Assembly (NCBI RefSeq): GCF_003633725.1
Contig: NZ_RBIJ01000004.1
Coordinates: 124,001-188,000 of the forward strand
DNA from: Brockia lithotrophica
GTDB lineage: Bacteria; Bacillota; Bacilli; Thermicanales; DSM-22653
Reading direction: 5' to 3'
DNA length: 64,000 nucleotides
Each line of letters opens with the position of its first letter. The stretch's first letter is position 1. Below the pieces are notes generated by a model. It searched no databases, had not been told where the DNA came from, and saw only the letters and a program-made list of their open reading frames with translations. The position numbers and the translations under genes were made by a program. This document shows, one piece after another, positions 1 through 64,000 of the stretch.

Positions 1-1
1 C

Positions 2-3000
2 GGGCGTGCGGGCGTGCTCGTCGTGCACTTTTCCACGGCGGCAGGTCTCCCTTCGGAAGCCGGGATCGAAGAACTCGCCGCCTACGTCCGCTGGCTCTTC
101 GGCCTTCCCGTCCGCAAAGTCCTCCCTGTAGACGACGGGTCGCAGGCGGGAGACGCTCCAACGCACGGAGGGGGCGACCTCTTCTCGGCGGGTGGCGAGG
201 GAGGGGAGCGCTGTGTGCGCCCTGTCCGCAAGCGCCCTTCGGAAGCAAACCACGGCGTGCCCCTCTTGGCTATCGAAGAGCTGACGGAGGACATGCCGCG
301 CGTGGCCGTGGAGGGCACGATCTTTGCCGTGGAGACGCGGCCCGTGAAGTCCGGCGGGACGCGCTACGTCTTTAAGATCACGGACGGAACGGACAGCATT
401 GCCGTGAAGGTCTTTCCCCGGGACGAGGCGGAGGAAGAGCGCTTCCAAAACCTCGGTCCAGGAGCCGCCATCCGCGCCGAAGGCAACGTCCACTACGACA
501 CGTACGACCAGGACTTCGTCCTGAGCGCGCGTAAGGTCGAGGCGATCGAACGTCCCAAACGCCTGGACCTCGCCCCCGTCCGCCGCGTGGAACTCCACCT
601 GCACACGGCGATGAGCGCCATGGACGCGCCGCTCAAGGTCGCCGACGCCGTCCGCCGCGCCGCCGAGTGGGGGCACGGCGCCCTGGCGATCACAGATCAC
701 GCCGTCGTACAGGCTTTCCCTGAAGCGTACGAGCTGGGAAAGGCCCTAGGCGTAAAGGTGATCTACGGCCTGGAGGCCTACCTCGTAGACGACGCCGTGC
801 CGATCGTCCACGATCCCGAGCCGCGGGATCTCCTCGAGGACACGTACGTCGTCTTTGACGTAGAGACCACGGGGCTTTCCAGCGAGTTCGACGCGCTCAT
901 CGAGATCGCCGCCGTGAAGTTTCGAGGCGGGGAAGTCGTGGAGACCTTTCGGACCTTCGTCGATCCGAAACGCCCCCTTCCTCCGAAGATCGTCGCCCTT
1001 ACGGGAATCCGGGATGAAGACCTCGTGGGGGCACCTTCGGAACGGGAGGCCGTACACGCCTTTCTGGAGTTCGCACAAGACGCGACGCTCGTCGCCCACA
1101 ACGCCCGCTTCGACGTGGGTTTCCTCCAGGCGGCCCTCAGGCGCATGGGACTCCCGCCGCTCAAGCGCCCCGTCGTCGACTCCCTCGAGCTCGCCCGCCT
1201 CCTTTTGCCCAACCACCGCAACCACCGCTTGGACACGCTCGCCGAAACCTACGGCGTCGCCCTCGAGCGGCACCACCGCGCACTCGACGATGCGGCGGCT
1301 ACGGCGCAGGTCTTTTGGCGGCTCGTCGAGCAGGTCGTAGAGGAACGGGGGGTTCGGACGCAGGACGCCCTGGCCCGCCTGGCCAACGCCCGCGGTGCCG
1401 GAGCTTCGCGCGCCCGGCCGTACCACGCCACGCTCCTTGCGACGAGCGAAGAGGGCTTGCGCAACCTCTACCGGCTCGTCACCTTGAGCCATACGGAGTA
1501 CTTCTACCGGGTGCCGCGCATTCCCAAGAGCGTCTTAGAGGCGCATCGCGAAGGCCTCCTCGTGGGAAGTGGCTGCGAGGAAGGCGAGGTGTTCGAAGCG
1601 GCGCTGAACAAAGGGCCCGACGTCCTCCGCGGGATTCTCGAGTTTTACGACTACGTGGAGCTCTTGCCGCCCGACCTCTACCTCGCGCAGGTGGAAGACC
1701 TCACGGAGGATCGCCTGCGGGAAGTATTCTCTAAACTCCTCACCCTCGCCCGGGAGCTCGGGAAACCGGTCGTCGCCGTGGGGAACGTCCACCATTTGGA
1801 GCCGGAGGACATCGTCTTCCGCAAGGTCCTCCTCGTAAACCAAAACGGGATCCCCACCAAAGATCCGGAGAGGATCGGTTCCGCGTACTACCGCACGACC
1901 GAGGAGATGCTGGACGCCTTTCGCCCGTACGTGGGGGAGCTCGCGGAGGAAATCGTCATCCACGCCCCGCGCCGCATCGCCGAATCGATCCCCGAGCTTC
2001 GTCCGTACCCGGAAGGGCTTCACACTCCGGATCTCCCTGGTGCGGAAGAAGAGCTTCGGGAACTTGCCTACCGCGAGGCGCGCCGCCGCTACGGGGACCC
2101 GTTGCCCGAACTCGTCGCCGCCCGCCTCGAACGCGAGCTTACGAGCATCGTCCGCGGCGGGTATGCCGTCGTGTACATGAGCGCCCAACGCGTGGTCCAG
2201 AAGTCCCTTGCCGACGGCTACCTCGTCGGATCGCGGGGCTCCGTGGGCTCGTCCCTCGTCGCCCACCTCATCGGAATTACGGAGGTCAACCCCCTTCCCC
2301 CACACAAGGTCTGCCCGCGCTGCCACTACTTCGAACTCGTACCGCCGGGGAAGGTGGGTTCCGGCTTCGACCTCCCGCCGGAGGCTTGTCCGCGCTGCGG
2401 AGCGCCGCTTCACCGGGACGGGCACGATATCCCGTTTGAAACCTTCATGGGGTTCGAAGGAGACAAGGTCCCGGACATCGACCTGAACTTTTCTGGAGAG
2501 TACCAGGCCCAAGCCCACCGCTATGTGGAAGAACTCTTCGGTCCCGCGTACGTCTTTCGCGCGGGGACGATTTCCACCGTCGCCGAGCGTACGGCCTTTT
2601 CCTTTGCCCGCACGTACGGGGAAAAGACGGGGCGCAGGTTGCGCAAGGCGGAGCTCGAGCGCCTCGCCCAAGGAATCATCGGCGTGAAACGCACGACCGG
2701 ACAACACCCCGGGGGCCTCATCATCGTGCCGCGCACGCGGGACGTCCACGAGTTCACCCCGGTGCAGCACCCGGCCGACGACCCGAGTTCCGGAGTGCGG
2801 ACGACGCACTTCGACTACAACGCGCTGAGCGATCACCTCCTCAAACTGGACATCCTCGGCCACGACGACCCGACGATCCTCCGGATGCTCCAGGACTTCA
2901 CGGGCGTCGATCCCCGAAGTGTCCCTGTCACGGATCCGGAGGTCCTCGCCCTCTTTCGCGGGACCGAAGTCCTCGGGCCGGACGTGGCCCTCGAGGTGAT

Positions 3001-3898
3001 CGACGTCCGCACGGGGACGCTGGGAATTCCCGAGTTCGGTACGCCGTTCGTCCGGCAAATGCTCGAGGAAACCCGGCCTGCGAGCTTCGCGGAACTCGTA
3101 CAGATCTCTGGGTTGAGCCACGGGACGGACGTCTGGCTCGGCAACGCTCGCGACGTGATTCAGAGCGGGGAAGCGACACTGCGGGACGTCATCGGCTGCC
3201 GCGACGACGTCCTCGTCGACCTCACCCACAAGGGCATCCTGCCCCAGCGCGCCTTCAAGATCATGGAACAGGTGCGCAAGGGGAAGGGCCTCACGCCCGA
3301 CGACGAGGCGCTCATGCGCGAGCACGGGGTTCCCGAGTGGTACATTCGCTCCTGCAACAAGATCAAGTACCTCTTCCCCAAGGCCCACGCCGTGGCGTAC
3401 GTCCTCATGGCCTTGCGCATCGCCTACTTCAAGGTCTACTACCCTGCGGCCTTCTACGCCGCAATCCTCACGACGCACGCCGCCGACCTCGATCTTCCCC
3501 TGGCCTTGCAAGGGCGCGACGTCGTCCGCCAGAGGATTCTCGACCTCAAGGCCAAGGGGAACGACCTCACGGCGAAAGAGCGAAGCGCCCTCACTGCCCT
3601 CGAGCTCGTCTACGAGATGCTCGGGCGGGGAATCGGCCTTTTGCCGGTCGACCTCGAGCATTCCGACGCCCGCAGGTTTCTCCCCCTGGAAGACAAGCTC
3701 CTTCCTCCCCTTACGGCGGTCCCCGGGCTCGGCCTCGCCCAAGCGGAAAAGGTCGTCCGCGCCCGCTCGGAGCGGCCGTTTTCCTCGCTCGCCGACCTCA
3801 AGGAACGGACGGGGCTCTCCCGGAACGTCGTCGACGCCCTCGCGCAGCTCGGCTCGCTCGATTTACTTCCGGAGACGGATCAGCTCACCCTCTTCTGA
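2..3898 (+). CDS. polC: DNA polymerase III alpha subunit, PolC type (5' end missing)
   Basis: Replicative DNA polymerase of Bacillota with built-in proofreading. The reading frame is open to the left edge. By comparison with Bacillus PolC about 110-130 N-terminal residues are missing, so the GTG at 14 is probably internal. Domains in order: an OB-fold segment (VAVEGTIFAVETRPVKSG), the first half of the PHP domain (VELHLHTAMSAMDAP), an inserted DEDDh 3'-5' exonuclease (VVFDVETTG; AHNARFDVGF; HHRALDDAAAT), the rest of PHP, and the polymerase core with a four-Cys zinc site (CPRCHYF ... CPRCGAPL) and the catalytic Asp pair in PDIDLNFSGEY. The C-terminus is complete, with helix-hairpin-helix-like sequence near VPGLGLAQAEKVV. 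In Bacillus polC directly precedes rimP; here three genes lie between them. Confidence 0.97.
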   Translation, partial: GRAGVLVVHFSTAAGLPSEAGIEELAAYVRWLFGLPVRKVLPVDDGSQAGDAPTHGGGDLFSAGGEGGERCVRPVRKRPSEANHGVPLLAIEELTEDMPRVAVEGTIFAVETRPVKSGGTRYVFKITDGTDSIAVKVFPRDEAEEERFQNLGPGAAIRAEGNVHYDTYDQDFVLSARKVEAIERPKRLDLAPVRRVELHLHTAMSAMDAPLKVADAVRRAAEWGHGALAITDHAVVQAFPEAYELGKALGVKVIYGLEAYLVDDAVPIVHDPEPRDLLEDTYVVFDVETTGLSSEFDALIEIAAVKFRGGEVVETFRTFVDPKRPLPPKIVALTGIRDEDLVGAPSEREAVHAFLEFAQDATLVAHNARFDVGFLQAALRRMGLPPLKRPVVDSLELARLLLPNHRNHRLDTLAETYGVALERHHRALDDAAATAQVFWRLVEQVVEERGVRTQDALARLANARGAGASRARPYHATLLATSEEGLRNLYRLVTLSHTEYFYRVPRIPKSVLEAHREGLLVGSGCEEGEVFEAALNKGPDVLRGILEFYDYVELLPPDLYLAQVEDLTEDRLREVFSKLLTLARELGKPVVAVGNVHHLEPEDIVFRKVLLVNQNGIPTKDPERIGSAYYRTTEEMLDAFRPYVGELAEEIVIHAPRRIAESIPELRPYPEGLHTPDLPGAEEELRELAYREARRRYGDPLPELVAARLERELTSIVRGGYAVVYMSAQRVVQKSLADGYLVGSRGSVGSSLVAHLIGITEVNPLPPHKVCPRCHYFELVPPGKVGSGFDLPPEACPRCGAPLHRDGHDIPFETFMGFEGDKVPDIDLNFSGEYQAQAHRYVEELFGPAYVFRAGTISTVAERTAFSFARTYGEKTGRRLRKAELERLAQGIIGVKRTTGQHPGGLIIVPRTRDVHEFTPVQHPADDPSSGVRTTHFDYNALSDHLLKLDILGHDDPTILRMLQDFTGVDPRSVPVTDPEVLALFRGTEVLGPDVALEVIDVRTGTLGIPEFGTPFVRQMLEETRPASFAELVQISGLSHGTDVWLGNARDVIQSGEATLRDVIGCRDDVLVDLTHKGILPQRAFKIMEQVRKGKGLTPDDEALMREHGVPEWYIRSCNKIKYLFPKAHAVAYVLMALRIAYFKVYYPAAFYAAILTTHAADLDLPLALQGRDVVRQRILDLKAKGNDLTAKERSALTALELVYEMLGRGIGLLPVDLEHSDARRFLPLEDKLLPPLTAVPGLGLAQAEKVVRARSERPFSSLADLKERTGLSRNVVDALAQLGSLDLLPETDQLTLF

Positions 3899-4009
3899 CG
3901 CTTGTCTTCCGACCTCCTCCCGTCGCGCTCCCGTGCTTCCCCCTCGCGGACAGGCGTGGTACACTGAGGGTGAAGTGTGTGAAATCGCTTTCCGGGAGGG
4001 AGAGGCGGG

Positions 4010-4447
4010 TTGACACGCAATGCCACGACCATTCACTTTACGGACGAACTCGTGAAGGAGGTCGACGAACGCGGCCCGCGCAACCTCGTCGTCGACCGCG
4101 ACCTGAGCCGACTGTACATGCTCTACAAGCGGGCTCTCGCGAACCTCAAGCTCACCTTAAACGACGCCCGCTTCATCTACGAGGCGATACGGGGGATGTC
4201 CTTCGAAGTTCCGCGCGTGCACACGTCCGCCCTCCTCGCCGCAAGCATTAAGGGGGCGATCCTCGAGCGCGGGCTCGACAAGGCCTTCGGCATCGACGGG
4301 AATGCCTTCGTCGAGCGGGTGCGCCGCTGGGACGAAATCGCCTCCCTCGCGGTCATCGACGCCGTAGAGCGCCTGTCGTACGGGAAGGCCTTCGAAGGGG
4401 TAGACGAAGAGGAAGCTTTGCGCGAGGCCTTTCAGATTCGCGGGTAA
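4010..4447 (+). CDS. Unrecognised 145-residue protein
   Basis: I do not recognise this family. The frame starts at a TTG preceded by a purine-rich stretch (GGGAGGGAGAGG). The product is a soluble, charged, mostly helical-looking protein without signal peptide or membrane segment. The N-terminus (TTIHFTDELVKEVDERG) resembles the start of small DNA-binding or ribbon-helix-helix proteins, but this is only a visual resemblance. The middle is rich in Leu/Ala/Arg and the C-terminus is acidic (FEGVDEEEALREAF). It follows polC in the same direction with a 111-base gap containing a possible -10 (TACACT at 3960-3965), so it may be transcribed separately. Its codon use looks like that of its high-GC neighbours, which supports it being a real gene. 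Confidence 0.7.
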   Translation: MTRNATTIHFTDELVKEVDERGPRNLVVDRDLSRLYMLYKRALANLKLTLNDARFIYEAIRGMSFEVPRVHTSALLAASIKGAILERGLDKAFGIDGNAFVERVRRWDEIASLAVIDAVERLSYGKAFEGVDEEEALREAFQIRG

Positions 4448-4541
4448 GCGCAGGCCGAACGTGAAGGGATTTCGCGGCGGAGGCCCTATCCCGAGCGGGC
4501 GGATGGACGGGGGACGGGGGAGCCTTTTTCGGGCTTTCCCC

Positions 4542-4571
4542 TTGTTTCCCTGCCTTTCCTTCGCGTACAAT
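4542..4571 (+). promoter_or_regulatory. Candidate sigma-A promoter for cstA
   Basis: TTGTTT at 4542-4547, an 18-base spacer and TACAAT at 4566-4571, inside a locally AT-richer stretch about 80 bases ahead of the cstA start. The remaining 5' leader contains no riboswitch that I recognise. Confidence 0.5.
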
Positions 4572-4648
4572 ATACAACCAATAAGGCCCCGGACCAAAGC
4601 GGGGGCGCGTTTACACTCGGGGAAAACGGGATAGGGAGGTATACGTCC

Positions 4649-6448
4649 GTGAGCGGTCTCGCCCTCGTCATCCTAGCTGCCGGAATTTTCGCCCTCGCCT
4701 ACCGCTTTTACGGCGCCTTTCTCGCGGCAAAGGTGCTCGCCTTCGACGAGAACCGCACGACGCCGGCGTACCGCTTCGAAAACGGCGTGGACTACGTGCC
4801 GACGAACAAGTGGATCGTCTTCGGGCACCACTTCGCCGCCATTGCCGGTGCCGGTCCCCTCATTGGGCCCGTTCTTGCCGCCCAGTTCGGATACCTCCCC
4901 GGGTTTCTCTGGATCGTCATGGGATCGGTCCTCGCGGGCGGTGTCCACGACCTCGTCGTCCTCTTCGCCTCCATGCGGCACGACGCGAAGTCCATCATCG
5001 ACATCACGCACAAGGAAGTCGGCCGCCTCTCCGGCGTGACGACGGCCATCGCCGTCCTCCTCATCCTCGTGATTGCCATGGCGGGCCTTGCGCTCGTCGT
5101 CGTGAACTCCCTCTACCACAGCGTCTGGGGGACGTTCACCGTTGGCATGACGATCCCCATCGCCCTCCTTATGGGGGCCTACGTGCGCTGGCTTCGTCCG
5201 GGCAAGATCTGGGAGATGACCGTCCTCGGCGTAATCCTCCTCGTCCTCGCCGTGTGGGCAGGTCCTTACGTGGCCAACTCCTCCATTGCCCACTGGTTCA
5301 ACTTCACCCGCGAGCAGCTCACCGTCATCCTCGCGACCTACGGATTCGTTGCGGCGGTGCTGCCCGTCTGGCTTCTCCTCGTCCCGCGGGACTACCTGAG
5401 CACGTTTATGAAGCTCGGCGTGATGGTGGCCCTCGCCGTGGGCGTGATCCTCGTGAACCCGACGATCCACATGCCCGCGGTGACGGAGTTCGTGAACGGC
5501 GGCGGGCCCATCGTCCCCGGAAAGGTTTGGCCCTACCTCTTTATCACGATCGCCTGCGGCGCTCTTTCCGGCTTCCACGCCCTCATCGCCTCCGGAACGA
5601 CGCCCAAGATGATCCGCAACGAAAAGGACATGTTGCCTATCGCCTACGGCGCCATGCTCGCCGAGGGATTCGTGGCGGTCATGGCCCTCATCGCCGCGAC
5701 GAGCCTCCTTCCCGAGGACTACTTCGCGATCAACGTCCCCCCGCAGGTTTTTGAAAAGCTGGGCATGCACGTCCAGGAACTCCCCGTCCTCTCCCAGATG
5801 GTCGGTGAAGAGCTCGCCGGACGCACGGGCGGTGGGGTCTCTCTCGCCGTAGGGATGGCCTACATCTTCGAAAAGATCCCCTTCCTGAGCGGGCTTATGT
5901 CCTACCTCTACCACTTCATCATCATGTTCGAGGCGCTCTTCATCCTCACGACGATCGACGCCGGTACGCGCGTCGGCCGCTACCTCCTCCAGGAAGCGGG
6001 CGGACTCATTTGGAAGCCGCTCCGGGACCACAACTGGTGGCCGGGGATCCTCCTTACGAGCTTCCTCATCTCCTTCTCCTGGGGCTACCTGGTGTACGGC
6101 GGGAGCATCACGACGATCTGGCCGCTCTTCGGCACGTCCAACCAGCTCCTCGGCGCCATCGCCCTCGCCTTGGGGACGACGGTGCTCATCAAGAAGCGAA
6201 AGCTCCAGTACCTGTGGATCACCTTTGTGCCCTTCGTCTTTGTCGCCACCACCACGCTGTACGCCGCATACCTCAACATCGTCACGAACTTCCTGCCCAA
6301 GGGAAACTACCTCCTCGTGGGGTTGTCGCTCCTCATCATCCTCCTCGCCGTGACGATTCTCGTGGATTCCTTTATCAAGTGGATTCGTTGGATTCGCGGG
6401 ATCTTGCGGCGGGAGCCGGCGCTCATGCAGGCGACCGTGTTCGACTGA
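4649..6448 (+). CDS. cstA: Carbon starvation protein A (CstA-type peptide/pyruvate transporter)
   Basis: Polytopic inner-membrane transporter of the CstA family, whose members take up peptides or pyruvate when preferred carbon is scarce. The 599-residue product is hydrophobic throughout, with many predicted membrane segments. It has the family's N-terminal signature region (YRFENGVDYVPTNKW, then GHHFAAIAGAGPLIGPVLAA) and a later FGTSNQLLGAIALALGT segment. The start is a GTG 7-8 bases behind GGGAGGTAT. Bacterial CstA proteins run from about 480 to 700 residues; this is one of the mid-length forms. No CstA two-component regulator lies nearby. Transported substrate cannot be decided from sequence. 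Confidence 0.93.
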   Translation: MSGLALVILAAGIFALAYRFYGAFLAAKVLAFDENRTTPAYRFENGVDYVPTNKWIVFGHHFAAIAGAGPLIGPVLAAQFGYLPGFLWIVMGSVLAGGVHDLVVLFASMRHDAKSIIDITHKEVGRLSGVTTAIAVLLILVIAMAGLALVVVNSLYHSVWGTFTVGMTIPIALLMGAYVRWLRPGKIWEMTVLGVILLVLAVWAGPYVANSSIAHWFNFTREQLTVILATYGFVAAVLPVWLLLVPRDYLSTFMKLGVMVALAVGVILVNPTIHMPAVTEFVNGGGPIVPGKVWPYLFITIACGALSGFHALIASGTTPKMIRNEKDMLPIAYGAMLAEGFVAVMALIAATSLLPEDYFAINVPPQVFEKLGMHVQELPVLSQMVGEELAGRTGGGVSLAVGMAYIFEKIPFLSGLMSYLYHFIIMFEALFILTTIDAGTRVGRYLLQEAGGLIWKPLRDHNWWPGILLTSFLISFSWGYLVYGGSITTIWPLFGTSNQLLGAIALALGTTVLIKKRKLQYLWITFVPFVFVATTTLYAAYLNIVTNFLPKGNYLLVGLSLLIILLAVTILVDSFIKWIRWIRGILRREPALMQATVFD

Positions 6449-6517
6449 TCTCGGCCGCCGGTGTGTTTTTCGGCTTACCCTCGAGGGCCAGGCGACGGGG
6501 ATAAGGGGGGATGCGCG

Positions 6518-6802
6518 GTGCGCGTGAGCGAAGCGGCCCAACGCCTCATCCGCGAAAAGGGCGGGAGCGTCTACGTGCGCAAGTACGAAATCTTGAATGG
6601 GTGCGTCGTCCCCAACTACGAACCCGTTCTGGCTTTCGGAGAGCCGCCGGCGGAGGAACGGGAGCACTACACCCTCTACACCGTCGGCGACGTCAAGGTA
6701 TACGTGCACCAAAACGTGCTCCTCACCCCGGAGCTTCTCTTGGACACGCGGCGGATTCTCGGGAGAGATCGCCTCGTGCTCCGCGGGTGGAAGGTGTTTT
6801 AG
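6518..6802 (+). CDS. Small CC/Se-motif-like (HesB-like) protein
   Basis: 94-residue soluble protein. The GTG at 6518 was chosen because GATAAGGGGGG lies just upstream. The layout resembles the CC/Se-motif (seleno)protein family: an N-terminal helix ending in REKGGSVYV, a short Cys segment (NGCVVPN), an acidic/proline stretch (FGEPPAEEREH), then VGDVKVYVHQNVLL and a hydrophobic C-terminus. The family's usual Cys-Cys or Cys-Sec pair is Cys-Val here, so if the assignment is right the redox pair is lost. There is no in-frame TGA to suggest selenocysteine. It follows cstA by 69 bases and precedes the rimP promoter. Function unknown; assignment rests on overall pattern only. Confidence 0.65.
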   Translation: MRVSEAAQRLIREKGGSVYVRKYEILNGCVVPNYEPVLAFGEPPAEEREHYTLYTVGDVKVYVHQNVLLTPELLLDTRRILGRDRLVLRGWKVF

Positions 6803-6850
6803 CCGTTCGCGGCCGGGACGCATCTGAGCGGCGACGGCGGCGGTTCCACC

Positions 6851-6879
6851 TTGCGGGGCATCGGGGGATGTGGTATAGT
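6851..6879 (+). promoter_or_regulatory. Promoter of the rimP-nusA-infB operon
   Basis: TTGCGG (6851-6856), 17-base spacer, TATAGT (6874-6879). Transcription would start near 6886, only about 20 bases before a terminator-like hairpin and about 65 bases before the rimP start. Confidence 0.65.
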
Positions 6880-6906
6880 GACGCTGGAGTCGTCGGAGAG
6901 AACGCG

Positions 6907-6936
6907 GAAGAGTGGGGCTTCCCACTCTTCTTTTTT
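6907..6936 (+). terminator. Intrinsic terminator / attenuator in the rimP leader
   Basis: Perfect 10-bp stem (GAAGAGTGGG / CCCACTCTTC) with a four-base loop GCTT, followed directly by six T. It sits between the operon promoter and the first gene, so it can only act as an attenuator for rimP-nusA-infB, or be read through. Premature terminators ahead of rimP have been described in other bacteria. Confidence 0.8.
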
Positions 6937-6950
6937 GCGAGGGGAAGGCC

Positions 6951-7430
6951 TTGCGCGACGATCGACTGCGGAGTTCCGAAGAACGTGAACGGGAATTGGA
7001 GCACCTCGTGGAATCCATCGTCGGAGATATGGGGTACGTCCTCGTGGACGTGGCCGAAGTGCGCGAACGCGCCAACCTCGTCGTGCGCGTCGCCGTTGAC
7101 CGGCCGGAGGGCGGCATCACCCTGGGAGAAATCGAACGCATAAGCCTCGCTTTGGGCGACGCCTTGGACGTTGCTTCCCTGTACGACCACCCGTACCTCT
7201 TGGACGTCACCTCTCCCGGACTCGACCGCGAACTGCGCACGGACCGCGAGTTTCGTTGGGCGGAAGGCAAGCCGATACGCCTGATCACGCGGGAACCGCT
7301 GGAAGGCGCAAACGTCTGGGAGGGAATCCTTCGCGTGGGGGCCGACCCCCTCGTGGTCGAGGTGGAGGGTCGGCAGGTGGAGATCCCGAGGCGGCTCGTG
7401 AAGCGGGCGCGTCTGAACATCCCGTTGTGA
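6951..7430 (+). CDS. rimP: Ribosome maturation factor RimP
   Basis: Needed for maturation of the 30S ribosomal subunit. The start is taken as the TTG at 6951, six bases behind GAGGGGAAGG; an ATG-like start farther left would fall inside the leader hairpin. The 159-residue product carries the N-terminal alpha/beta domain (IVGDMGYVLVDVAEV), the conserved DVTSPGLDREL motif, and a C-terminal SH3-like domain ending in VEIPRRLVKRARLNIPL. First gene of the translation operon, as in Bacillus (ylxS). Expression is probably controlled by the upstream hairpin. Confidence 0.95.
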   Translation: MRDDRLRSSEERERELEHLVESIVGDMGYVLVDVAEVRERANLVVRVAVDRPEGGITLGEIERISLALGDALDVASLYDHPYLLDVTSPGLDRELRTDREFRWAEGKPIRLITREPLEGANVWEGILRVGADPLVVEVEGRQVEIPRRLVKRARLNIPL

Positions 7431-7534
7431 CGTGGGTCCGGGGTAAGCCGGGATTGGCGAAGCTCTCGGCCCACGTTTGGTTCACGGACGGACTTCGTCT
7501 ACACGGTAGGGCGTGTACAAGAGGGGGATTGGGG

Positions 7535-8686
7535 ATGCCCGGGATCAACGTGGACTTTTTAGAAGCGCTGGATATGCTCGAGCGGGAGAAGGGGATTTCG
7601 CGCGAGGCCCTGCTCGACGCCGTCCGTCAGGCGCTCGTCGCCGCGTACAAAAAGCACTACCACGGGAACCCCAACGTACGCGTGGACATCGACGAACGGT
7701 CGGGCACCTTGCGCGTCGTGGCGCTCAAGCGCGTCGTAGAAACCGTCGAGGACCCGTCGACGGAAATCTCCCTCGAAGAGGCGCGGCGCATCGATCCTTC
7801 GGTTTCGCCGGAGGATATGCTCGAAGTGGAGGTCACGCCGCAGAACTTCGGGCGCGTGGCGGCCCAGACGGCGAAGCACGTGGTGACCCAACGCCTTCGG
7901 GAGGCGGAGCGCGAGATCCTCTACGAGATGTACGCACCGCGGGTGGGGGAACTCTTCACGGGTACGGTGCGCCGGGAGGACGCCAGGTACGTCTACGTCG
8001 ACCTCGGCCGCGGAGAGGGCCTTCTGCCGCGAAACGAAGTCCTCCCCGGGGAGTCCTTCCGTCCGGGGGACCGCGTAAAGGCCGTCCTCGTCAAGGTAGA
8101 ACGCACCTCTAAGGGTCCCCTCCTCTTCCTGTCTCGGACTGCGCCGGAGATGCTCAAGCGCCTTTTGGAGCGCGAGGTTCCGGAGATCGCAAGCGGGATC
8201 GTGGAAATTCGCGCCGTAAGCCGCGAACCCGGCGAGCGTTCCAAGGTCGCCGTGTATTCCCGCCACCCCCACGTCGACCCGATCGGGACGTGCGTCGGCC
8301 CCAAGGGCGCCCGCATCCTCGCCGTATCCGAGGAGCTCGGGGGCGAGCGGATCGACGTCATCCGCTATTCCCCCGATCCTGCGGAGTTCATCCGCAACGC
8401 CTTGAGCCCGGCGCGCGTTTCCGACGTGCGCTTCCTCGGGGAGCGCGTGGCGCGGGTGATCGTTCCCGACGACCAGTTTTCCCTCGCCATCGGCCGCCGG
8501 GGACAAAACGCCCGCCTCGCCGCCCGACTCACGGGATACAAGATCGACATCCGCAGCGAGAGCGATGCCAACGAATACGACGGACGGGGAGACGAAGCGG
8601 CGGCCTTCGCCCCTTCGGACGACGGGGCGGCCGAGCCCTCCGCGCAAGGGGATACCGCGGGCGCCGACCGGGGCGTACAGGCGTAA
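7535..8686 (+). CDS. nusA: Transcription termination/antitermination protein NusA
   Basis: RNA-polymerase-binding factor that controls pausing, termination and antitermination. The ATG at 7535 follows GAGGGGGATTGGGG; codons farther upstream belong to another frame of rimP. Domains in the 383-residue product: the N-terminal RNAP-binding domain ([18 protein letters not shown]), an S1 domain ([17 protein letters not shown] ... GLLPRNE), then two KH domains ([16 protein letters not shown] and [17 protein letters not shown]). The tail after about residue 345 is acidic and low in complexity. There are no C-terminal AR repeats, as in other Gram-positive NusA. The gap to rimP is about 100 bases. Confidence 0.97.
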
Positions 8687-8699
8687 CCTTACGGAGGGG

Positions 8700-9083
8700 A
8701 TGTCCGTGAAGCACGTTCCCATGCGGACCTGCATCGGATGTGGGGAAGAGCGCCCCAAGGCCTCCCTCGTCCGCCTCGTGCGCACGCCGGAGGGGGATAT
8801 CGCCGTCGATCCGACCGGCAGGCGCCCGGGGCGCGGCGCGTACCTCTGCCCTTCGCGCGAATGCTTTCAGCGTGCGCGCAAACGTCGGGCGTTCTCCCGA
8901 GCCTTCCGTATGGAGGTTTCGGAGGAGACGCTCGTGAAACTCGAAGCAGAGTGGGAGGCGTATCTCCGTGCCCGGGAAGCGGAGGCGACATCCGACCCAT
9001 CCGGGAAAATCTACGCCGCGGACGCCGCACGGGGGAGCGCGGAACGCGGCGAACGCTCCGCGCCCGTGGGCGAAGAAACCTGA
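8700..9083 (+). CDS. rnpM: YlxR family RNase P modulator RnpM
   Basis: Small RNA-binding protein of the YlxR family; the Bacillus member binds RNase P RNA and modulates tRNA processing. The ATG at 8700 follows ACGGAGGGG. The diagnostic segments are present: MRTCIGCGEERPK with its two Cys, LVRLVRTPEGDIAVDPTGR, and the signature GRGAYLCPSRECF. The family core is about 90 residues; this 127-residue protein has an extra Ala/Glu/Gly-rich tail. It lies 13 bases after nusA, in the standard operon position. Confidence 0.93.
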   Translation: MSVKHVPMRTCIGCGEERPKASLVRLVRTPEGDIAVDPTGRRPGRGAYLCPSRECFQRARKRRAFSRAFRMEVSEETLVKLEAEWEAYLRAREAEATSDPSGKIYAADAARGSAERGERSAPVGEET

Positions 9084-9168
9084 GCGCCCCGGTGCGGGTC
9101 CGGCGGGAGGGCGGCCGAACGCACAGCCTCTTTCTGCGGCAAAGACGAGAAGGCCGCGCGGCGGAACG

Positions 9169-9501
9169 GTGCGCGAGCTCGAACGCGTCCCGATCTCCGT
9201 GTACCGGCTGTTGGGGTTGGCGCACCGCGCCGGACGCCTCCTGGCGGGGGAGGAGGCGGTACGCGCGGCCTTGCGGTCCGGGAAGGCCCGCCTCATCTTC
9301 CTTGCGGGCGACGCCTCTCCACACACGCGGGCGCGCTTCACGGGACCCGCTGCATCCGGCGTCGTGGTCCTCGTCGGCGGCAACCGCCGGGACCTCGGAA
9401 TGGCAATCGGAAAGGGCGAAAGGGTGGTGGTGGCCCTCACGGATCCGGGATTTGCTCGACGCATCCTCCGGGAAGTGGAACTCAAGGAGGTGGGTGAATG
9501 A
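9169..9501 (+). CDS. ylxQ: L7Ae/L30e-type ribosomal-like protein (YlxQ)
   Basis: L7Ae-fold RNA-binding protein that in Bacillus recognises kink-turn RNA. The GTG at 9169 gives a 110-residue product of normal family length; no other start codon lies in frame after the rnpM stop, and the longer frame from 8968 would overlap rnpM with arginine/proline-rich shadow sequence. Recognisable pieces are [21 protein letters not shown] at the N-terminus (lysines of the usual motif are replaced), [11 protein letters not shown], and VVLVGG...[16 protein letters not shown]. The ribosome-binding site is weak. It overlaps the infB start by four bases (ATGA). Confidence 0.85.
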
Positions 9502-12437
9502 AGAAACTTCGCGTGTACGAGTACGCCCGCGAGCTCGGGATGACGAGCAAGGAAGTCATCACGATGATGCGGCGGCTCGGGATTTCCGTGCAAAACCACA
9601 TGAGCCTCGTGGACGAAGAGGCGCGCGCAAAGGTCGAGGCCTTCTTCGCCGAGGTGCGAAAGAAGGCCGCCTTGGAAAAGCTACGGGAGGAAAAGCGGCA
9701 GGCCGCCCAGGTACAGGCGTCCACGGCGACGGCGACTTTGCCGCCCGAGGAGCCTTCGGCTGAAGGGGCGAAGTCGGCAGAGCGCGTGCAAGAGGAGCGG
9801 GCGAAAGTTTCGCAGATCGAGCGCAAGACGCAGCCCCCCGTGCGTGAGGACGAGGAAGAAGCGGCGGTTCGCGCGACGAAGGCCGTCCCTCCCGAGGAGG
9901 CGGCCGAACCCTCGGGTGCAGAACTCGAGGGGTCTGAAGAAGTCGGGGAGACGGTACCACCGGGGGGAGCGCGCGTGGAAGGAACGACGACGCAGACGGA
10001 ACGCGTGGCGAGCGGCAAATCCGCCGCCGAATCGGAGATCGACCTGAGCCACCTCAAGCGCAAGCGCCGGCGGAGCCGGGGGAAGCGGAAGGCCGAACGC
10101 CCCGCCGCACCACCCGCGCCGGAAGGACAGACGCCCGCTGCCCCTCGCGAAGAGCGGGAGGCAACTCGGCCCGCCGCCGCGGCGGAGCAGAAGACCGCAG
10201 AGGTTCCGGAAGAGCCCGCCGCTGTTCCGTCGGCACCTGCGGCGTCCGCACCGGCGAAGCCTGAACTTCCTGCGCCGCGTAAGCGCGTGATCGAGCCGCG
10301 CAAGCGCGAAGCGCGTCCCGCGCGCGAAGCGCGGCCCGAATCCCCCGGGGCTGCGGCCGAAGGCCGGCCAAGCCGGGAAGCCCGCCCTGCGGGGCGTAGG
10401 CCGGCGGCGCGTAAGCTCGTCGTTCCCAAGCCGCCCGCAGAGGCGCAGGAGGAAAAGGTAGAACGCCGCCGGCCGCACACGGCCAAGAAGGAAAAGGCGC
10501 CCGAGGCCGAAGTCTCCAAGAAGGAGCGGAAGCCCGGCAAGAAGGGGGTCATCCGCGAACGACTCACGGAAATCTTGGACGACTTCACGGGTGCCGAGAC
10601 GGACGTCGTAGAAGCCGCTCCCGCACGCCGCCGTCGTTCCAAGCCCAAGCGTCGGGCGGCGCAAGGTGAGGCAGAGCGCGCCCAGGCGCGGCCGGATAAG
10701 GTCACTCTAGGCGACCGGATTACGGTCGCCGAGCTCGCGGAGCGCGCGGGCCTGGAGGCGTCGGAGATCATCAAGAAGCTCTTCCTCCTGGGTACCGTGG
10801 TGACGATCAACCAGGAGATCGACTTCGACACGGCGGCCCTCGTCCTGTCCGACTTCGGCATCGAGGCCGAACGCGAGACGCGCGTAGACGTCACGGAGTT
10901 CGAGGCGTACGAGGACGAAGACGCGCCGGAGGACCTCGTTCCCCGCCCGCCCGTGGTCACGGTCATGGGCCACGTCGACCACGGCAAGACGACCCTCTTG
11001 GACGCCATTCGCCAGACGCGCGTTGCGGCCCAGGAGGCGGGTGGGATCACCCAGCACATCGGCGCCTACCAGGTGGAGATCGGCGACCGCAAGATCACCT
11101 TCCTCGACACGCCGGGGCACGAGGCCTTTACCGCCATGCGCGCCCGCGGGGCCAAGGTCACGGACGTCGTCGTCCTCGTCGTCGCTGCGGACGACGGGGT
11201 GATGCCGCAGACGGTGGAGGCGATCGACCACGCGAAGGCGGCAGGCGTTCCGATCATCGTGGCGATCAACAAGATCGACAAACCCGACGCCCGTCCCGAG
11301 CGCGTCAAGCAGGAGCTCACGGAGTACGGACTCATCCCCGAAGAGTGGGGCGGGGACACGGTCTTCGTTCCCGTTTCCGCGCTCAAGCGCCAGGGGATCG
11401 ACGAACTGCTCGAGATGATCCTCCTCGTCGCAGAACTGCGCGAGCTCAAGGCAAACCCCAACCGGCGCGCCCGCGGCGTGGTGCTCGAGGCCCGTCTCGA
11501 CCGCGGACGCGGACCCGTCGCCACGCTTCTCGTGCAAAACGGGACGCTTCGCCAGGGCGATGCCCTCGTCGCGGGGACGATGTTCGGACGCGTGCGCACG
11601 ATGACCGACGATCGCGGCCGACCGCTCAAGGAGGCTCCGCCGTCGACTCCGGTGGAGGTCACGGGGCTCGAAGGGGTACCCGAAGCCGGCGACGCCTTCA
11701 TGGTCTTCGAAGAAGAAGAGGCGCGCGCGATCGCCAAGGCGCGTGCAGAGCGCCGCCGCGAGCGCGAGCTCGCCCGCACGCGCATCGATCTGGAAAACGT
11801 CTTCGACCGACTCCAGGCCGGGGAACTCAAGGAGATCAACGTGATCCTCAAGGCCGACGTCCACGGGTCCGTGGAGGCGCTGCGTTCCGCCTTGGAGCGT
11901 ATCCAGGTGGACGGGGTTCGGGTCAACGTCGTCCACGCCGGTGTGGGGGCGATCACGGAGTCGGACGTCAACCTCGCCCTCGCATCCCATGCGGTCATCA
12001 TCGGCTTCAACGTCCGTCCGGACGCAAACGCCCGCCAACTGGCGGAGCGGGAAAAGGTGGACATCCGCCTCTACCGCGTGATCTACGAGGCGATCGAAGA
12101 AATCGAGCGCGCGCTCAAGGGAATGCTCGAACCCGTCTACGAGGAACGCGTGATCGGTACCCTCGAAGTCCGCGAGATCTTCCGCATTTCGCGCGTGGGT
12201 ACGGTTGCCGGCTGTTACGTCCGCGAAGGAAAGGTGACGCGCGACGCGACGATCCGCGTGATCCGCGACGGCGTCCTCATCCACACGGGCAAGATCGCCT
12301 CCCTCAAACGCTTCAAGGACGACGTGCGCGAGGTGGCCGCGGGGTACGAGTGCGGCATCCTGCTCGACGGCTTCAACGACGTAAAGCCGGGGGACGTCTT
12401 CGAAGCCTACGTCCTCGAAGCGGTACAGCGGGTTTGA
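9498..12437 (+). CDS. infB: Translation initiation factor IF-2
   Basis: GTPase that places initiator tRNA on the 30S subunit. 979 residues, ATG start behind AAGGAGG at the ylxQ end. Order: IF2-N domain ([18 protein letters not shown]), a linker of roughly 400 residues rich in Ala, Pro, Glu and Arg, a second IF2-N-like region ([20 protein letters not shown]), then the G domain from about residue 490 ([33 protein letters not shown]), domain II, and the C-terminal domains ([22 protein letters not shown]). The long linker with repeated Arg/Glu/Pro blocks makes this protein larger than the Bacillus homologue (about 720 residues). Confidence 0.98.
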
Positions 12438-12479
12438 GGCGGGGGCGGCGCCCATGCGGCCTTCGCGGGAGGTGAAACC

Positions 12480-12869
12480 ATGGGGAAGATGCGGGCAATG
12501 CGTGTCGCCGAGGAGATCCGCCGAGAAGTCGGCGAACTCCTCTTGCGCGACGTGAAGGATCCGCGCCTCAAGCACTTCCACGTCACGCGCGTCGAGGTTT
12601 CCCAAGATCTCTCCGTCGCCCGCGTGCACGTGGGCTTCCTCGGGCCGGAAGACGAGGAAGCGGCGGCATTTGCCGCCCTCGAACGGGCGGCTGGCTTTTT
12701 CCGGAGTGAAGTCGGGAAGGTGCTCGGCCTCAGGCACGCGCCGGAAATTCGCTTTCAGCTCGACCCTTCTGCCAAGCACAGCCAGCGGATTCAGGAACTC
12801 CTGCGCGAGGTGCGGGGAGAGTCGGGTTCCCCACAAACCCTGGACGAACCTGAGGGCGGAACTCCCTAG
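12480..12869 (+). CDS. rbfA: Ribosome-binding factor A
   Basis: KH-like factor for late 16S rRNA processing and cold adaptation of the 30S subunit. ATG behind GGGAGGTGAAACC. The 129-residue product shows the family N-terminus (MRVAEEIRREVGELLLRDVKDPRL), a central DLSVARVHVGFLG strand, and APEIRFQLDPSAKHSQRIQELL near the end. It is 42 bases after infB; the ylxP gene found between infB and rbfA in Bacillus is absent. Confidence 0.96.
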   Translation: MGKMRAMRVAEEIRREVGELLLRDVKDPRLKHFHVTRVEVSQDLSVARVHVGFLGPEDEEAAAFAALERAAGFFRSEVGKVLGLRHAPEIRFQLDPSAKHSQRIQELLREVRGESGSPQTLDEPEGGTP

Positions 12870-12953
12870 GGCTCCGCAGGTGACGTACGTACGTTTCATC
12901 GGAGACGTACCGCGCCCTCGCGTTTCCCACGCCGACGCGAAAGGAAGGTTTTC

Positions 12954-14006
12954 ATGCAACCGTGGAAGGAGCGCGACCTCGAGGAGTTTCGGTCCTTCCT
13001 CGCGGGATCCGGCCCCGTCCTCGTGGCCACGCACGTCGACCCCGACGGGGACGCCCTGGGCTCCCAAGGGGCGATCGTCCTCTGGCTCCGGCGCAGGGGG
13101 ATTTCCGCCGAGGCCTACTTGGAGGCCCCTCTTCCGCGCCGATTCTCTTATCTCCCGCACGTTTCCGACCTCAAGGTGTACGCCCGGACGGACGCCGCCC
13201 CGTTCCCTCCTTCGGACGAGGGTGTGCCGCGCTTTTCCCGCGCGATCTTCGTCGACGCCGCCTCCTTCGACCGCGTGGGGCGCATCGCCGAACTCCTCGC
13301 GGACGGCGCTGCCGTCGTGAACATCGACCACCACGTCACGAATACACGGTTCGGGAAGCTCAATTTCGTAAACCCTGAGGCCTCTTCGTCGGCAGAGGTC
13401 GTGTACGACCTCCTTCGCTCCTTAGGGGAGGAGATCGATGCGGACGTCGCCGTGAGCTTGTATACGGGGTACCTCACGGATACGGGGGGCTTCCGCTTCC
13501 GCAATACCTCTGCCAAGGTGTTTCGCGACGTGTCGGAGCTCATCGCCCGGGGCGTCTCCCCCGCAGACGTGGCGGAGTACGCCTTGGACACCTTGACCCT
13601 TCCGCACCTCCGCCTCCTCCGCCTCGCCCTCGGGACCCTCCGTCTGCACGCCGAGGGACTCGTGGCGACGCTCACCGTGACCCAGGCCATGCTCCGCGAG
13701 GCGGACGCCGCCTACGAGGACGCGGAGGGGCTCGTCGGTTACGCGCGGGCGATCGAAGGCGTCGAGGTGGGGATCCTCTTTCGGGAGACGACAGAAGGGG
13801 CCATCCGCGTGAGCCTCCGCTCGCGGCGGAACGTGGACGTAAGCCGTATCGCCGCCCGCTTCGGCGGAGGAGGGCACGCCCGGGCCGCAGGGGCGACCTT
13901 GGCGCCGCCGCTCGCCCAGGCGGAGGCAAACGTGCTCTCCGCCGTGGAGGAGGCCCTGCGCGAACTCCGCCGCGATTCGGCGGCGGGAGAGGGGTACGGG
14001 ACGTGA
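12954..14006 (+). CDS. nrnA: DHH/DHHA1 phosphoesterase, NrnA-type nanoRNase/pAp phosphatase
   Basis: Degrades short RNA oligomers and 3'-phosphoadenosine 5'-phosphate. 350 residues, ATG behind AAAGGAAGG. The metal motifs are intact: VATHVDPDGDALGSQ (motif I), FVDAASFDR (motif II), NIDHHVTNTRFG (DHH), DTGGFRF, and the C-terminal DHHA1 glycine motif FGGGGHARAAGA. Placement between rbfA and truB is common in Clostridia-like lineages and differs from Bacillus. The truB start overlaps the stop by four bases, which suggests translational coupling. Confidence 0.95.
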   Translation: MQPWKERDLEEFRSFLAGSGPVLVATHVDPDGDALGSQGAIVLWLRRRGISAEAYLEAPLPRRFSYLPHVSDLKVYARTDAAPFPPSDEGVPRFSRAIFVDAASFDRVGRIAELLADGAAVVNIDHHVTNTRFGKLNFVNPEASSSAEVVYDLLRSLGEEIDADVAVSLYTGYLTDTGGFRFRNTSAKVFRDVSELIARGVSPADVAEYALDTLTLPHLRLLRLALGTLRLHAEGLVATLTVTQAMLREADAAYEDAEGLVGYARAIEGVEVGILFRETTEGAIRVSLRSRRNVDVSRIAARFGGGGHARAAGATLAPPLAQAEANVLSAVEEALRELRRDSAAGEGYGT

Positions 14007-15157
14007 ACACGCGAAAGCGGGGCGCTCCACGCACGGCGGAGGTTCCCGCCGCCGTCCTTGCGGTGTACAAGCCGCAAGGGATGACCTCCCACGACGTCGT
14101 CGACCGCGTCCGCCGCATCCTCGGAATCCGCCGCGTAGGCCACGGTGGGACGCTCGATCCCGCGGCCGAAGGGGTCCTCGTCCTCGGCGTGGGCGCCGCG
14201 ACGCGCGTGCTCCGTTTCCTCGGATCCTTTCCCAAGGACTACGTCGGCCTCTGGGTCGGGGGGGAGGCGACAGACACCTACGACGCCGAAGGTCGCGTGG
14301 TGGAACGCCGGGAGGTCGTAGAGCTCGCCGACCGCGATCTCTACGCCGCTTTCGCCGCCCTCGTCGGGCCGGTACGCCAGCGACCTCCCCGCTACGCCGC
14401 CGTGCGCGTCGGCGGCCGCCGCCTGTACGATCTGGCCCGTGCGGGCGTCGACGTGGAGCCGCCGGAGCGCGAGGTGTACGTGTATGCCGTCAAAGTCTGC
14501 CCTCCCGCGGTCTTAGGGGGAAAGGCCAAGGCGGGATTTGCCGTTCGCGTCTCTTCCGGCACCTACGTACGCTCCCTCGCTGTAGATGTGGGGACGAGCC
14601 TGGGGATTCCCGCGCACCTGGGGGCGCTCGTGCGCCTGCGGTCCGGAGGCTTTACGCTTGCGGAGGCTTGGACGCTCGCCGAGCTCGAGGCGCAGGCGCA
14701 GGACGTGCGCCTTGCGTTGCGCGGGGCAGACTCTGGTGCGAGCAAAGGGAAGCTCCTGGCATATCCCCTTCGGGTGGTCGTTCGCCTCTTTCCTCGCGTT
14801 CGCCTCGTCCCGGAAGCCGAAAGGGCCGTGCGCCACGGCCGGGCCTTTGCCCCAAAGGACATCCGCGCGTGGGAGCCGCCCGAACCTGTTCTCCGGCCGG
14901 CCGCGACGACGCTCCTCGGAGAACCCGAGGAGCGGGAGATCTTCGGGAGGTTCTGCGGTTCGGAATCCTCTGCATCTGCTTCCGGAAACGGGCCGGTTCC
15001 CGCCTTTGCCGCCTTTGCCCCTTCGGTTCCGCCGCCGGACCTCGTCGACCTCGTCGCCGCCGTCGACGCCGCAGGGGAGCCTCTTGGCCTCTACCGCAGG
15101 AGGCGGGACGGTTCCGGAGAACGCTTCCTTCCCGAGGTCGTGTTTCCGCGCCCGTGA
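14003..15157 (+). CDS. truB: tRNA pseudouridine(55) synthase TruB
   Basis: Makes pseudouridine 55 in the T-arm of tRNAs. GTG start overlapping nrnA. The catalytic Asp is D52 in GHGGTLDPAAEGVLVLG; the N-terminal VYKPQGMTSHDVV and the later RQRPPRYAAVRVGGRRLYDLAR and SSGTYVRSLAVDVG motifs are typical. At 384 residues it is about 80 residues longer than most TruB proteins. The extension after about residue 300 has a low-complexity Ser/Ala/Pro part (from about 14960 to 15050) and otherwise resembles a degenerate PUA-like tail. Confidence 0.96.
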   Translation: MNTRKRGAPRTAEVPAAVLAVYKPQGMTSHDVVDRVRRILGIRRVGHGGTLDPAAEGVLVLGVGAATRVLRFLGSFPKDYVGLWVGGEATDTYDAEGRVVERREVVELADRDLYAAFAALVGPVRQRPPRYAAVRVGGRRLYDLARAGVDVEPPEREVYVYAVKVCPPAVLGGKAKAGFAVRVSSGTYVRSLAVDVGTSLGIPAHLGALVRLRSGGFTLAEAWTLAELEAQAQDVRLALRGADSGASKGKLLAYPLRVVVRLFPRVRLVPEAERAVRHGRAFAPKDIRAWEPPEPVLRPAATTLLGEPEEREIFGRFCGSESSASASGNGPVPAFAAFAPSVPPPDLVDLVAAVDAAGEPLGLYRRRRDGSGERFLPEVVFPRP

Positions 15158-15217
15158 CGGACGTCCGGCGGGACGGGTAACCCGGGCTTTGCGAGCCCCG
15201 CAAAGGAGGACGGGTGG

Positions 15218-16255
15218 GTGCACGTTCACTTCGTCGACGCGCGCTTTCCGTACCGGTCGTCCACACTTCACGTTCTCACGCTCGGCATGTTCGACGGCGT
15301 GCACGTCGGCCACGCCGCCCTCCTTCGGCGTGCCGTGCGCGCCGCCGAAGAGCGGGGCCTCGAGCCGGCGGTCGTGACCTTCACCCCACATCCCCGGGCC
15401 GTTCTCGGAGATCCCGCCTTTTTGCGCATGCTCACGCCGCTTCGCGAACGGCTCGCCCTTTTTCATTCTTTGGGCCTGCGCCGCGCCTACGTCCTTCACT
15501 ACACGCCGGAGTTTTCGCGCATCTCTGCGGACGAGTTTCGCGACGTCTGGCTTCCCGCCCTTGGGGCAAAGCACGTCGTCTTGGGAGAAGACTTCCGGTA
15601 CGGGGCGGAGCGCCAGGGAGACGTGGGGCACCTGCGCGCCGCCACCGCCTTTACCGTCGAGGTCGTCCCTTCCGTTCCCGAGGCAGGCATAGGCGTGCGC
15701 GCGGGAGAGGGTAGTGCCTCGGCTTCCTCTGCCGCTCCTTTGGTGGCGACAGAGGTTCCCAAGGTCTCATCGCGCCGGGTGCGCGCCCTTCTCGCCGCCG
15801 GGGAGGCAGCTGAGGCGGCACGCCTTTTGGGGAGGCCGTACGCCCTCGAGGGCGTAGTCGTCCCGGGAGACGGCCGCGGCCGAAGGCTCGGCTTTCCCAC
15901 CGCCAACCTGCTCGTCGTCGAGCCTTACGTCTTCCCCCGCCGCGGCGTCTACGCCGCCTGGGCCGAGCTTCGGGAGGTACAGGCGAGGGCCCGAGAAGGT
16001 GCGCCCGCGGGGCGGGACGCGCGGGAAGTTCGCCGCATCCCCGCCGTCGTAAACGTCGGTGTTCGCCCTACGGTGGACGGAGGCCGCGAGCGGGTCGAAG
16101 CGCACCTCTTGGACTTTTCCGGGGAGCTTTACGGCGCGCGCCTTCGCCTCGAATTCGTCGCCTACCTGCGGGAAGAAAGGCGCTTTCCCAACCTTAGCGC
16201 CCTGGCGGAGCAGATCGCGCGGGATGTGGCTTTTGCCCGCAAGCACTTCGTGTGA
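15218..16255 (+). CDS. ribF: Bifunctional riboflavin kinase / FAD synthetase
   Basis: Converts riboflavin to FMN and FMN to FAD. The GTG at 15218 follows AAAGGAGG. The 345-residue protein has the N-terminal nucleotidyltransferase (LTLGMFDGVHVGHAALLRRAV; FTPHPRAVLG; VLGEDFRYGAERQGD; SSRRVRALLAAGE) and the C-terminal flavokinase (GRRLGFPTANL; RGVYAAWAEL; PAVVNVGVRPTV; EAHLLDFSGELYG). A short Ala/Gly/Ser-rich insert near residues 155-175 separates parts of the first domain. No FMN riboswitch is visible upstream, as expected inside this operon. Its 3' end contains the rpsO promoter. Confidence 0.96.
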   Translation: MHVHFVDARFPYRSSTLHVLTLGMFDGVHVGHAALLRRAVRAAEERGLEPAVVTFTPHPRAVLGDPAFLRMLTPLRERLALFHSLGLRRAYVLHYTPEFSRISADEFRDVWLPALGAKHVVLGEDFRYGAERQGDVGHLRAATAFTVEVVPSVPEAGIGVRAGEGSASASSAAPLVATEVPKVSSRRVRALLAAGEAAEAARLLGRPYALEGVVVPGDGRGRRLGFPTANLLVVEPYVFPRRGVYAAWAELREVQARAREGAPAGRDAREVRRIPAVVNVGVRPTVDGGRERVEAHLLDFSGELYGARLRLEFVAYLREERRFPNLSALAEQIARDVAFARKHFV

Positions 16256-16261
16256 TATACT
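16233..16261 (+). promoter_or_regulatory. Promoter of rpsO-pnp, inside the end of ribF
   Basis: TTGCCC (16233-16238), 17-base spacer, TATACT (16256-16261). The transcript would start near 16268, giving a leader of about 155 bases before rpsO. Confidence 0.65.
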
Positions 16262-16267
16262 ATCGCC

Positions 16268-16421
16268 GGGTTTTCTCAAGGCGCGGCCGGCCGAGGAGGT
16301 AGGGAACCGAGATCTCCCCACCCCGAGGCGCGCGGCCCGCGCGGAACCATTCCCCCGTCTCGGCGGTGCGCTGCGCCCGGCGGCCGGTTGAGAGGGCGGA
16401 ACAAACGGGAGGAGAACGGAC
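16268..16421 (+). promoter_or_regulatory. Long structured 5' leader of rpsO
   Basis: About 155 bases of GC-rich, hairpin-capable sequence between the promoter and the rpsO start. S15 represses its own mRNA through leader structures in several bacteria, so this is the natural place for such a site. I cannot identify the exact S15-binding motif by eye. Confidence 0.4.
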
Positions 16422-16691
16422 ATGGGCCTCACACCGGATCGCAAGCGGGAGATCATCGAGTCGTTTCGCCAGCACGAAGGGGACACGGGGTCTCCGGAGG
16501 TGCAGATCGCGCTCCTCACCGAGCGGATCAACGCGCTAAACGAGCACCTCAAGGTACACCGCAAGGACTTCCACTCGCGCCGCGGCCTCCTCATGATGGT
16601 GGGGAAGAGGCGGCGGCTCCTCAACTACCTGAAGCGGGAAAGCCCCGAACGCTACCAGGCCCTCATCGAGAGGCTCGGACTGCGCCGGTAA
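16422..16691 (+). CDS. rpsO: 30S ribosomal protein S15
   Basis: Primary 16S rRNA-binding protein of the 30S platform. 89 residues, the exact family length, ATG behind GGGAGGAGAA. Conserved pieces: [34 protein letters not shown] and the C-terminal [20 protein letters not shown]. First gene of the rpsO-pnp unit. Confidence 0.98.
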
Positions 16692-16698
16692 GCCGGCC

Positions 16699-16720
16699 CG
16701 GCCCTCGGGGCCGTTTTCTT
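16699..16720 (+). terminator. Terminator between rpsO and pnp
   Basis: CGGCCC / GGGCCG stem with a three-base loop, followed by TTTTCTT. It probably allows partial read-through into pnp and may set the ratio of S15 to PNPase mRNA. Confidence 0.65.
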
Positions 16721-16795
16721 TATCGGGGCCCGAAGCGCAACGTCCGGGCTCCGCGTTTCCCGCACGTCCGCACGGCTCAGAGCGGGGTGGAGAGA

Positions 16796-19162
16796 TTGCG
16801 CGAAGGTAGAGTGTTTGAACTCACCGTTCACGGAAAGACCTTTTCCTTCGAAGTGGGCCGCTACGCCCAGCAGGCGAACGGGTCCGTCCTCGTGCGCTTC
16901 GGGGATACGGTCGTCCTTTCCACGGCGACCGCTTCCCGCGAACCCAAGGACGTCGACTTCTTCCCCCTCACGGTGAACTACGAAGAGCGCTTTTACGCCG
17001 TGGGCAAGATCCCGGGCGGCTTTTTCAAGCGGGAAGGGAAGCCGAGCGAACACGCCGTCCTCACGTCGCGGCTCATCGACCGCCCTCTGAGGCCCCTCTT
17101 CCCCAAGGGGTTTCGCAATGAGGTTCAGGTAATCAGCCTCGTGATGTCCGTCGACCAGGACTACAGCTCGGAGATCGCCGCCCTCAACGGGTCTTCCCTC
17201 GCCCTCATGATCTCGGACATCCCCTTTGAGGGCCCCGTAGGCGGGGTGCTCGTAGGCCGCGTAAACGGGAAGTTCGTGATCAACCCGAGCGTGGCGGAAC
17301 AAGAGGCGAGCGACCTCCACCTCGTCGTCGCCGGGACGAAGGACGCCGTGAACATGGTGGAGGCGGGGGCGAAGTTCATTTCCGAGGACGACCTCGTGGA
17401 GGCCATCGCCTTCGCCCACGAGGCCATCCGCGAGATCTGCCTCTTTCAGGAAGAGGTCGCCCGCGAGGTGGGGAAGCCCAAGATGGACGTTCCCCTCTTC
17501 GTCGTAGACCCGGAGGTGGAGGCGGCGGCGCGGGAAGTCGCCGAGGCGCGCTTCCGCGAGGCGGCCTTCCACCCGGACAAGAAGACGCGGGAGCGACAGA
17601 TGGAGGCGGCTAAGGAGGAGGCCCTCGCCCTCCTCAAAGAGCGCTTCCCCGAAGAGGAAAAAGAGCCTATGCTCCGCCAGGCGCTCGACGACCTCCTCAA
17701 GGAAGTCGTGCGCAAGATGATCCTCTACGAGGGCGTCCGCCCCGACGGGCGAGGCTTTCGGGAGATCCGCCCCCTCACGATCGACGTCGGGATCCTCCCC
17801 CGGGCGCACGGGTCGGGCCTCTTCGTGCGCGGGCAGACGCAGGTCATCTCCGCGTGCACGTTGGGCGTACCGAGCGAAGTGCAGATCCTGGACGACCTCG
17901 GCCTCGAAGAGGAAAAGCGCTTCATGCACCACTACAACTTCCCGCCTTTCTCCACGGGCGAGGTCCGTCCGATCCGTTCTCCCGGACGGCGGGAAATCGG
18001 GCACGGGGCGCTCGTGGAGCGGGCTCTGGAACCGGTGATCCCCCCGGAAGAGGAGTTTCCGTACACGATCCGCGTCGTGAGCGACGTCCTCGAATCCAAC
18101 GGATCCACCTCGCAGGCGAGCGTCTGCGCCTCGAGCCTCGCCCTCATGGACGCCGGCGTGCCCATCCGCACCCCCGTGGCCGGGATCGCCATGGGTCTCG
18201 TCTCCGACGGCGAACGCTACGCCATACTCACGGACATCCAGGGAGTCGAGGACGCCCTGGGGGACATGGACTTCAAGGTCGCCGGGACGCGGGAGGGCGT
18301 GACGGCGCTCCAGATGGACATCAAGGTCAAGGGGATTACGACGGAAATCCTGCGCGAGGCCCTCGCCCAAGCGCGAGAAGCCCGACTCGCGATCCTCGAC
18401 GCGATGGCCCAGGTGCTCCCGGCACCCCGGCCCACGCTTTCTCCCTACGCGCCCAAGATCGCGACGATGCGCATCGATCCCGACAAGATCCGCGAGGTCA
18501 TCGGCCCAGGTGGCCGAACGATCAACCGGATCATCGCGGAGACGGGCTGCACGATCGACATCGAACAAGACGGGACGATCTTCATCGCCCATACGGACCT
18601 CGCCCAGGTGGAGCGCGCCCGCTCCGTGATCGCCGAGCTCACCCGCGACGTACACGTGGGCGAGATCTACACGGGCAAGGTCACGCGCCTCGAGCGCTTC
18701 GGCGCCTTCGTGGAGATCCTCCCCGGCAAGGAAGGGCTCGTCCACGTCTCCGAACTCGCGCCGACGCGGGTTGGTCGCGTGGAAGACGTGGTCAAGGTCG
18801 GCGACGAAATCGTCGTCAAGGTGATCGAGATCGACCCGTACGGCCGGATCAACCTCTCCCGCCGTGCCGCCCTGCAGGAGCTCGGGGAGGCGGCAGAGAC
18901 GCGGGAGCGGCGCAGCGTCGCGGTCCACCTCCCCGAGGCCGAACGTCCCGGACGCCGGGAGGAGGAAGGCCGAGAACGGCGCGAACCCGGCAAGAGGGGA
19001 CTTCCTCCCGGAGCTTCCGCCCCGACGGGAGGCGGACCCGGGAGAAGGGGCACCCCCACCCGCGGGCGCGGCCCCGGAATCTCGCCGAAGTCGCCCTTAG
19101 GGATCGACCTCGCCACCTTTAAGCGCAGCCGCCCCGGTGGGAAGTCGCCTTCGGGACCGTAA
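16796..19162 (+). CDS. pnp: Polyribonucleotide nucleotidyltransferase (PNPase) with extended tail
   Basis: Phosphorolytic 3'-5' exoribonuclease. The start is taken as the TTG at 16796 behind GGGGTGGAGAG; upstream codons in frame overlap rpsO and look like shadow sequence. The 788-residue product has two RNase PH domains ([18 protein letters not shown]; later [59 protein letters not shown]), a KH domain ([19 protein letters not shown]) and an S1 domain ([20 protein letters not shown]). After the S1 domain comes a tail of about 85 residues rich in Arg, Gly, Pro and Glu, absent from the roughly 705-residue Bacillus protein. Confidence 0.97.
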
Positions 19163-19209
19163 CGTTGGGCGGCGGCGCCGGAGCCGCCGGAAACCCCGAT
19201 CCTCCGACC

Positions 19210-19239
19210 AAAACCCCGGGAGCGGGGTTTTGTTGTTTT
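19210..19239 (+). terminator. Terminator after pnp
   Basis: Perfect 9-bp stem (AAAACCCCG / CGGGGTTTT) with loop GGAG, followed by GTTGTTTT. The A/T-rich outer part makes it usable on both strands. It closes the rpsO-pnp unit. Confidence 0.8.
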
Positions 19240-19406
19240 GGGCGGAAAGTCGCCTTTGCCCGGCGAACCGCAAACCCAAACCGAGACCCGCGATGCCGGA
19301 CGGCGCCCTGCGTCCGGCAAAACCGAACCGAGGCGCGCGCTGGATGCGAAATCCCACAAACCGAGCCGCGCGCTCTCGTTTGCGACGTACGAGGGGGCAG
19401 ACGTCG

Positions 19407-20699
19407 TTGGCCGAAGTTCGCGACCTTCCCGGGGGCGCACGCCTCCTCTTCGCACCCCAGCCCGGCCGCCTGAGCACCGCCCTCGGGATCTACGTCACCG
19501 TGGGTTCGCGCCACGAACCGCGAGAGGCCCAGGGGCTTGCGCACTTCGTAGAGCACGTCCTCTTTAAGGGCAGCGAATTTCGGAGCGCCCGCGAACTCGC
19601 CCGCTCCATGGACCGCCTGGGCGGCGAATTCGACGCGCACACGACCAAGGACTTTACGGCGTACACCGCCCGCGTCCTCGCCGAAGATCTCGGCGCGGCT
19701 CTCGACCTTATGGAGGAGCTCGTCTTTTCCCCTGCCTTTCCCGCCGAAGCGGTAGAGGCGGAACGCCGCGTGATCTTGGAGGAGATCGCGGAAGCCTCCG
19801 ACGACCCTGAAGACGTCGTCTGGGAAGAACTCGCTGCGCTCCTCTTCGGTCCGGAGCACCCGCTCGGATGGCCGATCCTCGGCCGCCCCGAGACGATTCG
19901 CCGTATCGACCGCCGCCTCCTTCGCGACTTCTTTTCCGAGACGTACACAAGCCCCAACCTCGTGTTTGCCGTCGTCGGAGCCCTCTCCCCGGAGGCAGAG
20001 GAAAAGGTGTGGCGCCGCCTGGCAGATTTGGCCGCCGCCCGCTTTGCCCCCACGCGACGTTCCTTTGGAAACGTGGAGGCGGCGCCCGTTGTCCCTCCCT
20101 TCCCCTCGGGAGCCTGGCGGGAACTCTGCCGCGAGACGGCGCAGACGCACGTAGTCCTCGCGTGGCCCGCGGTCCCCTACGGCGATCCTCGACTTCCCGT
20201 CCTCTTCGTCCTCGAGGCCCTCTTCGGCGGAAGCGCGAGTTCGCGCCTCTTCCAGCGCGTGCGCGAAGAAGACGGCCTCGCCTACAGCGTCTACTCTTCC
20301 TTAGGCCTTCATCCGGACGCAGGCTACCTCGGCGCCTACGCGGCGAGCGGCAATGCGGAAGGTGGGCGCGTCGAGGAGGCGATCCTCCGCGAAGCCAAGG
20401 CGCTCGTCCGCGGAGAATTCACCGCGGAGGAGGTCGAGGAGGCGCGCGACTTCGTACGCCGGAGCTACCTGCTAGGCCGGGAAAGCCTCAGTTCCCTCCG
20501 CGACCGCCTGGCGCAAGAACTCATCTTCACCGGACGAATTCTCTCCGAGGAAGCGTTTCTCACCCGCCTTGCGGACGTGACGTTTGCCGACGTCCGTGAG
20601 TTGGCGCGGGAGATTTTTTCCGTAGAACCGGCCGTCGTCCGCCTCGCACCGTGCCCGCGCGGGCGGAGGAGTCGAAGAAAGCCGGAGAGGAGGCACTAG
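19407..20699 (+). CDS. M16 family zinc peptidase (YmxG/MlpA-like)
   Basis: Insulinase-family metalloprotease of the processing-peptidase type, located after pnp as in Bacillus (ymxG/mlpA). The TTG at 19407 was chosen because GAGGGGGCAG lies at the right distance and the protein then begins where the family begins; the 430-residue length fits. The inverted zinc motif HxxEH is intact in LAHFVEHVLFKGS, with the distal Glu in the region RRVILEEIAEASDDPED. The C-terminal half has the R/Y-type motif (SSRLFQRVREEDGLAYSVYS). The enzyme is likely cytoplasmic, since no signal peptide is seen. Physiological substrate unknown. Confidence 0.92.
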   Translation: MAEVRDLPGGARLLFAPQPGRLSTALGIYVTVGSRHEPREAQGLAHFVEHVLFKGSEFRSARELARSMDRLGGEFDAHTTKDFTAYTARVLAEDLGAALDLMEELVFSPAFPAEAVEAERRVILEEIAEASDDPEDVVWEELAALLFGPEHPLGWPILGRPETIRRIDRRLLRDFFSETYTSPNLVFAVVGALSPEAEEKVWRRLADLAAARFAPTRRSFGNVEAAPVVPPFPSGAWRELCRETAQTHVVLAWPAVPYGDPRLPVLFVLEALFGGSASSRLFQRVREEDGLAYSVYSSLGLHPDAGYLGAYAASGNAEGGRVEEAILREAKALVRGEFTAEEVEEARDFVRRSYLLGRESLSSLRDRLAQELIFTGRILSEEAFLTRLADVTFADVRELAREIFSVEPAVVRLAPCPRGRRSRRKPERRH

Positions 20700-20703
20700 A
20701 CCG

Positions 20704-21150
20704 ATGGACGTCCTCGTGCGTTGGCTCTGCCCCCACAAGCCTCCGCGCATTCCCTACCTTGCGACGCCGGGAGCGGCAGGCTACGACCTGGCCGCCTGCC
20801 TCGACCACGACGTCGTTCTGTCTCCTGGAGAACGCGCGCTCATTCCCACGGGCCTTGCGGTCGCCCTACCCGGACCGGAGGTGGCGCTTCTCGTGCTCCC
20901 GCGGAGCGGGACCGCGCTTCGCCTCGGACTGAGCCTGGCGAACGCCGCGGGCGTGATCGACTCGGACTACCGCGGCGAGATCAAGCTCATTGCGGTAAAC
21001 CTCGACCCCCGCGAACCCGTGACGATCCGCGACGGCGACCGCGTCGCCCAGATGCTCTTTGTGCCCGTGCTCCGCCCCGAACTTCGCCTCGTGGAGGAGC
21101 TTCCCGAGAGCGAGCGAGGCGCTCAGGGTTTTGGATCTATGGGGATTTGA
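20704..21150 (+). CDS. dut: dUTP diphosphatase (trimeric dUTPase)
   Basis: Hydrolyses dUTP to dUMP, keeping uracil out of DNA and feeding dTMP synthesis. 148 residues; begins five bases after the M16 peptidase. Motifs: PGAAGYDLAA (1), LPRSGTAL (2), GVIDSDYRGEIKL (3, with the catalytic Asp), GDRVAQMLF (4), and a C-terminal arm RGAQGFGSMG (5). Motif 5 departs from the usual RGxGGFGSTG at two positions (Gln for Gly, Met for Thr) but keeps the Arg, Phe and Ser. Confidence 0.95.
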   Translation: MDVLVRWLCPHKPPRIPYLATPGAAGYDLAACLDHDVVLSPGERALIPTGLAVALPGPEVALLVLPRSGTALRLGLSLANAAGVIDSDYRGEIKLIAVNLDPREPVTIRDGDRVAQMLFVPVLRPELRLVEELPESERGAQGFGSMGI

Positions 21151-21188
21151 TCGGAAACGGATTTCTAAATGGATATGTGCGAAACTCG

Positions 21189-21220
21189 AAAGGCGAGTAC
21201 GGGCGTTCGTACTCGCCTTT
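21189..21220 (+). terminator. Terminator after dut
   Basis: Perfect 13-bp inverted repeat (AAAGGCGAGTACG / CGTACTCGCCTTT) around a six-base loop, followed by CCTTTA. The A run on the 5' side lets it work in both directions. It separates the dut transcript from the mobile-element region. Confidence 0.8.
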
Positions 21221-21351
21221 CCTTTACCTATGCAGTTTTCTCCTGCGAAACCCTATTGCGCAAAAGCCAATGACGTGCTAAGATATGACCAGGTAGGGAG
21301 ATCGGCCCGGCCATCCGCAGTCGTATGGCGAAATGCTCTTTCTCCGATCTC

Positions 21352-21380
21352 TTGACTTTTTCCTGGTCATCAAGTAGAAT
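21352..21380 (+). promoter_or_regulatory. Strong promoter-like sequence before the tnpB remnant
   Basis: TTGACT (21352-21357), 17-base spacer, TAGAAT (21375-21380), about 45 bases before the remnant's ATG. A second pair, TTGCGC (21256-21261) and TAAGAT (21279-21284), lies upstream with the same spacing. The interval is framed by inverted repeats (TGACCAGG near 21286 and CCTGGTCA near 21362). Confidence 0.5.
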
Positions 21381-21427
21381 AGTATCAAGATCTAGGCGAG
21401 GAGACGGAGGGGAGGTGTTCTGGAGAA

Positions 21428-21692
21428 ATGGCAAAACGGTCTCAAACTCCGTCGTTCACTCTCGAACTTCCTCTTCGTGTAGAACTCTGGCAGGAGCACA
21501 TCCTCGAAAAGCGTTTTGAGGCCGCTCGTTTTATGTACAACGCACTCCTTCACAAAGGGATGAAGCGTCTCCGCAGGATGTGGGCAGATCCGAGGTATGA
21601 ACTCGCAAAGCAAGTAAGCGGCCCCGAAGGTAAAAAGTGAGAAGTTCAAGGAACTCAAGCAAGAATATGGGTTTACAGAACCACCCGGCTAA
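21428..21692 (+). pseudogene. tnpB: tnpB remnant, N-terminal part only (IS200/IS605 type)
   Basis: Decayed start of a TnpB-type protein. The first frame codes for 70 residues typical of TnpB N-termini (ILEKRFEAARFMYNALL, then KGMKRLRRMWADPRYELAK) and stops at 21638-21640. Shifted by one frame, the coding sense continues through 21689 (EKFKELKQEYGFTEPPG) before another stop, so there is a frameshift. The RuvC domain and zinc finger are missing entirely. Immediately after it lies a hairpin that resembles the right end of the neighbouring intact element, so the copy looks internally deleted by about 1 kb. The ATG follows a promoter and GGAGGGGAGG, so a short peptide may still be made. Confidence 0.75.
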
Positions 21693-21694
21693 AG

Positions 21695-21724
21695 CCTCAG
21701 AATTCATTCCGAGGATGAAGTTGG
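21695..21724 (+). repeat. Right-end hairpin of the decayed TnpB element
   Basis: Hairpin CCTC-A-GAAT-TC-ATTC-C-GAGG (21695-21714) followed by ATGAAGTTGG. It matches, with substitutions, the hairpin and tail at the right end of the intact element (CCCCGGAAT-TCC-ATTCCGGGG then AGGAGGTCAA, 23004-23034). Confidence 0.6.
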
Positions 21725-21753
21725 TTGCACGTCTTTGATGTTGACGGTAAAAT
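21725..21753 (+). promoter_or_regulatory. Candidate promoter of intact tnpB
   Basis: TTGCAC (21725-21730), 17-base spacer, TAAAAT (21748-21753), in an AT-rich stretch just ahead of AAAGGAGG and the tnpB start. Confidence 0.45.
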
Positions 21754-21789
21754 ATTTATAAGAAACAGAGACATAAAGGAGGAATTCGA

Positions 21790-22851
21790 TTGCAAACTAT
21801 CACCCTTAGCCTTCGTCTCCATCGCCCGACGAAAGCAAAGATCAAACGTTATCAGGAACTCGTCGAACGCACGACAGCGTTTGCCAACAACCTCGTCGCC
21901 GCCGGAAGGCCGAAGGGTCTCACCAGTCGGACGGCGCGGGTGTACCTCACCGGCGACCTCCCCTCAGTCGTAATCAACCAGGCATTGCGGGACGTGGCGA
22001 CGCATCGGGACGTTCGGACGTTCCGGGTCCTCTGGCCATCGTTCAACAACCAAAATTTGCGCCTAAAAAAGGTCGGGGACTTCTGGACGGCCTCGTTTCC
22101 GACGCAAGCCGGTCGAGTTCGGGTACCGCTCGCGGTTACTTCTAGGCAGGCCGCCATCCTCGAACGCCTCGGCCGAGACGTGAAGCAAGGGGCGGCAAAA
22201 TTGTACAAAAAGCGCGGACGGTGGTACATTGCCCTTTCGGTCACGCTACCCGTCGAAGAGAAGAAAATCCTTTCTGCAGACAAAGTCGCTGGAATCGACA
22301 TGGGCCTTCGCTATCTGGCCGTTGTGTACGCGGGCGGGGAAACGCTCTTTTTCCCCGGCGATCAAGCGGCCTACGTCCGCCGTCGGTATCACGCTCTTCG
22401 CCGGCGGATGGGAAAAGCGAAAGCACTAAAGGCAATCCGCCAAATGAAGGACAAAGAAGCCCGGTGGATGAAAGACCAGGACCACAAGATCAGCCGGGCC
22501 ATTGTCGATTGGTGCCTCGCCCGTGGCGTGGGCACCATCCGAATGGAGAAGTTGGAAGACATTCGCCGGAGGAAAACCCGGAAGCGCGACTTAGGAAGGT
22601 CTCTTCATTCGTGGTCGTTCTACCGGCTTCAGCAGTTTATCGCCTACAAGGCGCGTCTTTCCGGGATTCGCGTCGAGTGGGTTAACCCTAAGGATACTAG
22701 CCGGACGTGCCCGCGGTGCGGGCACTGCGCTTCGGAGAACCGAAGCGGAATTCAGTTCCGGTGCCGAAATTGCGGCTTTGAAGCCCACGCGGATGTTGTC
22801 GGTGCCTGGAACATCAGTTTTGCGATTAGCGGCCTGGCCGAGGCGGAATAA
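21790..22851 (+). mobile_element. tnpB: TnpB (IS200/IS605-type RNA-guided nuclease/transposase-associated protein)
   Basis: 353-residue TnpB; the TTG at 21790 follows AAAGGAGGAATTCGA. The RuvC-like catalytic residues are all visible: Asp in KVAGIDMGLRYLAV, Glu in IRMEKLEDIRRR, and the last Asp in EAHADVVGAWNISF. Between the last two lies a four-Cys zinc finger (CPRCG ... CRNCGF). The N-terminus (TITLSLRLHRPTKAKIKRYQ) differs from that of the neighbouring remnant, so the two are from different subgroups. TnpB proteins of this family are RNA-guided DNA nucleases that use an RNA from the element's right end. No tnpA is present, so movement would need a TnpA in trans. GC content and codon use are slightly lower than in the neighbours. 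Confidence 0.93.
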
Positions 22852-23034
22852 GCCGCCGTTCGAGGGTCGCCGCCTGGTGCGGTAACGCCGAACTCAGGCG
22901 GAACGCAGCCAGGGCGGGCCGATGACCCGGCCCTAATGGCGCTGCGATGAGGCCGAAGCTGAAAGGCATGAGGCTGAGCAAGCGCTAACCTCCCCGTGGG
23001 AATCCCCGGAATTCCATTCCGGGGAGGAGGTCAA
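22852..23034 (+). ncRNA. Probable omega RNA / right end of the TnpB element
   Basis: About 180 bases after tnpB without coding sense, GC-rich and able to form several hairpins, ending in a perfect stem CCCCGGAAT/ATTCCGGGG (23004-23024) and AGGAGGTCAA. In TnpB elements this region gives the guide RNA scaffold, the guide being the flanking sequence beyond the end (here from about 23035, ATTTCCTCGGCAG). The end point is inferred from the hairpin and the matching remnant at 21695-21724. The rest of the gap up to 23230 holds no gene that I can support. Confidence 0.55.
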
Positions 23035-23230
23035 ATTTCCTCGGCAGGGAGAGTTTCCGCCGACACGGTTCGCCGGTACATCGAAGGACAAAAGCAAAAG
23101 GGGAGGAAAAAACGGCGAGGGCGTGGCAAAGGCATTCGCTCGGTCTAATCCCCTTCGCGCACGCGTACCTTTTCCGAAGAGGCCGATTCGGCGGCTTTCG
23201 GGATCGCGTAGGGTGGGGAGGGGGAGGGAC

Positions 23231-23482
23231 GTGCGCCTGAGCGAGCTTCGGGGAAAAGAGGTCATCGACATCGTGAGTGGGGAGCGCCTCGGGCTCTTGG
23301 AGGACGCCGATCTCCTCGTCGATCCGCGGAGCGGACGCATCGGGGCGGTGATCCTTCCGGCGGGAGGTGGGCTGCGGCGAAAACGAGAGGAGGTCGTCAT
23401 CCCCTGGCACCTCATCCGCCGCATCGGGAGCGACATGGTCCTCGTCGAGCTCGTCCCTGGCCGAGCGTACCTACCGGGCTGA
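23231..23482 (+). CDS. ymxH: YlmC/YmxH family PRC-barrel sporulation protein
   Basis: Small PRC-barrel protein of the YlmC/YmxH family found in spore formers, function not settled. The GTG at 23231 follows GGGGAGGGGGAGGG and gives 83 residues, the usual size. Family features: LSELRGKEVIDIVSGERLG, DADLLVDPRSGRIGAVILP, and the C-terminal VVIPWHLIRRIGSDMVLVEL. Placement directly before dpaA matches ymxH in Bacillus. Confidence 0.88.
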   Translation: MRLSELRGKEVIDIVSGERLGLLEDADLLVDPRSGRIGAVILPAGGGLRRKREEVVIPWHLIRRIGSDMVLVELVPGRAYLPG

Positions 23483-23567
23483 ATGTTAGGCCCGAAGTGC
23501 GGGGAGTTTGTCCGGCGTTTTTCTGGAAGGGTGTACGCCTACTTTGTGTCGCAGAAAAAGGCGACCG

Positions 23568-23597
23568 CCCGGCACGACGCGCCGTGCCGGGTATTTT
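23568..23597 (+). terminator. Terminator after ymxH
   Basis: 9-bp stem CCCGGCACG / CGTGCCGGG with a six-base loop, followed by TATTTTG. It separates ymxH from the dpaA operon. Confidence 0.65.
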
Positions 23598-23657
23598 GTG
23601 TTGGAACCTCCCAGGCCGTTGGCCCATAGGCTGAGGTGGCCGAAGGGAGGGACTCCG

Positions 23658-24545
23658 ATGCTCTTGAGCGGCATCCGCGTGCTCGTGGCCGGCGGCGACG
23701 CCCGACATCTCGTCGTGATTTCCCGTCTCCTCGAGCGGGATGCCCAAGTAGACCTCGTAGGCTACGACAACCTCAAGCCGCCTCCTCCGGGTGCCACGCA
23801 CGTCCCCTTTACCCCGGAGCGGTTCGCGCGCTACGACGCGGTCCTCCTCCCCGTCAAGGGTCTGGGGGAAGGGGGGGAAGCCGAGACGGTGTTTTCCTCG
23901 GAGGCTCCCGTGTTTACCGAAGCACATCTCGAAGCGCTGGCGGGAGCCACGCTCTACAGCGGCATCTCCACTCCCTTTCTCACCCGAGCTGCGGAACGCC
24001 ACGGGCTGCGCGTCGTCACCCTCCTCGACCGCGACGACGTGGCCATCCTGAACGCCATCCCCACGGCGGAAGGCGCCCTCCTCCTCGCGATTCAGAATTC
24101 CGAGATCACGCTTCACGGAAGCACCTCCGTCGTCATCGGCCTCGGGCGCGTAGGGATGACGCTCGCCCGCGTCCTTCTCGGGATCGGTGCGCGGGTGCGC
24201 GCTGTCGTCCGCGAAGCCCGCGACTACGCCCGTGCCTATGAAATGGGAATCGAACCGTACTACGTCCGCGACATCGGGAAGGCGCTTCGCGGGGCGGACT
24301 TCGTCTTCAATACCGCCCCTGCACCCGTGCTCACGGCCGAGGTCCTCCTCGAACTCAAGCCCGACGCCTTTGTCCTCGACCTCGCCTCGGCCCCCGGGGG
24401 TACGGACTTCCGCTTTGCCGAAAAGCGTGGGATCCGCGCGATGCTCGCCCCGAGCCTTCCCGGACTCGTAGCCCCCCGCACCGCGGGAGAGATCCTCGCC
24501 GACGCCCTTGTCCGGCTCCTCTGGGAAAACCACGTAGCGAGGTGA
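23658..24545 (+). CDS. dpaA: Dipicolinate synthase subunit A
   Basis: With DpaB it makes dipicolinic acid from dihydroxytetrahydrodipicolinate in the mother cell during sporulation. The ATG at 23658 follows GAAGGGAGGG. The 295-residue product has the family start (LSGIRVLVAGGDARHLVVISRL) and a Rossmann NAD(P) site in the second half (VVIGLGRVGMTLARVLLG), then DLASAPGGTDFRFAEKRGI. Such operons are normally under a mother-cell sigma factor; I cannot call that promoter here. Confidence 0.96.
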   Translation: MLLSGIRVLVAGGDARHLVVISRLLERDAQVDLVGYDNLKPPPPGATHVPFTPERFARYDAVLLPVKGLGEGGEAETVFSSEAPVFTEAHLEALAGATLYSGISTPFLTRAAERHGLRVVTLLDRDDVAILNAIPTAEGALLLAIQNSEITLHGSTSVVIGLGRVGMTLARVLLGIGARVRAVVREARDYARAYEMGIEPYYVRDIGKALRGADFVFNTAPAPVLTAEVLLELKPDAFVLDLASAPGGTDFRFAEKRGIRAMLAPSLPGLVAPRTAGEILADALVRLLWENHVAR

Positions 24546-25189
24546 GCGCCGTGCATTTTGAAGGATCCGCCGGAGCGCTCGACGTCCTCCACGGCAAAGT
24601 CGTTGGATTTGGCGTGACGGGCAGCCACTGCACCTTTTCCCAAATCCTCGATCCCCTGCGCCGACTTGTGGCAGCGGGCGCACGGGTCATCCCTGTGGTC
24701 ACGCCGACCGTAGCCCATACGGACACCCGCTTTTTCGCCGCAGAAGACTTCCTCCGCGAGCTTCGGGAGATCACGGGCGAAGAGCCGTATACGCGCATCC
24801 CGGACGTAGAACCCTTCGGGCCGCGGCGGTTTCTCGACGTCATGGTCGTCGCTCCCCTCACGGGGAACTCACTCGCCCGCTTTGCCAACGGCATCACGGA
24901 CAACGCCGTGCTCATGGCGGCGAAGTCCACCTTGCGCAACGGGCGCCCCGTTGTCCTCGCCGTGTCTACGAACGACGCCCTCGGCCTCAACGCGCCAAAT
25001 CTCGCCCGCCTCCTCACCGCCAAGTACGTGTACTTCGTGCCCTTTGGTCAAGACGACCCTTACGGGAAGCCCACTTCCCTCGTGGCGCACATGGACCTCC
25101 TCCCGGAGACGGTGGCGGCGGCCCTTGAGGGACGCCAGCTGCAGCCCGTGCTCCGACCGTTCGTTGCGAGGGAGGCGCCAAGGCGATAG
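24542..25189 (+). CDS. dpaB: Dipicolinate synthase subunit B
   Basis: Flavoprotein-like partner of DpaA. The GTG at 24542 overlaps the dpaA stop by four bases; a second GTG at 24551 is also possible. 215 residues. It shows the flavoprotein fold start (KVVGFGVTGSHCTFSQIL), the DVMVVAPLTGNSLARFANGITD motif region and VYFVPFGQDDPYGKPTSLV. The coupling and adjacency with dpaA fit a two-subunit enzyme. Confidence 0.95.
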   Translation: MSAVHFEGSAGALDVLHGKVVGFGVTGSHCTFSQILDPLRRLVAAGARVIPVVTPTVAHTDTRFFAAEDFLRELREITGEEPYTRIPDVEPFGPRRFLDVMVVAPLTGNSLARFANGITDNAVLMAAKSTLRNGRPVVLAVSTNDALGLNAPNLARLLTAKYVYFVPFGQDDPYGKPTSLVAHMDLLPETVAAALEGRQLQPVLRPFVAREAPRR

Positions 25190-25257
25190 AATAAGAGCCG
25201 TAGAACGTACGGAACGTTCGGACACAGGAGCTCGTGAGCGACCGGAGGAGGCAGCGG

Positions 25258-26307
25258 ATGAGCCGAGGTTTGCGTGTAGCCGTCGTTGGTGCCACGGGGG
25301 CGGTCGGCACGGAGATGGTCCGCCAGCTCGAGATCTCTCCCCTTCCCGTGGCAGAGTTTCGCCCGTTGGCCTCCGCGCGGTCTGCGGGGAGTCAGGTACA
25401 GTTTCGCGGTCAGGCGTACAAAGTACGGGAACTCGTTCCGGAAGCCTTGGACGGTTTGGACCTTGCCTTTTTCAGCGCCGGCGGCGAGGTGAGTCGAACC
25501 TTCGTTCCCGAGGCGGTTCGCCGCGGCGTCCTCGTGATCGACAACTCCAGCGCCTTTCGCCTGGAGGACGGGGTTCCCCTCGTCGTCCCCGAAGTGAACT
25601 TTTCCGCTGCCCGCGAACATCGGGGGCTCATCGCCAACCCGAACTGCTCCACCATTCAGATGGTCGTGGCGCTCAAGCCCATCCGCGACCGTTTTGGCTT
25701 GAAAAGGATCACCGTGGCGACCTACCAGGCCGTATCGGGGGCGGGATACCGCGCCTTGCAGTCCCTCTACCGCGAGCTCGAAGCGGCGCTGCGCGGAGAG
25801 GAAATCGCGCCGGAGGTCCTTCCGGTGGCCTCGCAGCCGGTGAAGTACCCCATCGCCCTGAACGTAATCCCTCAGATCGACGTGTTCGTCGAGGAAGCCT
25901 ACACGCGCGAAGAGATGAAGATGGTCCTCGAGACGCAAAAGATCTTTGCTGACTCGCACATCGAGGTCGGTGCGACCTGCGTCCGCGTACCCGTGGGCAT
26001 CGGCCACAGCGAGGTCGTGTACGTGGAGACAGAGGAGGAACTCCCCTCCCTGGAGGAAATTCGCGCGATCCTGCGTGGCGGGGAGGGGATCGTCGTCCTC
26101 GACGATCCTGCGGGGGCCGTGTACCCCACGCCGCGCCACGTGAGCGGGCGGCGTGAGGTGTTTGTCGGGCGGATCCGCAAGGACCTCTTCCGCCCCAACG
26201 GACTTCACCTCTTCGTCGTCGCCGACAACCTTGTCAAAGGTGCGGCGGGCAACGCCGTGCAGATCGCCGAACGCCTCTACGCCGAAGGACTGCTCCCGCA
26301 GGCATAG
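25258..26307 (+). CDS. asd: Aspartate-semialdehyde dehydrogenase
   Basis: Reduces aspartyl phosphate to aspartate semialdehyde, the branch point to lysine/DAP/dipicolinate and to Met/Thr. The ATG at 25258 was preferred to the GTG at 25234 because CGGAGGAGG lies just ahead. The 349-residue protein carries the NADP motif (VVGATGAVGTEMV), the catalytic Cys in NPNCSTIQMVVAL, and the later active-site region (TYQAVSGAGYRAL; GHSEVVYVE). It supplies dapA and thereby dpaAB. Confidence 0.97.
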   Translation: MSRGLRVAVVGATGAVGTEMVRQLEISPLPVAEFRPLASARSAGSQVQFRGQAYKVRELVPEALDGLDLAFFSAGGEVSRTFVPEAVRRGVLVIDNSSAFRLEDGVPLVVPEVNFSAAREHRGLIANPNCSTIQMVVALKPIRDRFGLKRITVATYQAVSGAGYRALQSLYRELEAALRGEEIAPEVLPVASQPVKYPIALNVIPQIDVFVEEAYTREEMKMVLETQKIFADSHIEVGATCVRVPVGIGHSEVVYVETEEELPSLEEIRAILRGGEGIVVLDDPAGAVYPTPRHVSGRREVFVGRIRKDLFRPNGLHLFVVADNLVKGAAGNAVQIAERLYAEGLLPQA

Positions 26308-26444
26308 GTGGGCGTACGTGCAGGTTTCCAAATGCTTTTGCGGGCGTACCCCGGGGGAAGTAGGCCGGTTCCGCTTGCTCTAAGACGTACGCCGCTTTTG
26401 GGAAAGCAAGCCGAGGGGCGGGCGAGTGGGGAAGGGAGACGCGA

Positions 26445-27662
26445 ATGGAGATCATCGTGCAGAAGTTCGGCGGCACATCCGTACGAGACGAGAGGCTGCG
26501 CGAGCGCGTGCTTCAGCACATCGCCGAAGCGCGTCGGACGTACGACGGCGTGGTCGTCGTCGTCTCCGCCATGGGCCGGAAGGGAGAGCCCTACGCTACG
26601 GACAGCCTTCTCGACTTGCTCGAGGGCCGGGGGAAGTACCTGCCCGCGCGGGAGCGCGACCTCCTCCTCACGACGGGAGAGATCATCTCCGCCGTCGTCC
26701 TCGCCGACCTCCTGTGGCGGCAGGACATTCCGGCCACGGTCTTTACCGGAGCGCAGGCGGGGATCGTTACGGACGCCCGTTTCGGCGAGGCGCAGATCCT
26801 CGACGTGCGTCCCGACCGCCTCCGTGCCGCCCTCGAACGCGGGCGGGTTGCCGTGGTGGCCGGTTTCCAGGGGTCCACGGAAGACGGGGAACTCACGACC
26901 CTCGGGCGCGGAGGCAGCGACATCACGGCCGTCGCCTTGGCGGCGGCCTTGGGGGCGCGCCGACTCGACATCTTTACGGACGTAAACGGCGTGTTTACCG
27001 CCGATCCCCGAATCGTCGAGGAAGCCCGCCCGCTCAAGTACCTCACGTACGCCGAGGTGGCCAACCTCGCCCACCTGGGTGCACGCGTCCTGCACCCGCG
27101 GGCGGTGGAGATCGCCATGCAGTACAACATCCCCGTGCGCGTGCGTTCGACGACGTCCGACGACGAGGGGACGCTCATCGCCTCCCTCTCCGAGCTCAGG
27201 GCGCGGGCGCCGTTTCGCGAGCGCGTCGTTACGGGTATCGCCCATGTCTTCGGCGTGACGCAGATCAAGGTCGTGCGCGAAACCGTCGACCCCGAACTTC
27301 AGCTCGTCGTCTTTCGCGCCATGGCCGAACACGGGATCAGCGTAGACTTCATCAACGTGTCTCCCAACTCCGTCGCCTACACCGTGCGCGACGAAGAGGG
27401 GGAGCGCGTCGCGGAAATCCTTCGCGGACTCGGTTTCGAGCCCATCGTCACGCCCGGATGCGCCAAGGTATCCGTCGTGGGGGCGGGAATGGCCGGAAGG
27501 CCCGGGGTGATGTCCCGCATCGTCGAAGCCCTCGTCGGCCACGACATCCCCATCCTCCAGGCCGCAGACTCGCACACGACGATTTGGGTGCTCGTCCCCG
27601 GCGAACGGGCACAGGACGCCATTCGTCTCCTACACCGCCACTTCGAGCTCGAGCGCGAGTAA
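26445..27662 (+). CDS. dapG: Aspartate kinase (DapG-type)
   Basis: Phosphorylates aspartate, first step of the aspartate family. 405 residues, ATG behind GGGAAGGGAGACG. Motifs: IIVQKFGGTSVRDE, TTGEIISAVVLADLL, TTLGRGGSDITAVALAAAL, DIFTDVNGVFTADPRIV, and two C-terminal ACT domains (residues about 265 onward). By position (asd-dapG-dapA after dpaAB) it corresponds to Bacillus aspartokinase I, the DAP-sensitive isozyme; the effector is inferred from that synteny. Confidence 0.96.
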   Translation: MEIIVQKFGGTSVRDERLRERVLQHIAEARRTYDGVVVVVSAMGRKGEPYATDSLLDLLEGRGKYLPARERDLLLTTGEIISAVVLADLLWRQDIPATVFTGAQAGIVTDARFGEAQILDVRPDRLRAALERGRVAVVAGFQGSTEDGELTTLGRGGSDITAVALAAALGARRLDIFTDVNGVFTADPRIVEEARPLKYLTYAEVANLAHLGARVLHPRAVEIAMQYNIPVRVRSTTSDDEGTLIASLSELRARAPFRERVVTGIAHVFGVTQIKVVRETVDPELQLVVFRAMAEHGISVDFINVSPNSVAYTVRDEEGERVAEILRGLGFEPIVTPGCAKVSVVGAGMAGRPGVMSRIVEALVGHDIPILQAADSHTTIWVLVPGERAQDAIRLLHRHFELERE

Positions 27663-27699
27663 GGCGCTCGCGCATGCGCGATAGAAAGGGGCGAACGCC

Positions 27700-28584
27700 G
27701 TGGAGTATCCCTTTGGACGCCTCGTCACCGCCATGATCACCCCTTTTACTGCCGATGGGGAGATCGACTGGGAGGCGGTCGACCGCCTCGTGGAGCACCT
27801 CCTCGCGCAGGGAAGCGAGGGGATCCTCGTCGCTGGGACTACGGGCGAATCTCCGACCTTGAGCGACGAGGAAAAGATCGCCCTCTTCCGCCGCGTGAAG
27901 GAACGGCTGCGCGGCCGCGGGTTTCTCCTCGCCGGTACGGGATCAAACGACACGGCCCATACCGTAGAGCTTTCGCGGGCTGCAGAGGAGGCGGGTGCGG
28001 ACGGACTGCTCGTCGTCACCCCCTACTACAACCGTCCGAGCCAGGAAGGCCTCTACCGCCACTTTCGCGCCGTTGCGGAATCTACGCGCCTTCCCGTCAT
28101 CGTGTACAACATCCCGGGGCGCACGGGCGTATACATGGAAGTGGATACCCTCCTCCGCCTCGCCGAACTTCCTAACGTCGTCGGCGTCAAGGATTCGAGC
28201 GGTCGCCTTGCCGACCTCGCTCGCCTCATCGCCCGCGCCCCCGCCCACTTCCGCGTCTACGGCGGCGACGACGCCATGTTCCTTCCCCTCCTCGCCGTCG
28301 GCGGCTACGGCCTTATCAGCGTGGCCTCCCACCTCGTGGGCCGCGAGATCCGCAAGATGCTCGACGCCTTCCTCGAGGGCCGCGTCGTAGAGGCCGCCGC
28401 GATTCACCGCAGGTACCTCCCCCTCTTCGAAGGGCTCCTCAGCCTGTCCACCAACCCGGTGCCGCTCAAGGCCGCCCTCGCCTTGCGGGGAATCGCCCTC
28501 GAACACTTGCGCCTTCCCCTCGTCCCCCTGAACGAAGACGGGAAGCGTCGCCTCGCCTTTCTCCTCGAAGAGGTGGGCGCGTAG
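27700..28584 (+). CDS. dapA: 4-hydroxy-tetrahydrodipicolinate synthase
   Basis: Condenses pyruvate with aspartate semialdehyde, committing to DAP/lysine and to dipicolinate. GTG start behind GAAAGGGGCG; 294 residues. The Schiff-base Lys is in NVVGVKDSSGRL, the Tyr in YNIPGRTGVYM, and the substrate loop in AGTTGESPTLSDEEK. It closes the spore/DAP gene set that begins at dpaA. Confidence 0.97.
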   Translation: MEYPFGRLVTAMITPFTADGEIDWEAVDRLVEHLLAQGSEGILVAGTTGESPTLSDEEKIALFRRVKERLRGRGFLLAGTGSNDTAHTVELSRAAEEAGADGLLVVTPYYNRPSQEGLYRHFRAVAESTRLPVIVYNIPGRTGVYMEVDTLLRLAELPNVVGVKDSSGRLADLARLIARAPAHFRVYGGDDAMFLPLLAVGGYGLISVASHLVGREIRKMLDAFLEGRVVEAAAIHRRYLPLFEGLLSLSTNPVPLKAALALRGIALEHLRLPLVPLNEDGKRRLAFLLEEVGA

Positions 28585-28671
28585 CGCGGGCGTCTTGGAA
28601 GGCCTTCTTGAGGTTCAGGTTTTTATCGAAAAGACAGAAGGTTACCATACAATTCTCTCCTCTTGCCTTCC

Positions 28672-28701
28672 TTGCGCGCGCTTTGCGCGGGAGGGTATAA
28701 T
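28672..28701 (+). promoter_or_regulatory. Promoter of the RNase J gene
   Basis: TTGCGC (28672-28677), 18-base spacer and a consensus TATAAT (28696-28701), about 70 bases before the TTG start. Confidence 0.65.
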
Positions 28702-28773
28702 ACCTACACGTGTGAGTGGTCGGTTTTTCTTGCGCGGTCGGCGCCGTCCGGACCCAGGGCAGGAGGAACGAAG

Positions 28774-30450
28774 TTGTCGCGCAACCAACCTAAGCTCAGC
28801 ATCTTTGCGTTGGGCGGACTCGGCGAGATCGGCAAGAACATGTACGTCGTTCGCTACGGCGACGACATCGTCGTCATCGACGCGGGGCTCACCTTTCCCG
28901 AAGAGGAGATGCTCGGGGTCGACATCGTGATTCCGGACATCTCCTACCTCGAGGAGAACCGCCGCTTCGTGCGGGGAATCCTCCTCACCCATGGACACGA
29001 GGACCACATCGGCGCGCTCCCCTACATCCTCAAAAAGCTCAACGTACCCGTGTACGGTACGCGCCTCACGCTCGGCCTCGTGGACCTCAAGCTCAAGGAG
29101 GCGGGGCTCAGGGGGACGGTCAAGCTGAGCGAGGTGCATCCCTCCCCCAACTTCGAGCTCCACCTGGGCGCCATCCGCGCGACGTTCTTCCGCGTCACGC
29201 ACAGCATCCCCGACTCCGTGGGGATCGCCCTGGAGACACCCGAAGGCGTCGTCGTGCACACGGGAGACTTCAAGTTCGACCAGACCCCCGTCGGGCACCC
29301 GGCGGACTTTCAGCGCATGGCCGAGATCGGTCGGCGGGGGGTTTTGGCGCTCCTTTCGGACAGCACGAACGCCGAACGGCCGGGATTTACGGGATCGGAG
29401 CGCTCGGTGGGCAAGAACCTCGCCAAGATCTTCGAGCTCCACCGCACCCGCATCATCGTCGCCACCTTTGCGACGAACGTGGCGCGTGTGCAGCAGGTGC
29501 TCACCGCGGCCCACGCCGCAGGGCGCAAGGTCGCCCTTGCCGGGCGGAGCCTTGTCAACGTCGTGAACCTCGCCCGCGAGCTCGGGTACCTCGAGGTACC
29601 CGAAGGCCTCTTCATCGAGCACGGGGATGCCGCCACGCTCCCGCCAGACAAGGTGGTCGTCCTCCTCACGGGAAGCCAGGGAGAACCCATGAGCGCCCTT
29701 TCCCTCATGGCGCGGAGCTCCCACCGCACCCTGGAAATCCAAAAGGGAGACCTCGTGATCTTTTCCGCGACGCCGATCCCCGGCAACGAGCGCGCCGTCG
29801 GTCGGGTCGTCGACCAGCTCTACCGCCTGGGGGCGGAGGTGATCTACGGACCGGGGTCGGAGACCGGGGTCCACGTTTCCGGGCACGGGAGCCAGGAAGA
29901 GCTCAAGCTCATGCTCAACCTCATGCGTCCCCGCTACTTCATCCCCGTCCACGGCGAATACCGGATGCTCGCGAAGCACGCCCAGCTCGCCGAGGAAATG
30001 GGCATACCGCGGGAGCGGATTTTCGTCCTGGACAACGGAGACGTCGTGGAGTTTCAAAATGGTCGGGGGAGACTCGCCGGGAAGGTTCCTGTGGGCAATG
30101 TCCTCATCGACGGCCTCGGCGTAGGAGACGTGGGGAACATCGTCCTGCGCGACCGCAAGCTCCTCTCCCAGGACGGGATCCTCGTCGTCGTCGTGACGAT
30201 AAGCCGCGCCAACCGTACGATCCTCTCGGGGCCGGACATCGTCACCCGCGGGTTCGTGTACATGCGCGAGTCGGAGACGCTCATCGACGAGGCCAACCGC
30301 CTCGTGCACACTGTGCTCAGCAAGCTCTTAGAAGAAAACGTGAGCGACTGGACGACGCTCAAAAACAACGTTCGAGACGCCTTAAGCCGCTTTCTCTACG
30401 AACGGACGCGTCGCCGTCCGATGATTCTCCCGATCATCATGGAGGTCTGA
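28774..30450 (+). CDS. rnjB: Ribonuclease J
   Basis: Metallo-beta-lactamase/beta-CASP ribonuclease with endo- and 5'-3' exo-activity on mRNA and rRNA precursors. The TTG at 28774 follows AGGAGGAACG. 558 residues; the metal motif HxHxDH is intact in LLTHGHEDHIGALPY, followed by SIPDSVGIALETPEG, HTGDFKFDQTP, the beta-CASP region (GSQGEPMSALSLMAR; VHVSGHGSQEELKLML) and the C-terminal RNase J domain. The symbol rests on position after dapA (Bacillus ymfA/rnjB); sequence alone does not separate J1 from J2. Confidence 0.95.
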   Translation: MSRNQPKLSIFALGGLGEIGKNMYVVRYGDDIVVIDAGLTFPEEEMLGVDIVIPDISYLEENRRFVRGILLTHGHEDHIGALPYILKKLNVPVYGTRLTLGLVDLKLKEAGLRGTVKLSEVHPSPNFELHLGAIRATFFRVTHSIPDSVGIALETPEGVVVHTGDFKFDQTPVGHPADFQRMAEIGRRGVLALLSDSTNAERPGFTGSERSVGKNLAKIFELHRTRIIVATFATNVARVQQVLTAAHAAGRKVALAGRSLVNVVNLARELGYLEVPEGLFIEHGDAATLPPDKVVVLLTGSQGEPMSALSLMARSSHRTLEIQKGDLVIFSATPIPGNERAVGRVVDQLYRLGAEVIYGPGSETGVHVSGHGSQEELKLMLNLMRPRYFIPVHGEYRMLAKHAQLAEEMGIPRERIFVLDNGDVVEFQNGRGRLAGKVPVGNVLIDGLGVGDVGNIVLRDRKLLSQDGILVVVVTISRANRTILSGPDIVTRGFVYMRESETLIDEANRLVHTVLSKLLEENVSDWTTLKNNVRDALSRFLYERTRRRPMILPIIMEV

Positions 30451-30481
30451 GCGCCACCGCAGAAAGACCACCGCACACGTG

Positions 30482-30507
30482 CCGCGGCAAGAGCCGCGGT
30501 TTTTTTC
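30482..30507 (+). terminator. Terminator after the RNase J gene
   Basis: CCGCGG / CCGCGG stem with a short loop (CAAGAG), followed by seven T (30500-30506). Confidence 0.8.
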
Positions 30508-30563
30508 TTGCTCGCCCGCGGCCGTCGACGCCCGTCCCTTGCCGGCGGCGCTCCCGCGAAAGC

Positions 30564-31586
30564 CTACGGCGACAGGAGGTCCTCAAGTGCGACTTCGAGG
30601 TTTGGAAAACGAAACGCATATCCGCGGGCAAGGGCTTCTTCCGGAAAAACGCGGTTGCCTCGGATGAGGAGGTCGCCCATTTCCCCGAGGACGAGCTTGA
30701 TCGCGAAAGCCGGCACAGGGAGCCAATACGGCCTCTGGAGTCGCGCCGCAATGGCACGACCGATTTCGTCCATAGTGGCCGGGTTAGGAGCGGTGATGTG
30801 GAGCGGGCCCCTTACGCTTTCGTCCTCCATGGCGAGACGGAAGAGGCCGACGACGTCTGCGATATGGACCCACGAAACCCACGCCCGCCCGCCGGCGATC
30901 GGTCCACCGAGGAACAGGCGATGCGGAAGGACGAGGTGAGGGAAAGCACCTCCTTCCTTGGCAAAGACGACGCCGAAGCGGGCAAAAACGGTGCGCATTC
31001 CCAAGGTTTCGGCGCGTCTTGCCACTGCCTCCCAGCGGCGGGTTACGGCAGCAAGAAAGTCGATCCCGCGCTTCCGGAGGACGGCCTCGATAGGGCCCGT
31101 TTCGCCGTCCGAGGCTACGGGAAGCCGTGCTTCGATAGCGGAGGCGCTGACGAAAACGTGAGGTCGCGCTTCGGTGGGGAGGTGCTCCACGACTTCGAGA
31201 AGCTCGGTGGTCGCCCGAAGTCGACTTTCGAGAATTCGCCTCTTGTGGTTCGGCGTCCAGTGACCGGCGATTGAGGTTCCGGAAAGGTTAACGACGACGT
31301 CGAGGGGAACGTGGCGCTTGAGTTCGTCTATCGGGCGGGCGTTGCCCGTAAGCCAGGGGATAAGGATCGGGCCAGGGCGAAGGGAGTCTGATTCCGGAGA
31401 AGGGAAGTTTGTCGGTTCGGATGAAGAGGGGTTCGTCCGCTTGGTTGCCGGTAGGCTCACGACCGTTTCCCGACGGAAAAGGTGCGGATTTCGCGTAAGC
31501 CATAAGACGGTATGGCCGTCTGTCAAAAGGGAGCGGGTGAGATGGAGGCCGATGAGACCGCTTCCCCCAGCGATGACGATGCGCAT
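30564..31586 (-). CDS. TIGR01777-type SDR epimerase (YfcH-like)
   Basis: NAD(P)-dependent epimerase/dehydratase-like protein of the YfcH/TIGR01777 family, substrate unknown. It runs opposite to its neighbours. 340 residues, with the Rossmann start MRIVIAGGSGLIGLHLTRSLL, VVNLSGTSIAGHWTPNHKRRI, FVSASAI, RTVFARFGVVFAKEGG and the C-terminal VFPEEALARGYAFRFPNLEVAL. The usual GYYG active-site stretch after SASAI is changed to a sequence without that Tyr pair (ARLPVASDGETG), so catalytic competence is uncertain. A low-complexity insert of about 30 residues (from residue about 48) is unusual. Confidence 0.9.
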   Translation of the reverse strand: MRIVIAGGSGLIGLHLTRSLLTDGHTVLWLTRNPHLFRRETVVSLPATKRTNPSSSEPTNFPSPESDSLRPGPILIPWLTGNARPIDELKRHVPLDVVVNLSGTSIAGHWTPNHKRRILESRLRATTELLEVVEHLPTEARPHVFVSASAIEARLPVASDGETGPIEAVLRKRGIDFLAAVTRRWEAVARRAETLGMRTVFARFGVVFAKEGGAFPHLVLPHRLFLGGPIAGGRAWVSWVHIADVVGLFRLAMEDESVRGPLHITAPNPATMDEIGRAIAARLQRPYWLPVPAFAIKLVLGEMGDLLIRGNRVFPEEALARGYAFRFPNLEVALEDLLSP

Positions 31587-31713
31587 TTCCGCCTTCCCTC
31601 CTCTTTTTTTCTTTTCTCTTCGCTAGACTCCAACGTATCATGTTTTGTGGGTGCTCACGGGGCTTTGTACCTTCATTTCAACACGGACTTGGGATTTCGA
31701 GGGAGGGAGAAGC

Positions 31714-32085
31714 GTGCTCAAGGGATTTCAGGAGTTCGTGATGCGGGGAAACGTGGTGGAGCTGGCGGTGGCCGTGGTGATAGGAGGGGCTTTCGGTCGG
31801 GTGGTAAATTCTCTGGTGGCCGACGTGATCACGCCCTTGATTGGGTTTATCGGCGGAACCCCAAACTTCTCCGGCCTCATGCTCGGCCCCATTGCCTTGG
31901 GGAGGTTTGTCAACGCCGTATTGGACTTCCTCCTCGTTGCCGCGGCCGTATACTACATCGTGGTTGTCCCCATGAACGAAATTTCCAAGCGGCGGACAAG
32001 AGAATCAGAAGTCAAAGCTTCGGCGGAGCCTTCCGAAGAGGTCAAGCTTCTCCGGCAGATTCTCGCGGAACTCAGGAAGTCCTGA
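31714..32085 (+). CDS. mscL: Large-conductance mechanosensitive channel MscL
   Basis: Pressure-relief channel of the cytoplasmic membrane. The GTG at 31714 follows GAGGGAGGGAGAAG. 123 residues: N-terminal helix (LKGFQEFVMRGNVVELAVAVVIG), TM1 with the pore-lining Gly/Val series, a periplasmic loop, TM2 (FVNAVLDFLLVAAAVYYIVVVPMN) and a cytoplasmic bundle ending in EEVKLLRQILAEL. Length and topology are standard. Confidence 0.96.
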   Translation: MLKGFQEFVMRGNVVELAVAVVIGGAFGRVVNSLVADVITPLIGFIGGTPNFSGLMLGPIALGRFVNAVLDFLLVAAAVYYIVVVPMNEISKRRTRESEVKASAEPSEEVKLLRQILAELRKS

Positions 32086-32121
32086 TCCCTCTGTTTGGCC
32101 TTTACGGCGGGTACGGAATGC

Positions 32122-32150
32122 TTGACAGGCAGGGACCGTTGTGGTACCGT
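32122..32150 (+). promoter_or_regulatory. Promoter of dps
   Basis: Consensus TTGACA (32122-32127), 17-base spacer, TACCGT (32145-32150). No PerR/Fur-like palindrome is evident beside it. Confidence 0.6.
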
Positions 32151-32197
32151 TGGCTTAGAGGTGAAAATTAGATTCATTTTAAGGAGGAACACTCCCT

Positions 32198-32668
32198 ATG
32201 GAAACACGCAACGTACTGCCTGCAGACGTTCGGCGGGAACTCGCCGCCGCCCTTCAGCCGATCCTCGCCGAGGCGATCGACCTCGAGCGCCAAGCCAAGC
32301 AGGCGCACTGGAACGTCAAGGGACCCGGGTTTTACGGACGGCACAAGGTATTCGACGAACTTCACGAGCTTGCGGAGGACTGGATCGACCTCGTCGCCGA
32401 GCGCATCGCCCAGCTCGGACACCTCACGGAGGGAACGCTCCAACGGGCAGCCGAACTCACGCGCCTTCCGGAGTTCCCCCTTGGGCTTACGTCCGAGCGG
32501 GACAACCTCGAGCAGCTCGCCAAGGCGCTCTCCGCCTTTACGGCACACACGCGCGAGGTCCTGAAGAAATCCGAAGAACTCGGAGATCCGATCACGGCGG
32601 ACATCCTCACGGAAGTCACCCGCGGCGCCGAAAAGTACCTGTGGTTTGTCGAGGCGCACCTTGGCTGA
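32198..32668 (+). CDS. dps: Dps/ferritin-like DNA-protection protein
   Basis: Dodecameric ferritin-like protein that oxidises and stores Fe(II) and protects DNA. 156 residues, ATG behind AAGGAGG. The Dps ferroxidase pattern is present: the His in QAKQAHWNVKGPGFYG, the Asp/Glu pair in HKVFDELHELAEDWIDLVAERI. C-terminal helix AEKYLWFVEAHL. It has no Lys-rich N-terminal tail, so it may not coat DNA strongly. Own promoter upstream. Confidence 0.93.
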   Translation: METRNVLPADVRRELAAALQPILAEAIDLERQAKQAHWNVKGPGFYGRHKVFDELHELAEDWIDLVAERIAQLGHLTEGTLQRAAELTRLPEFPLGLTSERDNLEQLAKALSAFTAHTREVLKKSEELGDPITADILTEVTRGAEKYLWFVEAHLG

Positions 32669-32869
32669 GGTCGGGGCCATGTTTCTCCAGATGGCTAAAG
32701 CTCGGGCGATTCGCGCGACGTCCTCAGCTTTGCCAACGGTCGACCCAGCGCCTCTGCGTGCGAGGTAGAGCGACGGGAGAACCGAGCGCGTCTCCGTCGG
32801 CCCCGTCGTTTCGGGCACCTCTGCAGTACGGATGACTGGTGCGGGTACGCGCCACCGACCGCGTGTCGC

Positions 32870-32901
32870 GGGCCCCTTCCCGGACGGGAAGGGGCCCTCT
32901 G
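32870..32901 (+). terminator. Hairpin after dps (weak terminator)
   Basis: Perfect 12-bp stem GGGCCCCTTCCC / GGGAAGGGGCCC with a four-base loop, followed only by TCTGTG, so termination may be weak. It is the main structure in the 305-base gap 32669-32973. The rest of that gap holds no gene that I can support; TATCAT at 32936-32941 is a possible -10 for the next gene. Confidence 0.6.
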
Positions 32902-32973
32902 TGCGGTGCGAGGGATCTTTTGGCGTGGCTCATGGTATCATGGGGATGAGTTTTCGAGCGAGGAGGTACGTCC

Positions 32974-34134
32974 ATGGAACGCTTTGTCTACCGAAACCCC
33001 ACCGAACTCGTCTTTGGACGCGGAAGCGTCGACCTCCTCTCCGAATACCTCCCCCGCCTAGGAAGGAAGGTCCTTTTCGTCTACGGCAAGGGGAGCATCC
33101 GCAAGATCGGCCTCTATGACCGCGTTCTCGTAGCTGCCAGGACCGCGGGAGTAGAACTCGTGGAGTTTCCCGGCATCGAGCCCAACCCGCGCGTTTCCAC
33201 TGTCCGCAGGGCGCGGGAGGAGGCGCGGCGCGCAGGCGTAGAGGGAATTCTCGCCGTAGGCGGAGGAAGCGTAATTGATGCCGCCAAGCTCATCGCCGTA
33301 TCTCATTCGTATCCCGGGGATCCGTGGGAGATCGTCCGCGAACCTTTGCGCGTCACGAGTGCTCTGCCCCTCGGCGTCGTCCTCACGCATGCCGCCACGG
33401 GTTCGGAGATGAACGCGAACTCCGTGATCACGAACGAAGAAACCGACGAAAAACTCGGCTGGGCACATCCCCTTGCCTATCCGCTCTTTTCTATTCTCGA
33501 TCCCCACATCACGCGGAGCGCCCCGCGCGATCAGACGGTGTACGGCGTCGTCGACATGATGGCCCACGTCCTCGAGCAGTACTTTCACGACGCGCGCAAC
33601 ACGCCGATCCAAGACGCGTGGCAGGTCTCCCTCCTCAAGGAGATCCTCGCCGCAGGGCGAAAGGTCGTGGAAAACCTCGACGACCTCGACGCCCGTGAGA
33701 CACTCCTTCTCGCGGGGACGCTCGCCCTCAACGGCACCCTTTCCTTGGGCCTTCGCGGCGACTGGGGCGTTCACGCCATCGAGCACGCCCTATCGGCGGT
33801 CTACGACATCCCCCACGGGGCGGGACTCTCCGTCGTCTACCCTGCCTGGATGCGGTACGTCGCTCCACGCAAGCCCGAGCGCTTCCGCCGCCTCTTTTTG
33901 GAGCTCTTCGGTACGGAGGACCTTGAGGCCGGGATTCGCGCCTTGGAGAAGGCTTGGAGGGAACTCGGGGCCCCCGTACGCCTTTGGCAGCTTGGGATTG
34001 CGGACGAGGCGCGCTTTCCCTATCTGGCACAAAAGGCGGTTGCGAAGGAGGGGGCCACGACGGGGCGCTTTGCCGTCCTCACCGCCGAGGACGTAGAGGC
34101 GATCTATCGTCTGGCGGCGATGCCGCTCGAGTAA
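32974..34134 (+). CDS. Iron-containing alcohol dehydrogenase (YugJ/butanol dehydrogenase type)
   Basis: NAD(P)H-dependent group III alcohol dehydrogenase, probably reducing aldehydes. 386 residues, ATG behind GAGGAGGTACGTCC. It shows the family start (NPTELVFGRGSVDLL), VLFVYGKGSIRKIGLYDRV, nucleotide site GGGSVIDAAKLIA, HAATGSEMNANSVITN, and the metal ligands: Asp and His in YGVVDMMAHVLEQYF and two His in HAIEHALSAVYDIPHGAGL. Family resemblance is to BdhA/YugJ; the real substrate is not known. Confidence 0.94.
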   Translation: MERFVYRNPTELVFGRGSVDLLSEYLPRLGRKVLFVYGKGSIRKIGLYDRVLVAARTAGVELVEFPGIEPNPRVSTVRRAREEARRAGVEGILAVGGGSVIDAAKLIAVSHSYPGDPWEIVREPLRVTSALPLGVVLTHAATGSEMNANSVITNEETDEKLGWAHPLAYPLFSILDPHITRSAPRDQTVYGVVDMMAHVLEQYFHDARNTPIQDAWQVSLLKEILAAGRKVVENLDDLDARETLLLAGTLALNGTLSLGLRGDWGVHAIEHALSAVYDIPHGAGLSVVYPAWMRYVAPRKPERFRRLFLELFGTEDLEAGIRALEKAWRELGAPVRLWQLGIADEARFPYLAQKAVAKEGATTGRFAVLTAEDVEAIYRLAAMPLE

Positions 34135-34259
34135 ACTAAGAAGGAGCGGATGCTTCGGCATGTGCAACGATCCGCCCCGTCATCCGCTCTGACGAGCTTT
34201 GCAACGGGCAGGTGCTCGCGCGGGCGGTGATCCGCCGAATACCGTCGGAGGTGAGGGAC

Positions 34260-35654
34260 GTGGCGGGCTTTCCCGAAGATTTCCTCTGGGGTGTGGCTAC
34301 CTCGGCGTACCAGATCGAAGGCGCGGTAACGGAGGACGGGCGTGGGCCTTCTATCTGGGACATCTTCGTCCACATTCCCGGTAAGATTGCCGACGGCACC
34401 GTCGGCGACGTGGCCTGCGACCACTACCACCGTTGGGAAGAGGACGTAAACCTCCTCGCCGAGCTCGGGGTGCGCGCGTACCGCTTTTCCGTCTCCTGGC
34501 CGCGCGTTTTGCCAGAGGGCAAGGGAGCGGTCAACGAGCGAGGACTTGATTTCTATCGCCACCTCGTCGAGGCACTTCACTCCCGCGGGATCGCGCCCGT
34601 CGTCACCATATACCACTGGGATCTCCCCTTTGCCTTGTACGAAAAGGGAGGGTGGGCGGAGCGGGATACGGCGAAGTACTTCGCCGAATATGCACACCTC
34701 CTCTACCGCCGCCTCGAGGGCGTCCCCTACTGGATCACCTTGAACGAGCCGTTCGTCGCCACCGTCTTGGGGTACGTAACTGGCGAACACGCCCCCGGTG
34801 AGCAAGATCCGCGCAAGGCCGTGCGCGTCGCCCACCACTTTCTCTTGGGCCACACGCTTGCCGTTCAGGCCTTTCGCGACGAGCACCTCCCGGGTTCCAA
34901 GATCGGAATTACGAACCTCATGACGCGCGTACTTCCCGCAAGCGAAGACCGGGAGGTCGTCGAGTTTGCCTACGCCTTCGAACGCCTGCACAACGGGCTT
35001 TTCGTCGATCCCCTTTTCACCGGGCACTACCCGCGCGAGGCGCTCCTCGCCTTTGCCCGTATTCTCTGGGGAGAGGAGGGCGCTCGGGACGGCGATCTCG
35101 AAGCCTACCTCTACGCCCAACTCGACCTCCCTTTGGAGGACCTCGAGTCCTTCCGTCAGCCCGTAGACTTCCTCGGCGTGAACTACTATTCGCCGACCCG
35201 CGTCGCCTTTAATCCAGAGAGCCCCTTTGGGGGTCTTGAGTTTCTCCCGCCCGCGGGAGAGGCGACAGCCATGGGTTGGGAGGTGTACCCCGAGGGACTC
35301 ACGGAGGTCCTTCTCGACGTCCACAGCCGCTACCCAGGAGTTCCGATCCTGGTTACGGAAAACGGGGCTGCATACGACGACGTAGTGGAAGTGCTCCCCG
35401 ACGGGACAAAGCGCATCGCGGACGAGGCACGGGCGAACTACATTCAGGCGCACGTGCAGGCCGTACGACGGGCCGTCGAGCAGGGGGCGGACGTGCGCGG
35501 CTACTTCGTCTGGTCCCTCCTCGACAACTTCGAGTGGGCCCACGGCCTCTCCAAACGTTTCGGCCTCGTGTACGTGGACTATGCGACGCTCGAGCGCATA
35601 CCCAAGGCGAGCTTTTTTGCCTACCGGGAGATCGTGCGAACCAACGGCGGGTGA
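34260..35654 (+). CDS. bglA: Glycoside hydrolase family 1 beta-glucosidase
   Basis: Retaining beta-glycosidase, probably intracellular as there is no signal peptide. The GTG at 34260 was chosen because CGGAGGTGAGGG lies just upstream and the product then starts at the family N-terminus (FPEDFLWGVATSAYQIEGA). 464 residues. The acid/base Glu is at about residue 163 in ITLNEPF and the nucleophile Glu at about 367 in LVTENGAAYDD; other GH1 landmarks are YRFSVSWPRVLPEG, YHWDLPFAL, LGVNYYSP and FVWSLLDNFEWAHG. No sugar transporter or regulator is adjacent, so substrate preference cannot be inferred. Confidence 0.95.
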   Translation: MAGFPEDFLWGVATSAYQIEGAVTEDGRGPSIWDIFVHIPGKIADGTVGDVACDHYHRWEEDVNLLAELGVRAYRFSVSWPRVLPEGKGAVNERGLDFYRHLVEALHSRGIAPVVTIYHWDLPFALYEKGGWAERDTAKYFAEYAHLLYRRLEGVPYWITLNEPFVATVLGYVTGEHAPGEQDPRKAVRVAHHFLLGHTLAVQAFRDEHLPGSKIGITNLMTRVLPASEDREVVEFAYAFERLHNGLFVDPLFTGHYPREALLAFARILWGEEGARDGDLEAYLYAQLDLPLEDLESFRQPVDFLGVNYYSPTRVAFNPESPFGGLEFLPPAGEATAMGWEVYPEGLTEVLLDVHSRYPGVPILVTENGAAYDDVVEVLPDGTKRIADEARANYIQAHVQAVRRAVEQGADVRGYFVWSLLDNFEWAHGLSKRFGLVYVDYATLERIPKASFFAYREIVRTNGG

Positions 35655-35775
35655 CACCTTTGTCCTTCCGGCAAACGAAGGCCTGCAATAGAACAACCGG
35701 TGAACGAAGACCGATCCGAGACGAGGAGGTGAGGCGTCCGGGGAGCCGGACCGGGGCGCCGCACGTCCGGCGGCT

Positions 35776-36726
35776 TTGCCTGCGGTTGCGGCGCCTCCCC
35801 GGACCACGGCCGTGTGGAAGGGATTGGGACGAGCCTTTGTATTTTCCTTCCTCTGGGTTTTCCTCGTGGTGGGGATAGGCCATCCCGTTTACGCAGACGC
35901 GGCTCCGGGTGACGTCGTTGTCGCTGTGGGCGCCGACCTCACCCCTGAACAGCGCGAACAGGTCCTCCGAACCTTCGGCGTCCAAAACATTCCCCAGGAC
36001 AAGCTCGTCGTCGTGACGAACGCGGAAGAGCACGCCCTCCTCGGGAAGTACCTCCCTAAGGCGGTGATCGGTACGCGCGCGATTTCCTCCGTCAAGGTGA
36101 CGCTCCTCGAACCGGGGAAAGGGCTGCACGTGCGCACGGAGGGCATCACCTACCTCACGCCCGCGCAGTACCAGAGCGCCGCGGCTACGGCTGGGGTCAA
36201 GGACGCCGAAATCTACGTCTACGCTCCCGTTCCCGTATCGGGGACCGCCGCCCTTACGGGCATCGTAAAGGCCTTTGAAGGGTTGGAGGGCAAGACTTTA
36301 GATCCTACGGCCAAGGACGTGGCGGCCGAAGAGTTCTCCACGAACTACCTCCTGAGCGAAAAGATCGGCAAGGAGCAGGCCACCGCCCTCATCCAGCGCC
36401 TCAAGGAAGAAATTGCTTCTGGAAAGCTCCGCGACCCAAAGGAAATCCAAGATGCGATCGACCGCGCGGCGCGCGAGCTCGGCGTGACTTTGAGTCCTGA
36501 AGATCGCGCCCGCCTCGAGGAGCTCGTCCGCCACCTGCGCGAGGCAAACATCGATTGGAACGCCCTCGCGCGGGAGACGGCCAAGATCAAGCAGGAAGTG
36601 GAGAAGTTCCTTCAAGATCCGGCCACGCAAAGCTTCCTGCAAAAGGCGTGGTCCTTTCTTCAGAACCTCTTCATCCGGGTGTGGGAGTGGCTTTCGCAGG
36701 TGTTCGGCGGAGGATCGGGGTCCTAA
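35776..36726 (+). CDS. Secreted DUF1002 protein (YpuA-like)
   Basis: Exported protein of the DUF1002 family (Bacillus YpuA); no known biochemical role. The N-terminus has a basic start and a hydrophobic stretch (GRAFVFSFLWVFLVVGIG) ending in a likely signal-peptidase site near VYADA. The mature part begins DVVVAVGADLTPEQREQVLRTFGV and contains ISSVKVTLLEPGKGLHV and ITYLTPAQYQSAA, then a long charged helical C-terminal region. The start is uncertain: TTG 35776 has no clear ribosome-binding site, GTG 35812 is an alternative that keeps the signal peptide. It is preceded by the bglA gene without an evident promoter. Confidence 0.85.
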   Translation: MPAVAAPPRTTAVWKGLGRAFVFSFLWVFLVVGIGHPVYADAAPGDVVVAVGADLTPEQREQVLRTFGVQNIPQDKLVVVTNAEEHALLGKYLPKAVIGTRAISSVKVTLLEPGKGLHVRTEGITYLTPAQYQSAAATAGVKDAEIYVYAPVPVSGTAALTGIVKAFEGLEGKTLDPTAKDVAAEEFSTNYLLSEKIGKEQATALIQRLKEEIASGKLRDPKEIQDAIDRAARELGVTLSPEDRARLEELVRHLREANIDWNALARETAKIKQEVEKFLQDPATQSFLQKAWSFLQNLFIRVWEWLSQVFGGGSGS

Positions 36727-36860
36727 AGTCGTCGTTTTCGCCGGGATCTCGGGAGCAAAGGAACTCTCCTCCGCCGCCTACTCCTCGGGACGAAGTAGGG
36801 CCGCGTAGGAAGAGAGTTCCATCCGTCGGGCGAAATGCGCACCGGCGGGCGAACAGCAAA

Positions 36861-36894
36861 AACCCCCTCGTTCGGCAACCCGAACGAGGGGGTT
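36861..36894 (-). terminator. Terminator of the tRNA-Gln gene
   Basis: Perfect 15-bp stem (AACCCCCTCGTTCGG and its complement) with loop CAAC. On the minus strand it is followed by TTTTTG, so it ends the tRNA transcript. It can also stop plus-strand reading from the DUF1002 gene. Confidence 0.8.
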
Positions 36895-36907
36895 ACGTCC
36901 ATAGGAA

Positions 36908-36981
36908 TGGCTGCGGGACTAGGACTCGAACCTAGATTACCAGATCCAGAGTCTGGCGTGCTACCATTGCACCATCCCGCA
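36908..36981 (-). tRNA. tRNA-Gln (anticodon CTG), CCA encoded
   Basis: Minus-strand cloverleaf: acceptor TGCGGGA/TCCCGCA, D-arm GTGCAATGGTAGCAC, anticodon arm CCAGA-CTCTGGA-TCTGG with anticodon CTG (reads CAG), T-arm with GGTTCGAGTCC, discriminator G and an encoded CCA (36908-36910). About 71 bases plus CCA. It has its own promoter and terminator and marks the left edge of the CRISPR-containing segment. Confidence 0.95.
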
Positions 36982-36998
36982 ATGCGCGTGCAGAATAC

Positions 36999-37028
36999 AT
37001 TGTACCCCGCTTCCCGCGGGAAATGCAA
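36999..37028 (-). promoter_or_regulatory. Promoter of tRNA-Gln
   Basis: On the minus strand TTGCAT (37028-37023), 18-base spacer, TACAAT (37004-36999), about 17 bases before the mature tRNA end. Confidence 0.6.
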
Positions 37029-37043
37029 GGGGGAGAAAGTACC

Positions 37044-37712
37044 GTGTCGGCTTCTGCTCTCTCGCTCTTGGCCACGCTTGTAGCCTTGGCATTTGCTTTT
37101 GACGTGACGCGCCGGGCCTGGGCGAAACGACGCCCGAGCGACGCCCTCTTCGCCGTTTCTCTGTACATGTTTTCCCTCGCCGCCTTCGGGGAGTTCGTTG
37201 GCGGATCGTTCGGCTGGAGCGTCGGCCTCTACAAGCTCTACTACTTTACTGCCGTCGCCCTCGTCGCCTACATGGCCGCGGGTACTCTCTACGCCCGCGA
37301 CTCCGGGTGGGCGGCGCACGCCTTCCTTGCCTTCACCCTCCTCGCGAGCGTTGCCTTTTTGATCGCCCTCTTGCGCGCTCCGGTCGATCCCGCCCTCGTC
37401 GGTACGAAAGGCGCCGTAGGCGGCAGCTACATGCCGCGGGAGGTGCGAATGTTTAGTCCTGTTCTCTCCGGAATAGGTGCGCTGGTGCTCCTCGTCTCCG
37501 CCCTCGCGAACTTTTTGCGCACGCGCCGCCGGGGGTTTCTCGCGATCTTTTCGGCGGCTCTCGTTCTCAGCGCAGCGGGCGCCCTCGCCAAATACGTGGA
37601 CTTGCCCTTGGTGCTCCCCGCTTCTCAGCTCGTGGGTATCGCCCTCTACTATTGGGGCGTTGTAAGTCTTTCCGTCCCCGGGAGGGATCGCCCAGAAAAG
37701 GAGCGCGCGTGA
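37044..37712 (+). CDS. Unrecognised seven-helix-like membrane protein
   Basis: I do not recognise this family. The GTG at 37044 (or ATG 37023) gives about 222 residues; AAGGGGGAGAAAG supports the GTG. About six or seven hydrophobic segments are visible (ALSLLATLVALAFAF; LFAVSLYMFSLAAFGEFV; YYFTAVALVAYMAAGTLYA; HAFLAFTLLASVAFLIALL; VLSGIGALVLLVSALANFL; LAIFSAALVLSAAGALA; LVGIALYYWGVVSLSV), with a soluble loop containing KGAVGGSYMPREVRMFSP. The C-terminus is short and charged. It starts just past the tRNA-Gln promoter on the other strand and is high in GC like the chromosome, unlike the cas genes that follow. Confidence 0.75.
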   Translation: MSASALSLLATLVALAFAFDVTRRAWAKRRPSDALFAVSLYMFSLAAFGEFVGGSFGWSVGLYKLYYFTAVALVAYMAAGTLYARDSGWAAHAFLAFTLLASVAFLIALLRAPVDPALVGTKGAVGGSYMPREVRMFSPVLSGIGALVLLVSALANFLRTRRRGFLAIFSAALVLSAAGALAKYVDLPLVLPASQLVGIALYYWGVVSLSVPGRDRPEKERA

Positions 37713-37786
37713 CGAGAGGGTTCATCGGGTTTCCGGGAAAAATTTGCTCCCGACTCCGGGCATGTCTTTAGTTGACAGGGAAGATG

Positions 37787-37870
37787 TGGTACAAGAGGCG
37801 TAGGGGGACGGGGAAGTCGATTCCCCACCTCCCTCCGGGGCTCTTCTCGGGCGCAGAGCCCTCTCTTTTT
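37787..37870 (+). promoter_or_regulatory. cas3 leader: extended -10 promoter followed by hairpins and terminator-like stem
   Basis: TGGTACAAG (37787-37795) is an extended -10; a TTGACA lies at 37772-37777 but too close to serve as its -35. Then a hairpin GGGGAA-GTCGA-TTCCCC (about 37810-37826) and a 7-bp stem GGGCTCT/AGAGCCC (37838-37861) followed by TCTCTTTTT. The second stem may end transcription of the upstream gene or attenuate cas3. An AT-rich segment (37876-37891) just beyond it could hold a further start site. Confidence 0.45.
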
Positions 37871-37911
37871 CGACTTTATTGAATATAAATCGAGGGAGGT
37901 ACCCTTTTTCT

Positions 37912-40605
37912 ATGTCGTTAACCGCGAACGATGATGTATATATGAAATGTTTTTTCTGGGGGAAGCTCAAGCGCGATCCCAACGATCCTCGTGATGTCCG
38001 CTGTTTGCCTCTAGCCGCACACAGCCTTGACGTAGCCTGTGTGCTGAGAAATCTGGTAGAGCTACCCGGGTTTCGCCGCGCACTGGAAAGGGCGGCCGGT
38101 AGGCGGCTCGACGCCGTCGACTTTGATCGGTTGGCGGTTTTGGCGATGCTTCACGACATGGGGAAAGCAAATCTCGATTTTCAAAGGCAAATTTATCCAA
38201 ACTTTAAAAATAAAGTCGGACACATTCGGGCTATGGCCGCGATCCTCGATCCAGAACTTGGACAAGGCTCACTGTTTGATCAATGGCTTGAAACTTTGCC
38301 GCCTGAATTGGAATATTGGTTTTCTGATGAAGATACGGCATTCGGGTACTTTTCTGCGGTATTGTCCCATCACGGTCGTCCGGTGCAGTTCAAAGGGCGG
38401 GACGAAGACCGTCGTTTCTCCCTCCCCGGTTGGCAGAAAAGCGTTGAGGGAAATCCTTTCGATGCACTGCGGGAGATTGTCGATTGGTCCCGCAAGACGT
38501 TTCCCAACGCGTTCCAAGATGGCCCTGAACTTCCGGCCTCCCCGGAGTTTGTCCACCGGTTTGCCGGCCTCCTCATGTTGGCCGATTGGTTGGGTTCTCA
38601 TGAACACTGGTTTCCGATTCAATCGGTAACTTGGGAAGAAAGGCGAGAACATAATCAGAGAAAAATTCCGGAAATGCTCAAGGCCGTGGGTCTCGACGTT
38701 CGTCCCCTTCGTCCGCATCTCACCGGGATTCGGAGTTTTGAGGAGCGCTTTGGGTTTTCTCCTAACTCCATGCAAGAACGCATCGAGTATCTTGATCCGG
38801 ATGACGACAGGACAAGACTTCTTATCCTCGAATCCGAAACGGGATCTGGTAAGACCGAAGCGGCGTTGAACTGGTTTTTCAAACTATTTGCCGCAGGCAA
38901 GGTGGACGGGCTGTACTTCGCCCTTCCAACCCGTGTCGCCGCGCGAGAACTTTATACCCGTGTACACCGGACGATTCAGCGGTGGTTTCCGGATCCCAAG
39001 GTTCGACCCGTAACCGTCCTTGCCGTACCAGGATATGCTCAGGTCGACGGCCTTCCGGTTGAAAAAATTCTTCCCGCCGAAGATGAGGGGAACCGTTGGC
39101 AGGAAGATGAACAGATCCGCCTGTACGACCGCCTATGGGCGGCCGAACGGCCAAAGCGTTTTTTGGCGGCAACGGTTGCGGTAGGAACCGTAGACCAGGC
39201 ACTTCTCTCGGTGGTCAAAGCGGCTCATGCGCATCTTCGTTCGGCGAGCTTGGACCGGAGCCTTTTGGTCGTCGACGAGGTTCACGCTTCGGATGCATAC
39301 ATGACCCATTTGCTCGAGGCGCTCGTACGCCATCACTACCGGATCGGCGGCTATGCGCTCCTCATGTCAGCGACTTTGGGTTCTGCGGCACGACAACGTT
39401 ACCTTGCGGCGATCGGAGGAAAAAAGGAAAACATCGAGTGGTCAGCTGCGGTGAACACGCCTTTCCCTCGGATCACGTTTGCCGACGGTACGGGAACGGA
39501 CGTACCGCCGAGGGGAGGAAAACGAGTTCGCCTTACCCTCCTTCCGTTGGCCGAAAAACTCGAGGGTATCGCCCACGAGGTCATCCAGCACTTGCGTTCC
39601 GGTGCGCGGGTTCTCGTTGTTTTGAACACCGTAAATCGAGCCGTTTCCTTACAAAAGGCGATTGAAACGCGGATCGAAACCCAACACGACTTGGACGAGC
39701 GTTGGCTCTTTCGTTGTCCCGGCTATAAGGGCCAAGAGGTAGTGACGCTTCATCACGGGCGTTTTGCCCCCGAGGATCGCGTGGTCCTCGATGCTTGCGT
39801 TTCGAAGCGGCTTGGCCGAGGAAGTGGGAAAGGGCCGATCCTCCTCATCGGTACGCAGACTCTGGAACAAAGCCTTGACCTCGACGCTGACGTGCTCATC
39901 ACCGACCTTGCTCCGGCAGACGTTCTCCTGCAACGTATTGGCCGACTCCATCGCCACAAGCGGGACGATCGGCCGCCTGCATACCGAGAACCGGCACCTT
40001 GCTTTGTTCTTGTTCCCGAGGATGAGCTTCTAAAGTCCTTAAACGAAAAAGGCGAAGTTCGAGATACGTACAAACGCATGGGATACGGGAGCGTCTACGA
40101 GGATCTACGAATGCTCGAGCTCACCCGACGGGCAATTGCCGAGCGTCCGGACATCGTGATCCCCCGAGACAATCGCCTCCTTGTGGAATCCGCAACCCAT
40201 CCGGAGCGTTTGGAGTGCCTCACAGCGGAAAATGTCGCGTGGCGGCTGCACATGGAAAACCGAGAAGGGGCCAAGATTGCCAAAGAAGTTACCGCCAGTT
40301 ACCAGGTGGTAAGGTACGACGAACCCTTCGGAGAAGTGGAGTTCGACGTCGACGGTGTAAAGGTCACGACCCGTCTAGGCGCCGATACATACCAAGTGCC
40401 GCTCGATAAACCGGTGGTTTCTCCTTTCGGTCAAATCCTTCGCGAGGTCCTCATCCCGTCCCATTGGTCTCCCAAAGACCGTCCAGAGATAGCGACCGTC
40501 GAGGATGTCCGGGAGGGAGATGAGGTTGTCCTCCGGTACGGGAGCCATCGGTACCGGTACAGCCGTTTCGGCTTGGAGTTAATATCCGACGAGAGAGGAG
40601 GTTGA
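37912..40605 (+). CDS. cas3: CRISPR-associated helicase-nuclease Cas3 (type I-E)
   Basis: Degrades DNA marked by Cascade. The ATG at 37912 follows GAGGGAGGTACC. 897 residues. N-terminal HD nuclease: H37 (AAHSLD), H81-D82 (MLHDMGKANLDFQ), a later His pair near VLSHHGRPVQF. Helicase: Walker A ESETGSGKTEAAL, DEVH box VVDEVHASDAYM, MSATLGSAARQRYL (motif III), and motif V/VI LIGTQTLEQSLDLDADVLI ... LQRIGRLHRH. Domain fusion HD-helicase-CTD is the I-E norm. Lower GC than the chromosome genes around it. Confidence 0.97.
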   Translation: MSLTANDDVYMKCFFWGKLKRDPNDPRDVRCLPLAAHSLDVACVLRNLVELPGFRRALERAAGRRLDAVDFDRLAVLAMLHDMGKANLDFQRQIYPNFKNKVGHIRAMAAILDPELGQGSLFDQWLETLPPELEYWFSDEDTAFGYFSAVLSHHGRPVQFKGRDEDRRFSLPGWQKSVEGNPFDALREIVDWSRKTFPNAFQDGPELPASPEFVHRFAGLLMLADWLGSHEHWFPIQSVTWEERREHNQRKIPEMLKAVGLDVRPLRPHLTGIRSFEERFGFSPNSMQERIEYLDPDDDRTRLLILESETGSGKTEAALNWFFKLFAAGKVDGLYFALPTRVAARELYTRVHRTIQRWFPDPKVRPVTVLAVPGYAQVDGLPVEKILPAEDEGNRWQEDEQIRLYDRLWAAERPKRFLAATVAVGTVDQALLSVVKAAHAHLRSASLDRSLLVVDEVHASDAYMTHLLEALVRHHYRIGGYALLMSATLGSAARQRYLAAIGGKKENIEWSAAVNTPFPRITFADGTGTDVPPRGGKRVRLTLLPLAEKLEGIAHEVIQHLRSGARVLVVLNTVNRAVSLQKAIETRIETQHDLDERWLFRCPGYKGQEVVTLHHGRFAPEDRVVLDACVSKRLGRGSGKGPILLIGTQTLEQSLDLDADVLITDLAPADVLLQRIGRLHRHKRDDRPPAYREPAPCFVLVPEDELLKSLNEKGEVRDTYKRMGYGSVYEDLRMLELTRRAIAERPDIVIPRDNRLLVESATHPERLECLTAENVAWRLHMENREGAKIAKEVTASYQVVRYDEPFGEVEFDVDGVKVTTRLGADTYQVPLDKPVVSPFGQILREVLIPSHWSPKDRPEIATVEDVREGDEVVLRYGSHRYRYSRFGLELISDERGG

Positions 40606-40620
40606 CCCGAGCAAGATCAC

Positions 40621-40650
40621 TTGATTTTCCTCGCGTGTGTATGGTTCAAT
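40621..40650 (+). promoter_or_regulatory. Possible separate promoter for cse1 to cas2
   Basis: TTGATT (40621-40626), 18-base spacer, TTCAAT (40645-40650) in the 76-base AT-rich gap between cas3 and cse1. Confidence 0.3.
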
Positions 40651-40681
40651 AATACTACGGATTCTAAGCGAGGTGAAAACC

Positions 40682-42235
40682 TTGAGGTTATTTAATCTTC
40701 TTGAAGACCCGATATTTCGTGTCCAGGTGCAGCAGGGCATGGAGCGCTTGAGCCTTCCCGAGGTTTTGGAGTCTCTCGGCCGAGATGAAATCGAGCACTT
40801 TGTAGGTCTTCAAAAGCATCAGGAAGACGCGTTCCACGTCTTTCTCTCTTACCTTGGAGCGGCCGTTCTGGCCCGGAATAACGTGAACGATCCAGTTCGC
40901 TCAAAAGATTACTGGCGGGACAAGCTCCGCGGATTAGCAGGGCCTGCCGGCGATGATGCGTGGACCCTCGTCGTAGACGATCTGGACAAGCCCGCCTTTT
41001 TGCAGCCGCCAATCCCCGAGGGAGATCAAAGACGCCTTGAGGCAACTGCGTTTACGCCGGATGAATTGGATCTTTTGCCTACGTCCAAAAACCACGACCT
41101 CAAGAAAGCGCGGGCTTCCTCCGCCGAAGTCGACGTATGGGCGTACGCCCTCATCAGCTTGCAGACGATGAGCGGTTACTACGGCCGAGGGAACCGCGGG
41201 ATTTCCCGTATGAACAGCGGCTACGGGAACCGGCCAATCGCAGAGGTGGTGCGGAGTTTCCGGCCTGGGCGTAGGTGGCAGGATGCTGTGGAACGTTTGC
41301 TTTTGCATCGCCGAGAAGTGCTCGAAGGATCGTTCGGATATGACCCCCATGGGTTGGTCCTCGTGTGGACGGTTCCGTGGGACGGGAAAACAAGCCTTCT
41401 CCTACGTCAGCTCGATCCGTTCTACCTCGAGATCTGCCGGCGGATAAGGCTTCGTTCTGACGGGGTGTCCATCGTCCGGGCGGACAGCGTTCCGGCGGAC
41501 AACGACAGAATTGCCGCCAAGGAGTTCAAGGGGGTGGTCGGCGACGCCTGGTTGCCGGTGGTGACGGACGATTTGAAGGCCTATACCGTTCCGCCGGATG
41601 GGTTGAGCGTCGACACGCTACGCCGACTCATCTTTGAAGACGGCTTCAAGCTTGGGGCACTTCAGAAACCATTGGATCACTGGCAGGGAGATGTATACTT
41701 TTCCGTGTCCGTGCTCGTACGGGGAGAGGGGAAGACGAACGGCTTTTACCACCGGATCGTCCCCATTCCCGAACGCGTTCACCCCCGGCTTTGGAAGAGG
41801 CAGGAGCAGCGCACGACATATGCGCAGTTGAGCAAAAACGCCGTAGAACGGGCAGGGGAGGTACAACACCGCGTTCTAAAGCCGGCGATCTACGCCCTGC
41901 TCGGCGGTCTAGAACGCAATGGGCGGGAGAGCGTGACATTTAAGGCGTGGTGGGAGCGGGCGGCCGGGGAGTATACGGCGGCTTGGGAGAACGAGTTTTT
42001 CCCGTGGTTGTGGTCCATTCCGGAGGACGAGTCGCGCGACGAGGCGCTTCGGGAATGGACTCGCAAGCTGTACTCCATCGCCCTCGAAGTGCTGCGGGAG
42101 ACGGAACACCGACTTCCGCGCAAGGAAGGGACGAGGTACCAGACGGTTGCTGCGGCAGAGCGCATCTTTTTCGGCGCTTTCTACAATCGCTTTCCTGAAC
42201 TCTTTCCGGCGAAAAAAGAGGAGGTGCTCTCGTGA
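40682..42235 (+). CDS. casA: Cascade large subunit Cse1/CasA
   Basis: Large subunit (Cas8e) of the I-E effector; recognises the PAM and recruits Cas3. The TTG at 40682 follows GCGAGGTGAAAA. 517 residues, the usual size. It has the family start (FNLLEDPIFRVQ), the helical middle (LPTSKNHDLKKA; YALISLQTMSGYYGRGNRGISRMNSG), PWDGKTSLLLRQLDPFYLEICRRI, and a C-terminal four-helix bundle. The GRGNRGISRMNSG segment is the conserved glycine-rich loop region. Confidence 0.95.
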   Translation: MRLFNLLEDPIFRVQVQQGMERLSLPEVLESLGRDEIEHFVGLQKHQEDAFHVFLSYLGAAVLARNNVNDPVRSKDYWRDKLRGLAGPAGDDAWTLVVDDLDKPAFLQPPIPEGDQRRLEATAFTPDELDLLPTSKNHDLKKARASSAEVDVWAYALISLQTMSGYYGRGNRGISRMNSGYGNRPIAEVVRSFRPGRRWQDAVERLLLHRREVLEGSFGYDPHGLVLVWTVPWDGKTSLLLRQLDPFYLEICRRIRLRSDGVSIVRADSVPADNDRIAAKEFKGVVGDAWLPVVTDDLKAYTVPPDGLSVDTLRRLIFEDGFKLGALQKPLDHWQGDVYFSVSVLVRGEGKTNGFYHRIVPIPERVHPRLWKRQEQRTTYAQLSKNAVERAGEVQHRVLKPAIYALLGGLERNGRESVTFKAWWERAAGEYTAAWENEFFPWLWSIPEDESRDEALREWTRKLYSIALEVLRETEHRLPRKEGTRYQTVAAAERIFFGAFYNRFPELFPAKKEEVLS

Positions 42236-42747
42236 GTACCACGCTGAGGAATTACGTCGAGCGGCTAGAGCAGTACATCGGAGACGATGCATTCCCTACG
42301 GGAGAGCGTGCCGCCCTTCGGCGGATGACGCCGACGCAACCGCCGCCAACCGCTCTATATCGTCTGGCCATTCAGATCCTGCCCGAGGATTGGGACGTCG
42401 ATCTCGGGCGGCGAAAAGACTGGCAGACGTTGGTTGCGGGGATGGCGCTTATGTACCCGTACATTCACGATCCGGGGCGAAGTTTTGGCACTGCGCTAGG
42501 CGAAGCTCGCTTCTCGGATTTGCGGCTCGAACGTCTCCTCGCTTCTCGGGGTGACGGCCGAAGGTTGCTGTTTCTTCGCTCCGTTCGCTTTCTCGCTGCG
42601 AAGGGGAAGGCGTTCGACTGGACGCAAGCAGCCCGATTTCTATTTGCACGAGATAGCGAACAACTAGAAGAAGTTCACCGTCAGATTGCCAAAGATTATT
42701 ATCGAGCTGCAAGTGAATATCAAGCTAAAAGCGAAATAAATATTTAG
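42232..42747 (+). CDS. casB: Cascade small subunit Cse2/CasB
   Basis: Small subunit that stabilises the crRNA-target duplex, present twice per Cascade. GTG start overlapping casA by four bases. 171 residues, helical and basic: LRRMTPTQPPPTALYRLAIQI, FGTALGEARFSDLRLERLL and the C-terminal FLFARDSEQLEEVHRQIAKDYY are typical of the family. Confidence 0.92.
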   Translation: MSTTLRNYVERLEQYIGDDAFPTGERAALRRMTPTQPPPTALYRLAIQILPEDWDVDLGRRKDWQTLVAGMALMYPYIHDPGRSFGTALGEARFSDLRLERLLASRGDGRRLLFLRSVRFLAAKGKAFDWTQAARFLFARDSEQLEEVHRQIAKDYYRAASEYQAKSEINI

Positions 42748-42771
42748 TATAAATTAAAGGAGGAATGAATA

Positions 42772-43953
42772 ATGTTTCTTCAAGTTCACTACCTCACGAG
42801 CTATCACGCCAGCTTACTCAACCGGGATGATACGGGGTTGGCGAAGCGAATTCGGTTTGGCGGGGTAGAACGGCTTCGCGTTTCAAGTCAGGCTCAGAAA
42901 AAGCATTGGCGCGACTGGATGATGCAGGAAACCTCTTTGCCCTCGGCCATTCGGTCCCGCCACTTCTTTTCCCGCGTAGTCAAAGACGAACTCGTTCGAG
43001 AAGGTATGAACGATGCGCTTGCACACGAACTGACTCGCCACCTGGCTCAGGAAGTTTTGCGCGCATCTGGAGAAAAAGATGCTCTGGACAAAACCACATT
43101 GGCGATGAAGCAGCCTGTCTTGTTCGGACGGCCGGAGGCTGAGTACTTCAAAAAATTGATCCGTGAAGCAGCAGCCCAAGGAGATACGGAAAATGCTAAA
43201 AAATACTTGACTGACATTATTAAAGAGAGCAAAAGCAACATCCAATCCATGCTCCGCCAGGCTGGTTTAGGCAATCCGGCGGTCGGGTTTGAAGGTGCGC
43301 TCTTCGGACGTTTCGTCACATCGGATGTTCTGGCGCGCGTGGATGCTCCGGTTCATGTCGCCCACGCCTTTACTACCCACGAACTTCGGACCGAGATCGA
43401 CTTCTTTACGGTGGTGGACGACCTCGCCGCCGATGAGGAAACGGGTGCGGCCCACGCAGGGGACATGGAGCTTGGCGCTGGGATCTTTTATGGGTATGTT
43501 GCCGTAGACGTACCGCTCCTCGTGTCCAACTTGGGCGGTCGTGATCGGAAGGAATGGAAGGCGGATCCGGAAGGGCAGGCGATGGCCCGGGAACTCCTGG
43601 AACTTCTCATTCAGGCGATCGCCACGGTTTCGCCAGGAGCCAAACTTGGGGCGACTGCGCCGTATGCCCGAGCGGAGTTTGTGATGTTGGAAGCCGGAGA
43701 GGCTCTTCCTCGGAGTTTGGCAAATGCCTTTTTGGAGCCGGTGTCTTTGAACGGAGGCGGAAACGTGCTTGCGAAGTCCGTCGGGCGAGTTGCCGAGTAC
43801 CTTTCGCAGCTCGAAGGGATGTACGGCGATACGGGTGAAAAGCGGTACGTCGCTTCGCTTCACCCTTGGCCGCGGGAACGGGAGCAAAAAACCAATCTTC
43901 CCACCGCAATTCGGGGCACGCTCGACGCGATTTTCGGAGCCGTTGAAGGGTAG
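42772..43953 (+). CDS. cas7e: Cascade backbone subunit Cas7e/CasC
   Basis: RAMP-type backbone protein, six copies of which coat the crRNA. ATG behind AAAGGAGGAATGA. 393 residues. Family signature at the N-terminus (VHYLTSYHASLLNRDDTGLAKRI then GGVERLRVSSQAQKKHWRD), a central FVTSDVLARVDAPVHVAHAFTTH and the C-terminal SLNGGGNVLAKSVGRVAEYL. Confidence 0.96.
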   Translation: MFLQVHYLTSYHASLLNRDDTGLAKRIRFGGVERLRVSSQAQKKHWRDWMMQETSLPSAIRSRHFFSRVVKDELVREGMNDALAHELTRHLAQEVLRASGEKDALDKTTLAMKQPVLFGRPEAEYFKKLIREAAAQGDTENAKKYLTDIIKESKSNIQSMLRQAGLGNPAVGFEGALFGRFVTSDVLARVDAPVHVAHAFTTHELRTEIDFFTVVDDLAADEETGAAHAGDMELGAGIFYGYVAVDVPLLVSNLGGRDRKEWKADPEGQAMARELLELLIQAIATVSPGAKLGATAPYARAEFVMLEAGEALPRSLANAFLEPVSLNGGGNVLAKSVGRVAEYLSQLEGMYGDTGEKRYVASLHPWPREREQKTNLPTAIRGTLDAIFGAVEG

Positions 43954-43963
43954 GCGAGGGCGG

Positions 43964-44734
43964 ATGAAAGCCTTGGTACTTCGCCTTGACGCTCCCATGC
44001 TTTCCTTTGGTACGACTGCCATTGACCATCTAGGATTCACGGATTACTTTCCGGGGACGGCGCTTTTGACCGGATTGATTGGAAACGCGCTGGGCTGGGA
44101 GCACCGGGATTTCGATAAACTTCAACGCTTGCAAGAACGCCTCCGGTATGCAGCTCGTTGGGATATCCGGCCCGTGCGAATGGTGGACTATCAGACGGTA
44201 GATTTAGGCCAACCCAAAATGGCCGAAGCCGGCTGGACCACCCGCGGAAAGCCCGAGCATCGAACCGGAGGTTCTGCAAAAAAGGAAACCCATCAGAGAT
44301 ATCGCCACTACTGGACGGACGGCCTCATGACCGTTGTACTGACCCTACTTGATGAAGAGGAACCCGATCTCAATCAGATCGCACAGGCTCTTAGACGGCC
44401 GTCCCGCCCCCTTTTTCTTGGGCGCAAAAGTTGCCTTCCCTCTCGTCCCCTCCTGGATCCCCATACTCCGATTGTTGAGGGTGAGGACTTGCTTGAAATC
44501 CTTCGGCGAGTCCCACGTTGGGTTCGCTCCGTCGGGAAGGATTCTCGACGTCATACGGGTTCAGAAGATCTTCTGCCTGCCTGTTGGCCGGATGAGATCG
44601 GGACCCCCTCGGAAATACGCGGCGAATTGAAGCGCGTTTTCGATCTCAGGGACTGGAAGAACCAACTCCCCGCCGGGAGTCGTTGGCGAATGGAAGGTGT
44701 GATCGATGTGAAGGAATCCATCGAGGTGAACTGA
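43964..44734 (+). CDS. cas5e: Cascade subunit Cas5e/CasD
   Basis: Binds the 5' handle of the crRNA. ATG behind GGCGAGGGCGG; 256 residues. The start (MKALVLRLDAPMLSFGTTAI) and the substrate loop regions (TGLIGNALGWEHRDFDKLQRL; RRPSRPLFLGRKSCLPSRP) match Cas5e. Ten bases after cas7e, one base before cas6e. Confidence 0.95.
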   Translation: MKALVLRLDAPMLSFGTTAIDHLGFTDYFPGTALLTGLIGNALGWEHRDFDKLQRLQERLRYAARWDIRPVRMVDYQTVDLGQPKMAEAGWTTRGKPEHRTGGSAKKETHQRYRHYWTDGLMTVVLTLLDEEEPDLNQIAQALRRPSRPLFLGRKSCLPSRPLLDPHTPIVEGEDLLEILRRVPRWVRSVGKDSRRHTGSEDLLPACWPDEIGTPSEIRGELKRVFDLRDWKNQLPAGSRWRMEGVIDVKESIEVN

Positions 44735-44735
44735 G

Positions 44736-45521
44736 ATGGGCGTATATGACGTGCATCTAGTGGAGATCACGCTGGATTTTGGAGCCTTGATGCGGTTTTT
44801 AAGGGACAAGGGAATGATACCGCGATGGGACGATGAAGACCTAGGATACGGGATCCACACATGGCTCGTATCGGCATTTGGGTCCCTTTCGCCAAAACCG
44901 TGGCGCCTCTTTACGACGCGCGGGCGTCCCCCTAAGATCCTGGGGTATGCCCTGCATGACGCGAAGGATCTGCGGGAGCACCTCTTGGCCTATGCCGCCC
45001 CGGGGACAATGCGCGTGCTTCTCCAATCGGATCCGGAAACTAGCATCCTGAGCAAACCTATGCCCAGGTTTTTACCCGGGAAATCGCTTGCGTACGAAGT
45101 GCTCACGGTTCCCGTGGTCCGAAAGACGACGGTCGACGAAGACGGGGAAGAACGGGGGAAGACGGTCGAGAAAGACCTCTTCCTCCACCATGTCGAAAAA
45201 CACGGCGGAAGGGCCCAAGAGTCCAGGGCAGAGGTTTACGGGAAGTGGGTCAGGGACCTCCTCGAGAGGGAGTTTCCGGAGACGAAAAAGAGGGCTGTGG
45301 ACGTTCACGACGCTCGCTTGGAGGGGTTCCGCCTCGTTCGGCAGGTTCGGTATACTCACGGAGAAATGCGGAACCGTAGCCGAATCCTGCGCCCTCAGGC
45401 CCTGATTCGCGGTGAACTTACCGTACGCGATCCGGACACGTTTTCCCTGTTGCTCGAGAAGGGTGTCGGACGTCACAAGGCTTTTGGGTACGGAATGCTC
45501 TTGTTGAGGCCGGCGCGATGA
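44736..45521 (+). CDS. cas6e: crRNA endoribonuclease Cas6e/CasE
   Basis: Cuts pre-crRNA at the base of the repeat hairpin and stays on the 3' end. 261 residues. Tyr38 and His41 in the segment LGYGIHTWL fit the Tyr/His catalytic pair of Cas6e proteins; the C-terminal glycine loop GVGRHKAFGYGMLLLRP is typical of RAMP nucleases. The natural substrate is the repeat stem CCCCGC/GCGGGG in the array downstream. Confidence 0.95.
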   Translation: MGVYDVHLVEITLDFGALMRFLRDKGMIPRWDDEDLGYGIHTWLVSAFGSLSPKPWRLFTTRGRPPKILGYALHDAKDLREHLLAYAAPGTMRVLLQSDPETSILSKPMPRFLPGKSLAYEVLTVPVVRKTTVDEDGEERGKTVEKDLFLHHVEKHGGRAQESRAEVYGKWVRDLLEREFPETKKRAVDVHDARLEGFRLVRQVRYTHGEMRNRSRILRPQALIRGELTVRDPDTFSLLLEKGVGRHKAFGYGMLLLRPAR

Positions 45522-46414
45522 GCCAGGGGTCGTTTTTGTCGGGGCGCCTTGGTTTGGCTGGTGCGAGGATTCCCCATGCGGATCGACATGGATTGCTTTG
45601 GCTTTCGCGCGGCCAACTTTATGTTCAGGACGGGACGTTGATCTTTTCGACGGCAGGGAGCGAGGAATTCGATCCCGGGGTGTATCAGATTCCTTATCAG
45701 ATGGTGTCCATCATTCTTTTAGGTCCCGGCACCAGCATTACCCATGACGTGCTGAGAATTCTCGCGCGCCACGGAACCCTTCTTGCCGCCGTCGGGGAAG
45801 GAGGTGTGAAATTTTACACGGCCCCGCCTATGGGGCAAGGGCGCTCGGACGTAGCCCGCGCGCACGCTCGGCTTTGGGCAGATGAAAAAGAACGGAATCG
45901 AATAGCGAGGAAAATGTATTCGATTCGCTTTCAGGAGGACTTTCCGGAAAGAGATATTAGTACATTGAGAGGAATGGAGGGAGGCAGGTTACGAGAATCG
46001 TACCGGATAGTTGCTCAGAAGTACGGTATAGAATGGAAAGGGAGGAGGTACGACAGAGAAAATCCTGAAACTAATGACATACCCAATCAATCTATTAACC
46101 ATGCATCTACATTCGTAGAAGCTGCGGCAGATGTCGCCGTTGCCGCGGTTGGGGCTTTGCCGCCTCTAGGGTTCATCCACGAGGATTCCAGCAATGCCTT
46201 TACTTTGGACATTGCCGACTTATGGCGTGTAGAGGTGACCCTGCCCCTTGCGTTTTCTGTCGCCGCTCGCGCACTTAAAGACCCTGGTGTTATTTTAGAA
46301 AAAGAAATTCGTTACGAAGCAGCAAAAATTTTTAAGAAAAAGAACTTAATACCAAAAATGATCGACCAAATTAAGGGGTTACTTCATGTCGATGACAATT
46401 CTGGTGACTCGTAA
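45518..46414 (+). CDS. cas1: CRISPR integrase Cas1 (type I-E)
   Basis: Metal-dependent integrase that inserts spacers at the leader end. ATG overlapping cas6e by four bases. 298 residues; E. coli Cas1 has 305. The three metal ligands are present in the expected order: E154 (STLRGMEGGRLRE), H221 and D234 (GFIHEDSSNAFTLDIADLW), the His-Asp spacing being the same as in E. coli. The C-terminus is acidic. Confidence 0.96.
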   Translation: MSQGSFLSGRLGLAGARIPHADRHGLLWLSRGQLYVQDGTLIFSTAGSEEFDPGVYQIPYQMVSIILLGPGTSITHDVLRILARHGTLLAAVGEGGVKFYTAPPMGQGRSDVARAHARLWADEKERNRIARKMYSIRFQEDFPERDISTLRGMEGGRLRESYRIVAQKYGIEWKGRRYDRENPETNDIPNQSINHASTFVEAAADVAVAAVGALPPLGFIHEDSSNAFTLDIADLWRVEVTLPLAFSVAARALKDPGVILEKEIRYEAAKIFKKKNLIPKMIDQIKGLLHVDDNSGDS

Positions 46415-46688
46415 CGTTTCCGATCGTATGCGAGGATTTCTGGCTTCGTCTATGCTCGAACTTGCTCCGGGAGTATACGTCGGGGTTCGCTTTTCCCCGG
46501 CAGTTCGTGAACGCGTCTGGGAGACCGTCGAAGAGTGGTTTATCAGAGAGAGCGGGGCCAGTGTTGTCATGGTATGGCGTGACCCCACGCAACCGGGAGA
46601 AATGTCCGTAAAGTTTCTCGGGCTCCCACCCATTGACATTGTCCTGCAGGACGGGTTCCTCCTTGCAAGGCGTCTAAAGGAAATGTAA
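46386..46688 (+). CDS. cas2: CRISPR-associated protein Cas2 (type I-E)
   Basis: Ferredoxin-fold partner that bridges two Cas1 dimers. The frame overlaps the end of cas1 by 29 bases. 100 residues, the normal size of Cas2e, with the family start MTILVTRNVSDRMRGFLASS, the GVYVGVRFSPAVRERVW strand-helix unit and the C-terminal DGFLLARRLKEM. No DnaQ domain is fused to it. Confidence 0.95.
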   Translation: MSMTILVTRNVSDRMRGFLASSMLELAPGVYVGVRFSPAVRERVWETVEEWFIRESGASVVMVWRDPTQPGEMSVKFLGLPPIDIVLQDGFLLARRLKEM

Positions 46689-46826
46689 CCTGAAGTAAGT
46701 GAGGCGCGAGCTCCGGTCCGTGGTCCTGCGTAAAGCCGAAGACGTCGTGCCGTTGAGCGTCTTCTGGAAGAGGAGTTACCAAGAACCAAAAAAGTAATTG
46801 TACCACAGAAAGAGTATTTGTCAAGG
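46689..46826 (+). promoter_or_regulatory. CRISPR leader
   Basis: 138 bases between cas2 and the first repeat; the last 50 bases are AT-rich (AAGAACCAAAAAAGTAATTG, GAAAGAGTATTTGTC). The intact repeats face this side and the degenerate one lies at the other end, so transcription and spacer insertion start here. Confidence 0.75.
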
Positions 46827-48080
46827 GTTTCCCCCGCGCACGCGGGGATGGACCGTGCCCCGGCGCGAGCCTCTAGCCGAAGCGCTGGTTTCCCCCGCGC
46901 ACGCGGGGATGGACCTTGGCTGAGATGCGCCGCGCTGGTGTAAGCAAAGTTTCCCCCGCGCACGCGGGGATGGACCCAGCGGTGATGGCGCTAGGATATT
47001 CGGCACTACGTTTCCCCCGCGCACGCGGGGATGGACCTAGTCAAAAGACTTTGTAATAATTTGCCCAGGTGTTTCCCCCGCGCACGCGGGGATGGACCTG
47101 ATAGATCGCCAAAAAGACGGGCCATGGCCAGGTTTCCCCCGCGCACGCGGGGATGGACCGATCGCGGTCGCCGACTTCACACCCGACTACTCGTTTCCCC
47201 CGCGCACGCGGGGATGGACCTCACAAGCAAGATAGACGACGTAAAGAATGCAGGTTTCCCCCGCGCACGCGGGGATGGACCTTGATGTAGCATCTAAAGA
47301 AGACGGCGTTGATTGTTTCCCCCGCGCACGCGGGGATGGACCTTTTCTCACAACGTCGAATCTTAGTTGACTTGGGTTTCCCCCGCGCACGCGGGGATGG
47401 ACCCGTCGACCACGTGTCCGGGTCGACTGAGCTCGCGTTTCCCCCGCGCACGCGGGGATGGACCTGCTGAAAAAGGCCATCGGGGGAGAAGGCCGAAGTT
47501 TCCCCCGCGCACGCGGGGATGGACCTCGAGCTCCGCTCTCTCATCGAATCGGAAACGTGTTTCCCCCGCGCACGCGGGGATGGACCTGAACAGGCAGAAG
47601 TTATGGGGATGCCGCTTGTGTTTCCCCCGCGCACGCGGGGATGGACCCGCGCTGTCGTGCTGCAGTGATGAGCGCGGAGAGTTTCCCCCGCGCACGCGGG
47701 GATGGACCGCACCTGGCCGTCCAGGTACGGAGATGAGGCGAGTTTCCCCCGCGCACGCGGGGATGGACCTGATGAGTATCCGAGATACATGCCGCCTGTT
47801 CGGTTTCCCCCGCGCACGCGGGGATGGACCTGGTATAAGATCTTCCACCAGAAGACCTATAGTGTTTCCCCCGCGCACGCGGGGATGGACCTGATCCGCC
47901 CGCCGCGCCGGATAGTGGCACACGGTTTCCCCCGCGCACGCGGGGATGGACCTGACGTGTATCTCCCCGCCCCTCAGAACCCCCGGTTTCCCCCGCGCAC
48001 GCGGGGATGGACCGGCTTGACAAAGATGCTCCTTAAGGGCAACGTGGTTTCCCCCGCGCACGCGGGGGCGGGGGGATGGA
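46827..48080 (+). CRISPR. Type I-E CRISPR array, 21 repeats and 20 spacers
   Basis: 28-base repeat beginning GTTTCCCCCGCG and ending CGCGGGGATGGACC, with the palindrome CCCCGC-GCAC-GCGGGG. Repeats begin at 46827, 46888, 46949, 47010 and so on to 48047, exactly 61 bases apart, so every spacer is 33 bases. The first 20 repeats are identical as far as I can see. The last (48047 on) keeps the first 20 bases, then carries extra G/C residues inside the stem and ends GGATGGATG, i.e. a degenerate terminal repeat. The stem is the expected Cas6e substrate. Orientation follows the cas operon. Confidence 0.98.
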
Positions 48081-48155
48081 TGCCCGGATTTTATTTTTTA
48101 TACCATCTCCTCAGATAGACAGCCTTCGAATTTTACTCCAAGCGGAGGGAATTCG

Positions 48156-48944
48156 ATGTTCGATGCGCACTTGCACTTTGAGGCAATTGTATCCCGAGAG
48201 GACGGTACGATCGATTGGGAACGGGCAAAACGGCTTGTCGAGCGTTGGCGCGCAGGCGGCGTGCGGGGGGTATTGGCGGTGTCTGTGGATCGACCGTCGT
48301 CCGAAAGGACGCTTGAACTCAAGGAACGGTTTCCCGACTTTGTTTTTGCCGCTTTAGGCGAACACCCGGAGCGACCTTCCTCTTCGGAACGGGAATTCTG
48401 GGCGTTGGAGGAACTCATTCGGACAGAACGGGAACGGATTTCGGCGATTGGGGAGATTGGGCTCCCTTACTACGTCGGGGTCGAACGGAAGTCGGCGGTT
48501 TTGGAGCGCCTTCGTATTTTTGCTGCTTTGGGACGGGAGCTTGACCTCCCTCTCGTTCTGCATGCCGTCTACGACGGAGCGGCGGAAGCGCTCTCTACCC
48601 TGCGGGAAGCTGCGATAGAAAAGGCACACTTTCACTGGCTCAAGGCATCGGATGCCATCGTAGAGCGGATTTTGGATTCTGGATACCGGGTGTCGGTTAC
48701 GCCGGAAATCTGTTATCAGGAGCGGGCTCGGGTGTTGGCACGGAAGGTTCGGCGGCGTGGGGAGCCTATTCTATTTGAGACGGACGGACCGTGGATGTAC
48801 GAAGGCCCTTTTGGCGGACGGCCTGCAGATCCTCTATGGCTTTGGGACGTGCTTCGGTGCACTGCGGAGGTGGTCGGTGAAAAAGAAGAGGACCTTTTGG
48901 CGTCTGCGGATGCCGCATTTCTTTCGCTGTTCGGAAGTTCGTAG
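48156..48944 (+). CDS. TatD family metal-dependent nuclease/hydrolase
   Basis: 262-residue TatD-fold protein, ATG behind CGGAGGGAATTCG. Metal ligands are all visible: HxH in FDAHLHFEA, Glu in AIGEIGLPYY, His in LVLHAVYDGAA, His in AHFHWLKAS and Asp in LFETDGPWMYEGPF. The FHW and ETDGPW...EGPF pattern marks a sub-branch seen in Bacilli, distinct from housekeeping TatD/YabD. TatD proteins act as 3'-5' DNA/RNA exonucleases or DNases. It lies only 75 bases beyond the CRISPR array, in the same direction, and has lower GC than the chromosome core. Confidence 0.92.
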   Translation: MFDAHLHFEAIVSREDGTIDWERAKRLVERWRAGGVRGVLAVSVDRPSSERTLELKERFPDFVFAALGEHPERPSSSEREFWALEELIRTERERISAIGEIGLPYYVGVERKSAVLERLRIFAALGRELDLPLVLHAVYDGAAEALSTLREAAIEKAHFHWLKASDAIVERILDSGYRVSVTPEICYQERARVLARKVRRRGEPILFETDGPWMYEGPFGGRPADPLWLWDVLRCTAEVVGEKEEDLLASADAAFLSLFGSS

Positions 48945-49074
48945 GTAACCCGCTACTTAGATTAGAAACGGTCGAGGGGGTTACTTTCCGCATCGGATCG
49001 GGAAGTCTGTTGGTTTCCGGGTGCACCGGGGGAGAAATACACGGATTCACAAGGGCGACGTTACCGGTCGGACG

Positions 49075-49083
49075 TGGTATACT
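49075..49083 (+). promoter_or_regulatory. Extended -10 promoter before the exonuclease gene
   Basis: TGGTATACT (49075-49083), an extended -10 without a clear -35, about 60 bases before the coding frame. The gap 48945-49142 has no gene. Confidence 0.4.
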
Positions 49084-49142
49084 TCAGGGTGAAAGGGCCG
49101 GAGTCAGTTTAAAAGACTGAGAGCAAGTGTGTCGAGAAGTTT

Positions 49143-49853
49143 TTGGATTTAATAACAATGTTACATTACAAAGGAGTGATAAATATTATTTGCGACTATG
49201 AAAGCAAAATCTTATTTAGGTTGAGTTTGGATAATATGAATAAATTTATAAGAAAAATATACGAGAATGATATAACCAATGATGATTTATCGCTTCTTGT
49301 AGTAGATGTAGAAACAACGGGATTAAACTACAAAAAGGATCAAATAATAGAGTTTGCTGGTATTGTTTTGATAGCAAATAAAAAAGATAAACGCATAAAA
49401 GGTTACATAGACGCTTACGCAGGGGCGCAAGAACCAAGCATACCTATAAAAAAGAAGGTATCAAGAATAACAGGGATAAATAGAGAAGACGTTGTCGGTT
49501 TTAGCTTAAATTTAAGTAAGATTAACGAACTATTTAAAATTTCATACTTCGTTATAGCACATAATGCAATTTTCGATAAAAGATTTATAGAAAGATTGCC
49601 AAATTTTCGTTACACAAATAAAATTTGGTTAGACACTCTTCATATTAATTGGAAGAAACTTTTAAATATTAAAAATAATACATTAAATGAAATAAAACAA
49701 TTTTTCAATATAAAAGAAACCATAAACCATTCCGCTCTAGGCGATGCAATATCTTTGTCAATGATTCTACAAGAAAAAATCGATGGCGTATATGTTTTAA
49801 GTTATTTATTAACGGATGAACTAATTAGACGCATCGAAAAATATAAGTTTTAA
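49143..49853 (+). CDS. Stand-alone DEDDh (DnaQ-like) 3'-5' exonuclease, AT-rich
   Basis: Up to 236 residues. All five DEDDh exonuclease residues are present (numbering from TTG 49143): D55 and E57 in VVDVETTGLNYK, D145 in AHNAIFDKRF, H196 and D201 in NHSALGDAISL. The fold matches DnaQ/ExoT/epsilon-type exonucleases. The coding sequence is strikingly AT-rich, with Lys/Ile/Asn-rich protein, against a GC-rich chromosome, so it was probably acquired from another source. The start is uncertain: TTG 49143 lacks a clear ribosome-binding site, AAAGGAG at 49169 precedes only ATT/ATA codons, and ATG 49158 or 49236 are alternatives. All keep the active site. Confidence 0.88.
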   Translation: MDLITMLHYKGVINIICDYESKILFRLSLDNMNKFIRKIYENDITNDDLSLLVVDVETTGLNYKKDQIIEFAGIVLIANKKDKRIKGYIDAYAGAQEPSIPIKKKVSRITGINREDVVGFSLNLSKINELFKISYFVIAHNAIFDKRFIERLPNFRYTNKIWLDTLHINWKKLLNIKNNTLNEIKQFFNIKETINHSALGDAISLSMILQEKIDGVYVLSYLLTDELIRRIEKYKF

Positions 49854-49920
49854 CAATTCCAAGGCAGAGGCCGCACACCAATCGGGGTTTCCATGCTTTG
49901 CGCGCGTTGTAGGCCCCCTC

Positions 49921-49949
49921 TTGACTTTGGGAGGCGGACAGTGTATGAT
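49921..49949 (+). promoter_or_regulatory. Promoter of tRNA-Glu
   Basis: TTGACT (49921-49926), 17-base spacer, TATGAT (49944-49949), about 58 bases before the mature tRNA. Confidence 0.65.
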
Positions 49950-50007
49950 AAGCATTGCGCCTCGGAGAATCGCATGAGGTGAGGACTAAGACAGGACGAA
50001 ACCATGT

Positions 50008-50083
50008 GGCCCCATCGTCTAGCGGTTTAGGATACCGCCCTCTCACGGCGGAGACACGGGTTCGAGTCCCGTTGGGGTCACCA
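50008..50083 (+). tRNA. tRNA-Glu (anticodon CTC), CCA encoded
   Basis: Acceptor GGCCCCA/TGGGGTC with a G-U pair, D-arm around TAGCGGTTTAGGATA, anticodon arm CCGCC-CTCTCAC-GGCGG with anticodon CTC (reads GAG), T-arm CGGGTTCGAGTCCCG, discriminator A and an encoded CCA. 76 bases in all. It is followed by TTTTTATT. It forms the right edge of the CRISPR-containing segment. Confidence 0.96.
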
Positions 50084-50294
50084 TTTTTATTGGGCATTTA
50101 AGACGGAAAATTAAATCTATTATGGATGATCGGCTTTTACTCTCTCCCTTTCAACCCGTACCCTCCCCCTCTCCGCAGAGGAAAAAGGCTGGGATGACCG
50201 ACCTTCTGCGCTTTGTAGGCTGTCGCCTTTCGTGTATCCTTTTGGGTACACCCACTTGCTGGGAAAAGGGTGGCTTGGGAGGGGGGTTGTCGTC

Positions 50295-51056
50295 GTGTTC
50301 GACGAACGGGTGATCACGCGGGCGATCGTAGAGACGTACCTCGAAGAATTTCGGACGATCGTCGACCTCGACGTCGCCGTCGTCGGTTCGGGTCCGTCGG
50401 GGCTCGTTGCCGCGCGGGAACTCGCGAAGCGCGGCTATCGCGTAGCGGTCTTCGAAAAGCGGCTCTCCGTCGGCGGCGGACTTTGGGGCGGCGGGATGCT
50501 CATGAACCGAATCGTGGTTCAAGAGTCGGCGCGGCCCGTCCTCGAGGAGTTCGGAGTCCGCACTCGCGAGTATGCCCCGGGCGTATACGTGGCCCATTCG
50601 GTCGAAACGGTGGCGGCCCTCGTCTACGGCGCGCTTCAGGCCGGGGCGTATGTCTTCAACGGCGTCGCCATGGAGGACGTCGTCGTGCGCGACGGACGCG
50701 TCGCGGGTCTCGTATTGAACTGGGGGGCGGTGCACGCCGCCGGACTTCACGTCGACCCGTTGGCGATCCACTCCCGTGCGGTCCTCGACGCCACGGGCCA
50801 CGAAGCGGAGGTCGTCCGCAAACTCGCCGCCAAAAACGGGGTATCCCTCACCGTCTCGGGCGAGCGCTCCATGTGGGCAGACCGCGGCGAGGAGGAGACC
50901 GTAGCCCTCACGGGCGAGGTTTACCCTGGGCTGTTTGCGAGCGGTATGGCGGCCACCAACGTGTACGGCGGCCACCGCATGGGGCCGATCTTCGGCGGTA
51001 TGCTTCTTTCGGGCGTGCGTGCCGCCGAACTCATCGCCGAAGCGCTCGGTTCCTGA
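50295..51056 (+). CDS. thi4: Thi4-type ADP-thiazole synthase, likely sulfide-dependent
   Basis: FAD/NAD-binding enzyme that makes the thiazole half of thiamin from NAD and glycine. The GTG at 50295 follows GGGAGGGGGG; 253 residues, like archaeal and bacterial Thi4. It has the dinucleotide motif VAVVGSGPSGLVAARELAKR, the GGGLWGGGMLMNRIVV loop and the C-terminal GMAATNVYGGHRMGPIFGGML. At the place of the yeast sulfur-donor Cys, directly before a conserved DP, it has His152 (AGLHVDPLAI). In archaeal Thi4 this His form uses free sulfide catalytically; the assignment here is by alignment in my head. No TPP riboswitch is visible upstream. Confidence 0.9.
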   Translation: MFDERVITRAIVETYLEEFRTIVDLDVAVVGSGPSGLVAARELAKRGYRVAVFEKRLSVGGGLWGGGMLMNRIVVQESARPVLEEFGVRTREYAPGVYVAHSVETVAALVYGALQAGAYVFNGVAMEDVVVRDGRVAGLVLNWGAVHAAGLHVDPLAIHSRAVLDATGHEAEVVRKLAAKNGVSLTVSGERSMWADRGEEETVALTGEVYPGLFASGMAATNVYGGHRMGPIFGGMLLSGVRAAELIAEALGS

Positions 51057-51147
51057 GCCATCGGGGTTCCCGCGTTCGTCAAAACCGAGAGTCCGTACGG
51101 GAGGACCTGAGGGAGGTCGGCGCGAGGTCTCGGGGCTTTTGCGTTCG

Positions 51148-54100
51148 TCAAAACCCTTCGAACCGCAAATGGCTTCCGCGCCCCCCGGCCTCTGGGGGAT
51201 CGACGAGGATCCTCCGGGAGATCCGTTCGCGCACTTCCGGGACGTGGCTGATCACGCCGACGAGCATCTCGTGCGTTTCCAGGCGTTCGAGGGCCGTAAG
51301 TGCCGTGTTCAGCGCTTCGGGGTCGAGGCCGCCGAACCCTTCGTCGAGGAAGAAGAAGCGCAGAGGGTGCCGGCCGCGGAGTTGGACCGTCCGCGAGAGG
51401 GCGAGGGCTAGGGAGAGCGAAGCGAGGAAGCGCTCGCCGCCGGAAAGGGTGCTCGCCGGCCGTTCGAGGCCGCCGTGGGTGTAGTCTCGGACGAGGAAGG
51501 TGCCGCTCTCGTCCACCGCGAGGTCATAGCGCCCGCGCGAGAGAAAGCGGAGGTGGGCGCCGGCGTCGACGACGAGGTGTTCGAGGTGCTCGCGTCCGAG
51601 GAACTCCACGAGCGCCCGCCCTTGAACGAGGTGTTCCAGTGTTTTGAGGAGCTCCCGCGTGCGGGAGCGCTTTTTTTGTTCTTCCAAGAGTTCCGCGGCG
51701 CGCCGTCGGTTCTTTTCCAGTTCGTCGAGGCGGTTTTGCAGGCTTCCGAGCCGGAGCTGTAGTTCTTCCTTCTCGCGCTCGCGTTCTGCGCGTTCGCGCT
51801 CTCTCGCCGCCAGGTGTTCCTCGAGGGTTCTAAGAATGCGCTTGGCCCCGGTCACGACGTCGGGCAGTTCAACCTCAAAGCCTTCGACGAGGAGGGCGAG
51901 CTCCTCGGATCCCGGAAAGTGGGGAGCTTCCCGAAGTCGTTCTTCGAGGAGGCGGGACGCGGCGTGGAAGCGAATGCGCGCCTCGTTCCGCAGGCGTTCG
52001 AATTCTTCCAGCGCCTCGCGCTCGGCGCGGATGCGATCCGGGTCGAGGTGGCCGGAGCGGTAGGCGGCGAGAAGGTCCCGCGGGGAGGGTGGGGTGAGCC
52101 CTTCCGGTGTGCCTTGCTCCAGGGCGCTTCGCCACTCTTCTTCTGCCTCGGCCTTTGCCGTTTCCGCCGCCCGAAGGGAGGCCAAAGTCCGTTCGTACCG
52201 AACCACCGCCTCGCGGTGGGCTTCTTCGGCTTTCCGGAGGGCGTCTTCGAGCGTTTTCCCGCGCTTCTCGAGTTCGTCGACGAAGCGCGCGACTTCGCCT
52301 TCGAGCCTTTGCAATACCTCCGAAGGAGGAAATGCCGGACGCTTGCGGCCTTCCGCTTCGGGAGGGGGTGCCGCCTGTGCGGGGAGCGGCTTTGCTCTCG
52401 CGGGGAGGGATACGGCTTCGAAAGACGCCTCGAGGGAGGCGCGGAGAGGGGGAAAGGAGGAGAGCTCGCCGGCGAGTTTTGCCCACTCCTCGTGGATCCT
52501 TTTCGCGTCGCGAGCGTACTCCTTGCGCAGGCTCTCGAGTTCTTGTTCGAGGCGGGCGCTTTCGGCATTGAGGGACGCCCACTCTTCCTGAAGGTGCTTC
52601 GCCTCGTCTTCGAGGGCGCGCCTTTTCTCAGCGGCGGCCTTGCGCCGCGTTTCCGCGGCGTCGGCGGCCTTGCGGTGCGCTTCGAGTTCGCGGAGGAGAC
52701 GGTCTACCTCGGAGTAGGGGATGTTCCGGTGGCGTTCGGTCCACGTGCTCCGCGCCGATCGGAGTTCTTTGGCCGCGGCGGCAAGGAGTTCGGCGCGCCT
52801 TTCCCACTCTTCCTTTGTCTCCCGCATGCGTTCGCGCAGGGATTGGGCGCTCTGGACGAGCGAATCGAGGCCTTTTTCGAGCTCGAGGCGGCGCGCGAAG
52901 GCGTCGCGCCAGTCGTCTTCCAGCGCGCTCACTTCCCAAGCGAGTGCGTCGAGTTCGCCTTCGTCGGACGTCGAACGGTCAGCGGTGAGGGGGAAGCCGC
53001 CGGAAGCGAAATCGCCCCGGGTCGCGGTGCTGGGCGGGTTTGTGCCCGCGTCCTCCGAAGCGCAGGAGAGTTCCGAGCCTCCTTCGCCTTCGTCCGTTTC
53101 GTCTGCAGGGGAGGGGCGGAGGTGCGGGGGAAGGAGGTCGCGGGCTTCCGCGAGGATCTCGGATACCGTTTCGGATCGGGCTTTAAGGATCTCGAGGCCT
53201 TGGGAGAATTCGAGGTGGCGCAGGCGCTGCTCGAGTTCTCTGGCGGCGAAGAGGAGCTCGCGGATGCGCCTTTCGGCCTCGAGGACGGCGTCTTCGGGCG
53301 GGAGCTTCTCCGAGTCTGCACGGCCGTAGCCGACCGCTGCGGCATCCCATAGGGCAAATCCCGCGGGCGGCTTAGCGGGGGAAGGGTGGTGCGTGGAGCC
53401 GCAGACGGGGCAGGGGGCTCCCGGGACGAGCTTGCGGGCGAAGTGTGCGGCCCAGAGTCGCTCGTGCTCGGCTTCGATTTCGCGTTCGCGGCGTTCGAGC
53501 CTTTGGCGAAGGAAGAGGGCGGCTTCCGCAAGGCGTTCGCGCCGTTCGGTGAGACGGCGTTCGTCGGCGTGCGCTTCGCGGTACGCGTTTTCCCACCGGC
53601 TCAGGCGTGCCCGGAGATCCGGGAGTCCGTCCGGTGTACGGAAGGCGAGCGCTCCGAGACGGGCGCCGAGGTTTCGGAGGTCCTGCGCCCGCTCGCGCAG
53701 TCGTTTCCGCATCTCCTCGATCTTCCACCGTTCCCTCTCCGCGGCTCGGAGTTCCCCTTCGCGCGCGAGGAAGGGTTCGAGGCGGGCCTTTTCCGCCTCC
53801 GCTTCCCGCTCCGCCTGTGCGCTTCGCTCCCGTTCTTCCTCGAGCTTTTGGCGCCTTTCTTCGATGTGGCGAAGCTGGTCCTTGGTGCGTTCGAGGTTTT
53901 CTCGGGCATCTTTCCCGCGCACAAAAATTTCCTCGAGGCGCTCCCGCGCTTCGCGAAGCTGCCGAAGGCGAAGGCCGAGTTCGACAAGGCGGCGGCGGTC
54001 GCGTTCCCCGTCCGCGCGGTGCGCGTCTACGGCGCGTTGGAGTTCTTCCTTCTGTGCAGAAGCGTTTTCCGCTTCGGCCTGCGCGCGCTCGAGCGCCTGC

Positions 54101-55035
54101 CCGAGCTCGGCGAGGGCGTTCCTCCGGTCCTCGAGGCGCTCCGCGTGGGGAACGAGAGTGAGGAGGAATTCCTCCTGCCGCAAGCGGCGTTCGCGTTCGC
54201 GGGCGGCGGGAACTTCTCCTTCGCGGCGGAGGAGTTCTTCGGCGTGGGCGGCCCAGCCTTCCAAGGCTTCCTGTACGCGTCCGAGGAGGAGGAGTTCGCC
54301 GTCCAGCGCGGTGAGCTTCTCCCGCACCCGGGTGAGCTCGTCTTCTGTGGCGCGAATTTCCCCCCGGAGGGCCGAGAGCGCCTCCTCGGAGGTGTCTCCG
54401 AGGCTCCGGAACTCTGCCTCGAGCACTTTGAGTTCACCTTCGACGGTTTCTAGGCGCCGCTTCACCTTTTCGTACAAATCCTTTCCGTACCTTTCGAGTG
54501 CGAATAGGCGTTCTAGCATCCCTTTACGTTCCGCCGGGGCGAGCGTGAGGAATTCGGCAAACCGGCCCTGGGGGAGGATCACGGAGCGGAGGAAGTCGTC
54601 TTCGTGGAGGCCGAGGAGCTCGCGGACCGCGGCGTCTACTTCGCGCACGCGGTCGGCCAGGGGGACCCAGCGGGGTTCTCCCGGAGCGCGGCGGAGGAGG
54701 CGCGCCGCCCGCGTCGCCACGGAGAAGGGGTCACCGCCGGTACTGCGGCGGAACTCCCGTTCGACGTGGTAGAGGACCTCGTTCCCGCCTTCTTCGAGGG
54801 AAAAGGTGAAGGCTACATACGCTTCGTCCCGTGCGACGTGGATCACGCCGCGGGAGCGCGAGGAGCGGTCCACGCTCCCGTACAAGGCGAGGGTGATCGC
54901 GTCGAGAAGCGTCGACTTCCCACTCCCCGTAGGGCCGAAGATGCCGAAGACGCCGCTTTTCAGACGAGAAAAGTCGACCTCCGCGGGGTCGGCGTAGCTG
55001 TGGATTCCGTCGAGGCGGAGGCGGTGGGGACGCAC
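51148..55035 (-). CDS. sbcC: Exonuclease subunit SbcC (Rad50-like)
   Basis: ATPase partner of SbcD in hairpin and double-strand-end processing. Start GTG at 55035 behind GAGGGAGG; the frame continues upstream to 55458 but that part is Pro/Arg-rich shadow sequence over sbcD. About 1295 residues: Walker A FGPTGSGKSTLLDAI (about residue 34), QGRFAEFLTLAPAERKGMLE, long coiled coils, the zinc hook CPVCGSTHH at about residue 541, more coiled coil, signature STLSGGERFLASLSLALALS, and Walker B FFFLDEGFGGLDPEAL. It is longer than most SbcC (1000-1150) because of low-complexity inserts past the hook. Last gene of the addB-addA-sbcD-sbcC operon. Confidence 0.95.
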   Translation of the reverse strand: MRPHRLRLDGIHSYADPAEVDFSRLKSGVFGIFGPTGSGKSTLLDAITLALYGSVDRSSRSRGVIHVARDEAYVAFTFSLEEGGNEVLYHVEREFRRSTGGDPFSVATRAARLLRRAPGEPRWVPLADRVREVDAAVRELLGLHEDDFLRSVILPQGRFAEFLTLAPAERKGMLERLFALERYGKDLYEKVKRRLETVEGELKVLEAEFRSLGDTSEEALSALRGEIRATEDELTRVREKLTALDGELLLLGRVQEALEGWAAHAEELLRREGEVPAARERERRLRQEEFLLTLVPHAERLEDRRNALAELGQALERAQAEAENASAQKEELQRAVDAHRADGERDRRRLVELGLRLRQLREARERLEEIFVRGKDARENLERTKDQLRHIEERRQKLEEERERSAQAEREAEAEKARLEPFLAREGELRAAERERWKIEEMRKRLRERAQDLRNLGARLGALAFRTPDGLPDLRARLSRWENAYREAHADERRLTERRERLAEAALFLRQRLERREREIEAEHERLWAAHFARKLVPGAPCPVCGSTHHPSPAKPPAGFALWDAAAVGYGRADSEKLPPEDAVLEAERRIRELLFAARELEQRLRHLEFSQGLEILKARSETVSEILAEARDLLPPHLRPSPADETDEGEGGSELSCASEDAGTNPPSTATRGDFASGGFPLTADRSTSDEGELDALAWEVSALEDDWRDAFARRLELEKGLDSLVQSAQSLRERMRETKEEWERRAELLAAAAKELRSARSTWTERHRNIPYSEVDRLLRELEAHRKAADAAETRRKAAAEKRRALEDEAKHLQEEWASLNAESARLEQELESLRKEYARDAKRIHEEWAKLAGELSSFPPLRASLEASFEAVSLPARAKPLPAQAAPPPEAEGRKRPAFPPSEVLQRLEGEVARFVDELEKRGKTLEDALRKAEEAHREAVVRYERTLASLRAAETAKAEAEEEWRSALEQGTPEGLTPPSPRDLLAAYRSGHLDPDRIRAEREALEEFERLRNEARIRFHAASRLLEERLREAPHFPGSEELALLVEGFEVELPDVVTGAKRILRTLEEHLAARERERAEREREKEELQLRLGSLQNRLDELEKNRRRAAELLEEQKKRSRTRELLKTLEHLVQGRALVEFLGREHLEHLVVDAGAHLRFLSRGRYDLAVDESGTFLVRDYTHGGLERPASTLSGGERFLASLSLALALSRTVQLRGRHPLRFFFLDEGFGGLDPEALNTALTALERLETHEMLVGVISHVPEVRERISRRILVDPPEAGGRGSHLRFEGF

Positions 55036-55079
55036 GGGTTTCCTCCCTCGGTGGCGAAGTGCGCGTGTTTTTCCGGCGA

Positions 55080-56516
55080 CTAGAGGCTCGCCGCGGGAAG
55101 GCCCTCGTCGCCTTCGGCGAGGAGTTCGAGGAAGAGGCGGACGAGGTCTTCCTCGGGGTCTTTGCCTCCGGTGCGTTCGCGGTAAAACCGGCGGAAGAAT
55201 TCTTCCGGCGGCCGGTCGGCGGTGACGGAGATGCTCTCGCGCGCGGTTTCCGGCAGGATGGGGCGGATGATGAGGATTCCCGGGTGGCGGCGGCGGACTT
55301 CGCGGACGACCTCCGAGTCCAGGGGGACGGGGGTGTGGACGACGACTTCTACCCACGCCCCTCGGTCCGCGTCGGAGCGGGCGTAGCGGAGGAGCTCTTC
55401 GGCGCCGCCCAGAAACGTGTGGCGGACGAGCGGTTTTCCGCGCCGCAGGGGAAGCCACGTGAGGCGCGCCTGGGGGGGACTTCCCTCCCAGGTGACGAGG
55501 ACGACGCGCTTGCTCTGTCCCGCCTCGGAAAAGGAGAGGGCGAGCGGAGAACCGCTGTACGCCCCCGTGGCGGGTGCGGGCAGCTCCTGAGGTCGGTGGA
55601 GGTGGCCGAGGGCGACGTAGGCGACGGGCGGGAAGTCCTCCGGTGCGAGGGCGTAGGCGCCTCCGACTTCGATGGGGCGTTCGGAGTCGCTCGTACTCCC
55701 TCCCAATACGAAGAGGTGTGCCGCGAGCACCGCAGGTACTTCGGCGGGTACGGAGGCGAGCAGGCGACCGAAGATCTGGCGCATCTTGGCGGCGTAGGCG
55801 GAGCGGCGGGCGGAGGTCCCGTCGTACGGTATGTCTCCAGGTACGGTTTCGCCCGCGCCGGGCGGCGCGCCCACGGGGTCGGTTTCGCCCGCGCCGGACA
55901 GCGTGCCCACGGGGTTGGTTTCTCCCGCGCCGGGCGGCGTGCCTAGGGGGTTGGTTTCGCCCGCGCCTTGCCCGCGGTCCGGATCCTCACCCGAGATACC
56001 GTCCGGATCCGCTTCCAGGCCGCCCCCGCCCCGCTCGGGGCTTTGTCTGTCGTTTGGGCTGCTCCCTTCTTCGACCGCGTAGATGACCTCCCGGAGTCGG
56101 ACTTCGGAGACGTACGGCACGGGGAGCACCGCGATGCGCTCGGGAGCCCCGCGCACGGGTCGGCGCGCCTCAAAGAGGAGGGGCTTTTCGGGTACGCGGC
56201 CGACGAGGTGGATTCCCCGTTCGTGGGCCAGCGGGTGGGCGGCCGCAATGCGCTCGGGGCTGTCGTGGTTGCCGGCGAGGACGACGACCTGGCGACCGCC
56301 TTCGGCGAGGCGGGCGAGCGTTTCGTACAGGAGGGTTTCGGCCCACGCCGGGGGGTTGTACCTGTCGTAGACGTCGCCGGCGACGAGGACGAGGTCTACG
56401 TCTTCTTCGCGGGCGATCTCCACGATTTCCTCGAGAACCGCCGCCTGCTCCTCTTTGCGGTCTCGGCCTTCGAGCGTGCTGCCGAGGTGCCAGTCGGCCG
56501 TGTGCAAGATGCGCAT
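55080..56516 (-). CDS. sbcD: Exonuclease subunit SbcD (Mre11-like)
   Basis: Metallophosphoesterase nuclease that works with SbcC. 478 residues. Phosphoesterase motifs: MRILHTADWHLGSTLEGRDR, LVLVAGDVYDRYNPP, VVLAGNHDSPERI, and the later AHLFVLGG and VALGHLHRPQELP. Between the capping parts (about residues 180-225) it carries a 12-residue tandem repeat (GAGETNPLGTPP and variants) that does not belong to the family. The C-terminal capping domain is complete. Normal SbcD proteins have about 390-400 residues, so the insert accounts for much of the excess length. Start ATG at 56516. Confidence 0.95.
   Translation of the reverse strand: MRILHTADWHLGSTLEGRDRKEEQAAVLEEIVEIAREEDVDLVLVAGDVYDRYNPPAWAETLLYETLARLAEGGRQVVVLAGNHDSPERIAAAHPLAHERGIHLVGRVPEKPLLFEARRPVRGAPERIAVLPVPYVSEVRLREVIYAVEEGSSPNDRQSPERGGGGLEADPDGISGEDPDRGQGAGETNPLGTPPGAGETNPVGTLSGAGETDPVGAPPGAGETVPGDIPYDGTSARRSAYAAKMRQIFGRLLASVPAEVPAVLAAHLFVLGGSTSDSERPIEVGGAYALAPEDFPPVAYVALGHLHRPQELPAPATGAYSGSPLALSFSEAGQSKRVVLVTWEGSPPQARLTWLPLRRGKPLVRHTFLGGAEELLRYARSDADRGAWVEVVVHTPVPLDSEVVREVRRRHPGILIIRPILPETARESISVTADRPPEEFFRRFYRERTGGKDPEEDLVRLFLELLAEGDEGLPAASL
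55845..55970 (-). repeat. 36-bp in-frame tandem repeat inside sbcD
   Basis: Three full 36-base units begin at 55845, 55881 and 55917 (plus-strand GGTTTCGCCCGCGCCGG...), with a partial fourth at 55953. They code on the minus strand for four copies of GAGETxPxGxxP. Units differ at a few bases, so the array is not brand new. Confidence 0.9.
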
Positions 56517-56670
56517 TTCGTCTCCTCCCGATGGGTAGGTACCGGCTTGGGGGCGGAGCGCCAGAAACGAGTCCCGTTTCCCTCGGGTACGATACCGGCC
56601 TGGGGATCAGGAGAATCGGGGGTCCGAATTCAGCCTCCGGTTCCCTTTCGGGGGATTAGGTCTCGCCGAG

Positions 56671-56750
56671 AGAGCGGGAGTACCGGTGGGAGAGCGGGAG
56701 TACCGGTGGAAGGGCGGGGGTACCGACAGGTGGGCGGAAGTACGCGGGCG
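56671..56750 (-). repeat. 20-bp tandem repeats between addA and sbcD
   Basis: Unit of the form AGAGCGGGAGTACCGGTGGG: near-identical copies at 56671-56690 and 56691-56710, a diverged one at 56711-56731 and a partial one after it. The 241-base gap between addA and sbcD holds no gene. Confidence 0.75.
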
Positions 56751-56757
56751 GAGGTCG

Positions 56758-59700
56758 TCAGAAGATCCGTACGGCGCGGTCTACGCCTCCGTCCCCCGTG
56801 AGGCTACCGAATCGGCCCTTGCCGGCGAGCTCTTCTCCGAAGGCGTACAGCCACCCTTCGCGCGGAAGTTCGCCGAGGAGGTCGCGCACCGCGCAGGCGT
56901 ACACGTAGAGCTGGGCCTTGTAGATCCGCGGGTCGAGGATTCGGTCCGTCTTGTAGTCGAGGAGGACGTACCCTCCGTCTTCCCGGAAGAGGACGTCGAA
57001 GATCCCTTGCACGACCACCGCGTCGAGGCCCGCCGTCCGCCCGCCGTTGTCTGGGGTTTGGGATTTCCCGCGGACGGCGTCCACCCACGCGCAAAACGCC
57101 TGGAGGTCCTGGGTTGGAAAGGCCGGACGTTCTCGGTCGATCTCCGCGTTTGCCGCCGAAGAGGACGTACCGGAGGGGGCGGGGGTCGGCGTTTTCGAGG
57201 GCAGGTCTACCTCGAGGAGCGCGGCGGCAACCTCGGCCGGGAGGTTCCAGAGGAACGGCCGTTCGCGGTGGACGCTCTCTGCCTTGCGCAGGCGTTGTCC
57301 GAGGGGGTGGAGGAAGAATTCCCAAATCCGCTTGAGGGGGATGAGGGGTCGGTCTTCGGGGGTGAGGCGCCCTTCCTCCACGAGCCGGTCGAGCTCCCGG
57401 GCGAGCGCCTCTTCGTCCGCCGCGCGGGTTACGTCGACGAAGCGGAGGAAGGTGTGGACCGCCGTACCGCGCCGGAGGCCTTCTTCTGCGGCTTCGGCGT
57501 CCGCCCGCCGGATTTCGCCGGAGGACGCGCCTTTGCCCCAGGGGGAAGGGGCTCTCCGCCCGCCCACGGCGTCGCGCGTTTCCGCCCCGTTTTGCACCTC
57601 GAATGCCGCCATCGCCCACAACGCGTCGATGGAGGCGACGTCGTCGGCGAGGGCAAAGGCTTCCAAGCGTTTGCGGATTTCCGTGACGGTGAGCTTGGCG
57701 GGAAGCGCCGTGTGGGGGACCCAAGGGTACACATCGAGGGCGCTCGCCTCCAAGGGGAGGACGCGCGCGAGGAGCGCGTGGGCCGCGGTTTCGTCCGCAC
57801 CGTCGGGGCCACCGGGTACGGCCTCTGGGAGGGGACCTCGTTCCTCCTTACGCGGCGATGCCACCGCGCGCAGGAGGAACGGGGGCACGAAGAGCTCGCG
57901 GGTTGGGCTTTCGCCCGAAAGAAGGCGTTCGAACTCTTCGGCGAGGCCGCGGGTGTGCGCCTCGAGGTAGAGGACGGGGAAAAGGAGTTCGGCAAAAGAG
58001 TGGGCATCGAGCTTTTGCGTCACGGGGAGGACGACGCGTTCTTCGGCCGAATCCGTTCCGGCGTCTGCCGCGTTTCGAACGAAGTTCCGAACACTTGAGG
58101 AGGGGGGAAAGCTCTTGCGCACGCGGTCGAGCCTCTTGCCGAGGTCGTTTTCCACGAAGGGAAGGACGACCTTTTCCCGCGCGCGCGTGAGCGCGACGTA
58201 GAGGAGGCGAAGCTCTTCGGCAAGGCGGTCGCGCTTTTGCCGCGCGCTTGCGAAGAGCCACGGAAGCGTCGGGTAGCTCATGTGCCGTTCCGCGTCGATT
58301 TCGCGTAAGGCGACGCCGATGTCCCGGTGGAGGATGACGTCCTCTTCGGCGTCCCTCACGTAAAACGGCTGCGCGAGCCCCGCGAGGACGACCACGGGAA
58401 ACTCGAGCCCCTTGCTCTGGTGGATCGTGAGGATGCGGACGGCTTGTCCTTCGTCTTCGGCCGCCGCTTCCCCGTCTTCGAAGAGGTCCCGTTCCGCGAG
58501 CGTGTCGAGCTCCTCGAGGAGTTCGCCGAGGGGGCGCTTTCCCCGCCGTTCGCTCCGGCGAAACCAATCGACGAGGCGGCGAAGGCGCGCTTCCAAGGTA
58601 CGCCCCGTGGGGAGGGCGGCCCCCCAGAGGTCGAACCCGAGTTCGCGCAGGAGGCGTTCGGCGAGCTCTGCCGTGGAGAGGTCGCGGGCGAGGTCGCGCC
58701 AGTGCGCGAGGGCGCGGACGAAGTCCCGCAGACGGGGGTACGCCTGGGCGAGGACTTCGTGCACTTCCGGGTGGTCTTTCGCGATGCCCGGGTCCCCTTC
58801 GGCGGTGCGGAAGACGGCCTCCCAGTAGGGAATCTCGGGGTGGGCGATGCGCACCGCGGCCAGCTCCTCGGCCGTAAGGCCCACGACCGGAGACGAGAGT
58901 ACGCCCACGAGCGGGACGCTCCGCGCGGGGTTGTCCACGACGCGCAGGACGTTGAGAAAGGTCTGGACGTCTGGATCGTCGAAGAGGCTCCCGCGCGTCA
59001 CCGCGCGCACGGGAACGCCCAGACGTTCCAGCTCGCGCACGTAGACGGGAAGCCACGTGCGGCTCCGGAGGAGGATCGCCGTGTCTTCCGGTGCGACGCC
59101 GTCTTCGGCGAGGGCGCGGGCGATCACCCGGGCTTCTCCCTCGGCCCGAAGGAACTCCACGAGGGCGGCGGCCCCGGCGTCGTTCTCCGCATCGTCTGCT
59201 TCGGGGGCATCTCCTTCTTCGTCGGACACGGCACCTCCCGTGCCTTTACTCCCGGGGGTGGGGGCATCCGAGGGGCGTTTGCCGTGCCGTTCGAGTAGGG
59301 CGTAAAACTCGCGGAGCACGGGGTCGCGGGCGGGAGACTCCCTCTCTGCGGTGGAGGCGTCCGCCGCCAAGTCCCGCAGGTCGGCGAAATACACGGCGAT
59401 TCCAGGTCGGTTTTGGGGTGTGGCGTGGGGTGCGGGCAATAGGCGGTGCCCTTCGTGGTAGTCGATGCCCCCGATTTCCCGTTCCATGAGGGCGCCTATG
59501 AGGCGGTTTACGCCGTCCAAAAGTTCGGGGATGCTCCGGAAGTTGTGCGGGAGGTCGACGCGGAATCCTTCGGGAGGGGTTTCCGATCCCGCGGAAGTCC
59601 TCTCCCCTTCCAAGGTCGCCCTTCCTTCGGGACCTTGGGGGTGGGCGGAGTAGGGGCTTTTTTCTCCCGGCAGACTCAAGGGGGTATAGCGCTCGTAGAG

Positions 59701-61062
59701 TTCGAGAAAGAGGCGCGGTTCGGCGAGGCGGAAGCCGTAGATGCTCTGCTTTACGTCGCCAACGAAAAAGAGCTTTTCCGGCGGGGCGATCTCCCGGAGG
59801 AGGGCCATTTGCACGGGGTTTAGGTCTTGTGCCTCGTCTACGAGCACTCCTTCGAAGGTAGCCCGAAGTTCCTTTGCCAGAAGGCCGTCGTCTTGCCTGA
59901 GGAGCTTCAAGGACAGCTGCTCCAGGTCTTCGAAGTCCAGAACGCCGAGCGCGCGCTTGCGCCTTTCGTACGCCTCGAGGAAGCCCCGGGACCATTCCAC
60001 AAAACGCTCGACGTCTGGGGTGATGCGGGCCACGGCTTCGCGCACTTCCTCCAACGGTCGGGCGAAGTAGCTCGTTTGGAGTTTCTTGACGGCCTTTTTG
60101 ACCTTATCCCTGCGGTTTGTCACGGCCTCTTTGAGCCCTGGGTCGATTTCGTCGCCTTTCCCCTTGCGAATCGGCGGCAGGCGTTCAAAGGAGAGCTCCT
60201 TGAGCTCCTGGGCAAAGGGGTCCCATTGGGTTTTTTCGGCGAGGGTGGCGATGGCGTCCCGCTCTTCCAAGAGCCTTTCGAGGTACACCTGCGGGCCGCC
60301 CGGTTCTCGGGCCAAGGCGATGGCTTCCTCGAGCAGGCGCACCGCGTTGGCGATCTTCGCCCGCGTTTCGAGGAGGGCTCCCTCCTGCCAGCGCCTGAGC
60401 GCCTCTTCAGCTTCTGGAGAAAGAGCTTCGGGCGAACGGGCGGCGCGGTAGGGGAGGAGGACCTCTTCGAACCACTTCTCCGGGTCGGGGGTTACGCGGG
60501 CGAAGCGCACGAGGCTCAAAACCACTTCTTCGAGTTTGCCGAGTTGGTGCACGGGGTGACCGTAGCGCGCGAGAAATGCCCGTGCGGCTGCGGCATCCTC
60601 GCGGAAGAAGCGGTCTACGGCTTCGCGCAGGTAGCTGCGGAGGACCTCCTCTTGGAGAAGCTGCGCCTCGGCGTCGTCGAGCAAGGTGAAGCGCGGGCTC
60701 AGGCCGATCTTTTGCCCGTGGCGCCGGAGGAGGTCGGCGAGGTAGGCGTGGAGCGTTTGGATGGGTGCCCGCCCGAGGAGGAAGATCTGCCGGCGCAGGC
60801 GCTGCGCCTCGCGGGTATTCGCGCCCGCGTGTTCCTGCAGGCGCTCTTGGAGGGCGCGGCGGATCCTCGCCTTCATCTCTTCGGCTGCCGCGCGCGTGAA
60901 GGTGACGACGAGGAGGCGGTCGATGTCGACCCGCTCTTCGAGGACGAGGCGCATGACGCGGGCTACGAGCACCGCTGTCTTGCCGCTTCCCGCCGAAGCC
61001 GACACGAGGAGAGGGCCGCCCGGATGGGAGATGGCGAGGAGTTGTTCCGGCGTCCAGTTCAC
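56758..61062 (-). CDS. addA: AddAB helicase/nuclease subunit A
   Basis: Helicase-nuclease for double-strand break repair, the Bacillus RecBCD equivalent. GTG start at 61062 overlapping addB. 1434 residues: Walker A SASAGSGKTAVLVARV (from about residue 21), VTFTRAAAEEMKAR (motif Ia), DEAQDLNPVQ (motif II), FVGDVKQSIYGFR (motif III), RILTIHQSKGLEFPVV (motif V), LYVALTRAREKVVLPF (motif VI), and a C-terminal RecB-like nuclease (DAVVVQGIFDVLF; YVLLDYKTDRI). Somewhat longer than Bacillus AddA (about 1230) through low-complexity loops. Confidence 0.97.
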   Translation of the reverse strand: MNWTPEQLLAISHPGGPLLVSASAGSGKTAVLVARVMRLVLEERVDIDRLLVVTFTRAAAEEMKARIRRALQERLQEHAGANTREAQRLRRQIFLLGRAPIQTLHAYLADLLRRHGQKIGLSPRFTLLDDAEAQLLQEEVLRSYLREAVDRFFREDAAAARAFLARYGHPVHQLGKLEEVVLSLVRFARVTPDPEKWFEEVLLPYRAARSPEALSPEAEEALRRWQEGALLETRAKIANAVRLLEEAIALAREPGGPQVYLERLLEERDAIATLAEKTQWDPFAQELKELSFERLPPIRKGKGDEIDPGLKEAVTNRRDKVKKAVKKLQTSYFARPLEEVREAVARITPDVERFVEWSRGFLEAYERRKRALGVLDFEDLEQLSLKLLRQDDGLLAKELRATFEGVLVDEAQDLNPVQMALLREIAPPEKLFFVGDVKQSIYGFRLAEPRLFLELYERYTPLSLPGEKSPYSAHPQGPEGRATLEGERTSAGSETPPEGFRVDLPHNFRSIPELLDGVNRLIGALMEREIGGIDYHEGHRLLPAPHATPQNRPGIAVYFADLRDLAADASTAERESPARDPVLREFYALLERHGKRPSDAPTPGSKGTGGAVSDEEGDAPEADDAENDAGAAALVEFLRAEGEARVIARALAEDGVAPEDTAILLRSRTWLPVYVRELERLGVPVRAVTRGSLFDDPDVQTFLNVLRVVDNPARSVPLVGVLSSPVVGLTAEELAAVRIAHPEIPYWEAVFRTAEGDPGIAKDHPEVHEVLAQAYPRLRDFVRALAHWRDLARDLSTAELAERLLRELGFDLWGAALPTGRTLEARLRRLVDWFRRSERRGKRPLGELLEELDTLAERDLFEDGEAAAEDEGQAVRILTIHQSKGLEFPVVVLAGLAQPFYVRDAEEDVILHRDIGVALREIDAERHMSYPTLPWLFASARQKRDRLAEELRLLYVALTRAREKVVLPFVENDLGKRLDRVRKSFPPSSSVRNFVRNAADAGTDSAEERVVLPVTQKLDAHSFAELLFPVLYLEAHTRGLAEEFERLLSGESPTRELFVPPFLLRAVASPRKEERGPLPEAVPGGPDGADETAAHALLARVLPLEASALDVYPWVPHTALPAKLTVTEIRKRLEAFALADDVASIDALWAMAAFEVQNGAETRDAVGGRRAPSPWGKGASSGEIRRADAEAAEEGLRRGTAVHTFLRFVDVTRAADEEALARELDRLVEEGRLTPEDRPLIPLKRIWEFFLHPLGQRLRKAESVHRERPFLWNLPAEVAAALLEVDLPSKTPTPAPSGTSSSAANAEIDRERPAFPTQDLQAFCAWVDAVRGKSQTPDNGGRTAGLDAVVVQGIFDVLFREDGGYVLLDYKTDRILDPRIYKAQLYVYACAVRDLLGELPREGWLYAFGEELAGKGRFGSLTGDGGVDRAVRIF

Positions 61063-64000
61063 GCTGTCTCCCCCTTCCCCGAGGCTTCGGAAAAGGCCGC
61101 AAAGATCGCCTCTCCGTCTACCTTGGGCACGTTGCGAAGGCGTGTCTCGTGGCGGTACGGGCAGATCGTCCGAAAGGGGCAGGTTTCGCAGGCGTCTTTC
61201 CCCCCGAGACGGATGGGGTGGGGGGAAATGTCGCCGGCGAGGGAACGCCGCGCGGCGTCGACGAGGAGGAGCTTTGCGAGCTCTACGAGCATGTCGAATT
61301 CCTCTGCGGTAAACGCAGGGGAGCGCGCGGAGACTTCTCCGGACCGTTTGATCTCGGTGGGAACGAAGGGCGACCAGCGCCCCCCCGCGGATCCGTCCGC
61401 GAGACCTCGGTCCATGGCCTTGAGGATCTCCGGATCGCGGAGCACGCGGCCTTCCCAGCGGAAGTTCTTGAGGAATTCTCTCCGGTAGAGGTCGTCCGCT
61501 TCGGCGTCACCTCCGGAGGGTTCCGGAGGGAGATCCGTCCTCGAGGGAGGGCGGTGGATTGGGACATAGACCATTCCGGCGGGCCTGCGAATTCGGGAAG
61601 GCGGGCTGCCGGGGTTGTCGTCGTGGGGAAGGTGCAGGGCAGCGAGGAGGTATGCGGGCAATTGGATGTCGGTTCCGTACGCAAAGGCGGGGAGGTCGAA
61701 GGTGCGCTTCGACGTCTTGTAGTCGATCACGCGCACGAACTCTTCGCGGGGGGCTTCGGTCTTTGGCCGCCAGACGTCGAGACGGTCGATCCGCCCCACG
61801 AGCACGAGGCGAACAGAAACGCCTTCGAGAAAGCCGAGCTCGTAGGAAATGGGAAGCTCGGTGTACATGGCGGCGAATTCGCTGCGCCGCCTTTCTTCCC
61901 GCACGATTTCGGCGATGCGCCGTAGGGTGGGAACGAGGAGCGCCCTCCCGACTTCGCTTCGGAGAAGTGGGCGCAATCGCGCGTAACGTCCCGGAGAGTC
62001 GTCGACGAGCTCCGCGAGGAGCCGTTCATACTCGGCCTCGGCCGCAAGGAGCGGTTTATACTCGGCTCCGTCCGCCTGCGGGAGCTCTGCCTTTGCGGCA
62101 CCGGGGTTGCCCTCCGACGCTTCTCGGGAGAGGTCGCGGAGGAGGCGGCGCAAGAAGTCGTGGAGGAGCGTTCCTAAATCCGCGGCATCGAGAGGGCCGG
62201 AGTTTTCTTCCAGCCGCAGCCCGTACGCGAGGAAGTGTCGATAGGGGCAGGCGTAAAAGGCTTCCGCCCGCGACGCGCTCAGCGAAAGGCGTAAGCCGCC
62301 CCCCTCTTCCCGCTCGAGGTAGAGGCGAGAGGCCAGGTTGGGAGAAAGCTGCGGCGGAGAAAGGGAGCGCCTGCGGAGGAGGATTTCGTGGCGGGGAGAG
62401 AGTGCGCCGGTCGGCATGCTCCCCACCGGGAGCGGGTCAGACGCCCTCCCGACTTCCCAGGGGTTCGTCGCGGCGGATGGTTCGGGTGCGTCGGCGGTTT
62501 CTCCGAGGACGTAGAGGAAGGGAGAAGGGTTGCGCGCCTCAAACCCGTCGGTGAGCGAGTAGGAGAGGTAAAGGCGTTCGCGGGCGCGGCTGAGCGTACG
62601 GTAGGCGATCCACACCTCCCGCCGCTCTTCCTCCTCGTCGTCCGCGAGTTCGACGTTCCAGGCGCGCAACGCCTCGCGTTCCCGCGCGTCAAAGAGGGAA
62701 CCCGAAACCTGCGGTCGGGGGAAGGACCCGTCCGCCATTCCGAGGACGAAGGCCACGCGCACGTCTGCAAACTCGCCGCGGTCCGCGAGCACGAGGTGCA
62801 CCTGGTCGAGCGTCGGCGGGACGAGCCCTACGGTGAGGCCTTCGAAACCGGCGAGGAGGATGTGGAAGAACTCATCCGCCGTGAGTTCCTCGTTTCCGAG
62901 GAGGAGGGTGAGTTCGTCGGCGTAGGAGCGCCAAAGGCGCCAAATTTGGCGGTGGACTTGCGCCCGCTCAAACTCGCCGCGTTCCCGCGCCTCTTCTTCC
63001 CAGGCTCGGAACCGTTCGGGAAACCGGCGTTCTTCGCCGAAGGCGTCGAGGAGGCGGATCCCCTCGGCTACCCGCAGGCGCCCGCGGAACGCGCGGCGCA
63101 GGCGCAGGATCGGAAGGAGGCTTTCTCTCACGACGCGGTTTACGTCCTCGGTCACCCGTTCGTCCTGGGCGAGGACTTGCTTGAGGCGGCGGGAGAGCTC
63201 GCCCCCCGCGCCGAGGATGCGGATTTCGTACGCGCGCGCGAGGAGTTCCAGGCGGTCGACGGCCTCGCGGAAGCGCGCGACTTCCATCCCCTGCGGGAGG
63301 AGGAGTTCCGTCCGCAGGCAGGCGAGGGCCGTCTCCCGGTCCGCACGGCGGCGGGAAAGCCTCGCGAGGCGTCCGAGGAAGAAGAAAAAGGGGTGGGCGG
63401 CGACGCCCGCGCGCGTGACCTGGAAAAAGGGGATGCGGTGGCGGGCGAAGGTCGCCTCCAAGAGCGGTCCGTACGCTTCGTCGCGAAAGTACACGGCGAT
63501 GTCGCGGAAGCGGTACGCGCCCGTGCCCACGAGGCGGAGGATTTCCTGTGCCGCGGCTTCCACTTCTTCGCTCGGCCGCGCGTACGCCGAGACCCGTAGT
63601 CCCGGATCGGCGGTCGCCGCGCCGGGATGCGCTTCACGCCGCAGGCAGGTTTCTCCGTCTCCGTCGGCCTGCTTTGTACCGCCGAAAAAGCCTTCCACGC
63701 ATTCGACCGCCCTGCGGAGGTCGGGATGGAGGAAGCGCGGGCGCCCGCGAAATTCTTTGACCTTTACCTCGATGCCCCGGGCTTCGGCGCCCTTTCGCAG
63801 GCGTTCGTAAAGGGCGGCGGCGTCCGCCCAGAGAAGCCCAGGATCCCCGGGGGCGTCGGACCTTTCGCCGGCGGGCGGATCGGAGCGCAAGGTCGACGCT
63901 TCGGGGTCGAGCGTCAGGGCGACGTACGCCTCCCGGCTCATGCCTATGAGGAGGAGGAGTACTTCCTGTTCGAGCGGAGAGAGCCGTTCGAAGCCGTCGA
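61059..64000 (-). CDS. addB: AddAB helicase/nuclease subunit B (5' end missing)
   Basis: Partner of AddA with a degenerate helicase part and a second nuclease domain. The frame runs out of the right edge, so the N-terminus lies outside; about 980 codons are visible of a usual 1100-1170. The apparent ATG at 63941 is internal, since coding sense (FERLSPLEQEVLLLLIG) continues beyond it. The C-terminal nuclease shows VRVIDYKTSKRTFDLPAF. The four Cys for the AddB iron-sulfur cluster are present: one in EAFYACPYRHFLAYG and three in ACETCPFRTICPYR. First gene seen of the addBA-sbcDC operon. Confidence 0.95.
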   Translation of the reverse strand, partial: DGFERLSPLEQEVLLLLIGMSREAYVALTLDPEASTLRSDPPAGERSDAPGDPGLLWADAAALYERLRKGAEARGIEVKVKEFRGRPRFLHPDLRRAVECVEGFFGGTKQADGDGETCLRREAHPGAATADPGLRVSAYARPSEEVEAAAQEILRLVGTGAYRFRDIAVYFRDEAYGPLLEATFARHRIPFFQVTRAGVAAHPFFFFLGRLARLSRRRADRETALACLRTELLLPQGMEVARFREAVDRLELLARAYEIRILGAGGELSRRLKQVLAQDERVTEDVNRVVRESLLPILRLRRAFRGRLRVAEGIRLLDAFGEERRFPERFRAWEEEARERGEFERAQVHRQIWRLWRSYADELTLLLGNEELTADEFFHILLAGFEGLTVGLVPPTLDQVHLVLADRGEFADVRVAFVLGMADGSFPRPQVSGSLFDAREREALRAWNVELADDEEEERREVWIAYRTLSRARERLYLSYSLTDGFEARNPSPFLYVLGETADAPEPSAATNPWEVGRASDPLPVGSMPTGALSPRHEILLRRRSLSPPQLSPNLASRLYLEREEGGGLRLSLSASRAEAFYACPYRHFLAYGLRLEENSGPLDAADLGTLLHDFLRRLLRDLSREASEGNPGAAKAELPQADGAEYKPLLAAEAEYERLLAELVDDSPGRYARLRPLLRSEVGRALLVPTLRRIAEIVREERRRSEFAAMYTELPISYELGFLEGVSVRLVLVGRIDRLDVWRPKTEAPREEFVRVIDYKTSKRTFDLPAFAYGTDIQLPAYLLAALHLPHDDNPGSPPSRIRRPAGMVYVPIHRPPSRTDLPPEPSGGDAEADDLYRREFLKNFRWEGRVLRDPEILKAMDRGLADGSAGGRWSPFVPTEIKRSGEVSARSPAFTAEEFDMLVELAKLLLVDAARRSLAGDISPHPIRLGGKDACETCPFRTICPYRHETRLRNVPKVDGEAIFAAFSEASGKGETA

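Follow-up and report, generated by a model that had tools for sequence, protein, structure and literature searches.

A stand-alone DEDDh exonuclease gene linked to one clade of type I-E CRISPR loci with unfused Cas2

The type I-E locus and its neighboring nuclease genes

We analyzed a 64,000-nucleotide stretch of the Brockia lithotrophica genome (hereafter "the window"), which contains a complete type I-E locus encoding Cas3, Cas8e, Cas11, Cas7, Cas5, Cas6, Cas1 and Cas2, as identified by NCBIfam and Pfam matches. Cas6e scores below its model's cut-off, yet holds the expected place in the operon. Cas2 is a separate protein of 100 amino acids, unfused as originally predicted, unlike the Cas2 proteins that carry a fused DEDDh domain. 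The locus and its surroundings comprise the following features:

37680-49915, no strand assigned: variable region with the I-E locus, array, TatD gene and exonuclease gene (flank alignment with genome G001)
37879-46688, + strand: type I-E cas operon, cas3-cas8e-cas11-cas7-cas5-cas6-cas1-cas2 (NCBIfam and Pfam matches)
46827 to ~48075, + strand: CRISPR array of 21 repeats at 61-nt spacing, the final repeat degenerate
48156-48944, + (cas) strand: TatD-family nuclease, judged a passenger (PF01026, 6e-43; no CRISPR link among its relatives)
49143-49853, + (cas) strand: stand-alone DEDDh (PRK09182-like) exonuclease (PF00929, NF006615, catalytic residues, fold model)
49170-49190, + strand: Shine-Dalgarno-like AAAGGAG and candidate ATT starts of the exonuclease (sequence and alignment with the G004 homologue)

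The flanks of this region are conserved in G001, a genome of the same genus, both on the tRNA-Gln side and on the side with tRNA-Glu, thi4-like and SbcC genes. The alignment ends at 37679 and restarts at 49915, and in place of the window's variable region G001 has a shorter interval of ~2.6 kb with sufS/sufU-like genes, as read by eye. Because the alignment restarts only ~60 nt beyond the exonuclease stop codon, the exonuclease gene lies inside the variable region. Across the cas genes and TatD (37879-48944), GC3 is clearly below that of the sister-genome counterparts (0.50 versus 0.72 for cas1), as if this block had originated in, or drifted within, a lower-GC background. The genome has a second array on a different contig (L294:5468-6163; C1:368464-369161), with 12 copies of the window array's repeat; the 11.5 kb retrieved around it contain neither a DEDDh nor a TatD gene.

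The original prediction placed a TatD gene and an AT-rich exonuclease gene with an intact DEDDh site past the array, both on the cas strand, and our analysis confirms this arrangement. The exonuclease gene (27% GC) has a GC content of 0.275 and a GC3 of 0.25, against roughly 0.65 in the flanking chromosome. Its product matches PF00929 at 1e-14 and contains all five catalytic residues (D55, E57, D145, H196 and D201) in the DxE, D and HxxxxD motifs of DEDDh (DnaQ-like) exonucleases; these residues are invariant in all five array- or cas-linked proteins described below and in an 18-sequence alignment. An AlphaFold model (mean pLDDT 85; first 30 residues disordered) shows an RNase H-like exonuclease fold, with the exonuclease domains of DnaQ, PolC and ExoX as top Foldseek matches and the DnaQ domain of S. 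thermophilus DGCC 7710 as the best of them. By sequence, the best named family is NF006615 (PRK09182; 5.9e-29); since the score of 100.8 bits lies under the curated cut-off of 207, we label the protein "PRK09182-like" rather than a member. The PADLOC profile for stand-alone DEDDh proteins, PDLC01247, matches it at 1e-25.

The annotated TTG codon at 49143 is probably not the true start of this gene. A Shine-Dalgarno-like AAAGGAG at 49170-49176 lies upstream of in-frame ATT codons at 49185 and 49188, near the aligned TTG start of the homologue in G004, a genome from a different genus within the family; that homologue has its own AAAGGAGG. A start at either ATT codon would remove about half of the disordered N-terminus.

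The TatD gene begins ~80 nt beyond the array end, close to the 75 bases first given. Its metal ligands had been described as complete: those covered by PDB alignments are conserved, and the N-terminal HxH is read straight from the sequence. The proposal that TatD is a trimming accessory did not survive comparison with other genomes. At a threshold of E 1e-30, 57 of 151 genomes encode a TatD relative, and none of 40 fetched neighborhoods contains I-E cas genes; two of the 40 contain short four-copy repeats without I-E cas genes. The closest relative observed over the full length, 79% identical, is in G004, on a different contig from the I-E locus and with no array on that contig. The TatD profile found no match at the I-E loci surveyed outside the window, so that the recurrent linkage expected of a CRISPR accessory is lacking, and our literature search found no paper tying TatD to type I-E loci. 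Given the 40 neighborhoods without I-E cas genes and the absence of TatD from the other surveyed loci, we regard TatD as most likely a passenger that shares the variable region with the exonuclease. Its GC3 is lowered as in the cas genes (0.59, compared to 0.83 in G004 and 0.89 in a G001 fragment), which suggests a common history with the region. TatD may thus have traveled with the region, and this, with the adjacency of TatD and the exonuclease on the cas strand, would fit a joint trimming module. We consider such a module very improbable and largely refuted: in G004 the exonuclease is at the array but TatD is on an array-less contig, and no other surveyed I-E locus has a TatD gene.

Linkage of the exonuclease to one Cas1e clade

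G004 encodes an orthologous I-E operon with the same repeat (Cas1 84% and Cas7 89% identical to the window's), and an exonuclease 40% identical to the window's likewise lies beyond the far end of its array. The G004 array (L076:14088-14271 and L074:841-963) contains duplicated spacers and a 410-bp interruption, and a small open reading frame of ~60 codons (L074:1141-1327) lies between array and exonuclease. On the 3' side of the G004 exonuclease is a tnpB-like stretch (L074:2335-3129), probably a mobile element, with an 84% identical copy at 21788-22582 of the window, far from the window exonuclease and within the window's low-GC dip.

We surveyed 398 genomes of the class and 398 of the phylum, seeding the search with Cas1 rather than the exonuclease so that loci were not chosen by the latter. 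Eight loci, the window's among them, form one Cas1 clade with 100/100 support; they include L166, which was found through the exonuclease itself and is left out of the statistics. A class-wide search around one of these genomes, G459, yielded no additional clade members. Enrichment near I-E loci had been set beforehand as a test of the original prediction, and for loci of this Cas1e clade it is present: a stand-alone PRK09182-like exonuclease is encoded at five of the eight loci, the recurrent location expected of a CRISPR-ancillary DEDDh gene. In the window and G004 the gene lies past the array; in G459 and L166 it precedes cas3 by ~120-130 nt and shares its strand; and in G757 it occupies the cas3-array interval, adjoining cas3 on the opposite strand. 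Of the other three, G541 encodes a family member away from the locus, on a separate contig. A search at E 1e-20 detects none in G620 or G529; in both, the array comes within ~120 nt of a contig end, and its far side is unseen.

Stand-alone members of the family occur in ~38 of the 398 phylum genomes. Away from the five linked loci, we found no array or I-E cas genes in any of 37 neighborhoods (36 around clear family members and one around a weaker match), in a search that used the window's I-E proteins as queries, could detect other CRISPR types solely through their arrays, and included several contigs that stop close to the exonuclease gene. Nor did these unlinked relatives share a common defense context: their neighbors are mixed and mostly metabolic. 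Under a uniform-placement model, linkage in at least three of the four clade genomes besides the window has p ~1e-8, and Fisher tests on the phylum sample, excluding the window genome, yield p = 0.007 (co-occurrence) and p = 0.005 (linkage); we treat all of these values as indicative, because the genomes are related rather than independent and the loci few. Overall, there is good support for a link of the exonuclease with this I-E clade. The PADLOC DEDDh profile proved useless for a genome-wide linkage search, matching 397 of 398 genomes, mostly through PolC.

Origin of the linked exonucleases

The original prediction viewed the exonuclease as a module detached from a Cas2 fusion. Our phylogeny contradicts this: the DEDDh domains fused to Cas2 group in a single clade (99/88) close to PolC, apart from the stand-alone family, and none of the five linked exonucleases falls among the fused domains. 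The tree thus rules out descent from a Cas2 fusion and points to independent recruitment from a chromosomal family. In our survey, fused Cas2-DEDDh proteins occur only in the other branch of Cas1e.

The five linked exonucleases occupy four places in the family tree, with the window and G004 proteins as the sole pair. A single origin for all five is rejected (AU test, p = 0.0016), and monophyly of the G459, L166 and G757 proteins, a subset named after the first tree had been seen, is disfavored (p = 0.027). Taken together, the rejection of a single origin and the absence of these proteins from the Cas2-fused clade support repeated recruitment out of a chromosomal exonuclease family, each time beside the same unfused Cas1-Cas2 lineage; with some long branches and many weak forks in the tree, the exact number of recruitments is uncertain.

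We also considered a phage origin and rejected it. Matches in phage records are weak, the best being ~36% identical (Rhizobium) and shorter ones reaching 42% (Clostridioides phages), and relatives on viral contigs are distant and branch on the PolC/fusion side of the tree. The expectation that the nearest relatives are not phage genes was thereby upheld. Relatives on plasmids, most of them rhizobial, share less than 60% identity, and their alignments all span less than 80% of the query.

Between the window and G004, the exonuclease (40% identical) diverges faster than Cas1 (84%), which fits either a replaceable partner or weak constraint. The same contrast would be expected of cargo, that is, a mobile or horizontally moving gene that lands next to CRISPR loci but plays no part in their function. 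Cargo would also account for the variable position, for the tnpB-like gene next to the G004 exonuclease, and for an exonuclease AT content that exceeds that of the adjacent cas3 at each of the five loci. Yet the same family recurs at one Cas1e clade while its members elsewhere sit in mixed, array-less neighborhoods, and the active site is retained. We therefore regard cargo as fairly unlikely.

Proposed role and comparison with known systems

We propose, at just short of even confidence, that the exonuclease is an accessory of this I-E clade that trims prespacers bound by Cas1-Cas2, with TatD as a passenger. We base an accessory role on an intact DEDDh gene that is linked to the Cas1e clade and was recruited more than once, and on Cas2 being unfused. 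From this we infer expression of the exonuclease, activity on DNA and a partnership with Cas1-Cas2. In such a pathway, Cas1-Cas2 would bind a DNA fragment too long for integration and protect its core, and the stand-alone DEDDh enzyme would trim the exposed 3' ends down to integration length, the same task as that of the Cas2-fused DEDDh domain in other I-E systems. Prespacer 3'-end trimming in trans is, in our reading of the combined evidence, the likeliest role of the window exonuclease, and one that we would put at about an even chance.

Several observations count against trimming with Cas1-Cas2. At three loci the exonuclease abuts cas3 rather than cas1-cas2, at one of them (G757) on the opposite strand; the G541 member on another contig and the lack of any in G620 and G529 at the threshold used, with their array ends unseen, count against a dedicated linkage. 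The dispensability of DnaQ and ExoT in E. coli in vivo (PMC9699676) is a further point against. The main rival explanation is that the exonuclease serves Cas3 and not Cas1-Cas2, degrading or reshaping the 3' ends that Cas3 leaves in its target and thereby improving interference or supplying fragments for primed adaptation. Because the cas3-adjacent position recurs (G459, L166 and G757), we keep this role under consideration. We nonetheless judge it unlikely: in the window and G004 the exonuclease lies at the far end of the array, distant from cas3, and we know of no I-E system that needs a dedicated exonuclease for interference.

A DEDDh enzyme might instead trim the 3' ends of crRNA rather than DNA, as some members act on RNA, and the structural matches of the window protein include RNase T and oligoribonuclease. 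This role is highly improbable, however, since the window repeat is predicted to form a stable hairpin, I-E crRNAs normally retain their Cas6e-bound 3' hairpin, and structurally the protein is closest to DNA-proofreading domains and to the DnaQ domain found in a Cas2 fusion strain.

Returning to prespacer trimming, we tentatively suggest, with somewhat less than even confidence, that an I-E lineage with unfused Cas2 has repeatedly captured PRK09182-like exonucleases as dedicated but replaceable trimming partners. If true, this repeated capture would be a solution parallel to Cas2-DEDDh fusion and to Cas4, and the recruitment of different exonucleases by one Cas1-Cas2 lineage would point to an interchangeable trimming partner. 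For I-E systems without Cas4, the identity of the enzymes that complete prespacer 3' ends in vivo is unsettled, and a candidate trimmer encoded at the locus makes this question directly testable: being unfused, the gene can be deleted, swapped between loci or fused. The novelty is modest, as the idea of a stand-alone DEDDh accessory already exists; our limited literature search found no description of the PRK09182-like subfamily, the Cas1e clade or the repeated recruitment.

Prespacer trimming on Cas1-Cas2 by a DEDDh domain is established for a Cas2 fusion, and stand-alone DEDDh genes are widespread ancillary components of CRISPR systems (PMC10284694). The window enzyme resembles Cas2-DEDDh (Cas2-DnaQ) fusions, such as the Megasphaera trimmer-integrase, in being a DEDDh protein at a Cas4-less I-E locus with the same proposed task, but it is a separate gene of another DEDDh subfamily at the locus edge. 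Like the ancillary genes that PADLOC detects with PDLC01247, it is a separate DEDDh gene in the vicinity of cas genes. The profile itself is generic, with PolC among its matches; our analysis adds the PRK09182-like subfamily and its recruitment, more than once, beside a single Cas1e clade. Other PRK09182-like exonucleases (NF006615) have no CRISPR arrays nearby, and the proteobacterial members are longer, at ~300-325 amino acids. The E. coli enzymes DnaQ and ExoT trim prespacers in vitro and are dispensable in vivo, where the set of trimming enzymes is described as yet to be determined (PMC9699676). These are likewise DEDDh enzymes that act in trans on Cas1-Cas2-bound DNA in vitro; unlike the window exonuclease, they are housekeeping proteins encoded away from the CRISPR locus.
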